Assembly (NCBI GenBank): GCA_017743475.1
Contig: JAGHYV010000024.1
Coordinates: 1-55,835, forward strand
DNA from: Roseiflexus sp.
GTDB lineage: Bacteria; Chloroflexota; Chloroflexia; Chloroflexales; Roseiflexaceae
Reading direction: 5' to 3'
Length of the DNA: 55,835 bases
Shown here: positions 1 through 55,835 of the stretch, piece by piece
How the letters are laid out: each line of letters starts with the position of its first letter
How positions within the stretch are numbered: the first letter of the stretch is position 1
Translations under genes and position numbers: made by a program
The notes under the pieces: model-generated
Databases searched by the model: none
The model's input: the letters and a program-made list of their open reading frames with translations, nothing else
What the model was told of the DNA's origin: nothing

Positions 1-1053
1 GCGCACGCCACGCCAGTAGAGCGCCAGTGCGCGATCAAGCAGCGTTTTTGCTAGACGCATCGATGGCGAACGTATCACTGCTGGCGAAATGGTCAGGGGG
101 TCGGCGCACAGTAATTCCCCATCACGCACCTGACGTGTTCGCTGGATGATAGTTCGCTTGAGGATTGTCTCTTTCCGGTGTTCCCACAACCAGCGCAGTG
201 CGTCGCTGTATGCACTGTGCAATCCCATACGTCGTAGCGTAAGCAAGGTCAATGCTTCGACCAGGATAAGCGCTGGAAGAATGGCCAGAATCGTGCGCAG
301 CTGGTAATTCTTGCATACCGACAGCAATCGGTTCCGGGTATGAAAGAAGGGGCGTCTGCGTGGGTATGCTCCGCTGCCACGAACCGAGAATTCCGCCGAT
401 CCTTCGCCATGACGAACAACGGAGCATGGATGGTACCAGCATGTCCATCCACGCATACGCGCACGATAGCAGTAATCAAACTCTTCGTGATATACAAAGA
501 AATCCGGATCGCATCCGCCGATGGTCAGAAACTTGTTGCGATCAAATAAAACCGAAGTTGAATCAATCGCTCCTACTTCACGTGGCGCCATACACGCTGT
601 CTCCTGAACCGGCGTCCACATCTCGTAGACGTTGAGATGTCCACAAAAATGGAGACTTCCGCCTGCTGATTGCACGTGCGAGCCGTCCATTGTCAGTACA
701 CGCGACGCAACTGCAAAAGTCGTCTTTGGGTTGCGCAGATAATGTTCAACCAGCGGGTAGAGCCAGTCTGCCTCAACGACAACATCCGGTCCCGTTGCGC
801 ATACCAGCGATGACTGCGCGTATCGCATCGCCTGATTGAGTGCGGCAGAGTATCCGACATTGCACTGGTTCGAGATGACGGTTACTTCGGGAAAAGAGCG
901 GAGAATTGCAAGCGAATCATCAGTGGATGCATTGTCGACCACAATGATGCTGGCAATAGGGTATGTGCTGCTACGCAGTGAGTTGAGATATCCTGGAAGA
1001 TAACGACTATGATTGTAGTTTACCGTTACTACATCGACTGCAGGTAGTGTCAT
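1..1053 (-). CDS. Glycosyltransferase family 2 (rhamnosyltransferase-like), 3' end outside window
   Basis: An open frame starts at ATG 1053 and runs for 351 codons without a stop to the window edge, so the C-terminus is missing. The N-terminus is the GT-A start VDVVTVNYNHSRYLPGYL, followed by VDNASTDDS and, around residue 195, FFVYHEEFDYCYRARMRGW, the acidic and aromatic signature seen in rhamnosyl- and galactofuranosyl-type GT2 enzymes. It should transfer a sugar from a nucleotide-sugar donor during assembly of a surface polysaccharide, at the cytoplasmic face of the membrane. It lies 17 bases downstream of the asparagine synthase-like gene on the same strand and probably shares its transcript. 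The fold call is firm; the sugar is unknown. Confidence 0.88.
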   Translation of the reverse strand, partial: MTLPAVDVVTVNYNHSRYLPGYLNSLRSSTYPIASIIVVDNASTDDSLAILRSFPEVTVISNQCNVGYSAALNQAMRYAQSSLVCATGPDVVVEADWLYPLVEHYLRNPKTTFAVASRVLTMDGSHVQSAGGSLHFCGHLNVYEMWTPVQETACMAPREVGAIDSTSVLFDRNKFLTIGGCDPDFFVYHEEFDYCYRARMRGWTCWYHPCSVVRHGEGSAEFSVRGSGAYPRRRPFFHTRNRLLSVCKNYQLRTILAILPALILVEALTLLTLRRMGLHSAYSDALRWLWEHRKETILKRTIIQRTRQVRDGELLCADPLTISPAVIRSPSMRLAKTLLDRALALYWRGVR

Positions 1054-1070
1054 TGGATTCCCTGCTAGAA

Positions 1071-2975
1071 TCAATATGTGGCACTGTAACGTTCCCCCCA
1101 CACTCCGAACAAGAGCAACGCCCACAGGCGCTTCCCATGGTTGATCCGACCGCTGTTGTGCTCGGTCAGCAAGCGGGCAATCGCCTCAGGACGGAACCAT
1201 CCGCGCAGGATGGGATTGTCCAGCAGTCGCTCACGCGCCCAGGCGCGCAACTCGCCGCGCAACCATTGCCCCACCGGGACGCTGAACCCCTGCTTGCCGC
1301 GCGCTACGATAACCGGCGGCAGTTTGTCGCTGAAAGCGGCTTTGAGCAACCATTTTGTTTGTCTGCCGCGCACCTTGAAGCGCTCCGGCAGCCGCGCCGT
1401 CCATTCGACCCACTGGTCATCAAGAAATGGTGCACGCACCTCAACGGCATGTGCCATGCTCATGCGATCAGTCTTCGGCAGCAGATCGCCTGCCAGATAG
1501 GTGACATGATCGGCGTAGAGCGTCCGATCCAGGCGACTTGCAGCATGCGCCTCGTCGTAGGCAGCGGCAATGACATCCGCCGTATCAATATGCGCAAACG
1601 TATCACGCCATTGATCGGTGTACAGCGCAAGTTTTGCATCATGGCTGAAGTACGACCCCCAGCGCACCAGCGACGCTTTGGGGTTCGTCGCTGACCACTG
1701 CGCCAGGCGTTTCAGTCCAGTGATGGGGCTGCGATCCTCCGGTATCCACGCCGGATCGGGCAGTATGCCGACCGCTGCTGGAACGACTCGCCGGGTGATC
1801 CATGTCGGCAGCGCTGCGTATGGTTGCAACAGCCCATCGAGCGCGTAGCGCTGATACCCTGCCAGCGTTTCATCGCCGCCATCGCCGCACAGTGCCACGG
1901 TCACGTGCTTCCGCGTCTGACGCGACAATTCAAACAGTGGTAATGCCGCCGGGTCTGCCAGCGGTTCGTCACAAGCATCGATCACTGCCTCAATCGTTGC
2001 TGTCAGATCGGTAGGACGGAAGATAAACTCATGATGGTCGGTCGCATACCGTTCGGCGACAGCGCGCGCGTACTGCGTCTCAGAGAAGCGCGGCTCACTG
2101 AAGCCAATCGAGAAGGTTTTGACCGGCGCACTCGTCTGTTCTGCCATAAGCGCCACGATGATCGATGAGTCAATGCCGCCGCTCAGGAAGGCGCCCAGCG
2201 GCACTTCGGCGATCAGGCGCCGCGCAACCGCTTCGCAGAGCAGGATGCGCGCCTGCTCAATCGCTTCGCCGTCGCTCAAACGTAGTTTCGGCTCGAAGTC
2301 GAGTTGCCACCAGCGTTCGATGCGCAGCGGGTGATTGGCTTCAAAGACCAGTTTATGCGCAGCTGGCAACTGAAAGATTCCGGCAAACATGGTCAGCGGG
2401 TCTGGCGTGTACTGGAGCGTCAGGTAGTGATGTAGCGCCAGCGGCTCGATCCGTCGCTCAACCCAGGGGGCAGTCAGGATGCATTTCGCTTCCGACCCCC
2501 ACAGCAATCCGTGCGCTGGATGATGCCACCAGTAGAGCGGCTTCTTCCCCATGCGGTCGCGTGCGAGCAGTAACCGTCGCCTGCGCCGATCCCATAGCGC
2601 GAATGCAAACATCCCATTGAAGCGCAGCAGCGCATCATCACCCCACTCTTCGTAGCCGTGAACGATAACCTCGGTATCGCTGGAGGTGGCGAAGCGGTGC
2701 CCACGCTGCTCCAGATCGCGGCGCAGTTCCTGAAAATTGAAGATTTCGCCATTGAACGTGACCAGCACCTGTCCATCTTCACTGCTGATCGGTTGACTCC
2801 CGCCGCGCACATCGATGATCGCCAGGCGCCGCATTGCCATCCCAAACCCACCATCGATATAGAACCCGTCGCTGTCGGGACCGCGATGAATAATGCGCGC
2901 GTTCATGCGCTGCAGCAGGTCGGCATCGACCGGTTGGACGAGATCGGGTGAGGCTATACCGCAGATGCCGCACAT
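1071..2975 (-). CDS. asnB: Asparagine synthase (glutamine-hydrolysing), AsnB type
   Basis: A 634-residue protein with the class II glutamine amidotransferase N-terminus MCGICGIA (Cys2 is the expected nucleophile), the RGPDSDG loop near residue 31, FNGEIFNF near 74 and the ATP-pyrophosphatase loop SGGIDSS at 265-271. It would transfer ammonia from glutamine to an ATP-activated carboxylate, aspartate in the classical case. Its length fits the family. AsnB copies of this kind are common in exopolysaccharide loci, where they may amidate sugar acids, and here it sits among glycosyltransferases. The start ATG has an AGGAG element about 10 bases upstream. It begins 12 bases after the Uma2 stop, so the genes are likely co-transcribed. 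Whether it makes free asparagine or modifies a glycan cannot be read from the sequence. Confidence 0.93.
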   Translation of the reverse strand: MCGICGIASPDLVQPVDADLLQRMNARIIHRGPDSDGFYIDGGFGMAMRRLAIIDVRGGSQPISSEDGQVLVTFNGEIFNFQELRRDLEQRGHRFATSSDTEVIVHGYEEWGDDALLRFNGMFAFALWDRRRRRLLLARDRMGKKPLYWWHHPAHGLLWGSEAKCILTAPWVERRIEPLALHHYLTLQYTPDPLTMFAGIFQLPAAHKLVFEANHPLRIERWWQLDFEPKLRLSDGEAIEQARILLCEAVARRLIAEVPLGAFLSGGIDSSIIVALMAEQTSAPVKTFSIGFSEPRFSETQYARAVAERYATDHHEFIFRPTDLTATIEAVIDACDEPLADPAALPLFELSRQTRKHVTVALCGDGGDETLAGYQRYALDGLLQPYAALPTWITRRVVPAAVGILPDPAWIPEDRSPITGLKRLAQWSATNPKASLVRWGSYFSHDAKLALYTDQWRDTFAHIDTADVIAAAYDEAHAASRLDRTLYADHVTYLAGDLLPKTDRMSMAHAVEVRAPFLDDQWVEWTARLPERFKVRGRQTKWLLKAAFSDKLPPVIVARGKQGFSVPVGQWLRGELRAWARERLLDNPILRGWFRPEAIARLLTEHNSGRINHGKRLWALLLFGVWGERYSATY

Positions 2976-2987
2976 AACCGCTGGCTC

Positions 2988-3770
2988 CTATATCCCTTCA
3001 ACGTCCGGATTAATCCCCAGCGCGCGCAACCGCGCCGCCAGGCGCTCCGCCCGTGCCCGCTCCGCCTCGGCGCGCCGCTGCTCCGCTTCCGCCCGCTGCC
3101 GCTCCGCTTCCGCCAGTTCCGCCCCCGTCGGGATCACGCGCCCCTCCTGATCACACCATCGCAGCCAGACTGCCTTCACCCCTTCGTATTCCCCCTCCCA
3201 CAACCGCACGCCCAATCCCACGTCTCTCAGCCAGCCCCCCGCGCACAGCGCATACGTCCGCCCGTGCAACTCGTAGCACTGCAGCAGCTCCTCCCCCAGC
3301 AACCGCTGCGGGTCGAACACCACGTAGTACGCTACCCCCAACTGCGCGTAGCGCTCCCGCTTGCGCGCCAGTTCGCCCCCCTCCCGGTTCGACACAATCT
3401 CCACCACCGCGTCCGGCGGCTTGCCGAACCGCCAGATGAAGTACGACCGGTTCGCCTTGGGCCACAAATCCGCCGCCAGTTCCACGTCCAGGCTCACCAG
3501 CGCGTCCGGCACGATGGCGGGCTGTCCCTCGCCATAGAACACCCCCACATTCGCCGCCGCCAGCAGCGGTCGTCCCAGCCGTTCCGCCACCCGCGCGCTG
3601 TAGAGCGGCTCGGTCAACAGGCGCTGCTGCTTTTCGGAGAAGAAATTGTCCACCGGCGCATCGTCCTCGGTCACAAACTGCTCATAGTCCGGCAGATACG
3701 CCGCTGGCGGCGGTTTGGTCGGGTCTACCTCCGGCGAGGTCGCCGGAACAGTCGCCGCAGTCGCTGTCAT
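2988..3770 (-). CDS. Uma2 family (DUF820) putative PD-(D/E)xK endonuclease with C-terminal coiled coil
   Basis: A 260-residue Uma2/DUF820 protein. The core has PDALVSLDV, then PDAVVEIVSNREGGELARK and YAQLGVAYYVVFDP, which is the acidic and lysine pattern of the family's PD-(D/E)xK fold. Residues about 215-250 form a charged heptad repeat built from AEAERxRAEAE units, predicted as a coiled coil. Uma2 proteins are numerous in Chloroflexota and Cyanobacteria and their true substrate is unknown. The start ATG has a strong GAGGAGG element. It lies inside the 3' end of the upstream GT4 gene, an 89-base overlap, which suggests the Uma2 gene was inserted and cost the GT4 gene its original stop codon. 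A second Uma2 gene is at 30790-31395. Confidence 0.88.
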   Translation of the reverse strand: MTATAATVPATSPEVDPTKPPPAAYLPDYEQFVTEDDAPVDNFFSEKQQRLLTEPLYSARVAERLGRPLLAAANVGVFYGEGQPAIVPDALVSLDVELAADLWPKANRSYFIWRFGKPPDAVVEIVSNREGGELARKRERYAQLGVAYYVVFDPQRLLGEELLQCYELHGRTYALCAGGWLRDVGLGVRLWEGEYEGVKAVWLRWCDQEGRVIPTGAELAEAERQRAEAEQRRAEAERARAERLAARLRALGINPDVEGI

Positions 3771-4974
3771 CCTCGTCCCTCCTCGCGTTACGATCCCGCG
3801 GGAATTCTACCATGCACCCTGTTCCGTAGACACCCCGGTTCAGCATCCAGTCGAAAATCTCCAGATAGCGCGCCGTGACCGCATCCCACGACATCCGCTC
3901 CGCGCGACGCCGTGACGCTGCCCCCATCTGCCGCACCACCTCACGGTTCGCCGCAAGATACGCCAGGTGCCGCACAAGGGTCTCGACATCACCCCACGCA
4001 AAGGTCAACCCGTTCTCCCCCTCCTGCACCAGTTCCGCAGTGCCGCTGGTGCGGGTGACCACCAGCGGCAACCCGGCTGCCATTGCTTCAAGCGTCGCCA
4101 CACTCATCCCCTCATTGTACGACGGCAGCACAAAGACATCAGCCGCAGCATAATGGTCGGCAATCCGTTCACGCGGCACGTACCCGGCGAACGTCACCTG
4201 ATTGGCGATCCCCAAACGATCGGCCTCAGCGCGATATGCCTGCGCGGCATCACCTGTCCCGACGAATTCGACCGTCGCAGTCACACCAGCATCGCGCAGA
4301 CGACGCAACGCCGCCAGCAGATGACGCTGCCCTTTGCGCTCGATCAAGCGCGCCACGCAGATGATCCGCAGCGGACCGTTGTTGCGCGGTGCTGCCACCC
4401 GAAACGCATGCACATCGACGCCATTCGGCACCAGTACTGGCGTGATTGACGGATCAACCCGACGGACCATCGCGGCTTCGCCGTCACACTTCGCCACGAC
4501 AAGCGTCGCATTCCGCCACACGGATCGAATGATCGGCGTCAGCACCGGATAGAGCCGCGCATAGCGCTCCTCGAAACCGGGGATGTCCGGTCCGCTTACC
4601 CGCACCAGATAGGGCAGTCCGGTCAGGCGGCGAAGCGCCAGCGCCACGCCACCAGCGGGAACGGCGCTCCAGGCAAAGCAGAAGTCATACGGCAGCGCCC
4701 GATGGCGCGCCAGCGCAGCCGGCAACGCCAGCGCCGCATACGTGAGCAACTCCCGGTTCGATGAGTGGTGGATATCGCGGTTATTGACCGGAACTTTGTA
4801 CAGGTGGATGCGTTCGCTGAACTGCTCCCGTTCTGGCGTGCGTCCCAGAGCCGCTGTGAACAGGTCGATCTCCAGATCGACAATATGCGCCAGTCGCTGC
4901 AACAGCGCCTGATTGACCGAGCCTGTTCCGCCGCCGAGCGGCGGGAACTCATTGTTGAGCATCAGAATGCGCAC
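3682..4974 (-). CDS. Glycosyltransferase family 4 (GT-B, retaining)
   Basis: A GT-B glycosyltransferase of about 430 residues. The N-terminus RILMLNNEFPPLGGGTG is the glycine-rich acceptor-side loop. The C-terminal donor domain shows VPNGVD, a RLIERKGQ segment and the nucleotide-sugar motif PSYNEGMSVATLEAMAAGLP with its Glu pair. I prefer the GTG at 4974 because GGCGGA lies just upstream; an ATG at 4998 is possible. Either start overlaps the 3' end of the GT87-like gene, so translation is probably coupled. The last 30 residues or so (rich in Asp, Arg and Gly) run antisense-free through the start of the Uma2 gene and look like readthrough sequence. The sugar and acceptor are unknown. Confidence 0.87.
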   Translation of the reverse strand: MRILMLNNEFPPLGGGTGSVNQALLQRLAHIVDLEIDLFTAALGRTPEREQFSERIHLYKVPVNNRDIHHSSNRELLTYAALALPAALARHRALPYDFCFAWSAVPAGGVALALRRLTGLPYLVRVSGPDIPGFEERYARLYPVLTPIIRSVWRNATLVVAKCDGEAAMVRRVDPSITPVLVPNGVDVHAFRVAAPRNNGPLRIICVARLIERKGQRHLLAALRRLRDAGVTATVEFVGTGDAAQAYRAEADRLGIANQVTFAGYVPRERIADHYAAADVFVLPSYNEGMSVATLEAMAAGLPLVVTRTSGTAELVQEGENGLTFAWGDVETLVRHLAYLAANREVVRQMGAASRRRAERMSWDAVTARYLEIFDWMLNRGVYGTGCMVEFPRDRNARRDEDDSDCGDCSGDLAGGRPDQTAASGVSAGL

Positions 4975-5926
4975 GATTCCGCCTCTCACGCTGTGCATCG
5001 TACAGAAGAAACACTAGCGCCGGAAGGAACAGCAGTGGAACAGACCATGCCGGGCGCACCTGGAGACCAATGCCAAAATCAAAAAGCGGCACAGACCAGC
5101 TCAGCATCACCAGGAGAAATGCCTGATGAAGTGATCGTGGAACAAGCCAGAGCGCCACCAAATCATACACTCCACGAAATGGCAGTGCCGACATCGCTGC
5201 CAGCAACCACGCGCGCTCATCCCGCCAGCGCACCAGAGCAAGCGTCAGCACAGGACCGAAAAGCAGCGTCAGGATTGGTACGATTCGGGCGTACTCTCCG
5301 GTCATTTCCAGCCAGCGCCATGGCCATGAGGGATAGATCAACAGCGAGACCAGCAGCACCCCTCCAGCGAACGCCACGCCACGCCAGGTCAGCCGATTCA
5401 GCGCGACAGGAAGCGCAATGTTTGGTTTGACCAACACGAGGAGCGGCGCCAGCACGGGAAAGAACCAGCTTGCGGCAATGAGCGGCGACCATTGCGCGAA
5501 CATCAACGCATAGATATAGGGAAACGACGCAAAAACCGCCAGGCGCCACGGTTCACCGGATCGGAGGATGCCATACGCCAGCAAACCCGACGATGCACCA
5601 AAAAAAATCGCTGCAGCTAGCGGTTTGGGCAGTGCGACGAACGGCGCTCCAAACAACGCAACCGGCAGCGGATAGGGCACTTTGAGGGATGACGGCTCAA
5701 AAGCATACGGATCTTTTCCCTGCATAAGCGCAGTTGCAGTATCAAGCGCCCAGTTGAAATCACCCGGACCTGGATAATACATTGGCAGTGTCCTGGCGCG
5801 ATAACAGAGCAATGCAGCAGCGATCCCAATCGTAATCGCGCACAATAGATGCAGAGCACGTTGAAGCTGCTTTTCGTTTTTCCAAAACCTGCTCAACACA
5901 TACACAGGCGCAGATGATTGGCTCAT
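4949..5926 (-). CDS. Polytopic membrane protein, possible GT87 / GT-C mannosyltransferase
   Basis: A 325-residue protein with around eight hydrophobic segments. After the first transmembrane helix comes an extracytoplasmic loop YYPGPGDFNWALDTATALMQ followed by GKDPYAFEPSS, which resembles the aspartate-bearing first loop of DUF2029/GT87 polyprenol-phosphate-sugar-dependent transferases. The C-terminus is charged. AGGAGG lies 8 bases before the ATG. It is located between a polyprenol-phosphate glycosyltransferase-like GT2 gene and a GT4 gene, which fits use of a lipid-linked sugar outside the cytoplasm. The protein is shorter than many GT87 members (about 400 residues), so the enzymatic call is tentative. 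Confidence 0.6.
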   Translation of the reverse strand: MSQSSAPVYVLSRFWKNEKQLQRALHLLCAITIGIAAALLCYRARTLPMYYPGPGDFNWALDTATALMQGKDPYAFEPSSLKVPYPLPVALFGAPFVALPKPLAAAIFFGASSGLLAYGILRSGEPWRLAVFASFPYIYALMFAQWSPLIAASWFFPVLAPLLVLVKPNIALPVALNRLTWRGVAFAGGVLLVSLLIYPSWPWRWLEMTGEYARIVPILTLLFGPVLTLALVRWRDERAWLLAAMSALPFRGVYDLVALWLVPRSLHQAFLLVMLSWSVPLFDFGIGLQVRPAWSVPLLFLPALVFLLYDAQRERRNRAHSDAQQ

Positions 5927-5984
5927 TCCAAAGCCTCCTGATCCTGCAATCAGTGCCTTTTGTTCGACACCTGACCTTGTAACG

Positions 5985-6050
5985 TTTAACCTTCAACCTT
6001 CAACTTTCAACAACCTTAACCTTCAACCCTCAACCTTCAACCTTCAACCC
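5985..6050. repeat. Degenerate heptamer tandem array (consensus CCTTCAA)
   Basis: About nine copies of a 7-base unit, read on the plus strand as AACCTTCAACCTTCAACTTT and so on, with occasional base changes. The array fills most of the gap between two minus-strand glycan genes, and its first unit supplies the TGA stop of the 6044-7138 gene. Similar heptamer arrays occur inside a gene at 8291-8340 and after the stop at 25409. They resemble the short tandemly repeated repetitive sequences known from filamentous cyanobacteria. Confidence 0.85.
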
Positions 6051-7138
6051 GTCCTCCCCGTCACACGTCGAACCACATACAGCGGGCGCTGTTTCACTTC
6101 TTCATAAATGCGCCCCACATATTCACCAATGACCCCGATTGTGATCAGTTGAATGCCTGCCAGGAAGAAAACAGCCACGATCAACGTCGGGAATCCAGGC
6201 GGCGTCAACCCGAACGCCAGGCGCTGCACGGCGTAGAGAATCGCCAGTGCAATCGACACGGCAGAGACAATGAAGCCAAGGATGGTGATGATCCGCAGCG
6301 GCACAAAACTGAATGCCACGATTCCGTCGAGCGCCAGATAGGTCAATCGGCTCAACGTATACTTCGGCTTTCCGGCGTAACGTCCCTGCCGATCATACGG
6401 TAGCCCGATTTGCCTCATCCCAACCCAACTGCGGATGCCGCGCACAAACCGGTTGCGTTCCGGCATGGCAGTCAACACATCCACCACCCGCCGGTCCATC
6501 AGACAAAAATCGCCAGCGTCGAGCGGAATGTCGATATTGGCAATCCTCCGCAGCATGCGATAAAAGAGCGCATATGCCGCACGCAGCAGCAGATTCTCCT
6601 TCCGGCTCGCGCGCACTGCGTAGACTACATCATATCCCTCGCGCCAGCGTGCAATGAACTCCGGCAGCATCTCCGGCGGGTCTTGCAGATCCGAGTCCAT
6701 CACAATCACGCCATCGCCACGTGCATGGTCAAGACCAGCGCTGATTGCGATCTGATGCCCAAAATTGCGCGCCAGTTCAACGACGACAACGCGCGGGTCT
6801 CCTTCTGCGAGGGCGTACAACACATCACGGCTCCCGTCGCGGCTCCCATCATCGACAAACACCAGTTCATACGACTGGTTCCCGGCATCGAGCACACGCA
6901 CCAACCGTTCGTAGAGCGCAGGCAGGTTTTCGCGCTCGTTGAAGACTGGCAAGACAACGGAGAGATGTGGACGCGACGGCGGCACGACGCCATTGTCGGA
7001 ATGATCTATGAGCAACCCTGCCAGTCGGCGACAAAACGCCAGCGCCGCCTGAGGATCGCCGGTGGGAATCGCCATACGTGTATCGCGCGTCTCGTGCGTG
7101 CGCGATGCTTGTCCGACGCTGACATCACCTTCGGACAT
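6044..7138 (-). CDS. Polyprenyl-phosphate glycosyltransferase, GT2 (DPM1/ArnC/GtrB-like)
   Basis: A 364-residue protein: a GT-A domain (LSVVLPVFNERENLPALY, VFVDDGSRDGS, VIVMDSDLQDPPE with the DxD-type DSD) followed by two C-terminal transmembrane helices (about 285-305 and 320-345). This is the layout of GtrB/ArnC-type enzymes, which charge undecaprenyl phosphate with a hexose for use outside the cytoplasm. The DAGDFCLMDRRV segment and the basic QRQGRYAGKPKY-like stretch are family features. I chose the ATG at 7138, preceded by GAGGAGGTGG; the frame extends 28 codons further upstream without support. The stop codon lies in a heptamer repeat array. It probably supplies the lipid-linked donor for the GT87-like protein that follows. 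Confidence 0.88.
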   Translation of the reverse strand: MSEGDVSVGQASRTHETRDTRMAIPTGDPQAALAFCRRLAGLLIDHSDNGVVPPSRPHLSVVLPVFNERENLPALYERLVRVLDAGNQSYELVFVDDGSRDGSRDVLYALAEGDPRVVVVELARNFGHQIAISAGLDHARGDGVIVMDSDLQDPPEMLPEFIARWREGYDVVYAVRASRKENLLLRAAYALFYRMLRRIANIDIPLDAGDFCLMDRRVVDVLTAMPERNRFVRGIRSWVGMRQIGLPYDRQGRYAGKPKYTLSRLTYLALDGIVAFSFVPLRIITILGFIVSAVSIALAILYAVQRLAFGLTPPGFPTLIVAVFFLAGIQLITIGVIGEYVGRIYEEVKQRPLYVVRRVTGRTG

Positions 7139-7340
7139 CCCCAGTCCACCTCCTCGCGATTCGGTTGCCACTCTGTAGTATATGGCGATGTCGGGGTATG
7201 CGATTGATCGACATGGAGTCAAATTGATAATAAGACCGAAGCATTCGCGTCACGCTGCCAGTGTGATCCTGGAATCAAGCGGGAGTCTCCGCTTCCGTTA
7301 CGGAAGCTCTTCGTATCATCTATCGATGAAGATCGAGAAC

Positions 7341-7407
7341 TTAATCCGGTACGCGCCTTGTGCTGTTAGGCTAATGGAGATTGAGAATTTATAGCAGTTC
7401 TCAAAAG
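7341..7407. repeat. Dispersed repeat unit (TCCGGTA...GGCTAATGGAGATTGAGAATT family)
   Basis: A degenerate unit starting AATCCGGTACGCGCCTTG, followed by a GGCTAA box and ATGGAGATTGAGAATT. The same string ATGGAGATTGAGAATT recurs at 21982-21997. The surrounding 7139-7716 stretch has no supported gene. It also holds a perfect inverted repeat (GCTTCCG, 3-base loop, CGGAAGC) at 7291-7307 with no T-run, and two more units at 7555-7686. Confidence 0.7.
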
Positions 7408-7554
7408 GTTGAACTCGTTGGACGAGGTTGAAGACTCCTGGGAATGGCACGCACCAAGCGGTGACGGAAACAAATTTCAGTCCACACTCCGCCAGAAGTG
7501 GGCGTTTCGTGCAACACGGCAGATATGAACGATGTCAATGTATCCGCGAAATGC

Positions 7555-7686
7555 TGTAATCCGGTATGCACGTCGTGCCGCCGGGCTAATATCGAGCATT
7601 TAATCCGGTATACCGAACTTGCCATAGGGCTAAAGCCTTCGGCTCTTTAAGGCGAAGCCCGCCTACGCGGGCTAGACCGGATTATT
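7555..7686. repeat. Two further dispersed repeat units, one with a palindromic tail
   Basis: Two adjacent copies: GTAATCCGGTATGCACGTCG ending in CCGGGCTAA, then TTAATCCGGTATACCGAAC followed by TTGCCATAGGGCTAAAGCC. The second continues into a tail with AAGGCGAAGCC and the hairpin AGCCCGC-CTAC-GCGGGCT, and closes with GACCGGATTA, which mirrors the opening TAATCCGG. The imperfect terminal symmetry suggests a small non-autonomous (MITE- or REP-like) element. The units lie just downstream of the 7717-8901 gene stop. Confidence 0.72.
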
Positions 7687-7716
7687 TGAATCTCCCAGGT
7701 TTTAACACAAGCAACC

Positions 7717-8901
7717 TTACAAATCGCCACTGTCTAGCGAACGCCGCTGCACTGCTCGCATATACGCATGTTCTGCAATCGAGGCAAGCGTGTTCCAGGA
7801 GTAGCGCATGGCCACACAGCGCGCGCCATCCCCCAAACGCTGCCGCAGATTTGCATCGCCGATCAGTTGCAGCACCGCCTCTGCCAACGCTCCAGGATTC
7901 CCCGGCGGCACAAGCCAACCACTTATCCCGTGCTCCAGATACTCGGTTGCCTGCCCCACCCGACTGGCGACAATCGGAAGCCCAGCGCCCATCAATTCGA
8001 GCAATTTTGCCAGACCACGCGCGCGATTGATCAGCGTATCCCGCATTGGCATAAGCGCGATATCGGCTTCTGCCAGCGTCTCCGGAATGCGATTCGGCGT
8101 CAACCATCCACGATAATCGACGATAGGAGCAAGACCGGCGCGTTGAACCAGTTGCAGCAACTCATTCTCCTCGCCGCGTTCACCCTTGCCAGCGACAATC
8201 AGGCGCACAGTCGGGCAACGAACGGCAACTCCAACCAGCGCCGCAACAATCTCGCACACATCGAGTTCCCAGAAACGGGTGTAGAGGAGGAGGTTGAAGG
8301 TTGGACGTTGAGGGTTGAACGCTGAGCGTTGAGTATTGAGTATGGAAGTTCTGACACCATTAGGGAGGTAGAAGACGCGCTCAGGTGCGATTCCCATGCT
8401 CCACACCAGCGTTTCGAGTGTGCGACTGGCAACAGTGATCGCGTCAGCACGACGCAGCAGATCGCGCTCCTGCCAGGCAAACAGCCGCTTCGCTGCTGAT
8501 GGATAGGGAAGCAGATCATTCCAGCCGCCAGAACCCTCCCAATCATCGGTGTCCACTACCAGCGGCGGCGCCGGACGAAGATGACGCAGTGCCAGCGCTG
8601 CCAAACCAGCGTACCCTTTCGGTTTGAAGAGATGCACAACATCAGGACGCTGCCGCAGCGTCTCCTGCAGCAGCGCCAGCGTCTGCTGCACCGCACCTAA
8701 CGCTGCTGGCACAGCGGTATGGATCACCGGCACACCCTCATATTCGACGCACGTTGCGGCATCATCAGGATTATGCACTGGCGGCGCGACGATAACCACC
8801 CGATGGCCGCTCCGCACGAGCGCCTGTGCTAGCGGCAACATGCGCGCCGCCAGCGTCCCTTTCGGGCGGATACCAAATGGAGCAAGCATCACAACACGCA
8901 T
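7717..8901 (-). CDS. Glycosyltransferase family 4 (GT-B) carrying an in-frame repeat-derived insert
   Basis: A GT-B protein of about 394 residues: MRVVMLAPFGIRPKGTLAAR at the N-terminus, VVDTDDWEGSGGWND in the middle, VFYLPNGV at the domain junction and the C-terminal LLELMGAGLPIVASRVG with GISGWLVPPG. It should be a retaining transferase in surface-glycan synthesis. A GTG at 8916 is an alternative start; neither has a clear ribosome site. Residues about 187-205 (ILNTQRSAFNPQRPTFN) are encoded by a heptamer repeat array and sit between the PNG loop and the start of the C-terminal domain strand, a place where the family normally goes straight on. The frame stays open. The sugar is unknown. Confidence 0.86.
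   Translation of the reverse strand: MRVVMLAPFGIRPKGTLAARMLPLAQALVRSGHRVVIVAPPVHNPDDAATCVEYEGVPVIHTAVPAALGAVQQTLALLQETLRQRPDVVHLFKPKGYAGLAALALRHLRPAPPLVVDTDDWEGSGGWNDLLPYPSAAKRLFAWQERDLLRRADAITVASRTLETLVWSMGIAPERVFYLPNGVRTSILNTQRSAFNPQRPTFNLLLYTRFWELDVCEIVAALVGVAVRCPTVRLIVAGKGERGEENELLQLVQRAGLAPIVDYRGWLTPNRIPETLAEADIALMPMRDTLINRARGLAKLLELMGAGLPIVASRVGQATEYLEHGISGWLVPPGNPGALAEAVLQLIGDANLRQRLGDGARCVAMRYSWNTLASIAEHAYMRAVQRRSLDSGDL
8291..8340. repeat. Heptamer tandem array inside a coding sequence
   Basis: On the coding (minus) strand this reads as seven degenerate units of the type CTCAACG / TTCAACC, matching the intergenic array at 5985-6050. It encodes about 17 residues inside the GT4 protein. 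Confidence 0.8.
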
Positions 8902-9120
8902 ACAACAACCAGTCACTCAGCAGATATGTGTGAAACTGCGGGCAGCGCAATCTCAGGCGCCTTTGCACCATTTGCCAGGCATTATAGCTACTGGCAATGC
9001 ATGCCAGAACAACCTGGCTGCGTGCCATCCTATTCCCATCGATGACCACGCTCTCGATCACAGCAATGCGAATCTTCATCGTATGGGGTTGCATCATACG
9101 AAGAAACCCCGTGAACGCTG

Positions 9121-9149
9121 TTGACGATCCCTATCCCTTCGTGTACAAT
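9121..9149 (+). promoter_or_regulatory. Sigma70-type promoter of the V4R gene
   Basis: TTGACG at 9121-9126, a 17-base spacer and TACAAT at 9144-9149, with the ATG at 9221. Transcription would start near 9156. The rest of 8902-9120 shows no gene. Confidence 0.75.
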
Positions 9150-9220
9150 GGTGCAAGCCATTGAAGTGATGGCAAGCGTTAACCAATCCTTTACTCCTGA
9201 GACCCGTAAGGAGCCGGGCA

Positions 9221-9868
9221 ATGCCTGAAGAGCGTGGCAGCGCAGATGAACTTGAGGTGCGATACTACCCCAACCTTATCGGCCGCTTGTATCTCATCAG
9301 CCTCGAGGACGTCATGGGTAGAAATGGCGTCAATGCGCTGTTGAATCTGGCCGGAACCCGGCATCTGGTCAATAATTATCCGCCGAACAATCTCAAGCGA
9401 GAATTTCCGTTCTCGGATTTGTCGGCGATCTCCAAAGCCACGGAGACGATGTATGGGCCACGCGGCGCCCGTGGCATGGAGTTGCGTGCCGGGCGCTATG
9501 CATTCAACCTGGGGCTGAAAGAGTTCGGTCCGCTCCTCGGTATGGCTGACCTTGCGCTGAAGCTTATGCCGATGACGATGAAGATGAAGATCGTCCTCAA
9601 TGCGACAGCGCAAACCTTTGACCGCTTCAGTGATCAACCGTCGCATGTCGAGGAGCGTAAAGGGCAATTTCTCTACATCATTGAAAAATGTCCAATCTGC
9701 TGGGGGCGCAAAGCAGATCGCCCAGTCGGGTACCTGGCGCAGGGCATCCTTGAAGAAGCGCTAACCTGGGTGACAGGTGGACATTCGTTCCGTATCGAAC
9801 AGACCGAGTGCCAGGGCATGGGATGTGAACGCTGCATCTTTGCAATTGACAAAGATCCCATTGACTGA
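9221..9868 (+). CDS. V4R (4-vinyl reductase) domain protein
   Basis: A 215-residue protein in which almost the whole length is a V4R domain: LVNNYPPNNL and ATETMYGPRGARGMELRAGR in the first half, then KCPICWGR near residue 148 and TECQGMGCERCIFAIDK at the C-terminus. Paired cysteines of this kind can bind metal or cofactor in V4R proteins. The domain is known from BchJ-related proteins and as the ligand-sensing part of XylR/DmpR regulators, so free-standing copies may bind small hydrophobic ligands. AAGGAG sits 7 bases before the ATG, downstream of a clear promoter. It precedes a signalling cluster on the same strand, with 337 bases between. A direct vinyl-reductase role is not shown. Confidence 0.82.
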   Translation: MPEERGSADELEVRYYPNLIGRLYLISLEDVMGRNGVNALLNLAGTRHLVNNYPPNNLKREFPFSDLSAISKATETMYGPRGARGMELRAGRYAFNLGLKEFGPLLGMADLALKLMPMTMKMKIVLNATAQTFDRFSDQPSHVEERKGQFLYIIEKCPICWGRKADRPVGYLAQGILEEALTWVTGGHSFRIEQTECQGMGCERCIFAIDKDPID

Positions 9869-10106
9869 CTGTATCCTGGCAGAAGACTCGTAGCGTTTTT
9901 CGGAGGTGTGGCGTCTTGTGCAACAGAATGGGACGGGCACGCTCCGAACAATCTGAGGAACACACGGTGCGGTTGATCGGCCATATTGTGTCGTATCTTC
10001 CACAGCGTGCGTTTTATATGATTCCCCGTCCTACGCACGACTAACGCTCGGTTTTGATTCGTTTCCACGACTTCCCAGCGCGTAATTCGACTGTAATCTC
10101 ATGCCC

Positions 10107-10136
10107 TTGAAGGGATGCTTCCCTATTCTGTATAGT
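10107..10136 (+). promoter_or_regulatory. Promoter upstream of the beta-helix protein and signalling cluster
   Basis: TTGAAG at 10107-10112, an 18-base spacer and TATAGT at 10131-10136, about 70 bases before the ATG at 10206. The rest of the 9869-10205 gap holds no recognisable gene. Confidence 0.6.
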
Positions 10137-10205
10137 ACAGGGCAAAGACTGGAAGGAGGCTCGTCCACCCATAATCTCCGGCTATCGTAGCGGGGAGTCA
10201 CATTT

Positions 10206-11603
10206 ATGAAACGCATTGTTATCCGTGAGCGCACGCTCATCCCCCCGTTCGGCGAGCCGGCGCGTGACCTGCGAGTGCTGAATAAGCCGCTCTGGGTGCT
10301 GCAACGCGACCTGCTCGCGCCCTACTGCCGTGGCGCGCTGGAAGTCGATTCGCTTGAAGAGATTCCACCCAGCAATGAAGAATTGCTTGTCTATCGCGAC
10401 AATCTGTTTTTTAACGAATACCTGATTGCTGCATTCATCCGCACAGCGCGCGCGTTGGGGCGTGCCTGCCGCATTGCGTTTGCGCGAGACGACGCTGCAA
10501 TCGTCACTCATGCATTGCACCTGCAAGAGGGTATTCGCCTTGACGAGCGTCAAGGCGTTTATGTCGCCGATATGTTCTACTTCCCGCGTGGGCCCGAAGC
10601 CGATCCAGAGCCACTGGTGATCGATACGCTCCCACGTGAGATGGGATACTATCATATTCCCAGTTACATGGCGCGGCACGGAGACCTAGTGTTTCAGGTA
10701 CCAATGCGTGCGTTTCTGTCAATCGAGAACTGGGTGCATCTCTTCATGGCAAACTCGCCATTCGGCGTTTTCTCATGGGGACGTATCCACGAGCAATTGG
10801 TCGAGGAAAGCTGGAAGGAAAAGATCGCCGTGTCGCTAACAACGCTCGCAGACCGTCTCAATCCCTTTGCACCGCCCTGGCGCAACCATTTTCTGTCGTG
10901 TTCGCGCCTGGTGAAAGTTGGCAAGAACTGCTCGATTGACCCAACGGCAATCATTCATGGACCGACTGTAATTGGCAACAATGTCTACATTGGCGCCGGC
11001 GTGGTTATTACGAATAGTCTGATCGGCGATAATGTCAACATCATGCAGGGATCGCAGGTGATGTTGAGCGTAGTGAGCGACCGCTGCTACCTGCCGTTCA
11101 ACGCTGGTTTGTTCATGACCACGCTGATGGAGAATTCGATGGTTGCCCAACTCAGCTGCCTGCAACTGTGCGTGGTAGGAAGGAATACGTTTATCGGCGC
11201 TGGCAATATCTTTACTGACTTCCATTTGTTGAATCGCCCCATCCGCACATTCCATCGCTGGAAAGGCGCTGAGAAACCGGAACTGGTCGAGGTCGGACTG
11301 CCAGTGCTGGGGTCGGCAGTTGGGCATAATGTCAAAATCGGCAGCGGCTTTGTCGTTTACCCCGCACGTATGATAGAATCCAATACTGTGCTGCTCTACT
11401 CAGCGCCGGACACCGCCATTGGGCACAATGTCGTGCATCTTGCAGGAGATGATGACGATGTGGACGAGAATGGTGAGCCGCGTCGCACCGTTTATCGCTG
11501 GCCCCACCGTTACGATCTTGCGAACCTGAACGGCGATGATAAGCCGCACGGTCCAATGCTGGTATCTATGTCATTTGCGCCACCCGTTCCTGCGCGACGC
11601 TAG
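10206..11603 (+). CDS. GlmU-like protein with left-handed beta-helix (hexapeptide repeats)
   Basis: A 465-residue protein. The first 220 residues resemble a degenerate nucleotidyltransferase-like domain without a visible GxGTRM signature loop. From about residue 235 come hexapeptide repeats (VGKNCSIDPTAIIHGPTVIG, VYIGAGVVITNSLIGDNVNI, FIGAGNIF, VKIGSGFVVYPARM) that form a left-handed beta-helix. The C-terminus is acidic then basic. Related GlmU-like proteins are acyl- or nucleotidyltransferases acting on sugars, but the missing N-terminal signature argues against a normal pyrophosphorylase here. GGGGAG is 9 bases before the start. It is followed after 11 bases by a response regulator, so it is probably in the same operon. 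Confidence 0.65.
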   Translation: MKRIVIRERTLIPPFGEPARDLRVLNKPLWVLQRDLLAPYCRGALEVDSLEEIPPSNEELLVYRDNLFFNEYLIAAFIRTARALGRACRIAFARDDAAIVTHALHLQEGIRLDERQGVYVADMFYFPRGPEADPEPLVIDTLPREMGYYHIPSYMARHGDLVFQVPMRAFLSIENWVHLFMANSPFGVFSWGRIHEQLVEESWKEKIAVSLTTLADRLNPFAPPWRNHFLSCSRLVKVGKNCSIDPTAIIHGPTVIGNNVYIGAGVVITNSLIGDNVNIMQGSQVMLSVVSDRCYLPFNAGLFMTTLMENSMVAQLSCLQLCVVGRNTFIGAGNIFTDFHLLNRPIRTFHRWKGAEKPELVEVGLPVLGSAVGHNVKIGSGFVVYPARMIESNTVLLYSAPDTAIGHNVVHLAGDDDDVDENGEPRRTVYRWPHRYDLANLNGDDKPHGPMLVSMSFAPPVPARR

Positions 11604-11614
11604 GAGGCTATTCC

Positions 11615-12559
11615 GTGAGCAAAGAAAAAATCCTGGTCGTCGAAGATGCCCCCGACATCTCCAGTCTGTTGAAGATCTACTTTACGTCGCAGGGGTATGA
11701 AGTGATGACCGCGCTTCGTGGTCAGACCGCGCTCGAAATCTGCCGTAAAACGCCGCCCAATCTTGCGCTGCTCGATGTCAATCTGCCCGATATGGAAGGG
11801 TATGAGATTGGCAAGGCGCTCCGCCAGAGTGCACGAACGCGCCATATTCCTATTATCTTTTTGACTGCCCGCGGCGAGAAGCAGGATCGCCTCAAAGGGC
11901 TTGGCGAAGTTCAGGCGGAGTACTATATCGTCAAACCCTTCGATATCGAAGAGGTGCACACGATTGTCAAGGGCGCCCTCGACCGCGCGCGTCAGAAGAA
12001 CCTGACCCATCCAGTGACCAACCTACCGACTGCCGAGTTGATCAATGAGCAGTACCGCGCCCTGCTAGCAACCAGCGGGTGGGCGCTGGCAATGGTGCAT
12101 ATCAACGGCTTCGAAGCGTTCACGCAATCATACGGTGCAATGGTGGGCGAAGAGGTGATGAAATTCACTGCCCTGCTGATCAGTGAGGCGATCAATGAAT
12201 TGGGGCATCCCGAAGATTTTGCCGGGCAGATGATTGTCGGTCCATCGTTTGTTATCACATCGACGCCTGATACTATTCAGGCTATCTGTCAGCGCCTGTG
12301 CGATCGGTTCGATGCGGATATTGGGTTGCACTACGATTACAAGGATCGTCGCAATGGATACATCACAATCCAGGGAGAGGATGGCAGCGTGCGTCAGTTG
12401 CCGTTGATGTCGCTCTCGATTGGCATCCTGACCAGCGATGATGGTCCATTCTATGACATCCGCGAACTCAGCGAGAGCGTTGAGGAAGTCCGGCAGCGCG
12501 CTCTTGCCGAAGCGCGCGAGCAGGGGCGCAAAAGCCATATGAGCATTGGACGGGCGTGA
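11615..12559 (+). CDS. Response regulator with degenerate GGDEF-like output domain
   Basis: A 314-residue protein. Residues 1-125 are a receiver domain: acidic pair ED at 10-11, phospho-acceptor Asp54 in LALLDVNLPD, Thr in FLTARG and Lys in IVKPFD. Residues about 130-314 align in layout with a GGDEF domain (NLPTAELINEQYRALL, GFEAFTQSYG), but where GG(D/E)EF should be the sequence reads MVGEEVMKF, so diguanylate cyclase activity is unlikely. It may bind nucleotide or act as a scaffold. Translation starts at GTG 11615 behind TAGGAGG, whose TAG is the stop of the previous gene. The giant histidine kinase begins 63 bases downstream and is the obvious partner. Confidence 0.85.
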   Translation: MSKEKILVVEDAPDISSLLKIYFTSQGYEVMTALRGQTALEICRKTPPNLALLDVNLPDMEGYEIGKALRQSARTRHIPIIFLTARGEKQDRLKGLGEVQAEYYIVKPFDIEEVHTIVKGALDRARQKNLTHPVTNLPTAELINEQYRALLATSGWALAMVHINGFEAFTQSYGAMVGEEVMKFTALLISEAINELGHPEDFAGQMIVGPSFVITSTPDTIQAICQRLCDRFDADIGLHYDYKDRRNGYITIQGEDGSVRQLPLMSLSIGILTSDDGPFYDIRELSESVEEVRQRALAEAREQGRKSHMSIGRA

Positions 12560-12622
12560 GAGATCATCGGCGCAGGCGAATAAGAATCGTACTGTCGCCA
12601 GGAGTGCAACGGGTCCCCATCA

Positions 12623-15600
12623 ATGGACGCCACAACTGTTACGTCACCGCAGGTCCGCGCATGGGAGATTCTAACAGGGTTGGCGGAATATGGCCGATCT
12701 GGATGTGGCAGTGCGCAGGACATGGTTCAACGAATTACCGAACTGGCGCAGGATCATTTACCCTGCCCATGGGGCGTTATTGCAGTGCAATTCACCGGAG
12801 TGACGGCAAGCGCCGGTTGGGGGATCAGCCCAGAGCAGCAGCAGCGCCTGATCGAGCGCACGGTTCCAATTCCTGACCAGACGATTGAGCTGCCGCTCTA
12901 TCATCGTGATGAACCGGTTGGCTTCCTCTGGCTCGGCATGCCCGCAGCCCACCACGAACAGCTTGCGCCAGGATTTCTCACGACACTGCGCCATCAGATC
13001 GAACTCCTGATCACGCTGCTGCACCGCAATACGGCGTCGTCTGCTGTGCATCTGGACGGATCGCGCGAATGCCCGCCTTTCGATCCAATTGAGACCCTGC
13101 GTGCATTCAGTCTTCACTTGAGTTCCGGTCTCGCATCCGATGACCTTCCAACTGTAGTGGTCGAGTGGGCACAGCAACTCGTGCCCTGCACTGCCGCAGC
13201 GATCACCAGGATGGACTCTGAAACAGGACGCATCACGCGGGCAGCTGCGGTCGGCGCCACTTTTGCAACACTGGTGCATCCGTTCAACGACCATCAGACG
13301 TTGAGTGAGTGGGTCGCGCAGCATCGACGTGCGCTCCGTCTTGACGATATGCGCTCCGCCACCTTCACCGATGGACGCGCAATCGGGGCGTATCTGGCGC
13401 TGCCATTGCAGGCAGGCGACCAGGTCTTTGGCGTTCTCGAACTGGTGGATGTGCAACCAGGACGCTTCAGCGAACAGGAGGAGCGCCTGTTGACCATCCT
13501 CGCAGCGCAGGCGGCGCAGGCGCTTGCCAGTGCGCAACGGTATGCGGCGGACGATGAACATCTTCAGACGCGCCTGGTGCAACTGCGGTCGCTGCAACGC
13601 ATCAGTCGTGAATTGACATCGACGCTCTATCTCCACAACATCCTCGATTTTGCGCTGAAAGAGGCGCTGCGCGCCACCCGCGCCACCCATGGATACGTTG
13701 CACTGCGCGGTTATACGGTGGAGCGTGAAGCATTCGAGATGGAGCAGTCCGATGCGATTAGCGTCGCCATTACCCCGCAAACCTACATTGCGCTGCGATC
13801 GGTCGGCGAAAACGGACCAGTGCGCCTGATCGTCGCCGGAGGGTACAACATTGAAGAGGAAGGGCGACTCATCAATGTTGTACTCGATGGTGAACGAACC
13901 ATTGCAGAATATGTGATCGTCAGCGGCGAAGCGCGGGTCATCGATCATTTGGCGCACGATGATCGTCCGGCGCTGATCGGACCGTTCCCCCTGTCAACAC
14001 TGGCAGTGCCGATCTACTACGAAGAGCAGGTGGTCGGTGTCATTAACCTACATAGCACGCGCGCGCACGCTTTCGACCGCGATGCCCTCGATTTTATGCG
14101 CGCAGTTGCCGATCAGATCGCACTCGCCATTGGCAACGAAGAGCGATACTATGAACAGCGTCGCCAGCGCGACCTGCTTGCTCAACGCGCTACAACTCTC
14201 AACGAGGTGCTGCGCATCGGTCAGGAGATGCGCGCTGATCGTTCCCTCAACGATGTGCTGGAACAGATTGCATTCAGCGTCGCCGAAACTGCGCGTTACC
14301 GCACAGTCGCGTTCTACCTGATCAACAACGATGACCGAACAACGGCATCGCTGGTTGCTGCTGCCGGGTTGCCGTTGACCGAGATCGAGCGTCTCCGCCT
14401 GCATCGTTTGCCAATGTCCTTGATTGAGCAATTGCTCGATCCGCAGTTTCGTGTCGGACGAAGTTTCTTCGTGCCAGGTTGGCGTATGCGTGAACTGATC
14501 GATGAAGCTGATCGGCACTTGCTGCCAACCCTCGAAACTGATGAAGCACGAACGCCGGATGAATGGCAGGCGAACGATCTTCTGATCATCCCCCTCTATC
14601 GCAGTCAATCGCGTCTGGTCGGGATGATGGTGGTGGACGAGCCGTATGACCGTCATACCCCAACGCCGCGTTCAGTCGAAACGCTCGAAATCTTTGCCGA
14701 TCAGGCGTCGATAGCCATCGAAAATGCCATGCTCCTGTGCGAAGCCCGATCGCAGGCGGAACAGATGGCGTCGCTCTACCGCGCCAGTGCAGCAATGGTC
14801 TCGTCGCTTGACCTTGATGATCTGCTCGAACGGATCTACGCCGAGATCATCGCGCACGTCGGCGTTCCGTCGTTCTGCTTCGTTGCATCGTACAACCAGT
14901 CTCGCGATGAACTCCGCTTCGAGATGTTCAAGCGTGAACGCGAGACGGCAACGCACCTGCACAAACGCACCCTGCCACGGAGTGGACTCAGCGGATGGGT
15001 AATTGAGCATGGCGAAATGCTCTACATCAAGGACTACCTGGAAGAGCAGGATCGCCTGCCAGCGTCGCCAGTCAATCTGGGAGAACCGATCCGCTCGTGG
15101 GTCGGTATCCCGTTGATGCGTCAAAACCAGCCGATCGGCGTCCTTTCGGTGCAGAGTTTTGAGCCGTATGCTTTCAGCGAACGCGATGTGAAGTGGTTGT
15201 CGACCATCGCAAACCAGCTTGCTGTTGCGCTATCGAACGCCCAACTCTTCGCAGAACGCGGACAACGCATCAATGAATTGAACCTCATCAATCAAGTCGG
15301 GCATATTACCAGTTCGACGCTTGATATCGAGCGGATGTTCACCGGGGTCTACGAAGCGCTTGCTGGTTTCCTCCCGATTGACATCTTTGCTGTGTGCCTC
15401 TATGAAGCGGAGCGCAATATTATCGGTAATGCGTTCATTGTTGCTGGCAACGAGCGTTCCTACCGCTACATCGGTCGCGCTCCGTCACCGGAAAGTCTGC
15501 TCAGCCGCGTTATCGCGGCGCAGCAATCAGTGCGTCTGGAGGATATGTCCCTGGCGTCAGTTGAGGTCTGCCTGGACTTCATTCATCTCATTGACCCCGG

Positions 15601-18600
15601 ACAAACCCCGGCATCGTGCGTCGGCGTGCCGCTGGTAGCGGGTGACAAGGAAGTTGTCGGGGTGCTGACATTACAGAGTTCGACGCCACGTGCCTACGGC
15701 GACCGCGAACTCGCTTTCCTGAACACAGTCGCCGTGCAGGTGGCGCTTGGCGTGCAGAACATCCGTCTGTTTACCGAATCACGCGACAGCGCAACTGCGC
15801 TGCAACGTAAAGTCAGCGAACTATCGACGCTGCTGCGCACGGCGCAGGTGCTCAGTTCTTCGCTCAAGCCAGAAGACGTGCTGCAATCGCTGATGGCAAT
15901 TGTCGCCGATCAATTGCGCGTCGATACAGTAGCGCTCTGGAAGATCGACGCTGATGGGTTCCTTACCCCGGCTGCCATGCAGGGCATTCCGTCGGATATG
16001 GCGCGGATTCTGCGCGTCCCACTGGGCAGGGGATTAACCGGGCGTGTTGCTGCCAGCAGCCAACCGCTGGTGGTAGCAAATGTAGAAGTAGACGGCACAT
16101 CGCTCTACCCGGATTTCAATCGTGAGCACCGGTACACATCGTTTATGGGCGTGCCAGTTGTGTACCGCGAGCAGACAATCGGCGTGCTCAGCGTCATGAC
16201 TGTTCAGGAGCGCGAGTTCGGCGCTGATGAAGTGGCGTTGCTTGCAGGCATCGCCGACCAGGCAGCGATTGCACTGGAGAATGCACGCCTCTTCGCTGAA
16301 CGCGAGCGGCGCATCGCGGAACTGACTACACTGAACCGTATCAGTCAGGCGATCAACGTATCGCTCAGCACCGAAGAAATCCTCGAAGCGCTCCATCGCG
16401 GCATGAGCGAGGTGCTCGATACGTCGCAATCTTTCATTGCCCTGTACGACGCAAAGACACGACGCCTGACGTTCCCGCTGGTCTATGAGCACGGTCGCCG
16501 TGCGCCTGACCGGGAAAAAGAAGTTATTGTGATCGACGAGTTGGCAGGTGGATTGACGCCAACAGTCATTCTCGAGCGCCGACCGCTCCTGCTGCGCACG
16601 CAACAGGAAGTCGAAGCCGTTGCTCTCCTTCCCCACAACTGCAATAATCCGCCGATTTGCTCTTGGCTTGGCGTGCCGATCATTCAAGGCGACGAGATCT
16701 TCGGCGTACTGAATGTGCAGAGTTATGAGCCAGGCAAGTTCGACCAGGATGCACAGCGCTTCCTGGTTACTGTTGCCAATCAGGCAGCGATCGCGTTGAG
16801 CAACGTCCGTCTATTCCAGAGTGAACAGGAGCGCCGCCAGGTCGCCGATACGCTGCGCGAGGTTGCGAAAATACTGACTGGTACGCTGGCGCTCGATGAG
16901 ATTTTCGCGCTGATCCTCGATCAGCTGGCGCGGGTGGTTCCCTACGATACGGCATCGCTCATGCTGCGTGAAGGAGATATGCTGCGGATCGTGGCTGCAC
17001 GCGGCTTCGATGAGTCGATCCGGGAGCGCGTCGAACACCTGCAACTGCCGGTTGATGATGATCCTTCACTGGCGCAAGTAGTGCACACCCGCCGTCCGCT
17101 CGTCCTTTCCGATGCCCGTGATGCACCACCTTCCAGCGCTGATGATGGCACTGAACACATCCGCGGATGGATCGGCGCACCGCTGATCATCGGCGACGAA
17201 GTAATTGGAGTGCTTAACGTCGATAGTACCATCGTCGGCGCCTACGATGACGAGGATGCTCAAGTCGCATTCGCGCTGGCAAGTCAGGCAGCCCAGGCGA
17301 TCCACAATGCGCGCCTGTTTGCCGAAGTGCAGCGCGCAACTGCTGAACTCGAGCAACGAGTTCAGGAACGCACAGCAGAACTGAAGCAAGCCAATGAACG
17401 GGTTGCCGCCGAGCGCGACCGATTGCAGGCACTGCACACCATTACCCTGGAATTGACTGCCAGCCTTGACCTGCAAACCACGCTGAACCGCGCGCTGGAA
17501 CTGGCATCCAGGGCGGTCGGCGCCCAACGCGGTTCGATTATGCTCAAGGACCTCAAAAGCGGCAAACTCATTTGCCGTGCCGTTCTCAACACCGATGGTT
17601 CGGTCGAGGCGAAGAACTTCCCGGTCTCCTTTGAAAAAAATAAGGGACTCTCCGATTGGGTTATGCGTCATAAAGAGGCAGCCTGCATTGGCGATGTGCG
17701 CAAGGATGATCGCTGGTTACAGGAAGAAGGACGCGCTGAAGATGTACGTTCGGTCATTGCCGCCCCATTGATGGCGCAGGAGGATCCGATTGGCGTGCTG
17801 ATTGTGACCAGCGCAGAAGTCGATTTCTTTAATCAGGATCAGATGCAGTTGCTGACCACGATTGCCAACGAAGTGGCTATTTTCATTAACAACGCTACGC
17901 TCTACACCATCATCAATGAAATCGCCACCGAGCGCAGCGATCTCTTGTTGCAGCAGCGCGAGGAAAACAGTAAGAACCAGGCAATCCTGCAAAGCCTGGG
18001 TGAAGGCGTTATCGTAGTCGATGAAGAGCAAAAGATTGTGATTTACAATGCAGCGTCCGAGCAAATCTTAGGGATACCAGCAACATTCGTCGTTGATCAA
18101 CCGCTAACACGGATCACTGAATACCGCAACGGCAACGCAGTCGCTGAACGCGCGAAACGCATCTATGAGGGTTTGCAACAGGGATTGCGAGCGCTGACCG
18201 AAACGCCAAAAAACCATAATCGGGTGTTAGAACTTCCAGAGCCGACGCAGTCGATCATGCTGAATTTTGCACCCTGGGTCGGTCCACGCAACGCAATCTA
18301 CGGCAGCGTTATCGTCTTGCACGATATTACCCGCGAAGTTGAAGCCGACCGCGCTAAGCGCGATTTTATCTCCAGCGTTTCCCATGAATTGCGTACACCG
18401 CTTACCTCGATCAAGGGATACGTCGATCTAATGCTGCTCGGTGCCAACGGACCGCTCAACGAAGAGCAGAAGAAGTCGCTGGGCGTTGTTAAGAACAATG
18501 CCAACCGGTTGATGGACCTGATCAACGATATTCTGGAGATTGGTCGGATCGATAGCGATAAAATCCAGCTCACCTTTGAGAAGGTGGTCATTGGTGATAT

Positions 18601-19072
18601 TTTCCGGGATGTGGAGCAAACGTTGCGCGCCGAGATCAAACGAAAACGCCTGTCGTTCACTTTCGAGGTTGCCGCAGACACGCCGCCTGTTTTCGCAGAC
18701 AAGCGCCGTCTGACGCAGATCGTGCTGAATCTGGCGTCAAATGCGGTGAAATACACCTATCCCGAAGGGATCGTCAAACTGCGCGCTGGCTTGAACCCGG
18801 CGGGTCTGCTGCAGGTCGATGTTATTGATAATGGCGTCGGTATCTCACCGGAACAGCAGCAGCATTTGTTCCGCCGATTCTACCGCGCCGACAACCCGCT
18901 GCGCGACGAAGCTGGCGGCACGGGATTAGGGCTGTCGATCGCCAAATCATTCGTCGAACTGCATGGCGGCCAGATGTGGGTCGAAAGCGATCTTGGTAAA
19001 GGAAGCACATTCAGTTTCATCATCCCGCTGAGACCATCCACGTCAGAAGCATCATCGGGGATGCCAGAGTAA
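12623..19072 (+). CDS. Giant soluble sensor histidine kinase: nine GAF domains, PAS, HisKA, HATPase
   Basis: A 2149-residue protein with no transmembrane segment. After a divergent N-terminal region (1-150), nine GAF-like units can be counted at roughly 155-310, 325-520, 530-710, 720-885, 890-1060, 1070-1235, 1240-1410, 1415-1570 and 1606-1770, most ending in a helix of the type A(I/D)QAAIALENARLF. A coiled coil of the type RVQERTAELKQANERV (about 1577-1605) precedes the ninth. A PAS domain (GEGVIVVDEEQKIVIYNAAS) follows at about 1795-1900. The HisKA box VSHELRTP places the phosphorylated His at 1921, and the ATPase boxes are NLASNAVKY, DNGVGIS (2069-2075) and GGTGLGLSIAK. It presumably integrates several cytoplasmic signals and phosphorylates the preceding regulator. 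The ATG has only a distant AGGAG, so the start is moderately sure. Confidence 0.93.
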   Translation: MDATTVTSPQVRAWEILTGLAEYGRSGCGSAQDMVQRITELAQDHLPCPWGVIAVQFTGVTASAGWGISPEQQQRLIERTVPIPDQTIELPLYHRDEPVGFLWLGMPAAHHEQLAPGFLTTLRHQIELLITLLHRNTASSAVHLDGSRECPPFDPIETLRAFSLHLSSGLASDDLPTVVVEWAQQLVPCTAAAITRMDSETGRITRAAAVGATFATLVHPFNDHQTLSEWVAQHRRALRLDDMRSATFTDGRAIGAYLALPLQAGDQVFGVLELVDVQPGRFSEQEERLLTILAAQAAQALASAQRYAADDEHLQTRLVQLRSLQRISRELTSTLYLHNILDFALKEALRATRATHGYVALRGYTVEREAFEMEQSDAISVAITPQTYIALRSVGENGPVRLIVAGGYNIEEEGRLINVVLDGERTIAEYVIVSGEARVIDHLAHDDRPALIGPFPLSTLAVPIYYEEQVVGVINLHSTRAHAFDRDALDFMRAVADQIALAIGNEERYYEQRRQRDLLAQRATTLNEVLRIGQEMRADRSLNDVLEQIAFSVAETARYRTVAFYLINNDDRTTASLVAAAGLPLTEIERLRLHRLPMSLIEQLLDPQFRVGRSFFVPGWRMRELIDEADRHLLPTLETDEARTPDEWQANDLLIIPLYRSQSRLVGMMVVDEPYDRHTPTPRSVETLEIFADQASIAIENAMLLCEARSQAEQMASLYRASAAMVSSLDLDDLLERIYAEIIAHVGVPSFCFVASYNQSRDELRFEMFKRERETATHLHKRTLPRSGLSGWVIEHGEMLYIKDYLEEQDRLPASPVNLGEPIRSWVGIPLMRQNQPIGVLSVQSFEPYAFSERDVKWLSTIANQLAVALSNAQLFAERGQRINELNLINQVGHITSSTLDIERMFTGVYEALAGFLPIDIFAVCLYEAERNIIGNAFIVAGNERSYRYIGRAPSPESLLSRVIAAQQSVRLEDMSLASVEVCLDFIHLIDPGQTPASCVGVPLVAGDKEVVGVLTLQSSTPRAYGDRELAFLNTVAVQVALGVQNIRLFTESRDSATALQRKVSELSTLLRTAQVLSSSLKPEDVLQSLMAIVADQLRVDTVALWKIDADGFLTPAAMQGIPSDMARILRVPLGRGLTGRVAASSQPLVVANVEVDGTSLYPDFNREHRYTSFMGVPVVYREQTIGVLSVMTVQEREFGADEVALLAGIADQAAIALENARLFAERERRIAELTTLNRISQAINVSLSTEEILEALHRGMSEVLDTSQSFIALYDAKTRRLTFPLVYEHGRRAPDREKEVIVIDELAGGLTPTVILERRPLLLRTQQEVEAVALLPHNCNNPPICSWLGVPIIQGDEIFGVLNVQSYEPGKFDQDAQRFLVTVANQAAIALSNVRLFQSEQERRQVADTLREVAKILTGTLALDEIFALILDQLARVVPYDTASLMLREGDMLRIVAARGFDESIRERVEHLQLPVDDDPSLAQVVHTRRPLVLSDARDAPPSSADDGTEHIRGWIGAPLIIGDEVIGVLNVDSTIVGAYDDEDAQVAFALASQAAQAIHNARLFAEVQRATAELEQRVQERTAELKQANERVAAERDRLQALHTITLELTASLDLQTTLNRALELASRAVGAQRGSIMLKDLKSGKLICRAVLNTDGSVEAKNFPVSFEKNKGLSDWVMRHKEAACIGDVRKDDRWLQEEGRAEDVRSVIAAPLMAQEDPIGVLIVTSAEVDFFNQDQMQLLTTIANEVAIFINNATLYTIINEIATERSDLLLQQREENSKNQAILQSLGEGVIVVDEEQKIVIYNAASEQILGIPATFVVDQPLTRITEYRNGNAVAERAKRIYEGLQQGLRALTETPKNHNRVLELPEPTQSIMLNFAPWVGPRNAIYGSVIVLHDITREVEADRAKRDFISSVSHELRTPLTSIKGYVDLMLLGANGPLNEEQKKSLGVVKNNANRLMDLINDILEIGRIDSDKIQLTFEKVVIGDIFRDVEQTLRAEIKRKRLSFTFEVAADTPPVFADKRRLTQIVLNLASNAVKYTYPEGIVKLRAGLNPAGLLQVDVIDNGVGISPEQQQHLFRRFYRADNPLRDEAGGTGLGLSIAKSFVELHGGQMWVESDLGKGSTFSFIIPLRPSTSEASSGMPE

Positions 19073-19080
19073 AGTTGGTC

Positions 19081-19920
19081 ATGAGCGCGATCCATATCGA
19101 CAACCGATTGGTGCACTATGAGGTCGTTGGTCGGCGTGGCGCACCGATGATCTTTCTGCACAGCTGGCTTGGCTCGTGGCGCTATTGGCTGCCGACGATG
19201 GAGCATGTGTCGGAACGCTACCGCACGTTCGCCATCGATTTCTGGGGGTTTGGTGAGTCTGACCGACGTGATGGAGCATTTACAATCGCTGAGTATGTCG
19301 GCATGGTGGTAGACTTCATGAACCACCTTGGTATCGCAAAAGCGACTCTGGTGGGGCATGGACTGGGCGGCATGGTGGCGCTGCGTGCTGCAAGTCAGCA
19401 TCCGGATCGGTTCACGCGCTTGATGATCGTCAGTACGCCGATCCAGGGTGCACAGATCCAGAACCACGTCAAACCGGGCGCCCTGTCACGCCTCCTCGGA
19501 CGTACTGCCCCGAGTAATATCTGGACACGGTTGATGCGACAACTCAATGTCGATTATCCGCAGATCCTGAACGAGATTATCGAGGACACTGATAGCCTCT
19601 CCGAAACAGTCGTTCAGCGTGTGATCGCGTCGATTGCGGAGACCGATCTGCGCGAAGATCTCGAACGGCTGGAGATGCCGCTACTGGCAGTGTTTGGCGA
19701 GAAGGACGTGATCGTGTCGCCTGATCAGGCGCGCTTCCTGTGCGAAGACCACGCTTCCATGCAACAGGTTATCAGGTTACCGCGATCCAACCATTTTCCC
19801 TTCCTCGATCAACCGAATGTGTTCAACCGTCTGTTGATGGATTTTCAGGCAAGCAATGGAACGCAGGTAGAGATCAAGACGGAGTGGCGACGGCGGGTGA
19901 GTCAGCTGGAGTATATTTGA
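19081..19920 (+). CDS. Alpha/beta-hydrolase fold protein with Gly in place of the catalytic nucleophile
   Basis: A 279-residue alpha/beta-hydrolase. The oxyanion-side HSWLGSWRYW, the strand DFWGFGESD, the late acidic VFGEKDVIVS and the catalytic-His-like RSNHFPF are all in the expected places. The nucleophile elbow, normally G-x-S-x-G, reads GHGLGG, with Gly94 where Ser, Cys or Asp should be. Hydrolysis by the usual mechanism is therefore not expected; it could be a ligand-binding or lyase-like member, as known for some hydrolase-fold proteins. The ATG at 19081 lies 8 bases after the kinase stop; a TTG at 19075 is possible. Its own stop overlaps the next gene's start, so it shares the signalling operon. 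Confidence 0.85.
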   Translation: MSAIHIDNRLVHYEVVGRRGAPMIFLHSWLGSWRYWLPTMEHVSERYRTFAIDFWGFGESDRRDGAFTIAEYVGMVVDFMNHLGIAKATLVGHGLGGMVALRAASQHPDRFTRLMIVSTPIQGAQIQNHVKPGALSRLLGRTAPSNIWTRLMRQLNVDYPQILNEIIEDTDSLSETVVQRVIASIAETDLREDLERLEMPLLAVFGEKDVIVSPDQARFLCEDHASMQQVIRLPRSNHFPFLDQPNVFNRLLMDFQASNGTQVEIKTEWRRRVSQLEYI

Positions 19921-20957
19921 TGATGACACCTACGATGGAAGCGCTGGTCTGGCTTGGACCGCGCAAGATGGAGCTGCGTCGCGAGCCTGTGCCAACGCCC
20001 GAACCGGGTGAGGTGATTGTGGCAGTGGCAGTAGTTGGCATATGCGGATCGGAATTGAGCGGGTACCTTGGACAGAACAGTTTGCGGAAACCACCGCTGA
20101 TCATGGGGCACGAAGCGGCGGGTTGGATTGCCTTCGACAGCAATGCCACGCTGAGTGACGGGTCGCCAGCGCGCGCTGGCGTGCGCGTAACCTTCAATCC
20201 GTTGCTAACGTGCGGCGTGTGTGATCGTTGCCGGGCAGGAAAGAGCAATCTGTGCCGCAACCGACAACTGATCAGCGCTCATCGTCCTGGCGCATTCGCT
20301 ACCTACGTGGCAGTGCCAGCACGCCTCTGCGTCCCTCTGCCCGATCACGTGTCGCTGACGCTGGGATCGCTCACCGAGCCGCTAGCGTGCAGTGTCCGCG
20401 CTGTAGCGCACACCGGAGCACCGAAGCGCCTGGCTATTCTCGGCGCCGGTCCGATCGGGCTACTCTGCCTGGTTGCCGCGCGCGCCGCAGGGATCGAATA
20501 CATCCTGGTGACCGACGTCTCTGATCGGCGACTGGCAGTGGCGCGCGCCTGGGGCGCCACTGCGACCGTCAATGCACGTCACAACGTCCTCAACGCAGTG
20601 CAGGCGTTTGCTCCCGGTGGCGCCGATGCCGTCATCGACGCAGTGGGTCTCACTGTTACCCGCGATCAGGCAGTGCGCGCCGTTACCCCTGGCGGACGCG
20701 TTGTTTTCATTGGTCTCCACGAAGAAGAATCGATGCTTCCTGCCAACTATATCGTTCGCCAGGAAATCTCTGTGACTGGCAGTTTCACCTACAGCGACAA
20801 TGATTTCGCGCGCGCGCTTGCGCTGCTAGCAGAAGGGCACGTCTCGCTCGACGGCGACTGGCTCGAAGAGCGACCGCTGGCGACAGGACCGGCAGCATTC
20901 GAAGAATTGCTGGCGGGCGCAACGCACGCGGCGAAGATCGTGCTGCGCGTCGCGTAA
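19920..20957 (+). CDS. Zinc-dependent alcohol dehydrogenase, MDR family
   Basis: A 345-residue medium-chain dehydrogenase. The catalytic zinc ligands are in GICGSE and GHEAAG, the structural zinc site is the four-cysteine loop CGVCDRCRAGKSNLC, and the Rossmann loop is LGAGPIGLL. Such enzymes oxidise secondary alcohols, polyols or threonine using NAD(P). The start ATG shares its first base with the hydrolase TGA stop, and GGAG lies 8 bases upstream, so translation is coupled to the hydrolase. It is the last gene of the plus-strand run. The substrate cannot be assigned; sorbitol- or threonine-dehydrogenase-like function is possible. Confidence 0.9.
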   Translation: MMTPTMEALVWLGPRKMELRREPVPTPEPGEVIVAVAVVGICGSELSGYLGQNSLRKPPLIMGHEAAGWIAFDSNATLSDGSPARAGVRVTFNPLLTCGVCDRCRAGKSNLCRNRQLISAHRPGAFATYVAVPARLCVPLPDHVSLTLGSLTEPLACSVRAVAHTGAPKRLAILGAGPIGLLCLVAARAAGIEYILVTDVSDRRLAVARAWGATATVNARHNVLNAVQAFAPGGADAVIDAVGLTVTRDQAVRAVTPGGRVVFIGLHEEESMLPANYIVRQEISVTGSFTYSDNDFARALALLAEGHVSLDGDWLEERPLATGPAAFEELLAGATHAAKIVLRVA

Positions 20958-21109
20958 CACCTCAGCTGCGGAGACTACACCCTTTGTCTCGCGCTGGAAT
21001 ACACTGATGGAAGATAATGGGCTTCTTCTCGTTTTGTTAGAATTGTGTTTGATATTTGTTAGAAGTGTAAAAAAAGGCATAAAACCGGATGATCGAACGT
21101 CACATTGCC

Positions 21110-21138
21110 TTGCACCTTCATGAGGTTTGTGATATACT
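21110..21138 (+). promoter_or_regulatory. Sigma70-type promoter of the small membrane protein
   Basis: TTGCAC at 21110-21115, a 17-base spacer and TATACT at 21133-21138. It stands in a gene-free, AT-richer stretch and points at the 32-residue ORF at 21221. Confidence 0.65.
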
Positions 21139-21220
21139 GGAAAGTGCAAGTAATGAGTTCCTTTGTGGAGAAATAGATCGGATTTCCTGTAAAATACCAT
21201 TATTATCCAGGGGGTTATCT

Positions 21221-21319
21221 ATGGGAGTGTTTCTGGCGGCTTTCTTCACCGTTGTGCTCATTATTGCTACCCTCTTCTTCCTATCCATGATCATGTCAGG
21301 GAAACCGGAATCCCGGTAG
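21221..21319 (+). CDS. Small single-helix membrane protein (32 residues)
   Basis: The predicted peptide MGVFLAAFFTVVLIIATLFF continues as LSMIMSGKPESR, a single hydrophobic helix with a short basic tail. An AGGGGG element lies 7 bases before the ATG and a promoter lies 83 bases upstream, so this looks like an expressed gene of its own. I recognise no family. Single-helix accessory subunits of respiratory or photosynthetic complexes have this appearance, but nothing nearby names a partner. Too short for composition to prove coding. Confidence 0.5.
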   Translation: MGVFLAAFFTVVLIIATLFFLSMIMSGKPESR

Positions 21320-21772
21320 GGGAGTAACGGCGCACTACTGCACGTGATCGCTGTCAATGAGGTGGGTAGAGGTTTTTACCTCTCCCTGTATTCTTTTTCT
21401 AAGGTGAGCGCTTCAGCGTTGAACCGCATGCGTACTGGATGCACAGGTGTTCTGCCACATGTTCGTCTGCTGCACACATTCCCGACGTTTCGACATGCCG
21501 GGTATGTGGGCGTCCTGCCAGCATGGATGCGGTGTAACCTGTCACGGGAGCGAAATCATACCTCCGGCTGCCCCGTAGAGGCATTCCTGCCTTCGCCACA
21601 AAAAAATAGCGCAAATGTGAGGAAATATCGAGAATTACCGTATTTCTCAGAGACATCGTTCACGTCTGTCGTATCGCACGAGGCGCCTGCTTCTGGCATA
21701 TTGTTCAGTCTCTGGGAAAACTACGGTATGCCGAAATACACTTCGGCGCACTTCTCTCGTAGACCGAAATGA
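21320..21772. other. Intergenic stretch with no supported gene
   Basis: About 450 bases after the small membrane protein. Open frames exist but show no family motif, no good ribosome site and a composition rich in Cys, Ser and Arg typical of chance frames. It leads into the repeat cluster at 21773. Confidence 0.5.
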
Positions 21773-22150
21773 TGGAGACTGAGAATTCAATCTAGTATGC
21801 GCCTCTCGCTGTCGGGCTAAGGCCCTCGGCTATGCAGGGCGAAGCCTACCTGAGCGGGCTATACTGGAGCAGTTATTCAAAGGCTTTGTAAGAACTGCTA
21901 TAATCCGGTATGCTGCGAACTTTCCGTAGGGCTAGCGAAGAATGAAAAAATAAACTGGTATTCTCCTTTGCCGTAGGGCTAATGGAGATTGAGAATTCGC
22001 CCATTGGGCAGAGTATAAACCGGTATTTATCTCTTGCCGCAGAGCTAAAGCCCTCGGTGAGGCGTGGCGAAGCTCGCCCGCGCAGACTGGTACATGCCAT
22101 TGGGGTGCACCCCTTGACCAAGCAAGGCGAAGCCGCCTGTGCAGCCTGAA
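21773..22150. repeat. Cluster of about five degenerate dispersed repeat units
   Basis: Units begin near 21789 (TCTAGTATGCGCC), 21901 (TAATCCGGTATGC), 21951 (TAAACTGGTATTC) and 22016 (TAAACCGGTATTT), each followed after some 10 bases by a (T)TGCCGTAGGGCTAA-like box. Two units carry a tail with CCCTCGG and GGCGAAGC boxes ending in a GCCCGCGC-type palindrome half; a last tail-only copy is near 22124. ATGGAGATTGAGAATT at 21982 matches the copy at 7374. No gene is visible in this stretch. Confidence 0.7.
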
Positions 22151-22236
22151 GAGTAAATGCTCAACAATCGATATACTGCGCATCATGTTCGACCAAAGGG
22201 AGCTGTGGCGTACCGATTGACGGAATCATCCCCATA

Positions 22237-22886
22237 ATGCTGTTGCTAGAAAGAAACCATCTCAGCAGAGAGGCGTTTGCCATGGGATGGCGCGACGAAC
22301 AGGCGTTCTTCGACCAACTGGCTGATACCTGGGATGCCAGGACAGATCAGGAAACGCTGGCTCGTTTGGCCGAGATTATCACCAGGCTCAGGATTCGCCC
22401 CGGCTCTCGGGTGCTCGATGTCGGTTGCGGCACAGGAGTATTGTTCACACTGATTCGATCGAATATTGGCGCTAGCGGGCAATTGATCAGGCTGGACGTT
22501 TCCAGGCAAATGCTGAGCCACGCCGTAAGCAGAAGCGGAGCGGATCTGTGCATTCAGGCAGATGCCAGGTTGCCGCCGATCCACGATCATGTGTTCGACT
22601 GGATCATCTGTAATGCGGTTCTGCCGCATTTCAAGTTGGCGTGTTATGCACTCTGCGACGCTGTCTGGCGCCGGATGGAACCCTGGTCATCTGTCATGCC
22701 AGCAGTCGTGAGGCGATCAATACGATACATCAGCAGACGGGCGGCGCAGTGGCTCATGATCGCCTGCCAGATCTGACCAAGCTCGCCGGGATGCCGCGTC
22801 AAGCCGGTTTGCATCCAGTGCAGAGCATGGTGATTGCTCGACCGTCTCAGAGCACGCCAGACTTCCTGCAAGCGACCTCTGTGTAA
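22237..22886 (+). pseudogene. Class I SAM-dependent methyltransferase, frameshifted
   Basis: The first frame, best read from ATG 22282 behind AGAGAGG, encodes EQAFFDQLADTWDAR, then the SAM-binding motif VLDVGCGTGVLF, LDVSRQML and FDWIICNAVLPHF. Downstream of about 22636 the family sequence continues in another frame (from 22641): TLRRCLAPDGTLVICHASSR, followed by HDRLPDLTKL and the AGL segment, ending at TAA 22884-22886. A single small insertion or deletion near 22636-22645 explains this. It is either a recent pseudogene or a sequencing error; the rest of the reading is intact. The substrate is unknown. The ATG at 22237 is an alternative start. Confidence 0.75.
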
Positions 22887-23218
22887 CTCACCCCATGTTA
22901 GAAACCGGTTACGAATCTTTAACTCCCTGACATTTCCTCTTCCCTCCATGCGACGAGACGATATGCCATAATGACGATGAGAATAGTCTGCACAGGACAC
23001 CCACGTCATGTAAAGCATTTGCCTATGTTCTGTGTATTGTATGTGCCATTTTAGCGCGGTGCACCCTACGTGATATGCTGCACTGGCGTCGACTCATCTG
23101 CTATCATTCGGACAGCACAGCGCTTCCGCTGAGCGGCAGCAATCCTCAATAAGCAGCGACGATCCGGTTTCGTGTGACTATCTCTTGTTTCTGGCCTTGA
23201 GGCCCTGGGGAGCTCCGT
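22887..23218. other. Intergenic stretch upstream of the Hdr-like gene, nothing assigned
   Basis: About 330 bases without a supported gene. It must hold the promoter for 23219 but I see no convincing -35/-10 pair; GGGGAG just before the ATG is the likely ribosome site. Confidence 0.45.
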
Positions 23219-25411
23219 ATGACCGAAGCCTTCCGTGAGATTTACTGGAATGTCGGCGAGACGGTCGGCTCGCTGACGGTGTATGGTTCTGCACTCATCG
23301 TGCTGGCAGTGATGACGTGGGGGGTGCTGCGCGACATTAATCGCTGGCGCAAAGGTCGCCCCGATATGCGGATCGACAATCTCCGTAAACGCGCAGTCGA
23401 GTTCGTGGTACAGGTGTTCGGGCAGAAAAAGACGCTCAAAGACCGGCGACCGGGCATCATGCACGCCATCGTCTTCTTCGGTTTCATCGCGCTCTTCATC
23501 GGCACCGATATCATCGCTGTCGAGGAAGATTTTACCGTGCCGCTCATGGGAGAGAACGCCGGGAAAATTCTGGTCGGTGAGTTCTACAAGAACTACGAAC
23601 TGATCATGGATTTCATGGGGTTGCTCTTTATCGCCGGTCTGATCTGGATGGCGTACCGTCGCTACACCAAATATCCCGACCGGCTGCACAACCGGCGCAC
23701 CGATCTATGGGCGCTGGCAGTGCTGGGGTATATCGGCTTCAGCGGGTACTTCATCGAGGGATTGCGACTGGCGAACCAGACGATCGGCGGCGTGCCGGTG
23801 TTCACCCAGGATTGGGCACCGCGTGCGTTTGTGGGCTATGGACTGGCAATCGTGTTTCGCAATATCGGCCTTGGCGATGGAAGCCCGGTTGGGTTGGGGT
23901 TGCACCTGTTCTTCTGGTTCAGTCATACACTGGCATCGTTCGCATTCATTGCGTCGATACCGTTCTCGAAACTTCAACACATTATCTATACGCCGCTTAA
24001 TATATTCTTCCGCGATCTGGAGCCAAAAGGGGCGCTGACTCCCATTCCCAATCTGGAAGCCGAAATTGAGAAGGACGAACCACGGCTTGGCGTAGCGACG
24101 CTGGCGGATTTCACCTGGAAACAGCGGCTCGACTTCGATGCCTGTATGCAGTGTGGGCGGTGTCAGTCGAAGTGTCCGGCATATGCTTCGGGATCACAAC
24201 TGTCGCCCAAGTTTCTGATCACTAAAATGGCGAACCTGCAACGCGGCGAGCCAGTGCTGTTGCATGACGGCAGTCTGGGGCGAGCGCATGCGGTTCTGAG
24301 CACTGACCAGTATAACGAAGCCCCCAAACCGGTCGCCGAACGTACACCAGTCTACGCGACGATCGAGGGTGACCGCGAGACGCTGCCGCTGATTGAACAC
24401 GGAATCTATACCGAGAACGAGATCTGGTCGTGTACGACATGCCGCGCCTGTATGGAAGAGTGCCCGGCAATGATCGAACATGTAGACCTGATCGTCGATG
24501 TGCGACGCAACCTGACCATGATCCGGAGTGAGGTGCCCGCGAATGTCAAGCGTGTGCTGGAAGGCATCGAGCGCGCTGGCAATCCGTGGCGCCTGCCAGC
24601 ACGTGAGCGCACTGCCTGGACGGATGGTCTGGACGTGCCAACGATGGCGGAGAAGGAGAGCGCTGAGGTGCTGTACTGGGTTGGGTGCGCTCCCGCCTAC
24701 GATGAACGCTCAAAACGTGTCGCCCGCGCGATGGTGCAACTGTTGACCCGCGCTGGCGTCGATTTTGCAATCCTCGGTGAGGAGGAGAGTTGCACTGGCG
24801 ATCCAGCGCGTCGCATGGGAGAGGAACTCCTGTTCCAGGCACAAGCGCAGACGAATATCGAAACCATGCATCAGTACAGGTTCAAGAAGATCGTAACGAC
24901 CTGCGCACACTGCTTCAATACAATCAAGAATGAATATCCGCAATTTGGCGGGCGCGCTGGCATCGATTATCAGGTCGTCCACCATACCGACTTTCTGGCG
25001 CAACTGGTGCGCGAAGGGAAACTTACACCGAAACGACCGATCAATCAGAAGGTCGTCTACCACGATCCATGCTACATTGGGCGCTACAATGATATTTACG
25101 ACTCGCCACGCGCAGTGTTGCGAGCTATACCCGGCGTGCAACTCGTCGAAGCGCCAGATTGGAACCGTGAACGGGCGATGTGTTGCGGAGGCGGCGGTGG
25201 CAACGTCTGGATGGAAGGATGGGGAAAGCGTAGCGTCAACGCAATCCGCCTGGAGCAGTTAATGCAGGAGAAGCCGCAAACGCTGGCGCTCGCATGTCCG
25301 TTCTGCATGATCATGTTCGAGGATGCGGCAAAGAATGCTGGCGTTGATGAGCAACTGGCACGGAAGGATATGGCAGAATTGCTGATCGAGTCGCTGGATG
25401 AGGAGAACTGA
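23219..25411 (+). CDS. Membrane-bound heterodisulfide reductase/GlpC-like Fe-S oxidoreductase
   Basis: A 730-residue fusion. Residues 1-260 hold five transmembrane helices in a NarI-like arrangement (for example GIMHAIVFFGFIALFIGTDI and HLFFWFSHTLASFAFIASI) with histidines that could bind heme b. Two [4Fe-4S] motifs follow: CMQCGRCQSKCP and CTTCRACMEECP. The C-terminal half has two CCG-type domains: an altered first one (ESCTGDPARRMGEE with CAHC) and a canonical second one (HDPCYIGRYND and MCCGGGGGNVWME). This is the layout of HdrDE/DsrMK-related proteins that pass electrons between a soluble partner and the quinone pool. The LutA-like and LutB-like genes that follow suggest it takes electrons from 2-hydroxyacid or related oxidation. 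The substrate is not shown. Confidence 0.88.
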   Translation: MTEAFREIYWNVGETVGSLTVYGSALIVLAVMTWGVLRDINRWRKGRPDMRIDNLRKRAVEFVVQVFGQKKTLKDRRPGIMHAIVFFGFIALFIGTDIIAVEEDFTVPLMGENAGKILVGEFYKNYELIMDFMGLLFIAGLIWMAYRRYTKYPDRLHNRRTDLWALAVLGYIGFSGYFIEGLRLANQTIGGVPVFTQDWAPRAFVGYGLAIVFRNIGLGDGSPVGLGLHLFFWFSHTLASFAFIASIPFSKLQHIIYTPLNIFFRDLEPKGALTPIPNLEAEIEKDEPRLGVATLADFTWKQRLDFDACMQCGRCQSKCPAYASGSQLSPKFLITKMANLQRGEPVLLHDGSLGRAHAVLSTDQYNEAPKPVAERTPVYATIEGDRETLPLIEHGIYTENEIWSCTTCRACMEECPAMIEHVDLIVDVRRNLTMIRSEVPANVKRVLEGIERAGNPWRLPARERTAWTDGLDVPTMAEKESAEVLYWVGCAPAYDERSKRVARAMVQLLTRAGVDFAILGEEESCTGDPARRMGEELLFQAQAQTNIETMHQYRFKKIVTTCAHCFNTIKNEYPQFGGRAGIDYQVVHHTDFLAQLVREGKLTPKRPINQKVVYHDPCYIGRYNDIYDSPRAVLRAIPGVQLVEAPDWNRERAMCCGGGGGNVWMEGWGKRSVNAIRLEQLMQEKPQTLALACPFCMIMFEDAAKNAGVDEQLARKDMAELLIESLDEEN

Positions 25412-25441
25412 GAATCAAGAACTGAGAACTCGAGAACTGGG
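25404..25441. repeat. Heptamer-like array (GAACTGA units) at a stop codon
   Basis: Four to five units of the form GAACTGA / GAATCAA / GAACTCG. The first unit contains the TGA stop of the Hdr-like gene, the same placement as the array at 5985-6050. Confidence 0.65.
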
Positions 25442-25493
25442 AGCGGAGAGTACGGTCGTTCACACGAGGGGCGTTCATACCGGGGCGTGATCT

Positions 25494-25722
25494 CGATGCG
25501 TTTTTCGCTGCGGGTGCAGGCGCGCTCCTGCCATCTGATGCGCCACCGACGCTGCCAATGATGCGGCGTTCGTCCTTTGCGCTGCGGATGCGGGCGCGCT
25601 CCTGCTGTCTGATGCGCCACTGCCACTGCCAATAGCGCAGCGTTCGCCCTTTCTGCTGCGGGTGCCAGCATGCTCCTGCCATTTGATGCGCCACTGCCGC
25701 TGCCAATGATGCAGCGTTCCTC
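25494..25722. repeat. Tandem repeat, 74-base period, about three copies
   Basis: The string GCTGCGG(G/A)TG recurs at 25507, 25581 and 25655, an exact 74-base spacing. Each copy continues GC...GCTCCTGCCATCTGATGC and ends GCCACTGCCGCTGCCAATGA-like, with 80-90 percent similarity by eye. It is intergenic, and 74 is not a multiple of three, so it does not encode a repeated peptide. No spacers are present, so it is not a CRISPR array. The rest of 25442-26000 has no gene. Confidence 0.85.
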
Positions 25723-25794
25723 CTAGAAGCCTACGCCACATGCTGGATTAGGACGGACTTCCGTAGTACGTTGCCGTTCCCAACAAATCAAAAA

Positions 25795-25816
25795 ACGGTC
25801 GCTTATGAGCGACCGT
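25795..25816 (-). terminator. Perfect 9-base-pair hairpin, terminator-like on the minus strand
   Basis: ACGGTCGCT, loop TATG, AGCGACCGT. On the minus strand the stem is followed by TTTTTTGATT, as in a Rho-independent terminator. On the plus strand it is preceded by the A-run and has no T-run, so it would end plus-strand transcripts poorly. No minus-strand gene is visible upstream; it may insulate the 26053 promoter. Confidence 0.5.
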
Positions 25817-25957
25817 GAAAGAGGGGATATGGCGGCGGCATTCGCTGTCGGTCTGGTCAATGATTCAATTCTTGCTGATAGTTGATAACCGCCGCGACAT
25901 CTATATTCACTATGATTGACGCGCCAGGCGGTACAAAGGATGCTATCAGAAGATGAG

Positions 25958-25972
25958 AGTTCTATGAGAACT
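25958..25972. promoter_or_regulatory. Inverted repeat AGTTCT-ATG-AGAACT, operator candidate
   Basis: A perfect 6-base inverted repeat centred about 40 bases upstream of the -10 element of the lutA-like gene, where an activator or repressor could act. No regulator gene is adjacent. Confidence 0.3.
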
Positions 25973-26000
25973 GGCGTTGCGCACTATACTAGGCGACATT

Positions 26001-26009
26001 TGTTATAAT
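26001..26009 (+). promoter_or_regulatory. Extended -10 promoter of the lutAB-like operon
   Basis: TGTTATAAT gives a perfect TATAAT with the TG extension; a good -35 at 17 bases is absent. Transcription would start near 26016, which excludes the ATG at 26008 and supports translation from 26053. Confidence 0.6.
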
Positions 26010-26052
26010 GCGATTTGAACGAGTTTTGTATCAGCAAGAGAAGAGGTCATTG

Positions 26053-26796
26053 ATGACCGCGCAGCCGCGCCGACGTGCCGCACTGTTCGTTACCTGCATC
26101 GTTGATCAGATCTATCCTGACATTGGGTTCGCTGCTGCCGAATTGCTCGAACGTCAGGGTGTTGAGGTGCACGTTCCTCGTGGATTGACATGTTGCGGGC
26201 AGATGGCGTTCAATGCCGGGTTTCGCGACGATGCCTATGCTGTTGCAGGGCGAACCATCGAGATCCTGCGCAACCAGGGAGATGTGGTGCTCCCTTCCGG
26301 ATCATGCGGATCGATGATTCGCCATCTGTATCACGAACTGTTTCATGGCACTCGCCATGCAACAGTAGCAAAAGAACTGGCGAGCCGCACCTACGAGTTG
26401 AGCGAGTATCTGGTCGATGTGCTTGGCGTCACCGATGTCGGCGCGCGATACAATGGCGTTATTGCGTTTCATGATGCATGCCACGGGATGCGCTACATGG
26501 GGCTGGGGCGACAGGCACGCACGTTGCTTAATCATGTTGCTGGCGCGCGGATCGTTGCCCTGCCAGGAAGTGACGAATGCTGCGGCTTTGGCGGTCTGTT
26601 TGCGATCAAGCAACACCAGATCTCCGAAGCAATGCTGCACCGTAAATTGATGCACATTATGGAATGTGGATGCGATCTGGTTGTCACCAGCGATGCAAGT
26701 TGCATGACGCAGATTGCTGGCGGTCTCAGTCGGTCGAAATCGCGGGTGCGGGCGTGCCACCTTGCCGAAGTGCTGGCAAATCGGGTAAAGATTTAG
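26053..26796 (+). CDS. lutA: LutA-like CCG-domain Fe-S oxidoreductase
   Basis: A 247-residue protein with two CCG domains: VPRGLTCCGQMAFNAGF in the first and HDACHGMRYM plus SDECCGFGGLF in the second. In Bacillus, LutA with LutB and LutC oxidises L-lactate; the CCG cysteines are thought to bind an Fe-S cluster. The size fits LutA. The start at 26053 follows AAGAGG and a promoter whose -10 would overlap the earlier ATG. A lutB-like gene begins 33 bases downstream. No lutC or lactate permease is seen in the window, and the Hdr-like membrane protein upstream may replace part of the system. Confidence 0.85.
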   Translation: MTAQPRRRAALFVTCIVDQIYPDIGFAAAELLERQGVEVHVPRGLTCCGQMAFNAGFRDDAYAVAGRTIEILRNQGDVVLPSGSCGSMIRHLYHELFHGTRHATVAKELASRTYELSEYLVDVLGVTDVGARYNGVIAFHDACHGMRYMGLGRQARTLLNHVAGARIVALPGSDECCGFGGLFAIKQHQISEAMLHRKLMHIMECGCDLVVTSDASCMTQIAGGLSRSKSRVRACHLAEVLANRVKI

Positions 26797-26829
26797 TGGT
26801 TCGAACAGCAACTAGAAAGACGTGCAGGT

Positions 26830-28242
26830 ATGTCGTCACAGACAATTGCTTTCGTTGAGCGAGTGGATGGCGCGTTGCACGATCCGTTACTGCAAACTGC
26901 TCTGGAGCGGGCAACGACTCGTTTCACCAGCAATCGCGCGCGAGCCGTCGCCGATGTTGATAATTTCGAGGCGTTACGCAATCAAGCGCGCGCCATTCGC
27001 GCTGGGGCGCTGGCGCGCCTCGATGAACTGCTGGTTCGTCTCGCCGAAAATGTCGAACGGTACGGCGGGCACGTCTGCTGGGCGGAGGACGGCGCTGCTG
27101 CGCGCCAGTACATCATCGACCTTGCCCGGCAGCGTGGGGTGCGCACGATTGTCAAATCAAAGTCGATGGCGTCGGAAGAAATCCATCTCAATGAAGCGCT
27201 CGAACAGGCTGGGCTGGAAGTCATTGAAACCGATCTCGGAGAGTATATCATCCAGCTCGCTGGTGAGACGCCATCTCACATTATTGCACCAGCAATCCAC
27301 AAGACCCGCGAGCAGGTGCGCGACCTGTTCGTGCGCCATCTGGGCATGGAGCCAACTGATGACATCCCGACAATGACCCGCACAGCGCGTACTGTTCTGC
27401 GGCAGCGCTTTCTCCAGGCAGATATGGGCATCAGCGGAGTAAATTTCGGCGTAGCGAACGAAGGGGCGATCGTCATCATCGAAAATGAGGGCAACGCGCG
27501 CCTGACGACAACTGCGCCACGTATCCATGTCGCTATTATGGGGATCGAGCGCATCTGTGAGAGCCTTGATGACCTGGGCGTATTGTTGCAGGTACTTGCA
27601 CGCTCAGCAACCGGGCAGCGTCTCTCGGTATATACCTCGATCATCAGCGGACCGCGCCGTCCGCACGAACCGGATGGACCAGATGAGTTCCACCTAGTGC
27701 TGCTCGATAATCGCCGCTCGGAGATCATCGGCGGACCATACGCTGAGGCATTAATGTGCATTCGGTGTGGCGCCTGCCTGAATGCCTGTCCAGTCTACCA
27801 GTCAATCGGCGGGCATGCATATGGTGGAGTCTACTCCGGTCCGATCGGCGCGATCCTGACGCCGCTGCTGCAACCGGAGATTCCCGATGCACACAAACTG
27901 CCACACGCTTCCAGTCTTTGCGGCGCGTGCGAATGGGCGTGCCCGGTTAAGATCGCCATTCCCGACCTGCTGCTGCGTCTACGCGCCGATGCAGTGAAAA
28001 ACGGCAACTACGAAGTCTATGAACCGCTGGCAATGTTCGGCTGGCGCCAGGTGATGACCAACCCGGCGTTCTATCGCCTGGGCGGGAAGATGGCTTCTCT
28101 CGGCACTCGCCTGCTTGGGTGGAACGGAGCAGTGCGATGGCTGCCACCGCCACTCGACGGATGGACGAAACAACGTGATTTTCCACCGTTTGCGCCAAAG
28201 ACATTTACCGAACTGTGGGAAGAGCGGAAGAAGCAGGAGTGA
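26830..28242 (+). CDS. lutB: LutB-like LUD-domain Fe-S protein
   Basis: A 470-residue protein. Residues about 60-290 are a LUD domain (KSKSMASEEIHLNEALEQAG, DMGISGVNFGVANEGAIVI). Two ferredoxin motifs follow: CIRCGACLNACPVY and CGACEWACPVKI. This is the standard LutB layout and length. The enzyme should pass electrons from lactate or a related hydroxyacid through its clusters to a membrane acceptor. It is co-oriented with the LutA-like gene and followed after 3 bases by a GH57-like gene, so the three are likely one transcript. Confidence 0.9.
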   Translation: MSSQTIAFVERVDGALHDPLLQTALERATTRFTSNRARAVADVDNFEALRNQARAIRAGALARLDELLVRLAENVERYGGHVCWAEDGAAARQYIIDLARQRGVRTIVKSKSMASEEIHLNEALEQAGLEVIETDLGEYIIQLAGETPSHIIAPAIHKTREQVRDLFVRHLGMEPTDDIPTMTRTARTVLRQRFLQADMGISGVNFGVANEGAIVIIENEGNARLTTTAPRIHVAIMGIERICESLDDLGVLLQVLARSATGQRLSVYTSIISGPRRPHEPDGPDEFHLVLLDNRRSEIIGGPYAEALMCIRCGACLNACPVYQSIGGHAYGGVYSGPIGAILTPLLQPEIPDAHKLPHASSLCGACEWACPVKIAIPDLLLRLRADAVKNGNYEVYEPLAMFGWRQVMTNPAFYRLGGKMASLGTRLLGWNGAVRWLPPPLDGWTKQRDFPPFAPKTFTELWEERKKQE

Positions 28243-28245
28243 GGA

Positions 28246-30681
28246 GTGGAACGCTACGTTTGCATTCATGGACATTTCTACCAGCCGCCGCGAGAAAACC
28301 CGTGGCTCGAAACTATAGCACCCCAACATTCAGCCCATCCATACCACGACTGGAACGAGCGCATCGCTGCCGAATGCTACACGCCTAATACGGCGTCTCG
28401 CATTCTTGATGGCGACGGTCGGATCATTCATATTGTCAACAACTACAGTCGCATCAGTTTCAACTTCGGTCCTACCCTGCTCGCCTGGCTCGAAAAGCAC
28501 GTTCCCGCGACGTATCACGCGATCATCGAGGCAGACCGGCAGAGTAGGATGCTCTTCGCCGGTCATGGATCCGCCATTGCCCAGGCGTACAACCACATAA
28601 TCATGCCTCTGGCAAACCGACGCGATAAGCGGACGCAGGTGATCTGGGGGATCCGTGACTTTGAACGTCGCTTTGGGCGGACGCCGGAAGGTATGTGGCT
28701 CCCAGAAACAGCTGTCGATATCGAAACGCTCGAAACGCTAGCGGAGTGCGGTATTCGCTTCACCATCCTGTCGCCCTATCAGGCGCGCGCCGTTCGGAAG
28801 ATTGGTGCAACGACCTGGCAGGATGTGAGCGGTGGAAGAATTGACACGACGATGCCGTATCTTCAGCATCTACCGTCCAGTCGCACAATCGTCATCTTTT
28901 TCTACAATGGTCATATCTCGCGCGCAGTCGCATTCGAGGGATTGCTCTACAACGGCGACAACTTTGCCCATCGCTTGATCGGCGGGTTTCACGATCGCAT
29001 GGGACCCCAACTGGTACACATTGCTACCGATGGTGAGACCTATGGACATCACCATCCTCGCGGTGATATGGCGCTGGCATATGCACTCCACTATATCGAA
29101 CGCGAGCGCCTGGCTCGTCTGACAAACTATTCTGCGTTCCTGGCTCTTCATCCGCCAACGCACGAGGTGCAGATTGCTGAACGCACCTCATGGAGTTGCT
29201 TCCACGGGATTGAGCGCTGGCGAAGTGACTGTGGCTGCAGCACTGGTGGGCGCGAGGGATGGAAGCAAACGTGGCGCGCGCCACTTCGTGCCGCGCTCGA
29301 CTGGTTGCGCGATACGCTTGCAGCGCGGTTCGAGACTGCCGCCGAGCGATTGCTGCTCGATCCATGGACGGCACGCGACGACTACATCCGTGTTGTGCTC
29401 GACCGATCGCCTGAATCGGTTAACGCTTTTCTCGCCGAGCATGCGACCCGTGAACTGAACACTGAAGAACGGATTGAAGTGTTGCATCTGCTTGAGATCC
29501 AGCGCCAGGCAATGCTGATGTACACCAGTTGCGGCTGGTTCTTTGCCGAACTATCGGGGATCGAAACGGTACAGGTGCTGCAATACGCCGCACGCGCAAT
29601 TCAGCTTGCACGTGCGCTCGACGGCGACGATCTGGAACCAGAGTTCTTGCGGCGGCTTGCAGAAGCGCCCAGTAACATACCACAGTTTGTCAATGGTCGC
29701 GGCGTTTACGAACAACTGGTTCTACCTCACGTGGTCGACCTGCGCCAGGTGGCAGCGCACTACGCCGCGACGTCGCTGTTCAACATTCAGACCGATCCAC
29801 AGCGGGTCTACTGCTATACTGTCGAGCAGCGACGCCACCGGGTGATGGAAGCCGGGCATGCAAAACTGGCGCTGGGAGTGGCGCGAGTCACATCAACGAT
29901 TACGCTCGAATCGGCGGAACTGCGTTATGGCGTGCTGCATCTCGGCGACCAGAACCTGATCGGCGCTGTACGCGCCGAGGATGGTGCTGAGAGTTACGCC
30001 GATCTGCTGCACACTATTTCGCCAGCATTCGAACGTGCCGATCTCGCTGAGGTCGTGCAGACATTAACACGACATTTCGGGCGCCTTGACTACTCACTCA
30101 AGTCGGTCTTCTATGATGAACAGCGGGCTATTGTTCGGGCGATCCTGGCGCCCGCTCTTGAAGAGACTGCTGCTGCCTACCAGCGGCTCTACGACCGCCA
30201 TACGCCGCTGATTTCGTTCTTGACCAACCAGGGTATCCCGCTGCCGCCTGAGGTGGCTACAGCAGCGGAGTATGCTATGAGCATGGCAATCTATCGGGCG
30301 CTCACGGCAGACCCTCCCGACTTCGAGCGGGCGCGGTCGTTGATCGACTCGGCACATCGCGCTGGGGTATCACTGGCACGTGAACCGCTGATCGGCGAAC
30401 TGCGCCGCTCCATCGAACAGGTAACTGCGCGTCTCCTGACCGACCCGGAGTCGTCTGCATTGCTCGACCGCCTGTTGAATCTGGCACGGTTGGTGCGCGC
30501 GCTGCCCTTCGCAATAGATCTGTGGCGTGCCCAGAATGATGTCTTCGCTATCCGTGCAACCCATTACGCCGAACTGGCAGCGCGTGCACGTGCAGGTGAT
30601 CAGCGCGCGCGCATCTGGACAGAGCGTTTTGCAACAGCCGCAACCCTGCTTGGCATCAGTATGTCCGGGTATGGTCGATAA
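28246..30681 (+). CDS. Glycoside hydrolase family 57-like protein with DUF3536
   Basis: An 811-residue protein starting at GTG behind an AGGAG element that overlaps the upstream stop region. The N-terminus CIHGHFYQPPRENPW is the GH57 opening motif. HGSAIAQAYNHIIMPLANRR and GMWLPETAVD (with the family's catalytic-region Glu) follow, then TDGETYGHHH, which contains a candidate catalytic Asp. The C-terminal half is DUF3536. GH57 enzymes act on alpha-1,4 or alpha-1,6 glucans; this subgroup is uncharacterised. Its place behind lutB is unusual and gives no functional hint beyond carbon metabolism. No signal peptide, so probably cytoplasmic. Confidence 0.85.
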   Translation: MERYVCIHGHFYQPPRENPWLETIAPQHSAHPYHDWNERIAAECYTPNTASRILDGDGRIIHIVNNYSRISFNFGPTLLAWLEKHVPATYHAIIEADRQSRMLFAGHGSAIAQAYNHIIMPLANRRDKRTQVIWGIRDFERRFGRTPEGMWLPETAVDIETLETLAECGIRFTILSPYQARAVRKIGATTWQDVSGGRIDTTMPYLQHLPSSRTIVIFFYNGHISRAVAFEGLLYNGDNFAHRLIGGFHDRMGPQLVHIATDGETYGHHHPRGDMALAYALHYIERERLARLTNYSAFLALHPPTHEVQIAERTSWSCFHGIERWRSDCGCSTGGREGWKQTWRAPLRAALDWLRDTLAARFETAAERLLLDPWTARDDYIRVVLDRSPESVNAFLAEHATRELNTEERIEVLHLLEIQRQAMLMYTSCGWFFAELSGIETVQVLQYAARAIQLARALDGDDLEPEFLRRLAEAPSNIPQFVNGRGVYEQLVLPHVVDLRQVAAHYAATSLFNIQTDPQRVYCYTVEQRRHRVMEAGHAKLALGVARVTSTITLESAELRYGVLHLGDQNLIGAVRAEDGAESYADLLHTISPAFERADLAEVVQTLTRHFGRLDYSLKSVFYDEQRAIVRAILAPALEETAAAYQRLYDRHTPLISFLTNQGIPLPPEVATAAEYAMSMAIYRALTADPPDFERARSLIDSAHRAGVSLAREPLIGELRRSIEQVTARLLTDPESSALLDRLLNLARLVRALPFAIDLWRAQNDVFAIRATHYAELAARARAGDQRARIWTERFATAATLLGISMSGYGR

Positions 30682-30750
30682 GACGCCAGCACTGCTGATC
30701 CATTGATTTCTCCAAAGAACTCTACCCTCCCGGACGGACACGTGCGCGTG

Positions 30751-30759
30751 TGCTACAAT
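30751..30759 (+). promoter_or_regulatory. Extended -10 element upstream of the second Uma2 gene
   Basis: TGCTACAAT, 30 bases before the ATG at 30790; no good -35 seen. Confidence 0.45.
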
Positions 30760-30789
30760 GTCCTAAGCACTAGGCGAAAGGAGAGCGCT

Positions 30790-31395
30790 ATGACGACGTC
30801 CGCTCCGCTCGACGTCCTGCCGGTTGTCACGGCTGCCGCCCCCCTCGTCGGTCCGCCCCAGGGACGCTGGACATATGCCGACTATGCGGCGCTCCCCGAC
30901 GATGGGAACCGGTACGAAATCATCGCAGGAGTGCTCTATATGACGCCAGCCCCCGGTACCGGGCATCAAAGTGTCAGCGCTCGACTGGTGACATTTCTCG
31001 TAACTCACGTTGAGTTTGCGGGGTTGGGACGAGTCTTCGCAGCGCCGGTCGATGTTGAACTGGCGCCGGATACGGTCGTGCAACCGGATATTGTGGTCGT
31101 TCTCAGCGCCAATCTCGATCGCATCACCCCCAGTCGCATCATCGGCGCGCCCGACCTGGTCGTCGAAATCCTTTCCCCCGGCACGGCGGGGTACGACCGA
31201 CGCGAAAAGCAGGACGCTTATGCGCGGGCAGGCGTGGGTGAGTACTGGATCGTCGATCCCGGCGCGCAGACGGTGGAACTCCTGACGCTCAATCAGGGTG
31301 GGTATCGTTCACACGGCGTCTTTCGCAGGCAGGCGCGCCTGCCGTCGTCAGCGGTCACCCTGCCCGTGCCGGTCGAACGCTTCTTCCAGGGGTAA
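30790..31395 (+). CDS. Uma2 family (DUF820) putative endonuclease
   Basis: A 201-residue Uma2 protein without the coiled-coil tail of the copy at 2988-3770. Motifs: WTYADYAALPDDGNRYEIIAG near the start, VQPDIVVVLS, PDLVVEILSPGTAGYDRREK and YARAGVGEYWIVDP, which carry the acidic and lysine residues of the PD-(D/E)xK core. AAAGGAG is 6 bases before the ATG. It is a single-gene unit that converges on the YwiC-like gene. Substrate unknown. Confidence 0.9.
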   Translation: MTTSAPLDVLPVVTAAAPLVGPPQGRWTYADYAALPDDGNRYEIIAGVLYMTPAPGTGHQSVSARLVTFLVTHVEFAGLGRVFAAPVDVELAPDTVVQPDIVVVLSANLDRITPSRIIGAPDLVVEILSPGTAGYDRREKQDAYARAGVGEYWIVDPGAQTVELLTLNQGGYRSHGVFRRQARLPSSAVTLPVPVERFFQG

Positions 31396-31407
31396 GGTGA
31401 CCGCGGC

Positions 31408-32211
31408 CTACCAACCCATCTGGAAACCTACCGCAATGCCTGAGACGGTCAGAAGACTCATACCGAGCTCCTGCACCCCCACGATTGGCGTTGGCGTCGC
31501 CAGACTACGCGGAAGCAACCCAAGCACAGCACGCAGCAGCAATACACCAAATGCAGCGCCCGCCAGCCAGGGAACGAGGTCAATCACGGCCAACCCGACA
31601 ACAATCGCCAGCGCCACAGCATGAGTCAGATAGACCGGTGCGCGACCGGCAGGTACACCACGCGCTAGACGAATCCGGGCGCGCACGTAGATGATAGCGC
31701 TTGTGGCTTTGAGCGCCAGCAAAAGCCAGAGCAAAAACGCTGGCGTCATCCGCCATCCACCGCACAACGCTATTGCGGGCGCAAGCGCACCAAGCGCATT
31801 GGCGCCACATATTTCTGCCAGCAATGATCGACTCTGCTTGAGCAGATCATAGCGTAACTGCACAACTGCGAGTGGAACTGCCAGCAGGAGCGGCAACCAG
31901 AACGGATGCACCGTTGTTGACCAGGCGGTCAGCAACGCTATCAGAGCGCCAGCACTATACAGCGCAACGAACCGCTCCGCCCACACGGTACGCGGATACC
32001 GCCTGCCGCGCTGTCGATCACCAAGCGCAAGTTTCAAGGGTTGACGCGTGAGAAAAGCGCCCAGCGCCGCCAGACCAAGCCAGACTCCGGAGACCGACGG
32101 CGCAACCCACAGACCAAGTACGATAGGCGCGCCAAGAAACCCCCATCCGCCATGCTCGACGGGCAGGGCGATGGGGCGAAGACGAACCGGACCAGTCGTT
32201 GCTTCTGCCAT
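31408..32211 (-). CDS. YwiC-like integral membrane protein
   Basis: A 267-residue protein with about seven to eight hydrophobic helices. The opening PIALPVEHGGWGFLGAPIVL and FLTRQPLKLALGD are the conserved YwiC-family segments. YwiC is encoded near fnr and nar genes in Bacillus but its function is unknown. The ATG at 32211 has GGAGGGTGTGT upstream; a GTG two codons earlier is possible. The 32227-32700 membrane gene ends 15 bases upstream on the same strand, so they are probably co-transcribed. Confidence 0.8.
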   Translation of the reverse strand: MAEATTGPVRLRPIALPVEHGGWGFLGAPIVLGLWVAPSVSGVWLGLAALGAFLTRQPLKLALGDRQRGRRYPRTVWAERFVALYSAGALIALLTAWSTTVHPFWLPLLLAVPLAVVQLRYDLLKQSRSLLAEICGANALGALAPAIALCGGWRMTPAFLLWLLLALKATSAIIYVRARIRLARGVPAGRAPVYLTHAVALAIVVGLAVIDLVPWLAGAAFGVLLLRAVLGLLPRSLATPTPIVGVQELGMSLLTVSGIAVGFQMGW

Positions 32212-32226
32212 ACACACCCTCCATAA

Positions 32227-32700
32227 TTATCCCCATCCCAACCGCACGAGTGGACGTTCGTATGGCGACCAGGGCCAGGGGATAGCGACAAAGGTGATGA
32301 GAAGACTGACCGAGAACAAGAGCGCTGCCCGTCGATGACGCTGAATGTCATTGCGTCCCTTCTGCGCGAGTGCACTTCCTGCGTGCGCCAGGCTGAGGGC
32401 GACGAACATCTGTACTGTGTGCTCTACCACAAAAAAGCGGAGTGAAGGCTCGCGCGTGACAGTCTCTGGATTCGTCCATGCCAGCCAGGCAACAGACTCT
32501 GGCAGACAATAAAAGACGCCGCCGATCAACAACTGGAGCGAGAGCGCCAGTGCGAACCAGCGTCCGGCACGTTGGTCATCCGAAGTCCATGGACGGGTGC
32601 CAATCCAGCCATGGTAGGCGCGATATAACGCCCACAACCCTGCCAGCAAAACCACCCATCGCATCAGGTTGTGCAGTGTGAGAATAGTCAGATACAGCAC
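32227..32700 (-). CDS. Four-helix membrane protein, cytochrome b561-like in layout
   Basis: A 157-residue protein with hydrophobic helices near 5-25, 47-65, 85-108 and 128-145. Histidines sit in or near helices (TLHNLMRWV, VVEHTVQMF, LAHAGSAL), which could bind heme as in b561/CopD-like proteins, but I do not recognise a named family. It starts at GTG 32700 behind AAAGG. The spacing to the YwiC-like gene suggests an operon. Confidence 0.6.
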   Translation of the reverse strand: MLYLTILTLHNLMRWVVLLAGLWALYRAYHGWIGTRPWTSDDQRAGRWFALALSLQLLIGGVFYCLPESVAWLAWTNPETVTREPSLRFFVVEHTVQMFVALSLAHAGSALAQKGRNDIQRHRRAALLFSVSLLITFVAIPWPWSPYERPLVRLGWG

Positions 32701-32753
32701 CAGACGAGCCTTTCCGCACTATGCAGAGACAAGCCGCAATGTGCCAGATGGCA

Positions 32754-33074
32754 TCATTGGGAGCCTTTCAACAGGAGCGGCAGCATAACAACCGGCGTCT
32801 TCGCATAAATACTGTGGGGCAGGTGCGCTGGCATATGAACCTAGGTATTGGGACGCGCATCGATCATATCGGTTCCCAGCGTCACCTGCGCTTCGCCCTG
32901 GATGAAATACATGATAGCCGACGAGGATGACGTATGCTCCGGCAATTCCTGTCCGGCTGCAAAGCCGAACACCACCACCTTCAACCCGCTGTCCTGATAG
33001 AGTGTACGACTGATCGTACCGTCTTCAGGAATAGTAACCTGCTCCGCCAGATCAAGAAACGTTGTGGCATTCAT
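32754..33074 (-). pseudogene. Small cupin protein with an in-frame amber codon
   Basis: The frame from ATG 33074 (GGAGG upstream) encodes a single cupin: FGFAAGQELPEHTSSSSAIM and YFIQGEAQVTLGTD. It meets TAG at 32841-32843 after 77 codons. Reading on in the same frame gives VHMPAHLPHSIYAKTPVVML and a TGA at 32754-32756, which is the normal cupin second half (motif 2, with its metal-ligand His). The stop replaces the Trp usual in a TW(V/I)HMPA string, so TGG to TAG is the likely change. As read, the protein lacks half its barrel. It is the last gene of the iron-uptake remnant. Confidence 0.8.
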
Positions 33075-33150
33075 ACGACCTCCGGTTTAACCGCTACCAG
33101 CGAGATTGCCATCAAGTGATCCTGGTAGGCGCGAAAGACACGGCGCATCG

Positions 33151-33369
33151 TCAGGATGCGCTGGCGCGCTTGCAAAGGTGTGCTGTCATCTTTTCTCGTG
33201 CGACACGTTCGATGGTACGGGTCACAATCTCAATAACCGCAGCGCGCGCGGAAGGCGACAGTGAGACACCGTCGTTCTGAGAATCAACGGAGAGCCGGGA
33301 GAGTTCCTCATCGAGCAATTGATCGACAAGCGCTATGAGGCGCCGATTGCGCGGTGTAACCCTGATCAT
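33151..33369 (-). CDS. Small protein of unknown function (72 residues)
   Basis: A short helical, charged protein: MIRVTPRNRRLIALVDQLLD at the start and ARAAVIEIVTRTIERVAREK in the middle. TAGGAGG lies 8 bases before the ATG, which argues that it is a real gene. It starts 13 bases after the small membrane gene's stop, in the iron-uptake remnant. No family recognised; no cysteines or histidines arranged as a metal site apart from the C-terminal HLCK. Confidence 0.55.
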   Translation of the reverse strand: MIRVTPRNRRLIALVDQLLDEELSRLSVDSQNDGVSLSPSARAAVIEIVTRTIERVAREKMTAHLCKRASAS

Positions 33370-33382
33370 ATGCAGTATCCTC

Positions 33383-33691
33383 CTACGAGAGATCCCCAGA
33401 GATCGAGCGATGCCGGGCAGGATCAGACGGGCGAGATGCGTCGAGCGGATCGATGTCGGTCAACGGGCAGCGTTGTCGATGACCGGCGGCAGCAGGCGGT
33501 CGAGCCGAGGCAGGAAGGGTGGTATCGGTTGCAGCGCGACGCTGCCTGCGGCGGTTCTGCCATCGCATCTGCAAGGTTACCCCGATCAACCAGCAGCAGA
33601 CTGATAGCAGAGCGAATGCCAGCGCAATCTGGATCAGGGCGATCCAGTCGATCCCCGCACCCGGATCATCAAACACGCCTGCGATCATCAT
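33383..33691 (-). CDS. Small single-helix membrane protein (102 residues)
   Basis: A hydrophobic helix at about 18-40 (WIALIQIALAFALLSVCCWL) is followed by a basic, low-complexity tail. Two ATG codons in a row start it, 16 bases after the FTR1 pseudogene stop, with a GCAGGG element. It is probably a small accessory component of the iron-uptake operon. No family recognised. Confidence 0.55.
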   Translation of the reverse strand: MMIAGVFDDPGAGIDWIALIQIALAFALLSVCCWLIGVTLQMRWQNRRRQRRAATDTTLPASARPPAAAGHRQRCPLTDIDPLDASRPSDPARHRSISGDLS

Positions 33692-33706
33692 CCCTGCCCC
33701 ACAATT

Positions 33707-34775
33707 TCAACCGCGTGGCGCCATCTCCGATGCCAGCGCGATTCGACGCTGCCGTCGTTGCATGTATTCCGCCAGATAGTAACTGCCGATGACGAAGATA
33801 GCTGCCGCAGCCTGTAACCCCATCCCTTCCCATGTCGGATACAACCCGAACCAGAATCCTGTCCAGTACGGCAACTCCAGCCAGCGAATCGGGTGGAGCG
33901 GCAACTAACCGATGACTTGCAACATATTGACCGTTTTCCCCACCATCTGAAGCAGCACGGCGCCGATCAGAATACCGGTCACGATTAGCATCTTCTTGTG
34001 CGGCAGTTTCGCCTGCATCACGAACACCGCCAGTCCGACTATGTTCCCGACAGACCCAGCGCAACGCCGACGAGCATAACCATTGCGTCACCTTCGAGCG
34101 TCAACGCCTGAAGGAAGAGCACCGTCTCAAATCCTTCCTGGTAGATACTGGCGAAACCAAGCGTGATAGTCCGAGCCACTGACCGGCATGCTTGCCGAGG
34201 ATGCACTTTTTCCGCTGATGAAACGCAGCCATCCAGTCTTTCCAGTACACATCGTGAAAGAACCAGTTGGTGATCAACAAGAGCACAGCAACCGCGATGA
34301 GCGACACAATCGCCTCAAGCATCTCACCAAGCGCGCCATTGCTATCAACGCACCCTGAGCAACCATTGTTGCGCCTGCTCTACCTCCCCTGCCTGGAGTG
34401 AACCGATCACAACCTGGTATCCGCTAGTAAGGATCGCCGTCCATATCTGCGCGCGAGCAGCGGCAAATGCTGCCTCATCTCCTTCAACAAGCACCTGATC
34501 GGCAAGAGAGAAGCCAGCGCGCGCGTGCGCATCGGATTGCGCAGCGTATGCGGCGATTCTGGCGCCAGCGTCGTCGTGTAACGTGTACGAGTTGTGTCAA
34601 GGCGCACGCGCGCGCCCGCCGGATCGTCGCGCATATGCAACAGAATCTGAACCAGCGTGGTACGAATGGCTTCCGCTGCCTGTCCGGGCGATGGCGACTG
34701 TTGCGCCTGCGCTACACGCGCCGTCAGCAACATGAGAAGGGCAAAGAGTACTGTCCAGAAAGATAACCGACGCAT
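33707..34775 (-). pseudogene. FTR1-family iron permease (EfeU-like), degraded
   Basis: From ATG 34775 (GGGAG upstream) a signal-peptide-like start MRRLSFWTVLFALLMLLTAR leads into an FTR1 N-terminal region. A frameshift near 34545 moves the family sequence (QVLVEGDEAAFAAARAQIW, then QAQQWLLRV) to another frame, which ends at a stop near 34343. Part of the first membrane region appears deleted. Sequence then resumes with MLEAIVSLIAVAVLLLITNW and, after another frameshift near 34160, the FTR1 signature YQEGFETVLFLQAL (ExxE). One more frameshift near 34050 is followed by KLPHKKMLIVTGILIGAVLL, then an in-frame TAG at 33905-33907 where Trp is expected (VIG-stop-LPLHP), then WTGFWFGLYPTWEGMGLQAA to TGA 33707. 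The ferric-iron permease cannot be made as one protein. Confidence 0.82.
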
Positions 34776-34887
34776 TACTCCCTCGAATTACTGCATTATT
34801 CGGGTTCGACGCTCGCGATGTTGCGACCAGTTCACCTTGCTGTTACTCGACAATACGGATGCCGAGCACACCGGCAACCTGACTGAT

Positions 34888-35925
34888 CTAACCGGTGATC
34901 GCAGTCGCCCGATTCTGAGCTTCTGCACCAAGCAGATCAGCTTCTTCGGGAGTAAAGCGCTTGCCGCCCTGCTCCTGCGCGTAGATGTCGGCAAAGAACG
35001 CTCTGAGATCGCGCAGTCCTTCTACGATCTGATTTGCCTGATCAGCATCGACCGTTTCGACTCGCAGACGAACCTGCGCGTAGACGACCTCTAATCCGCC
35101 GAGGATGTCCCGGATGTCAGCCAGACGCGAAATGACGTTGAAGTCTCGTTGCGTTGAAGCATCCCCCAGAACGAAACGCGAGTCGCGCCAGGACGCGAAA
35201 TATTCGCTCATCGTCGGCACCATGACCACCAGCGCGGTAAACGCATCCGACTCGGTCGGTGTCCACGCTTGAGCAGCCGCCTGAAGATCGTTCGCCATCT
35301 GAGCTAGCATATCGACGCTCCCCTTCAAAACGCTGGCATCCGGCAGCGTTTCACCGAAGGCGATCATGCCATCGCCATTCCAGTCAGCAGCGACATCTGT
35401 GCCATACGCCGGTTCGGTTCCCCACAGCGCACTCTCTGTGACACCGAAGAGATTGCCGGGTTTGGGCAGCACACGACCGTCCGGCAACTTCAGGTCGAAC
35501 GATACGGCATTCTCTGGATCATCAACGCCTGCTGCGCCCGCATCGAGATCAACATCGAACTGTGACAGGCTGGAAGTTCTGGCGACAATACCTTCCATCT
35601 TTTCGTACAGCGCACTGGCTTTCATCCAGGTGGCGCGAGCGTCGTCGAGCGCGGCAATTGCTGCGTCTTTGCGCGTACTCCACAGTACTGCGTAATCGAA
35701 TCCGACTTCACTGGCAATGGCATAGTAGCGATCAGACGCGACCTGGAGTTCTGTTGCTGCCTCGGTGAGTGCACGGCATTGTTCGATCAGATAGGTCTTT
35801 ATACCGCTGAGGTCGGAAGTTTCTGCGGTATCGGACGTCGCCGCTGGCATCGTCGCCTGCCCGCAGGCGACTATTGCAAGCGCGAGGAAACTGGCAACCA
35901 GAAGGCGAGACACGTGGTTCATCAT
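34888..35925 (-). CDS. Imelysin/EfeO-like lipoprotein, C-terminally truncated by an amber codon
   Basis: About 345 residues. The start ATG 35925 follows AGGAAA; the signal sequence ends in a lipobox (LAIVACGQ), so it should be anchored outside the cell membrane. The body is helical and resembles EfeO/EfeM imelysin-type iron-binding proteins, with a Ca-binding-type loop DWNGDGMIAFGE in the middle. The classic HxxE metal motif is not obvious, so the family call is moderate. The frame stops at TAG 34888-34890 after RATAITG, but continues in frame as ISQVAGVLGIRIVE to TAA 34843, so about 15 residues are lost by a CAG to TAG type change. It is first in the iron operon behind a strong promoter. Confidence 0.6.
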   Translation of the reverse strand: MMNHVSRLLVASFLALAIVACGQATMPAATSDTAETSDLSGIKTYLIEQCRALTEAATELQVASDRYYAIASEVGFDYAVLWSTRKDAAIAALDDARATWMKASALYEKMEGIVARTSSLSQFDVDLDAGAAGVDDPENAVSFDLKLPDGRVLPKPGNLFGVTESALWGTEPAYGTDVAADWNGDGMIAFGETLPDASVLKGSVDMLAQMANDLQAAAQAWTPTESDAFTALVVMVPTMSEYFASWRDSRFVLGDASTQRDFNVISRLADIRDILGGLEVVYAQVRLRVETVDADQANQIVEGLRDLRAFFADIYAQEQGGKRFTPEEADLLGAEAQNRATAITG

Positions 35926-36051
35926 GGTTTCCTGTTCTGGACAGACCTTTTGCTTCACCAATGCGACGCCCAATACTGCACCTTACGCCACCACCTAAAG
36001 CGGTTTGGCAGGACATAATGCAGAAAATCGATCCATCGCATGACGTTGGTT

Positions 36052-36080
36052 AGCATATCCTAATAAAATCGATTTGTCAA
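36052..36080 (-). promoter_or_regulatory. Strong sigma70-type promoter of the iron-uptake remnant
   Basis: On the minus strand, TTGACA (36080-36075), a 17-base spacer and TATGCT (36057-36052), about 130 bases before the lipoprotein start. The AT-rich surround (36050-36100) could hold an iron-regulator site, but I see no clean Fur palindrome. Confidence 0.7.
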
Positions 36081-36112
36081 GATAAAACAGTGAAAATAGA
36101 CCGACACAACGT

Positions 36113-36143
36113 TTGCATTGCTCAACCTCGCTCGTACTATAAT
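36113..36143 (+). promoter_or_regulatory. Possible promoter of the kynureninase pseudogene
   Basis: TTGCAT at 36113-36118, a 19-base spacer and TATAAT at 36138-36143. It is divergent from the iron promoter. The long spacer lowers confidence. Confidence 0.4.
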
Positions 36144-36275
36144 GCCGCCCACGCTTTGCGCCCGAAGAATCCGCGACTCGCCCCGTATGAGCGCTCTGCC
36201 GCAACGCAAACACAAGTCGGTGAGGCTGCCACCATCTCGCGACCGGCGCCCGCATCTGGATAGGAGAGTATCATT

Positions 36276-37257
36276 ATGTCGCAAAGCCCACCATCTCTCG
36301 TGCTGCGCTCGTGGCGCGCGACGCCGCCGATCCGCTGGCGCACTCCCGCGATTACTTCCATGTTCCTGACAACCTGATCTATCTGGACAGCAACTTCCTT
36401 GGTCAACTGCCAAAACGAACCGTCGAGCGAATGCATCGGACGCTGCACGAAGAAAGGGGCGGCATGCAGATCAAGGGATGGACGGCATGCGACTGGATCA
36501 ACGCGCCAGCGCGGATTGGCGCGAAGATTGCCTGCCTGATCGGAGCGCGGCCGGACGAAGTGATCTGCACCGACTCAACGTCGATCAATCTTTTCAAGAC
36601 GCTGGCAGCCGCACTTACCCTGAATCCTGGTTGCCGGGTGATCCTCTCGACGCGCGATAATTTCCCGACCGATCTCTTCTCTACATTGCACAGGGATTGA
36701 TCCAGCATCTCGGCGGAGGGTATGAACTGCGGATGGTGGATGGTGAAAGGATCGCGGAATATCTGAACGATCGGATTGCGGTGTTGATGTTGACGCACGT
36801 CAACTATAAGACGGGGCGTATGTTCGATCTGCCCGCCCTGACGCAGCGGGCGCATGCCTATGGTGCGCTCACGCTGTGGGATCTGGCGCATTCTGCAGGG
36901 GCGATCCCGATGGATCTGAACGGCGCTGGCGTCGATTTTGCGGTCGGGTGCGGCTACAAATATCTCAACGGAGGTCCTGGGCGCCTGCCTACCTGTTCGT
37001 TGCGCGCCGGTGGCAACCGCTTTCGGGATGGATGGGTCATGCCAACCCGTTTGCGTTTACATCGATCTATGAGCTAGCGCCGGGGATTGGTCGCTACCTG
37101 TGCGGCACACCGCCGATCCTGAGCGTGGCAGCGCTCGAATCCGGCGTCGATCTGCTGCTCGAAGCCGATGTGCAGCAGGTTCGGGCAAAATCGCTGGCGC
37201 TCACCGATTTGTTCATTTATCTGGTCGATATGCGCTGCGCCGCCGATGAGTTCGGTT
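36276..37257 (+). pseudogene. kynU: Kynureninase, multiply frameshifted and 3'-truncated
   Basis: Kynureninase sequence appears in successive frames: SRDYFHVPDNLIYLDSNFLG, TSINLFKTLAAAL, then [28 protein letters not shown] and the PLP-lysine string [12 protein letters not shown], then [20 protein letters not shown] and LCGTPPIL. The lesions are a 1-base loss near 36290, an apparent 5-base duplication near 36672, a 1-base loss near 36977 and loss of the 3' end where IS5-like sequence begins near 37257. AGGAGAG precedes the ATG at 36276. The intact enzyme would cleave kynurenine to anthranilate and alanine in tryptophan breakdown. No other kyn gene is in the window. Confidence 0.85.
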
Positions 37258-37841
37258 CGATACTATTTCGACAAATGGAATCGTGATAAACCTTCATCAA
37301 AATCAATGATACGCTGCGGAAACTGGCGCGACAACGCTAAATCGCGATCCAGAGCCGTCTATCAGCGTCCTGGACTCCCAATCTGTCACAACGACCGAAG
37401 TAGGCGGAGAGCGCGGCTATGACGGAAAAAAAAGGTCAATGGGCGCAAACGGCAATTTTGGGTTGATACAAAGGGGTTTCTGTCGCTCGTGCTCGTCCAT
37501 CCGGCGGACATTTCAGATACCGAGGGTGCAGAATGGCTTCTCGCCGCACATCATCACTCATTTCCGCGAATGCAAGAGATTCGGGTGGATGAGGGGTAAA
37601 AAAGGGTTAGATGAATCGCTAAAAAAATACTGCGATAAGCCTGAATATAATTGAAAAACCGACTGGGCAAAAGGGATGTGCCGTCATCCCGAAGCGATGG
37701 GTGGTGGAACGCTCAATTGCGTGGGCGAGACGCAATCGTTTGGCGAGTAAGGAATACAACCGCAATCCAGAATCAAGCGAAGCCTTTCTTTATCTTAGTT
37801 CTATCGCAATGCTTCTGAATCGGCTCTATCCGAAATGTTAG
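37258..37841 (+). mobile_element. IS5-type transposase remnant, central and C-terminal part
   Basis: Across shifting frames one can read VRYYFDKWNRDK, VLDSQSVTTTEVGGERGYDG, VDTKGFLSLVLVHPADISDT (DDE-region) and VIPKRWVVERSIAWARRNRL, ending SSEAFLYLSSIAMLLNRLYP and TAG at 37839-37841. These are the middle and end of an IS5-group transposase, with stop codons and frameshifts (for example the TAA after VDEG near 37596). The first 80 or so residues are missing here and appear on the opposite strand at 37845-38018. Confidence 0.82.
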
Positions 37842-37844
37842 TTT

Positions 37845-38018
37845 TTGATCACGCTCCTTGTAGAGCAGCGCGTTGACGATCGCCCGGCGATCGATTTCGG
37901 TCGGACGCCCGCCTTTTGGCGACGAGGTGACGACTAGCGGCGCGATGGCGGCCCATTGCGCATCGGTCAGATCGGTCGCATACTTCGTTGGATAGGATCG
38001 AAGCTCACGTTGCGGCAT
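37845..38018 (-). mobile_element. IS5-type transposase remnant, N-terminal part, inverted
   Basis: From ATG 38018 on the minus strand: YATDLTDAQWAAIAPLVVTS, then KGGRPTEIDRRAIVNALLYK, the standard IS5-group N-terminus. The family sequence ends near 37850 and the open frame then runs antisense to the other fragment. So one element, or two copies, was split by an inversion. No terminal inverted repeats were identified by eye. Confidence 0.8.
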
Positions 38019-38119
38019 AACAGATTACTCCTCATCAGAACGGCATGGTTGCTATCATGATACCTCAAGTCCGGGTTTCTGATCACCCTCTGAGAAATGC
38101 TGTTATTCTCCAATCTTCA

Positions 38120-39370
38120 TCAAACCCACGGATATGGAGTCTCTCCGTCGATCAGGCGGTCGAGCGCGTGACGCAGATCGGCAATGATGTCAGCAGTCTC
38201 CTCGATTCCCACCGAGAGACGAACCATGCTATCGCTGATACCGCGCTCGGCGCGCTGTTCCGGCGTCAGTTCGCGGTGCGACGCGATGGACGGCGCGCTG
38301 GCAAGGGTGTAGACATCTCCGAGAGTCGTGGCAGGCAAAATGAGACGCAGTGCATCGAAGAAACGATGCAGCGCCTCACGGCTGGCTGCGCGCAACTCAA
38401 ACGTGACAAGCGCGCCAAACAACCCTCCAAACATTTCGGTTGCCAGCGTATGCTGCGGATGGCTGGCAAGACCCGGATAGTGCACGGTTGCAACCGCCGG
38501 GTGGGTGGTTAACCAGGTTGCAATCTCAGCAGCGGAACGACACTGCTGGCGCACACGCAGCGCCAGCGTCTTCAAGCCGCGCAGAATCTGATATGCCTCG
38601 AACGGTCCCAGCGATGCGCCCAGCAATCGCGCCTGGCGCCGTAACGTATCGCGGATCAGACCGGTGCGCGCCACGACCACGCCGCCAGCGACATCGCCGT
38701 GTCCGCCGAGATATTTCGTCGCGCTGTGAATGACCAGATCGGCGCCGAGTGTCAGTGGTTGCTGCAACACCGGCGTCACAATAGTGCTATCCACTGCCAG
38801 TCGAGCGCCTGCCGCCCGTGCACGCTGCGCCAGCGCCCGAATGTCGATCACGCGCAAGAGCGGGTTGGAGAGTTGCTCAACCAGCAGCACATCAGGACGG
38901 TGCGCTTCCAGCGCCGCATCGACCGCGTCCAGATCGCACATATCACACGTGGCAATCCGCGTTCCGCGCGCGGCGAAAAACTCCTGCAACAGCAGGGTTG
39001 TCGCGCCATACATATCGCGCGCCGCCAGAATAGCACGCGGCGCGGGCGCGGTTGCGCCGCGCGGCGTGCCTGCCGCCAGCAACGCTGCATACAGCGCCGC
39101 CATCCCGGAAGCGAACGCCGTCGCGCCCGCGCCACGCTCAACGACCGTCATCGCCTCTTCCAGGGCAGCTACCGTGGGGTTTCCATAACGGGTGTACACA
39201 TACCCGCTGCCGCTTTCAAGCGCTGTATCGAGCGCTGCCAGATCGGGGTGCAGATATGTTGCGCTCGTGTAGATGGGAGTAGCAGTCGGCGTCGATCCGG
39301 GCGCTGGCGCGCGTTCGCCTGCATGCACCAGTTTGGTCTGCAAACACCAGTCGGGTTGATCATCGTTCAT
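38120..39370 (-). CDS. Trans-sulfuration PLP enzyme (cystathionine gamma-synthase/lyase family)
   Basis: A 416-residue Cys/Met-metabolism PLP enzyme: TKLVHAGERAPAPGSTPTAT at the N-terminus, YTRYGNPTVAALEEAM, FASGMAALYAALLAAG, DSTIVTPVLQQPL and the PLP-lysine box HSATKYLGGHGDVAGG. Members make or break cystathionine, or make homocysteine or methanethiol, and sequence alone does not fix the reaction. GAGGTT lies upstream of the ATG. It is a single gene on the minus strand, divergent from glcF. The 254-base gap 39371-39624 shows no further gene and no clear promoter. Confidence 0.92.
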   Translation of the reverse strand: MNDDQPDWCLQTKLVHAGERAPAPGSTPTATPIYTSATYLHPDLAALDTALESGSGYVYTRYGNPTVAALEEAMTVVERGAGATAFASGMAALYAALLAAGTPRGATAPAPRAILAARDMYGATTLLLQEFFAARGTRIATCDMCDLDAVDAALEAHRPDVLLVEQLSNPLLRVIDIRALAQRARAAGARLAVDSTIVTPVLQQPLTLGADLVIHSATKYLGGHGDVAGGVVVARTGLIRDTLRRQARLLGASLGPFEAYQILRGLKTLALRVRQQCRSAAEIATWLTTHPAVATVHYPGLASHPQHTLATEMFGGLFGALVTFELRAASREALHRFFDALRLILPATTLGDVYTLASAPSIASHRELTPEQRAERGISDSMVRLSVGIEETADIIADLRHALDRLIDGETPYPWV

Positions 39371-39624
39371 GGCATAACCTCGGAGAAATACACGCTGCTA
39401 TCTTATCATGCCTTGACCGATTCGTAGTACAATGGTGGGAAGCATCGATACACCATTCCAGAAACCACAGCCTGATCGAATCCCCCGGTTTTACAAGAAC
39501 AGGGGCAGTCTGTATTATGCCTGAACGTGCGTGTGTATGTTAAAGAACACGCTGGCAGCGCGCACTGCGACGCTGGTGTGTCGGTGCGTGCTCGCCTGAC
39601 CTGTAACGATCACCCAGGAGCGTT

Positions 39625-40932
39625 ATGAGCCAGATCATCGAACTGTTGCGCAGCGAGGAATACCGCAAAAAACTGGACCAGTGCATCCACTGCGGTCTTT
39701 GCCTGCAAGCCTGCCCAACGTATGATGTATTCGGAACGGAAATGGACTCTCCTCGCGGGCGCATTGCGCTTATGCGGGCAGTTCATGAAGGAAAGATCGG
39801 GGAAGATCGGATCAATGGCGCATTTGCCACCCACATCACCCGCTGCCTGGCGTGCCGCGCCTGCGAAACAGCCTGTCCCTCCGGCGTGCAGTATGGCGCG
39901 CTGTTTGAACCGGCGCGAGAACTCGTCGAGCATCACCGTGATCCGTCTCCCGTAGAACGAGCGCTCCGCTGGATTGGTCTGCACCAGTTGATGCCGCATC
40001 GCAGGCGGTTGAAACTGATGGCGTCGGCGCTGTGGCTCTATCAAAAGACCGGTCTCCAGGGTCTCGTTCGCCGCCTGAATGTGCTTCCGCCCCATCTTCG
40101 CGCAATGGAAGCGATCATCCCGCCATTAACGCCGCGTTATACGGATTACAGCACGCCTGCTCCACCGGTCGGCGAACAGCGCGGACGGGTGGCGTTCGTC
40201 ATCGGGTGCGTGCAGGAAGCGTTTCTGGCGCCGGTCAATCAGGCGACACGACGGGTGCTGCGGCGCAATGGGTTCGAGGTGATCACGCCAATGCAGCAGA
40301 CATGCTGCGGTGCAGCGCATGTGCACATCGGCGAACGCGACGCTGCGCGCGCACTGGCGCGGCGCAATATCGATGCGTTCCTGGCGGAAGATGTAATGGC
40401 GATTGTTGTCAATGCTGGCGGATGTGGTCTGGCATTGAAGGAGTATCCGCACCTGCTGTCAGACGATCCGCTCTACGCAGAACGCGCAAAGCGATTTGCG
40501 TCGCTGGTGCGAGATGTGAACGAGTTCCTCGCCGACCATCTCCACCGTCCGCCGCGTGGTGAAATGCGCATACGCGCAACCTATGTTGACTCATGCCACC
40601 TGCGCCATGGTCAGCGAGTATCGCGCCAGCCGCGCGACCTGCTGCGTGCCATTCCGGGGCTGGAACTGGTCGAACTACGCCAGCCTGATCGCTGCTGCGG
40701 CAGTGCTGGCGTCTACAATATTATGCAACCAGATATTGCCGATCAGGTGCTCGATGCGAAGATGAAGGATGTCGCAGCAACTGGCGCGACGCTGGTGGTC
40801 ACGAGTAATACCGGTTGCCATTTACAGTTGATCGCCGGGGTGCGCAAGGTGGGCCTAAACGCTAGAGTTATGCACGTCGTCGAAGTGCTCGACGAATCAT
40901 ACCGTCGCGAACAGGATGCCAGGCATCGATAA
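39625..40932 (+). CDS. glcF: Glycolate oxidase iron-sulfur subunit (GlcF-like)
   Basis: A 435-residue protein: ferredoxin motifs CIHCGLCLQACPTY (near 18-31) and CLACRACETACPSG (near 75-88), then two CCG domains (QTCCGAAHVHIGERD; DSCHLRHGQRVS with DRCCGSAGVYNIM). Length and order match GlcF, which takes electrons from the GlcDE flavoproteins during glycolate oxidation at the membrane. AGGAG is 6 bases before the ATG. No glcD or glcE is in the window, so the flavoprotein must be encoded elsewhere or differ. Confidence 0.92.
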   Translation: MSQIIELLRSEEYRKKLDQCIHCGLCLQACPTYDVFGTEMDSPRGRIALMRAVHEGKIGEDRINGAFATHITRCLACRACETACPSGVQYGALFEPARELVEHHRDPSPVERALRWIGLHQLMPHRRRLKLMASALWLYQKTGLQGLVRRLNVLPPHLRAMEAIIPPLTPRYTDYSTPAPPVGEQRGRVAFVIGCVQEAFLAPVNQATRRVLRRNGFEVITPMQQTCCGAAHVHIGERDAARALARRNIDAFLAEDVMAIVVNAGGCGLALKEYPHLLSDDPLYAERAKRFASLVRDVNEFLADHLHRPPRGEMRIRATYVDSCHLRHGQRVSRQPRDLLRAIPGLELVELRQPDRCCGSAGVYNIMQPDIADQVLDAKMKDVAATGATLVVTSNTGCHLQLIAGVRKVGLNARVMHVVEVLDESYRREQDARHR

Positions 40933-41010
40933 CGCTGTGCACTCCGCTATTTGCAGGCGTCAGCCTGCCGACACGATTTCCCCATGCACCTTTGCCCATC
41001 ATCCTCCCAA

Positions 41011-41039
41011 CCCCCTTCTCCCACAAGGGGAGAAGGGGG
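41011..41039. repeat. GC-rich palindrome CCCCCTTCTCCC / GGGAGAAGGGGG
   Basis: A perfect 12-base-pair inverted repeat with a 5-base loop in the gap between two convergent genes. A half copy (AAGGGGAGAAGGGGAGTGTGGG) follows at about 41097-41118, where the flanking AGTGTGGGC(A/G)TCCTGAT is also repeated. It could act as a bidirectional terminator, though no T-run follows. Confidence 0.65.
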
Positions 41040-41126
41040 GAGTGTGGGCATCCTGATGCCTGAAACCATCGCATCTTACATCTCCGCGTGCGACGCAAGG
41101 GGAGAAGGGGAGTGTGGGCGTCCTGA

Positions 41127-42482
41127 TTACTCTCCCGGCTCAAAGTAGATCGGATTCGTCACTGCCAGCAATTCGCCGTCTGCTGCGCGAATTTCCGCAA
41201 CGCACCATTGCGCTTCGCTCCCGTTCAGCATCCATGAGCGTTCCCCGCCTGGCGTGGCGATATCCTCGTCGATCTGTGCGCCATTGGCAATCAGGCGCAA
41301 CCGCGCGCCAGGAGGAACATCACGCCAGCGCGCCTGAATAGTTGCCGCACCCCTGGGAAGTATATCCCCCATCATACCGGTCGTCGTGCCGCTGGTGCCA
41401 GTCAGTTCAAGCGCCGGACCACTGCTGAGATAGAGTCGGCCATGAGCGATAGCGCGCAGAATCGCTCCTTCGTCACGTCGGGTTGCATAGACAACATTGA
41501 ATCCAGGGCGCGCCTCGGCTGGTGCAGGACCATGCGCATCGGTTCCGGCGGTTGCGGTAATCCGCAAGCCCCAGTTCAGCCATTCATACCACAACGCCAG
41601 CGCTGCTTCGTTGTTGCTGTCGCCGTTCCACAATCCATTCCACACCTCGACGGCGCGCGCCGTTCCCGGCATCATATCGACATAGCGCCAGTCACAGCCA
41701 GTGCAGGGGGGGTCGCCGGGCGCAAGCGGATGTGCAATGACGAATAACCCGCCCTCTTTTTCAATTTCGGCAGCGATCTGCGGCATACTGCGCTCACCAG
41801 TGCGGACGCGCCAGTCGATCCAGCGGCGCGTCCCCAGGCTCAACGCATGTCCCCAGAATGTCGTCAACTCCATACCCCCCATCACCAGGAGATCATCGGT
41901 TGTCAGTGCGTCGAGGTTGTGCAGTTGCGCGATGGTGTTGTGGTCGGTCAGCGCCACAAAATCCAGGTGACGGGCGCGCGCTGCTTCGAGCAGCGCTGGT
42001 ATATCCCATTTGCCGTCCGAATGAATGGTGTGGGCATGCAGATCGCCGCGATACCAGCCGCGTCCGGGAGTCTTCGTCAGGTGGGTGACCGGCGTCGGTG
42101 TAGGTGGTGCAACCGGTGCAACCGGCTCATCGGTCGTCGAAATGTCGAGTGTGTAGTGACAGGGGGCGCCGGGAGCAACCATGTGGGTATCGATGACTGC
42201 ATCCCACTGACCAGCCTGAAGCGAACCGGGCATGTAGCCTGGCGTTGCGTGCAACGCATCGATGACCACATCATGCTGCGCGCCGCCACGATGCCCGGCG
42301 CCCCGGAAACCGGCTGGATCGAAGAGTGAGAGACACAGCATGGTGTTGATACCATCGAACGCTGGCGGCTCGAAGCGCAATCGAATGAACAGCCGGGTCG
42401 CACCGGATGGAACCTCGAAAGGATGGCTGATATGCCGCTTCCAGTCACGTTCAGTCAACGTGCCGCTAAATGATGCCTGCAT
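41127..42482 (-). CDS. CehA/McbA-type PHP-domain metallohydrolase
   Basis: A protein of about 451 residues. The N-terminal 145 residues look like a beta-sandwich or jelly-roll domain. The PHP domain follows with the metal motifs DLHAHTIHSDGKW, VALTDHNT, MELTTFWGH, FVIAHP and TAGTDAHGP. A C-terminal beta-rich domain (ALELTGTSG onward) ends it. CehA and McbA hydrolyse aryl carbamate esters, but most relatives are uncharacterised phosphoesterases. No signal peptide. AGGAGG lies 11 bases before ATG 42482; an ATG nine codons upstream is an alternative. It is divergent from the aldolase gene. Confidence 0.85.
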   Translation of the reverse strand: MQASFSGTLTERDWKRHISHPFEVPSGATRLFIRLRFEPPAFDGINTMLCLSLFDPAGFRGAGHRGGAQHDVVIDALHATPGYMPGSLQAGQWDAVIDTHMVAPGAPCHYTLDISTTDEPVAPVAPPTPTPVTHLTKTPGRGWYRGDLHAHTIHSDGKWDIPALLEAARARHLDFVALTDHNTIAQLHNLDALTTDDLLVMGGMELTTFWGHALSLGTRRWIDWRVRTGERSMPQIAAEIEKEGGLFVIAHPLAPGDPPCTGCDWRYVDMMPGTARAVEVWNGLWNGDSNNEAALALWYEWLNWGLRITATAGTDAHGPAPAEARPGFNVVYATRRDEGAILRAIAHGRLYLSSGPALELTGTSGTTTGMMGDILPRGAATIQARWRDVPPGARLRLIANGAQIDEDIATPGGERSWMLNGSEAQWCVAEIRAADGELLAVTNPIYFEPGE

Positions 42483-42753
42483 ACGATGGTGAACCTCCTC
42501 TCCCCACATTATCGCTTCTCGTGGATGTTTTCGGGTTGATACAATGCCAGACCTGTGAGAGACGATGCTTCTTCGACGTTCGTTCGCGCCAGTCGCACTG
42601 GCAGCAGGGAGCGACGTTACAGTGCAACATCCCTCCCTGCAGCGGTCGATTACGGCACATCTTTGATCTGCCCCGGCGCCTGTTAATTTTCCCGCTGTCC
42701 GGTGCGTATCCTATGCCAAAGCGCGGTAGAATGCAAACGAAAGGAGAAACCAA

Positions 42754-43530
42754 ATGCTGCCGATCAACCGCGTGAAACAGGCGCTCAAAGCTGGCCAGCC
42801 AGTATACGGAACCATGCTCGTCGAGAGTGCTTCCACGGCATATGTCATGATGCTGGCGCACGCCGGGTACGACTTCGTGTTTATCGATATGGAGCACGGC
42901 GTCTACGATCTCGGCGCTGTTGCCGAAATGATCAGGGTGGCGCGCCTGACTGGTCTCACGCCGCTGGTGCGGATTCCCGACTTGGCATACGATCTGGTAG
43001 CGCGCACCCTTGATGCCGGTGCGATGGGAGTCATGCTGCCGCGCGTTGAGACTGTCGAACAGGCGCAGACGCTGGTCAGATACGCAAAGTACCCACCAGA
43101 GGGTGTACGTGGAGCAGCTGCTGGTCGCGGTCACACCGACTACCGTGGCGTCGCGCCATGCGATCTGGTGCGTCACATGAATGAGCATACGCTCATCATT
43201 CTCCAGATCGAACGGGAAGCTGCCGTGCAGCGCATCGACGATCTGTTTGCCGTGCCGGGCGTCGATGCCGGGCTGATCGGACCGTTTGACCTCACGATCT
43301 CACTAGGGGCGGAGAGCGTCACCGCGCCGGAAGTTGAGTCGGCAATCGCGCGGGTGCTGGGTGCCGCGCAGCGTGCTGGCATCGCATGCGGCATCCACAG
43401 CAGTGACCCGCAGCAGGCGGCTATATGGCGAGAGCGTGGTATGACCCTGATAATGAGCGGCAGCGATGCGCAATTCTTCAGTGCAGGGGCGCGTCAAGCA
43501 CTTGCGGCAATGCGCCATTCAATCGCCTGA
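42754..43530 (+). CDS. HpcH/HpaI-family class II aldolase
   Basis: A 258-residue TIM-barrel aldolase: GTMLVESASTAYVMMLAHAG, DFVFIDMEHGVYD (the catalytic His and neighbouring Glu), AGAMGVMLPRVET, ILQIEREAAV (metal Glu) and GLIGPFDLTISLG (metal Asp). It is related to 2-keto-3-deoxy-L-rhamnonate and 4-hydroxy-2-oxovalerate-type aldolases, which cleave to pyruvate plus an aldehyde. AAGGAG precedes the ATG by 8 bases. It stands alone, so the sugar acid or aromatic product it uses is not indicated. Confidence 0.9.
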   Translation: MLPINRVKQALKAGQPVYGTMLVESASTAYVMMLAHAGYDFVFIDMEHGVYDLGAVAEMIRVARLTGLTPLVRIPDLAYDLVARTLDAGAMGVMLPRVETVEQAQTLVRYAKYPPEGVRGAAAGRGHTDYRGVAPCDLVRHMNEHTLIILQIEREAAVQRIDDLFAVPGVDAGLIGPFDLTISLGAESVTAPEVESAIARVLGAAQRAGIACGIHSSDPQQAAIWRERGMTLIMSGSDAQFFSAGARQALAAMRHSIA

Positions 43531-43579
43531 TCGCACAAGATACTACATATTGCCCTATGCACAAGCTTGTCAGGTAGCA

Positions 43580-43585
43580 TATAAT
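43580..43585 (+). promoter_or_regulatory. -10 element upstream of the HD-domain gene
   Basis: A perfect TATAAT 96 bases before the ATG at 43681; no -35 at a normal distance. Confidence 0.35.
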
Positions 43586-43680
43586 GACAGACAGGCATTG
43601 GGTGAGATCGTTTGCCGATACAACAAAGGCGTTGAATGATCTTTCCCCGTTCAGGAATCTACGCCTGAGGAAAGATAATC

Positions 43681-44313
43681 ATGACTGAACCGGATTTCGA
43701 GGGTGCGCGAACATACGCCCTCATGCGACTGACACATGAATTGCCAGAAACTGTAACATATCACTCAGTGCATCACACGCGCGATGATGTCGTGCCGACC
43801 GTCGAGCGCCTGGCACTTGCCGAGGGGGTCAACGGCGAAGACCTGTTGCTCCTGCGCACGGCTGCATATTTTCATGACCTAGGATTCGTCGTGCGCCGCG
43901 AAGAGCATGAACAGGCAGGTGCAGAGATTGCTGCCCGGGTTCTACCTCAATTTGGCTACACGCCAGCACAGATCGACAAAATCTGTCGGATGATTATGGC
44001 AACGCGCATTCCTCAGTCGCCGAAGACGCTGACGGAACAGATTCTGGCAGATGCTGACCTTGATACGCTTGGCAGTGAGCATTTCTGGAAGCAGAGCGAA
44101 AAGTTGCGCGCCGAAAACGAAGCGTTCGACGGACCGATGAGCGATGTCCAGTGGTACATGACGCAGGTAGCGTTCATAGAGAACCACCGCTACTGGACAG
44201 CGACGGCGCGCGCGTTGCGAGAACCGCGCAAACAGCAACATCTGGCACAGTTGCGCAAATTGTTGGAACACGCGCTCCGTCAGGCCGAAATGCCGGTGGA
44301 TGAACAATCCTGA
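43681..44313 (+). CDS. HD-domain metal-dependent phosphohydrolase
   Basis: A 210-residue HD protein: YHSVHHTRDDVVPTVERLA (first His), TAAYFHDLGF (the HD pair), EEHEQAGAEIAARVLPQFG and ILADADLDTLGSE (final Asp). The spacing fits the general HD superfamily, which hydrolyses nucleotides or cyclic nucleotides. The exact substrate is not predictable. It faces the CbiX-like gene, whose end is 22 bases away. Confidence 0.85.
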   Translation: MTEPDFEGARTYALMRLTHELPETVTYHSVHHTRDDVVPTVERLALAEGVNGEDLLLLRTAAYFHDLGFVVRREEHEQAGAEIAARVLPQFGYTPAQIDKICRMIMATRIPQSPKTLTEQILADADLDTLGSEHFWKQSEKLRAENEAFDGPMSDVQWYMTQVAFIENHRYWTATARALREPRKQQHLAQLRKLLEHALRQAEMPVDEQS

Positions 44314-44334
44314 CCGGAAAATGGTGCTAGCGGC

Positions 44335-45126
44335 CTACGACACATCGAGCGCAGCACGCACCCGGTCGGCAATCGCTGTAATTAACCGGCGATCATACGC
44401 TAGAGGTTCTGCCTGAATAATGGTCACCTCAGGATATTTGGCAGATACGCAGGCGATAGCGCGCTCGATGAAAGGTACCATCATCCCACATTGCTCCAGA
44501 GCGTATGGCGCAACAATGATTGCGTGGCAACCCTGCTCAATCAACGCCTCGAGAGATGATTCTAGGGTTTCTCTGTCTTGATCGGCAGCGTAAAAGCGCA
44601 CAGCAGTATACCGCGTTGCAGTTGGGCAGCACGTGGTTATCGCTTCTTCCAGAGGCGCAGGGATGTCGGGCAGCCTTTTTCCGACGATCAGCAATCCAAT
44701 GGCACGCTGCTTATGCCATCCGGGCCAGGCGATGCGACCGTGATGCATATGATGCGCAGCCACATAATCGGCTTCGATCACGCGCTGGATGAGCACCTCT
44801 ATCAACGCGCGGTGATGCCCAAGCGCCTCAGCCACACGCAGCGCGAGGTGCGGGTAAGTCTGGCGCGCGCGTTGCACCGTGCGTTCCAGATCCACCCAGT
44901 CCTCCTTCGCCAGTGACAATGTATATGGTACGATGACTGCCTCTCGGGCGCCTCGGGCAATGCATTGTTCGAGCACTTCACTAAGGAAAGGGCGCTGGTG
45001 CTGGAGAAATCCAGCAGCAACAATAGAGGCAATACCGGCCTTACGGCAATGCGCCGCCAGACGAATGAGCGTCGCGCCCGTTCGGGGTTCCGCCTGTCCT
45101 CGACCTGCCAGAATAACAGCGCGCAT
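44335..45126 (-). CDS. CbiX/SirB-like protein, two-domain, with altered active-site motif
   Basis: A 263-residue protein with two CbiX-type halves: ILAGRGQAEPRTGATLIRLA at the N-terminus and LLIVGKRLPDIPAPLEEAIT near residue 140. EAVIVPYTLSLAKEDWVDLE and AIIVAPYALEQCGMMVPFIE are the matched later segments. Sirohydrochlorin and cobalt chelatases normally open with GHGS(R), whose His is a metal ligand; here that position is Arg (GRG), so chelation is in doubt. It could be a non-catalytic paralogue in tetrapyrrole metabolism. It lies downstream of the MFS gene on the same strand, 174 bases away. Confidence 0.7.
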   Translation of the reverse strand: MRAVILAGRGQAEPRTGATLIRLAAHCRKAGIASIVAAGFLQHQRPFLSEVLEQCIARGAREAVIVPYTLSLAKEDWVDLERTVQRARQTYPHLALRVAEALGHHRALIEVLIQRVIEADYVAAHHMHHGRIAWPGWHKQRAIGLLIVGKRLPDIPAPLEEAITTCCPTATRYTAVRFYAADQDRETLESSLEALIEQGCHAIIVAPYALEQCGMMVPFIERAIACVSAKYPEVTIIQAEPLAYDRRLITAIADRVRAALDVS

Positions 45127-45300
45127 GCAGCTCCTGCATTGTGAGCAAGTGTGATGTCACCTCGTCATACATACCGATGTACGCTGCAGAGACACGAATG
45201 GATCTTGCGTGTTTTCCAGTCTGCCTGGCATTTGCGGGGAACAAAATCGGGGTGCAACGCTCTTATGCGCGCACCCCTATAAAGAGCAGTGTTCAGCCGC

Positions 45301-46587
45301 TTATTCTGCTTTCGCACTTCCGATCATCACTGCACCCTGTGGCTGATCATGACCAACGCTGCTCCGCAATGCTGGCAACAACGCTGAACCGACAACTGCG
45401 ACGGCCATGGCAATCAGTGCACCGCCCAGATAATACGGCGCACTCATACTGATCAGGTCAAACGCTGTGCCTGCTAGGATCGGCGCAGCGATCCGCGTCA
45501 GGCTGATCAGCCCCTGGGCGCCGCCAAGCGTCGCTCCCTGCTCGTGCGCGTCTACCCGCCGCGAGATCAGACCGGTCAACGCTGGTGTTGCCATTCCATC
45601 ACCAATAGCGATGGCGCCAACCGCCGGGAAGAGCATCCATGCCTCTGGCACCAGAGCGACCGCAATGAATGCACATGCCATCATCGTCATGCCAGCGATT
45701 GCCAGCCGCGTCTCACCAAAGGCAAGCACTAAACGGCGGATCAGAAAACCCTGCATCACCACTGCCAGCAACCCGACCAGCGTAAAGATCAGCGCATTAT
45801 CGAGCGGACCAAAGCCGAAACGCACATCACTGAATACTGCAAAGTTGCTCTGCAAGCCGGAAAATGCCATATTGAGCAGGAAGAGACCAACCAGCAGCGG
45901 GCGAATACTGGATCGCTGCAACAGCGCACTCAGACGCGATACCGGATTCATCTCACGTATTGGCGTGACCATGCGCCGCTCGGGCGGTAGCGACTCCGGC
46001 AACTTGAAGTAACCGAAGATTACATTCGCGAACGCAAGACCTGCAGCAAAGAACGCTGGCGCCTCCAGGCTGATAGTGCTCAACAATCCGCCGAGCGCCG
46101 GACCAAGCATGAAACCCAGACCGAATGCTGCACCGATCATGCCCATGCCCTTCGTGCGCTCTTCGGGGGTTGTCGTGTCGGCAATATATGCCTGCGCGGT
46201 CGAAATGCTTGCACCGGTGACTCCGCTCAGCATACGACCGATAAATAGGATTGCCAAAACCGTTTCGACCCCAAGAAACGACAGGTATTCGGCAAGCCCG
46301 AACAGCACATACGATAGCCCACTGCCCAGGACGCTAATGAGCAGAATCGGTCGCCGCCCATACCGGTCGGACAGAGCGCCAAGCACTGGTGTGAAGAGAA
46401 ACTGCATCAGCGCAAACGATGCCATCAATGCGCCGACGATGATCGCGCGATTGGCTGCTAGCCATGGAATGCTCGACTGCTCAACGATCTTGAGATAGTA
46501 CGGCATCAGCGGCAACACGATGCCAATACCGAGCAGGTCGATCAAGACGGTTAGGAACAAAAAGAGTCTGGGCGACCGCAAGTTCAT
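45301..46587 (-). CDS. MFS drug/metabolite exporter, DHA1 (TetA-like)
   Basis: A 428-residue protein with 12 predicted helices. Motif A is GALSDRYGRRPILL between helices 2 and 3; SGVTGASISTAQAYIADTTT and GMIGAAFGLGFMLGPALGGL are motifs B and C of drug/H+ antiporters. It resembles TetA-type exporters, but substrate range cannot be set from sequence. A near-ideal promoter and a palindromic operator candidate lie just upstream, which suggests control by a repressor such as a TetR-family protein encoded elsewhere. Confidence 0.9.
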   Translation of the reverse strand: MNLRSPRLFLFLTVLIDLLGIGIVLPLMPYYLKIVEQSSIPWLAANRAIIVGALMASFALMQFLFTPVLGALSDRYGRRPILLISVLGSGLSYVLFGLAEYLSFLGVETVLAILFIGRMLSGVTGASISTAQAYIADTTTPEERTKGMGMIGAAFGLGFMLGPALGGLLSTISLEAPAFFAAGLAFANVIFGYFKLPESLPPERRMVTPIREMNPVSRLSALLQRSSIRPLLVGLFLLNMAFSGLQSNFAVFSDVRFGFGPLDNALIFTLVGLLAVVMQGFLIRRLVLAFGETRLAIAGMTMMACAFIAVALVPEAWMLFPAVGAIAIGDGMATPALTGLISRRVDAHEQGATLGGAQGLISLTRIAAPILAGTAFDLISMSAPYYLGGALIAMAVAVVGSALLPALRSSVGHDQPQGAVMIGSAKAE

Positions 46588-46604
46588 AAACCCCTTCTTC
46601 TGCT

Positions 46605-46618
46605 TGACTGTTCAGTAA
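46605..46618. promoter_or_regulatory. Operator candidate TGACTG-TT-CAGTAA
   Basis: The core ACTG-TT-CAGT is an inverted repeat placed about 5-20 bases downstream of the expected transcription start of the MFS gene, where a bound repressor would block elongation. The motif resembles TetR-family operators. Confidence 0.4.
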
Positions 46619-46629
46619 ACTTGCCAACT

Positions 46630-46658
46630 ATCATACTCCACCCTCGATTTTTTGTCAA
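46630..46658 (-). promoter_or_regulatory. Sigma70-type promoter of the MFS gene
   Basis: On the minus strand, TTGACA (46658-46653), a 17-base spacer and TATGAT (46635-46630), about 43 bases before the ATG. Confidence 0.8.
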
Positions 46659-46701
46659 TACCTTGCACATGTTTTGCATAAGTATCATCGGCAACAAAAA
46701 T

Positions 46702-46722
46702 GCAGCCCCTAACACGGGCTGC
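46702..46722 (-). terminator. Rho-independent terminator after the small membrane gene
   Basis: On the minus strand GCAGCCC, a 7-base loop and GGGCTGC are followed by ATTTTTG. It separates the 46850-46969 gene from the MFS promoter. Confidence 0.7.
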
Positions 46723-46849
46723 TGCGCACTACGAAACGGGAAAGAAACCCTCTTACTTTCCCTCATGGATCAAGGGAATGGGCTCAACTAAACCCAACAT
46801 CTCAAGCGTCGCTGGCATCCACCCGGATACTTCCAGACCGACCGGGCAC

Positions 46850-46969
46850 CTACTCTTCAGAAGATTTCGTCTCAGGCGCCGTGACCCAGGTATACGCCAG
46901 CGACCATGCCAGCGGCAGGAACGGAACCAGCACGAGCAGGAACATGAAGGTGACAACTACCCAGTTCAT
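46850..46969 (-). CDS. Small single-helix membrane protein (39 residues)
   Basis: MNWVVVTFMFLLVLVPFLPL continues as AWSLAYTWVTAPETKSSEE: one transmembrane helix and an acidic tail. GGAGG lies 6 bases before the ATG, and a terminator follows 130 bases later, so the unit looks genuine. A second short frame (ending LEMLGLVEPIPLIHEGK at 46753) overlaps its 3' end in another frame but has no ribosome site. No family recognised; single-helix subunits of membrane complexes look like this. Confidence 0.6.
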   Translation of the reverse strand: MNWVVVTFMFLLVLVPFLPLAWSLAYTWVTAPETKSSEE

Positions 46970-47090
46970 AGGAAACCTCCAATCAACATCAGCGCCACTA
47001 CCGATTATACGACGTTTTGACCGAAGTTGGAAGTAAACATGCACCGGACACACGTTGCGACTTTGATACACAAATCCTCTGCACGACCAC

Positions 47091-47696
47091 CTATTCGACT
47101 GGAACAAGCCAGACGACGCCCTCAAGCGATTGCTGCGCCGCCCATCCTGTGCCATTCCAACCTTCGACCCGCCACCACACATACCCGTCGGCAGTCACTG
47201 GTCCTTCCAGGATACGCACCTGTTCGCCTTCTGCGAAGGCGACACGCACTGGCGCCTTCAAACCCGGCGCGGCGCGTCCACGGAGTGTACGACCTTCGGT
47301 ATTCGCCACCTGCGCCGACCCGCCAACCCGTAATGTCCGCACAACTGGTTCAGGTGTTGCGCTCGGAACCACCGTGGGGAAGAGGGGCGTGCGAGTCGGT
47401 TGCGACGATTCCGCTGCAACGGTCTCTGCTTCCGGTGCTGCAAGCGATGACAGATCCTCTGCACTGCTCCTGCGAAACGCACTTCTGAGGACAACCGCCA
47501 GCGCTATGACGAGCACGATACCAATTGTCAGCAACCAGCCGCGCCTAGTCAGGAACGACAGTGGAGTGCGGCGCATACGTCGCCGTGCCTGCTCGTAACC
47601 TCGGCGGTAATGGTAGTAATGCTGGTAGTAGAACGGGTGCAGCTCGCCACGCTCAGCATCCGCCACACCACGTTCGTACATGTCTTCGCTGCTCAT
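47091..47696 (-). CDS. Membrane-anchored bacterial SH3-domain protein
   Basis: A 201-residue protein. A cytoplasmic N-terminus rich in Tyr and Arg (HPFYYQHYYHYRRGYEQA) leads to one helix (WLLTIGIVLVIALAVVL, about 53-70), a Thr/Pro-rich linker (about 95-118) and an SH3b domain (ANTEGRTLRGRAAPG, GEQVRILEGP and WWRVEGWNGTGWAAQQSLE). SH3b domains bind cell-wall or other polymers outside the membrane. The gene is monocistronic as far as can be seen. Confidence 0.8.
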   Translation of the reverse strand: MSSEDMYERGVADAERGELHPFYYQHYYHYRRGYEQARRRMRRTPLSFLTRRGWLLTIGIVLVIALAVVLRSAFRRSSAEDLSSLAAPEAETVAAESSQPTRTPLFPTVVPSATPEPVVRTLRVGGSAQVANTEGRTLRGRAAPGLKAPVRVAFAEGEQVRILEGPVTADGYVWWRVEGWNGTGWAAQQSLEGVVWLVPVE

Positions 47697-47951
47697 CGGC
47701 TCGTGTGATGACCATCAGGGTCCACTTATGACGATAGACCGTGGCAAACCACCAGCATACACCATGTCATAGAGACGTTTACTCCACTAGCTGACACAAC
47801 AAACCGGCATGTAATCATTGGGCATACAACATTGCCGGGCAGGGGACCTGCTTCTTCAGGTAGTGCATGAGACCTGTGACCGTTGTCATGACCCGGAACA
47901 CTGGTCGATCAGCAGCCTCAACATGTTGTATCACCGTGTGTGCTTACCGTT

Positions 47952-48386
47952 CTAAGTCAACACCAAATCTGCGCGCCCCATTTCGCGGAGCAGACGTGGA
48001 TACATTTCGTACATAGGCTCAACCGCAGGCAACAATTTCAAGATTTTTGGAATCGGACCCTTTGCAATAATCTGACGTCGCGCCAATGCTGTCATCAGAT
48101 TAATTTTGCCGTGCCAGAACTGATGAGCGATATCCGCCTTCATACTCATCTCAACATCCGGCTTCAATCCGGTATCATCGCCCCATAAGACATCAAAATA
48201 CGCACCGGGTTGTGTCGGCGGCGCTGCCGCATTGATGGTCACCACAGCGCTCGGTTCTTCGTAGCGAAACTGGATCACCAGATGCGAGTCGCGGATTTTT
48301 GGGGCAATGCGCGCATCGCACTTTGCTTTGTCGTACAACGTGCTCAGGCATAGATGCAGCTCAGCATAATCCTTGAACACAGGCAT
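47952..48386 (-). CDS. SCP2 sterol-transfer-like protein
   Basis: A protein of about 144 residues with SCP2-like features: VIQFRYEEPSAVVTINAAAP, PDVEMSMKADIAHQFWHGKI and MTALARRQIIAKGPIPKIL. The fold binds lipids or other hydrophobic ligands; the ligand is unknown. The start at 48386 follows AGGAGGACGAGG; a frame extension of seven codons is not needed. A promoter lies 50 bases upstream. The 255-base gap 47697-47951 has no gene. Confidence 0.75.
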   Translation of the reverse strand: MPVFKDYAELHLCLSTLYDKAKCDARIAPKIRDSHLVIQFRYEEPSAVVTINAAAPPTQPGAYFDVLWGDDTGLKPDVEMSMKADIAHQFWHGKINLMTALARRQIIAKGPIPKILKLLPAVEPMYEMYPRLLREMGRADLVLT

Positions 48387-48434
48387 ACCTCGTCCTCCTG
48401 ACGGCATTGAGTATGATTTGGGGGTGTGAGTATG

Positions 48435-48465
48435 ATTATAACATACAGAGGAACAGGGGGATCAA
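48435..48465 (-). promoter_or_regulatory. Promoter of the SCP2-like gene
   Basis: Minus strand: TTGATC (48465-48460), a 19-base spacer and TATAAT (48440-48435) with a TG extension (TGTTATAAT). Confidence 0.6.
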
Positions 48466-48647
48466 AACCGGTTATAGCGCTAGAAAACCCATTTCTAAGC
48501 GGGATGAGAGCGTCGGGCAGTGCAGGGCACAAGAGCATTGAGATACAGAACACAGGCGTTGTTGACGGAAAAGCGCTTGATATAGCAGCGCACACCTCCC
48601 TAAAAGTCGCCCAGGCGTGCAAGGAAAAGCACAGGAAGGACCGATTG

Positions 48648-49835
48648 TCAGCGTCCATGTTCTAGCGCGATTTCGGTTTGCGCCTCGTGAGGGTGCGCCC
48701 AGCGCTTACCAAAGAGACCAGTTCGTCCGACATACCAGATCATCGTTCCGAGATAGGCACCAAACCGGTCGATGAAATACTGGCGACTGCGGCTTGCACG
48801 GTAGTGTTCTCGGGCGAGCGCAATCAACGCTGCGATGTCCGCTGCCTCCTCGTGCCGATAAGCCTCGACCGGATGTGCGACGAAGAAGCGCACTTCGTCT
48901 AACCCAAATGTGGCTGACATATCGACAACGGCAGGGATCGCAGGGTACTGGGGATCGAGTGCAATGTGTCCAGTGACGCGCATCCCCAGTTCACGTGCCT
49001 GACGCACGGCATGGATCACTGCATCGCGTTCGCTTTTGGATTCAAGCACTGCAAGTGCTGCGAACTCGAAGGTCAATGCCTCACACCCGCTGCGACGAAA
49101 CGCCTCCAGGAGGGTAGGAGTGAGCCGCGTGTACGAAACACGTCCTTCCCATCTGATGCCAAGATGCATGTCGGAGAGGTGCGACAACACAGCGTACAAC
49201 CAGTCCAGATCATCGGTAAGCGCCAACCCGCTCAGCACGACATGACGCACTCCATGTTCCTGAACGAGAGAGCGCAGTTCCGTCATTAGCAGCGCTGGTT
49301 GACGGGGCGCTGGCGTTCCGTCTCTGCGCAACCGCCCAATCAGGACCGGCGTTCGCAACTCACCTTCCGGCGTCGTCGACGGGTAGCGTTCAAGTGCAAG
49401 CAGATGCCGTGCCGGGAATGGCAACCGGTCAAGGTCGTCATCAAGCGCCAGGAGCGCACATGCAACCAGGCGCTTAATCTCTGACGCGTGCGGCAGAACA
49501 CGGTTGAGTTCAGCAAGTGCATGTGATGCCAGCCAGGGCGGCAGATGATCCCGCACCCCCAGCAGCAATGGCAGCGCTGTTCCACTAAAGGTAACGCGCC
49601 CGGCAACTGTAGCGGCTTCCGCAACATTATCGGCAGCAACAATGGTCACTTGCGGTCGGAATGCCCGGAGCGCCTCCAGATAATCTACGCGAGGATCGCT
49701 CTGATAGAGTGCTTGATCATAAATGCGCACAATATGTCGCTGCTGTTCAAGGAATGCTGCAATATAGCACAACGGCAGTGGTGGCGTTGCGTGAGGTTCG
49801 TCAAGACGGGGAAGTGCAACCAGAGCGATCTTCAC
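48648..49835 (-). CDS. B12-binding/radical-SAM-like protein lacking the cluster cysteines
   Basis: About 395 residues from GTG 49835, behind GAGGA. The N-terminal 140 residues follow the B12-binding layout of BchE-type radical SAM enzymes (KIALVALPRLDEPHATPPLP, LPLCYIAAFLEQQRHIVRIY). The LDRLPFPARHLLALERYPST linker is also typical. Next should come a CxxxCxxC motif that binds the [4Fe-4S] cluster; instead it reads TPVLIGRLRRDGTPAPRQPA, without any cysteine. The following barrel segments (LMTELRSLVQEHGVRHVVLS, LLEAFRRSGCEALTFEFAAL) are preserved. It is thus a homologue that cannot do standard radical SAM chemistry. It may bind a ligand or partner; it precedes the SCP2-like gene. Confidence 0.72.
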   Translation of the reverse strand: MKIALVALPRLDEPHATPPLPLCYIAAFLEQQRHIVRIYDQALYQSDPRVDYLEALRAFRPQVTIVAADNVAEAATVAGRVTFSGTALPLLLGVRDHLPPWLASHALAELNRVLPHASEIKRLVACALLALDDDLDRLPFPARHLLALERYPSTTPEGELRTPVLIGRLRRDGTPAPRQPALLMTELRSLVQEHGVRHVVLSGLALTDDLDWLYAVLSHLSDMHLGIRWEGRVSYTRLTPTLLEAFRRSGCEALTFEFAALAVLESKSERDAVIHAVRQARELGMRVTGHIALDPQYPAIPAVVDMSATFGLDEVRFFVAHPVEAYRHEEAADIAALIALAREHYRASRSRQYFIDRFGAYLGTMIWYVGRTGLFGKRWAHPHEAQTEIALEHGR

Positions 49836-49960
49836 GGGTTCCTCAACCAAATCTCAAGCGACAAGCCACAGGCATATCACATCTTCACAGAGGAGATTAT
49901 AGCCATCTTTATTGATGACCAGGTGAACACCCGTCTATGGTTTGGTAAGAGAATCGTCAT

Positions 49961-52117
49961 TCACGCTTGCCCGTCTGCCAACGGCAGGGTGAAGGTAAAG
50001 GTCGTGCCGACTCCCTCTTCGCTTTCGACCCAGATGCGCCCGCCATGACCTTCAACAATTTGCTGGCAGATTGCTAGACCCAGACCAAGATTGTTGCCGT
50101 GGGTGCGACGATGTTTTGCCACCTGATAGAACCGCTGGAATATCTTTCCTAATTCGCTCGCCGGAATGCCCACGCCGGTATCGGAGACGCGCACTCGGAC
50201 TTCCTGATCGTGAACGTCAGCAGAGATAGAGATCGTGCCACCTGGTGGGGTTGCCTTGATCGCATTCTCGATCAGATTGGTCAACACCTGGCCAATCCGC
50301 TGACTGTCGAACCGACAGAGCGGCAGCTGCGTCACGTGATTCACGAGCGCCAGTTGCTGCTGCTCCGCCTGCAGCTTCAACCGGTTGACCGTGCCTGCGA
50401 TAAGCAGCGCAAGATCGCTCACTTCTGGCTGTAGTGCCAGCCGACCGGCTTTGAACCGGTTGTATTCGAGCAGTTCGGCGACGCGACTGCTCAGTTGTTC
50501 GATCTGCTCGTCTGCCATCTTGAGAAAATCCTGCTGCAACGATGTCAGCGGACCGGCGCGTTCCTGGAGCACCAGTTTGACGAAGCCATTGAGGGTATGG
50601 AGGGGGTTGCGCAACTCGTGCGATACCATTGAGATAAAATCCATACGGGCGCGTTCTTCGGCTTTGTGGTCGGTGATGTCGTGCAGCACAATTGCCGTCA
50701 GATCCGGCAGATCATCATCAGTGTGCACCCGCGACGCAACCGCCTGATAGACAATCTGACCTTCCTCAGCATCCGGACTGCCGAAAACCCATTCCGGCGA
50801 CGCCACTGGACGACCATCCTCGGAGAGGCGGCTTGCCAGTTCACGCATACGCTCCAGCCAGGGTTGCGGCGCCGATGTATCGTTGAGGAGCGCCTGACCT
50901 ATCGGATTTGCCAGCACGACATTGCACTCATTATCGAGCACGACCAGTCCATCATTCATGTCGCGGAGCACTGCCTGAAGCAACTGCTGTTGCCTTCGCA
51001 ACTGGCTGTGCAGTTCGGCGTTGCCAATGGCAATGCCAGCCTGCGCGGCGAATGCCGCAAGATGGCGGGCATCGCTGCTGGAGAACGCAGCGAACGTGGC
51101 GCTCACTACGGTCAACGCCCCACGTGGCGGACCATCACCGACGAATAGCGGCACACAGATAACTGAGCGCAACCCACTCCGACTGATGGCACCGAGTCCA
51201 GCATCAAGAGCGGCATCGGCAATCACTGCGGGCACCTGATCGTGCATTACGCGACGAATGAGCGGCTCGACCCACTGAGGGCGCATCTGACCATCACGGG
51301 CATACACGCGATTGGTCAACGTCCCGTCGGTTGCCAGCGTCAACACCACTGCATGGGTGCGTTCGGCGCCGAATGTTTGTACGGTGCTATCCAGAATCTG
51401 ATTGAGCACGTCGTCGAGGCTGAGCGTGCTGGTAATGGCGCGCAACCCTTCTTCGAGCGCGTGGCGTTCGCGCATACGCAACCGCAGTTCGTTTGCCAGA
51501 TGCTCAAGTTCTTCGACGCGAGCTTCACGAGTGTTGCGTTCACGCTGCAATTCGCTGCGCAGACGCATGATCGTTCGTTGCTGCCGCGTGCCTGTCATAA
51601 TGGCAACGATGCCGCACCCCAGGCTGCCCGCAAGCACCCCTGCCGCACTCCACTGTTCTCCCGCCGTCAGCGGCGCGCTGCCCGCGCGATTCAGCAGAAA
51701 CTGGAAGAGGAAAAGCGGTCCAATGGCGAAGAGGGGCGCAAGAGCAGCCTGGTTGCGCCTATAACCGGATAGAGCACGCCATGCAATGAGCGTATAGACC
51801 GGCAAAAAGAACGAAAGGTCAGTTGTGCCACTCACCACAATCGCGCCCAGCAGTGCATCGACACCAACAGCAGCCCAACCGGTGCCCAGCGCTCGTGAAT
51901 CGATGCCTGCAGGATGATGATACGCCGTCCAAAATAGCCAAAGATGCACCAGCGCATAGGTGATCAGCGCCATCCAGAGCGCCTCAGGAGGTGCAGCAGC
52001 ACTTAACCATATAACTAGCGCTAGCGCTGGCGCTGGTGCCAGCAGCTGACCCAAATATGCACGGCGTTCGGTTAACCAGTATGGAAGTTGTCGCGTGAGC
52101 GTGTCTCCAGCGATCAT
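49961..52117 (-). CDS. Membrane sensor histidine kinase (TM, GAF, PAS, HisKA, HATPase)
   Basis: A 718-residue protein. Five to six helices fill residues about 20-160. A coiled coil (about 172-210), a GAF domain (about 215-370) and a PAS domain (about 375-480) follow. The HisKA box VSHELRNPLHTLNGF places the phospho-His at 500; the ATPase boxes are NLIENAIKATPP, DTGVGIP and NNLGLGLAICQ. The gene follows the 52178-52858 regulator by 60 bases and is its likely cognate kinase. The signal is unknown; the PAS lacks an evident heme or flavin residue. Confidence 0.92.
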   Translation of the reverse strand: MIAGDTLTRQLPYWLTERRAYLGQLLAPAPALALVIWLSAAAPPEALWMALITYALVHLWLFWTAYHHPAGIDSRALGTGWAAVGVDALLGAIVVSGTTDLSFFLPVYTLIAWRALSGYRRNQAALAPLFAIGPLFLFQFLLNRAGSAPLTAGEQWSAAGVLAGSLGCGIVAIMTGTRQQRTIMRLRSELQRERNTREARVEELEHLANELRLRMRERHALEEGLRAITSTLSLDDVLNQILDSTVQTFGAERTHAVVLTLATDGTLTNRVYARDGQMRPQWVEPLIRRVMHDQVPAVIADAALDAGLGAISRSGLRSVICVPLFVGDGPPRGALTVVSATFAAFSSSDARHLAAFAAQAGIAIGNAELHSQLRRQQQLLQAVLRDMNDGLVVLDNECNVVLANPIGQALLNDTSAPQPWLERMRELASRLSEDGRPVASPEWVFGSPDAEEGQIVYQAVASRVHTDDDLPDLTAIVLHDITDHKAEERARMDFISMVSHELRNPLHTLNGFVKLVLQERAGPLTSLQQDFLKMADEQIEQLSSRVAELLEYNRFKAGRLALQPEVSDLALLIAGTVNRLKLQAEQQQLALVNHVTQLPLCRFDSQRIGQVLTNLIENAIKATPPGGTISISADVHDQEVRVRVSDTGVGIPASELGKIFQRFYQVAKHRRTHGNNLGLGLAICQQIVEGHGGRIWVESEEGVGTTFTFTLPLADGQA

Positions 52118-52177
52118 GGCTGCACCTTCCCCCTATCGGTCCATTCTCAGAATGCCTCAGCACATACCTGGACTGTC

Positions 52178-52858
52178 TCAGGCCTCAAACTTATACCCTA
52201 GATTGCGTACAGTCAACACATGGCGGGGATGCTCGGGATCGCGCTCGATCTTCATGCGCAGGCGCCGGACATACACCGCAACCAGATTGCTCTCGCCTTC
52301 GTAATCGTACCCCCAGACTTTGCTCAGGATCTGACTGGTGTTCAGTACGCGACCGGAGTTCTTCATCAGATAGTAGAGCAACCGAAATTCGAGCGGCGTC
52401 AGTTCAACAATGCGCCCATCGGCAAAGAGTACCTTGTGCTCAACCGGATCGAGCGTCAGGCCACCTAGACTCAGGCGCGCCGAGGGACTGAGCATATCGC
52501 TGTTTCTCCGCCGCAATACTGCTTCAACCCGCGCCAGCAATTCGGATGGCTCGAACGGCTTGACCAGATAATCGTCTCCGCCGATCTGCAACCCGGTCAC
52601 TCGATCCTGCAACTGTGAGCGAGCAGAAAGAAAAATGATCGGCACATCAGAGGTGCGCCGGATCTGACGGCATATATCGAACCCGTTCGCCTTCGGCATC
52701 ATTACATCGAGCAGGATAAGGTCTGGATTATACTGCTCGACCGATTGGAGGATCGATGGGCCATCGTAGGCTTTAATGACCTTGTAACCCGCTTCTTCCA
52801 GGACAAACGCGGTCAGTTTGAGATTCGGCAGGTCATCATCAGCAACCAGGATATACAT
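52178..52858 (-). CDS. OmpR/PhoB-family response regulator
   Basis: A 226-residue regulator. The receiver has the acidic triplet DDD at 7-9, Asp51 in LILLDVMMP, the Ser/Thr switch in FLSARS and Lys in LVKPFEPSE. The C-terminal winged helix carries VELTPLEFRLLYYLMKNSGR and ESNLVAVYVRRLRMKIE with the HVLTVRNLGYKFEA wing. The start follows GGGAGAGGGAAG. It is transcribed ahead of the kinase. The 52859-53127 gap upstream contains a CCCGAC-AG-TCGGG palindrome near 52886 but no assigned regulatory site. Confidence 0.94.
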   Translation of the reverse strand: MYILVADDDLPNLKLTAFVLEEAGYKVIKAYDGPSILQSVEQYNPDLILLDVMMPKANGFDICRQIRRTSDVPIIFLSARSQLQDRVTGLQIGGDDYLVKPFEPSELLARVEAVLRRRNSDMLSPSARLSLGGLTLDPVEHKVLFADGRIVELTPLEFRLLYYLMKNSGRVLNTSQILSKVWGYDYEGESNLVAVYVRRLRMKIERDPEHPRHVLTVRNLGYKFEA

Positions 52859-53108
52859 ATCTTCCCTCTCCCTGCGACAATACCCGACAGTCGGGGCAAT
52901 TAGCAGTGCGTGGCTGCTCCTTGGCGGCTATCCGTGATTTCGACTTTCGTTGTGATTTCTCTCTACAACCATGAACAGTATCTCTGTCGAAAAAGTTACG
53001 CGGCAGCGATAAGTTACAAACACTTCACCCTGTTCGCGCCGATCTTCTTGTGCTTGCAGCCTAACGAAACATGCTAGTCTATCGTGTGGTGCGTGGCGAA
53101 GCCCTCTC

Positions 53109-53117
53109 TGCTATAAT
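53109..53117 (+). promoter_or_regulatory. Extended -10 promoter of the DUF2085-TlpA operon
   Basis: TGCTATAAT, with transcription expected near 53124, about 4-7 bases before the first suitable ATG. The message may therefore be leaderless. Confidence 0.6.
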
Positions 53118-53127
53118 GATATGTGTT

Positions 53128-53690
53128 ATGATGACCGAGCTTCCATCCCGCCCTGCACCCTGGATCGATCGAGCAGTTGCCTGGCTACTTTGCCACTGGC
53201 TTGCATCGTTGAATCTCCTTGCTGGCATCTACGCAGGTCTGCCGTGGGTGTCGCCCTGGCTGAAGGCGAATGGGCATCCAGTAGCGGGTGAGATCATTTT
53301 CCGCATATATACGCCCTTGTGTCATCAACGCCCTGAGCGTTCGTTCTGTTTTTGCGGGTATCAGGTGGCGTTCTGCCATCGCTGCACAGCGTTTTACGGC
53401 GGTCTGTTCATCGTCGGAGTACTCTTTTCCATGGTGCGGCGCTGGATCCGTCCGGCGTCGTTAACTCTTGGCGTGCTCTTGCTCATCCCGATGGCACTCG
53501 ATGTCGGTTCGCACATCATCAGCGATCTCTTAAACCTTGGGTGGCGCGGGGGTGGTGACGACATCGGCTCGCTCAATTTTTGGCTGCGCATGATCACTGG
53601 TGCGCTGGCAGCGCTGGCGATGGTGCTGGTCGTCTATCCCCGACTCGAACGTGAACTTCCGGCGCAGGTGTGGGGGATCGGAGGGGCGCG

Positions 53691-53694
<4 letters not shown>
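53128..53694 (+). CDS. DUF2085 membrane protein (first copy)
   Basis: A 188-residue protein with four hydrophobic segments. The conserved cysteine region is [20 protein letters not shown], then [20 protein letters not shown] between helices 1 and 2, the DUF2085 signature, possibly a metal or disulfide site. Two ATG codons in a row begin at 53128, just after the expected transcription start, and the longer frame from 53071 would begin upstream of the promoter. It overlaps the TlpA-like gene by ATGA, so the two are translationally coupled. Function unknown. Confidence 0.8.
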
Positions 53695-54293
<599 letters not shown>

Positions 54294-54305
54294 CAGTGAG
54301 GTTTC

Positions 54306-55163
54306 ATGGAGCGTACGAGCGAAGAGATCATCGAACTGGCGCGGCGCGAGATTGCCGCGCGTAAGGAGCGTGAACACGATGGGCGTGAGGTTCCGTGGCG
54401 CTTCGCCTTCATTGGTCTTCTCGGAGCGATCCTGGCAGGCATGTTGCTCTGGCCCGGCGTGCCGCTCAACTGGAAGATGTACGCAGCTGTTCACGGCGTC
54501 TGCGCTCAGGTGCACAATGTGTCGCTGGGGGGCGAACAACTCCCGCTCTGCGCCCGCAACACTGGCATCTACAGCGGCTTTCTGCTGACCTTTGTCTATC
54601 TTCTCCTGCTCGGTCGCGAGCGTGCCGCGAAACTGCCGCCGCCTGCCATCGTCGCCGCGCTGGTGGCGCTGGTCGTTGTCATGGCGGTTGATGGATTCAA
54701 TTCACTGTTCGTTGATCTCTTCCTGCCCCACCTCTACACGCCGCGCAACGAACTGCGCACGCTCACTGGTTTGGGCATGGGCGTGTCCCTGGCGGTTGCC
54801 ATTCTGCTGGTGCTGAACCTTTCGCTCCGGCGCAACCCCGATATGGATCAACCTGTAATCGGCAACTGGCGTGAACTCGGCGGTGCGCTGCTGCTTGGCT
54901 TTCTGGTGCATGCCGCGATCTATGGCAATGTCGCCATCACCTACTGGCCCATCGCCATTGTTGCCTGGACCGGCATCGTCGGCGTTTTGTTCGCGGTCAA
55001 CCTGCTGATTATTGCGCTGATAATGAACTACGAGGGACGGGTGACGCGCGTGGTTGAACTAGCGCGCCCGGCGACCGTCGCGCTAGTGGTGACCGCCATC
55101 ATGCTGGGGGTGATGGCGTGGGGACGCTTCTGGCTTGAAGGGCAGGGATTGATAGTCTCGTAA
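54306..55163 (+). CDS. DUF2085-like membrane protein (second, longer copy)
   Basis: A 285-residue protein with about seven helices. After a charged N-terminus, the loop AVHGVCAQVHNVSLGGEQLP and LCARNTGIYSGFLLTF is a variant of the DUF2085 cysteine region (C-x2-H then C-x3-TG). It starts 12 bases after the TlpA-like stop. The C-terminal helices go beyond the length of the first copy. It ends 1 base before the convergent Rrf2 stop. Function unknown. Confidence 0.75.
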   Translation: MERTSEEIIELARREIAARKEREHDGREVPWRFAFIGLLGAILAGMLLWPGVPLNWKMYAAVHGVCAQVHNVSLGGEQLPLCARNTGIYSGFLLTFVYLLLLGRERAAKLPPPAIVAALVALVVVMAVDGFNSLFVDLFLPHLYTPRNELRTLTGLGMGVSLAVAILLVLNLSLRRNPDMDQPVIGNWRELGGALLLGFLVHAAIYGNVAITYWPIAIVAWTGIVGVLFAVNLLIIALIMNYEGRVTRVVELARPATVALVVTAIMLGVMAWGRFWLEGQGLIVS

Positions 55164-55164
55164 G

Positions 55165-55605
55165 TCAGATGTAATACATCACATTCCCGGAACGCTGCGC
55201 CTTGCGCTGGCAGAGATCTTCGAGGGTAATGCTCGCCAGATAGCGTTCCAGCATCTCACGCGCCCCGTCCCAGACCTCGCGTACCAGTTCGCGATCCATC
55301 GGCTCAGTCGGGGTTGGCGCATCGCGTCCGCTGTCGGTTGCCAGGAGTGGACCTTCGAGAGCGAGCAGTGCATCGAGGACGGTAATCTGTGACGGGTGGC
55401 GTGCCAGGCGATGCCCGCCCTGCGGACCACGGATGCTCTCGATCAATCCGGCGCGACGGAGCAGGATTAGGATCTGGTTAAGGTAATTTTCGTCGATTCC
55501 CTGACGCAAATGGATATCGTGACTCTGAATGGGTCCTTCACCAACGCGCTGCGCCAGATCGAGCAGTGCACGCAGACCGTATTCGCCTTTGCTGGAGATG
55601 CGCAT
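55165..55605 (-). CDS. Rrf2-family transcriptional regulator without cluster cysteines
   Basis: A 146-residue regulator: MRISSKGEYGLRALLDLAQR, ENYLNQILILLRRAGLIESI and RGPQGGHRLARHPSQITVLD make the winged helix. IscR and NsrR use three cysteines in the following region to hold an Fe-S cluster; here ALEGPLLATDSGRDAPTPTE has none, so sensing must differ, as in CymR-type members. I chose ATG 55605; the frame extends 17 codons upstream. Convergent to the DUF2085 operon, which it may or may not control. The remaining 55606-55835 shows no gene. Confidence 0.88.
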   Translation of the reverse strand: MRISSKGEYGLRALLDLAQRVGEGPIQSHDIHLRQGIDENYLNQILILLRRAGLIESIRGPQGGHRLARHPSQITVLDALLALEGPLLATDSGRDAPTPTEPMDRELVREVWDGAREMLERYLASITLEDLCQRKAQRSGNVMYYI

Positions 55606-55835
55606 AGGTGGTAATCGATATCGTTTGGTCAACTTTTCTTCTTTGTAGCATAGCATGGTTTAGGGGGAGAGGCAAGGGTGCATACAGTGAACGGGTGCAA
55701 CGGTGCAGCCCACGTCGCCACAGGCGCACGTTGCTACATGGGAACACGCGGACGCTCGCCGTCGATCGTTGGGCGCGACCACGCTCCCGCTGAAAGGCGT
55801 CCTGTGCTGCGCAGACCGCACACCAGCGCTCGGAC

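Follow-up and report, generated by a model that had tools for sequence, protein, structure and literature searches.

The stretch of DNA that we analysed (hereafter the window) spans 55,835 nt of contig JAGHYV010000024.1 from the Roseiflexus sp. assembly GCA_017743475.1, a draft of 206 contigs. It contains the remains of a putative EfeUO-like operon on the minus strand, a promoter in front of it and, beyond the promoter, a divergent kynureninase-like gene. As a reference we used G002, another member of the genus whose genome is a single contig of 5,801,598 bp; it is the nearest among the genomes compared, which were six Roseiflexus genomes including that of the window. Its locus (L044) is collinear with the window operon, intact and 92-94% identical at the DNA level, and lesions were placed by projecting the window genes codon by codon onto this copy. 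The features are:

32757-33074, minus strand: cupin-domain pseudogene, with a TAG at 32841-32843 (codon 78 of 106), by projection on L044:2965-3285
33071-33173, minus strand: remnant of a SAM methyltransferase gene (the last ~34 codons), the 3' end being the only part of the G002 gene that aligns here
33151-33369, minus strand: small ORF 1 (72 aa), 3' end replaced at a deletion junction, by tblastn to relatives
33383-33691, minus strand: small ORF 2 (102 aa), one likely membrane segment, open and fast-changing
33707-34775, minus strand: FTR1 iron-permease pseudogene, with a TAG, a 1,264-bp deletion and four frameshifts, by projection on G002
34843-35925, minus strand: EfeO-like lipoprotein gene (efeO; imelysin, M75-only), with a PF09375 match and a TAG at 34888-34890, by projection
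36052-36080, minus strand: operon promoter, TTGACA-N17-TATGCT, invariant in six Roseiflexus genomes
36276-37242, plus strand: kynureninase-like pseudogene, divergent from the operon, 3' end lost, by projection on G002
37240-38100, no strand assigned: rearranged fragments of an IS4/5-type element (DUF4096), multicopy in its own and related genomes

The initial annotation of this DNA had pointed to in-frame TAG codons at 32841, 33905 and 34888, replacing two Trp and one Gln through single changes. Projection on G002 places all three exactly there and gives the G002 codons at these sites: TGG at codon 78 of the cupin gene, TGG at codon 714 of FTR1 (TAG at 33905-33907 in the window) and CAG at codon 359 of efeO. 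Each stop is one transition away from its sense codon, and family-like sequence resumes in frame beyond it. Comparison with intact Roseiflexus homologues, which the annotation had called for, thus finds in G002 a collinear, whole copy with sense codons at all three sites. It had also asked whether homologues naturally end at a TAG position. For efeO none does: 14 of 15 homologous frames could be read to their end and all 14 extend further, with Gln or Glu at the position wherever the motif is clear. The efeO stop costs only the final 15 residues, since the frame is open through codon 358, and the truncated frame still matches PF09375 (E 7e-22), as expected of an imelysin-domain lipoprotein. 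The G002 cupin protein matches the Cupin_2 profile with an E of 9e-6, just under the Pfam cut-off.

Damage to the permease gene goes well beyond its stop codon. The G002 FTR1 is a protein of 779 aa (PF03239, E 5e-17) bearing the two REXXE motifs of FTR1 permeases, REGLE at 515 and REGFE at 635. The window copy has neither: the first lies inside the deleted part, and the second has become QEGFE, with Gln in place of the Arg of REGFE. The deletion and frameshifts seen earlier are real, amounting to 1,264 bp with a junction at about 34360-34366, where the two ends have ~7 bp in common, and to four shifts (-1 at 34558, -1 at 34328, -1 at 34167 and -4 at 34041). The genome of the window gave no PF03239 match, nor any FTR1 match outside this locus. 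Two further losses had been overlooked, a methyltransferase deletion and the broken kynureninase with its IS fragment. The G002 methyltransferase has 269 aa (Methyltransf_11), and in the window a ~790-bp deletion at 33174 has removed all but its end. The small genes, described earlier as fresh, are indeed still open, but ORF 2 is only 88% identical in DNA to G002 (44-73% protein identity in other Roseiflexus) and ORF 1 has lost its 3' end.

On the other side of the promoter, the kynureninase-like gene (KYNU_C and Aminotran_5 domains in G002) carries a -1 at 36293, a +5 at 36673, a -1 at 36981 and a 15-bp deletion at 37017. The IS4/5-type fragments stand where G002 has the 3' end of this gene and a cytochrome c gene, the latter being absent from the window locus. 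The two parts of these fragments have a mutual orientation unlike that of any other copy. Elsewhere in the window, ORFs of G002 are interrupted by two changes of CGA to TGA (53352-54293) and by a TAA together with a +1 (42570-43600), and these may be further pseudogenes or not genes at all; the same goes for a few ORFs of G002 that fail to align well. The stretch 20957-23219 aligns little to G002 and contains short repeats of ~110 bp that occur in tens of copies in the G002 genome.

We assigned nucleotide changes in the cupin gene, FTR1 and efeO to the window or the G002 branch, with outgroups drawn from two to four further Roseiflexus copies. The window branch accumulated 41 nonsynonymous and 20 synonymous changes, against 7 and 18 on the G002 branch (Fisher P=0.0016). 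For efeO alone the counts are 23:12 versus 3:10. Selection on the window operon has therefore been relaxed, efeO included.

The promoter, with its -35 TTGACA, 17-bp spacer and -10 TATGCT, is as first described, and it is unchanged across the six genomes. Its -10 sits within a palindrome, TTAGGATATGCTAA (36050-36063), which probably binds a repressor. The palindrome around the -10, TTAGSATATGCTAA, occurs once per genome in the six Roseiflexus genomes; as a candidate regulon site it was discarded, because with a single copy per genome the search led to no regulator. Some 60 bp around the promoter (36050-36117) are almost unchanged in all six, including two genomes without efeO and FTR1.

These two genomes, G004 and G005, show that the window lineage is not alone in lacking a working operon. 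We found neither FTR1 nor imelysin genes in them, while the promoter and downstream genes are kept. What G005 has left of FTR1 is 28 codons from its 3' end, fused directly behind the promoter; in G004 the promoter is fused to small ORF 2. Since their deletion ends differ, these look like separate losses, yet they may share a first step. G002 and G001 have whole copies of FTR1 and the imelysin-type gene. So does G003, whose locus shares 99.9% identity with the G001 one, apart from two bases that its FTR1 lacks close to the start (L046, about 2294-2345); this gap either is an early lesion or stems from faulty assembly. The operon is thus dispensable, and the genus seems to have lost it on more than one occasion. 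FeoB was found in all six genomes and is present in two copies in five of them, that of the window among these, which makes loss of the operon plausible. In the literature on Roseiflexus we found nothing on FTR1 or EfeO beyond passing co-mention.

That all three stops are TAG, each followed by family-like sequence, had been flagged as worth a check against readthrough, i.e.: TAG being read as an amino acid in the operon or genome-wide, with the genes functional. We checked this against the tRNA set, the release factor and stop usage in window genes, and reject it as having practically no chance of being correct. An RNA-family search gave 44 tRNA genes, all named by ARAGORN, and none has a CTA anticodon; since tRNA-Phe is missing from the same list, at least one tRNA is not in the draft. 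RF1 was found with a score above its curated cut-off, and TAG is an ordinary terminator nearby, ending 5 of 22 neighbouring window genes. A single recoding would also have to accommodate different residues (Trp twice, Gln once), and it cannot mend the four frameshifts and large deletion of FTR1. The coincidence itself is within chance: from codon content, 53% of the single changes that would create a stop here yield TAG (62% if only transitions are counted), so that three TAGs out of three have a P of 0.15 or 0.24, respectively, and enrichment is not significant.

The disabling changes could also be artefacts, the genes being whole in the living cell. In a 206-contig draft, assessed from the assembly alone, any one point lesion may be a sequencing error, and single-base deletions are among the lesions; as an account of the locus, however, we consider this very improbable. 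The locus holds ten small disabling changes in 3,468 aligned coding bases, while the 22 neighbouring genes (30,894 bases) have zero frameshifts and stop changes only at a gene end or overlap, a contrast that is descriptive because these neighbours were picked as well aligned. Errors would not explain the large deletions, the IS fragments or the nonsynonymous excess either. A partial decay, in which FTR1, methyltransferase and cupin are dead but the intact promoter still drives production of a shortened EfeO-like protein and of the small ORF products to some benefit, deserves more weight, yet is still unlikely. What speaks against full decay is precisely the promoter, identical in all six genomes, and an EfeO-like protein that is only slightly shortened and could still be made; besides, two other species retain promoter and small ORFs without efeO and FTR1. 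On the other hand, efeO looks unconstrained on the window branch, and no role is known for an EfeO-like protein that lacks its permease. Ordinary decay, which the initial annotation had considered the simplest view, is almost certainly the right reading: a dispensable operon has died, and its TAGs end translation. It is supported by intact homologues at the site, mixed lesions, loss of the REXXE motifs and the raised nonsynonymous share. With an intact orthologue at the locus, several disabling lesions and relaxed selection, these genes have what defines pseudogenes, and the operon presumably yields no functional product.

From these comparisons we can propose a history. The ancestor shared with G002 had an operon encoding an EfeO-like lipoprotein, an FTR1 whose N-terminal part was long, a methyltransferase, a cupin and two small proteins. 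Its promoter had the -10 inside a palindrome, the probable repressor site, and the operon presumably imported iron. In the window lineage its function was lost, most likely because two FeoB ferrous-iron transporters suffice in the habitat, after which stop codons, frameshifts and deletions would have accumulated, an IS element and deletions breaking the divergent kynureninase alongside. Both the reason for dispensability and the order of events are our inference. More tentatively, and with rather more doubt than belief, one could imagine that Roseiflexus repeatedly sheds efeO and FTR1 while keeping the promoter and palindromic operator for the small genes behind them, and that a metal-responsive repressor not yet described in Chloroflexota binds at TTAGSATATGCTAA.

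The closest known systems are the EfeUOB/FTR1 operons (E. coli EfeUOB, P. syringae EfeUOB/M), which the G002 locus resembles in its two-REXXE FTR1 beside an imelysin-type lipoprotein. There are several differences. The six Roseiflexus genomes lack a DyP-type EfeB: we found no Dyp_perox_N match in them, the search being limited to this one of the two peroxidase families named in PMC3143127 (the other is DUF1111). In the EfeO-like protein the imelysin domain is the sole match, and the GxHxxE motif of EfeO-family imelysins (PMC3143127) is missing, both from the window protein and from 14 of 15 homologues, where PGNLFGxxE..LWG takes its place. More broadly, PGNLFGxxEsxLWG replaces GxHxxE in M75-only EfeO-like proteins of Chloroflexota and Trueperaceae, mostly beside an FTR1 gene (L030, L031, L034-L041, L043 and window 34891-35925). 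The permease has a long N-terminal part, and behind it the operon also encodes a methyltransferase, a cupin and two small proteins; in the window the permease is destroyed. Without a DyP-type EfeB and with an imelysin devoid of GxHxxE, the intact operon is EfeUO-like rather than EfeUOB, and iron transport is what family membership suggests.

As a case of bacterial pseudogenes after operon loss, the window matches expectation in its mixture of stops, frameshifts and deletions, relaxed selection, nearby IS fragments and intact sister orthologues. Nothing notable differs, although loss in the genus seems to have occurred more than once. A possible case of readthrough is thereby removed, leaving a modest example of how hot-spring phototrophs recurrently lose an iron-uptake operon, which can help annotation and the question of when cells can do without FTR1-type uptake.
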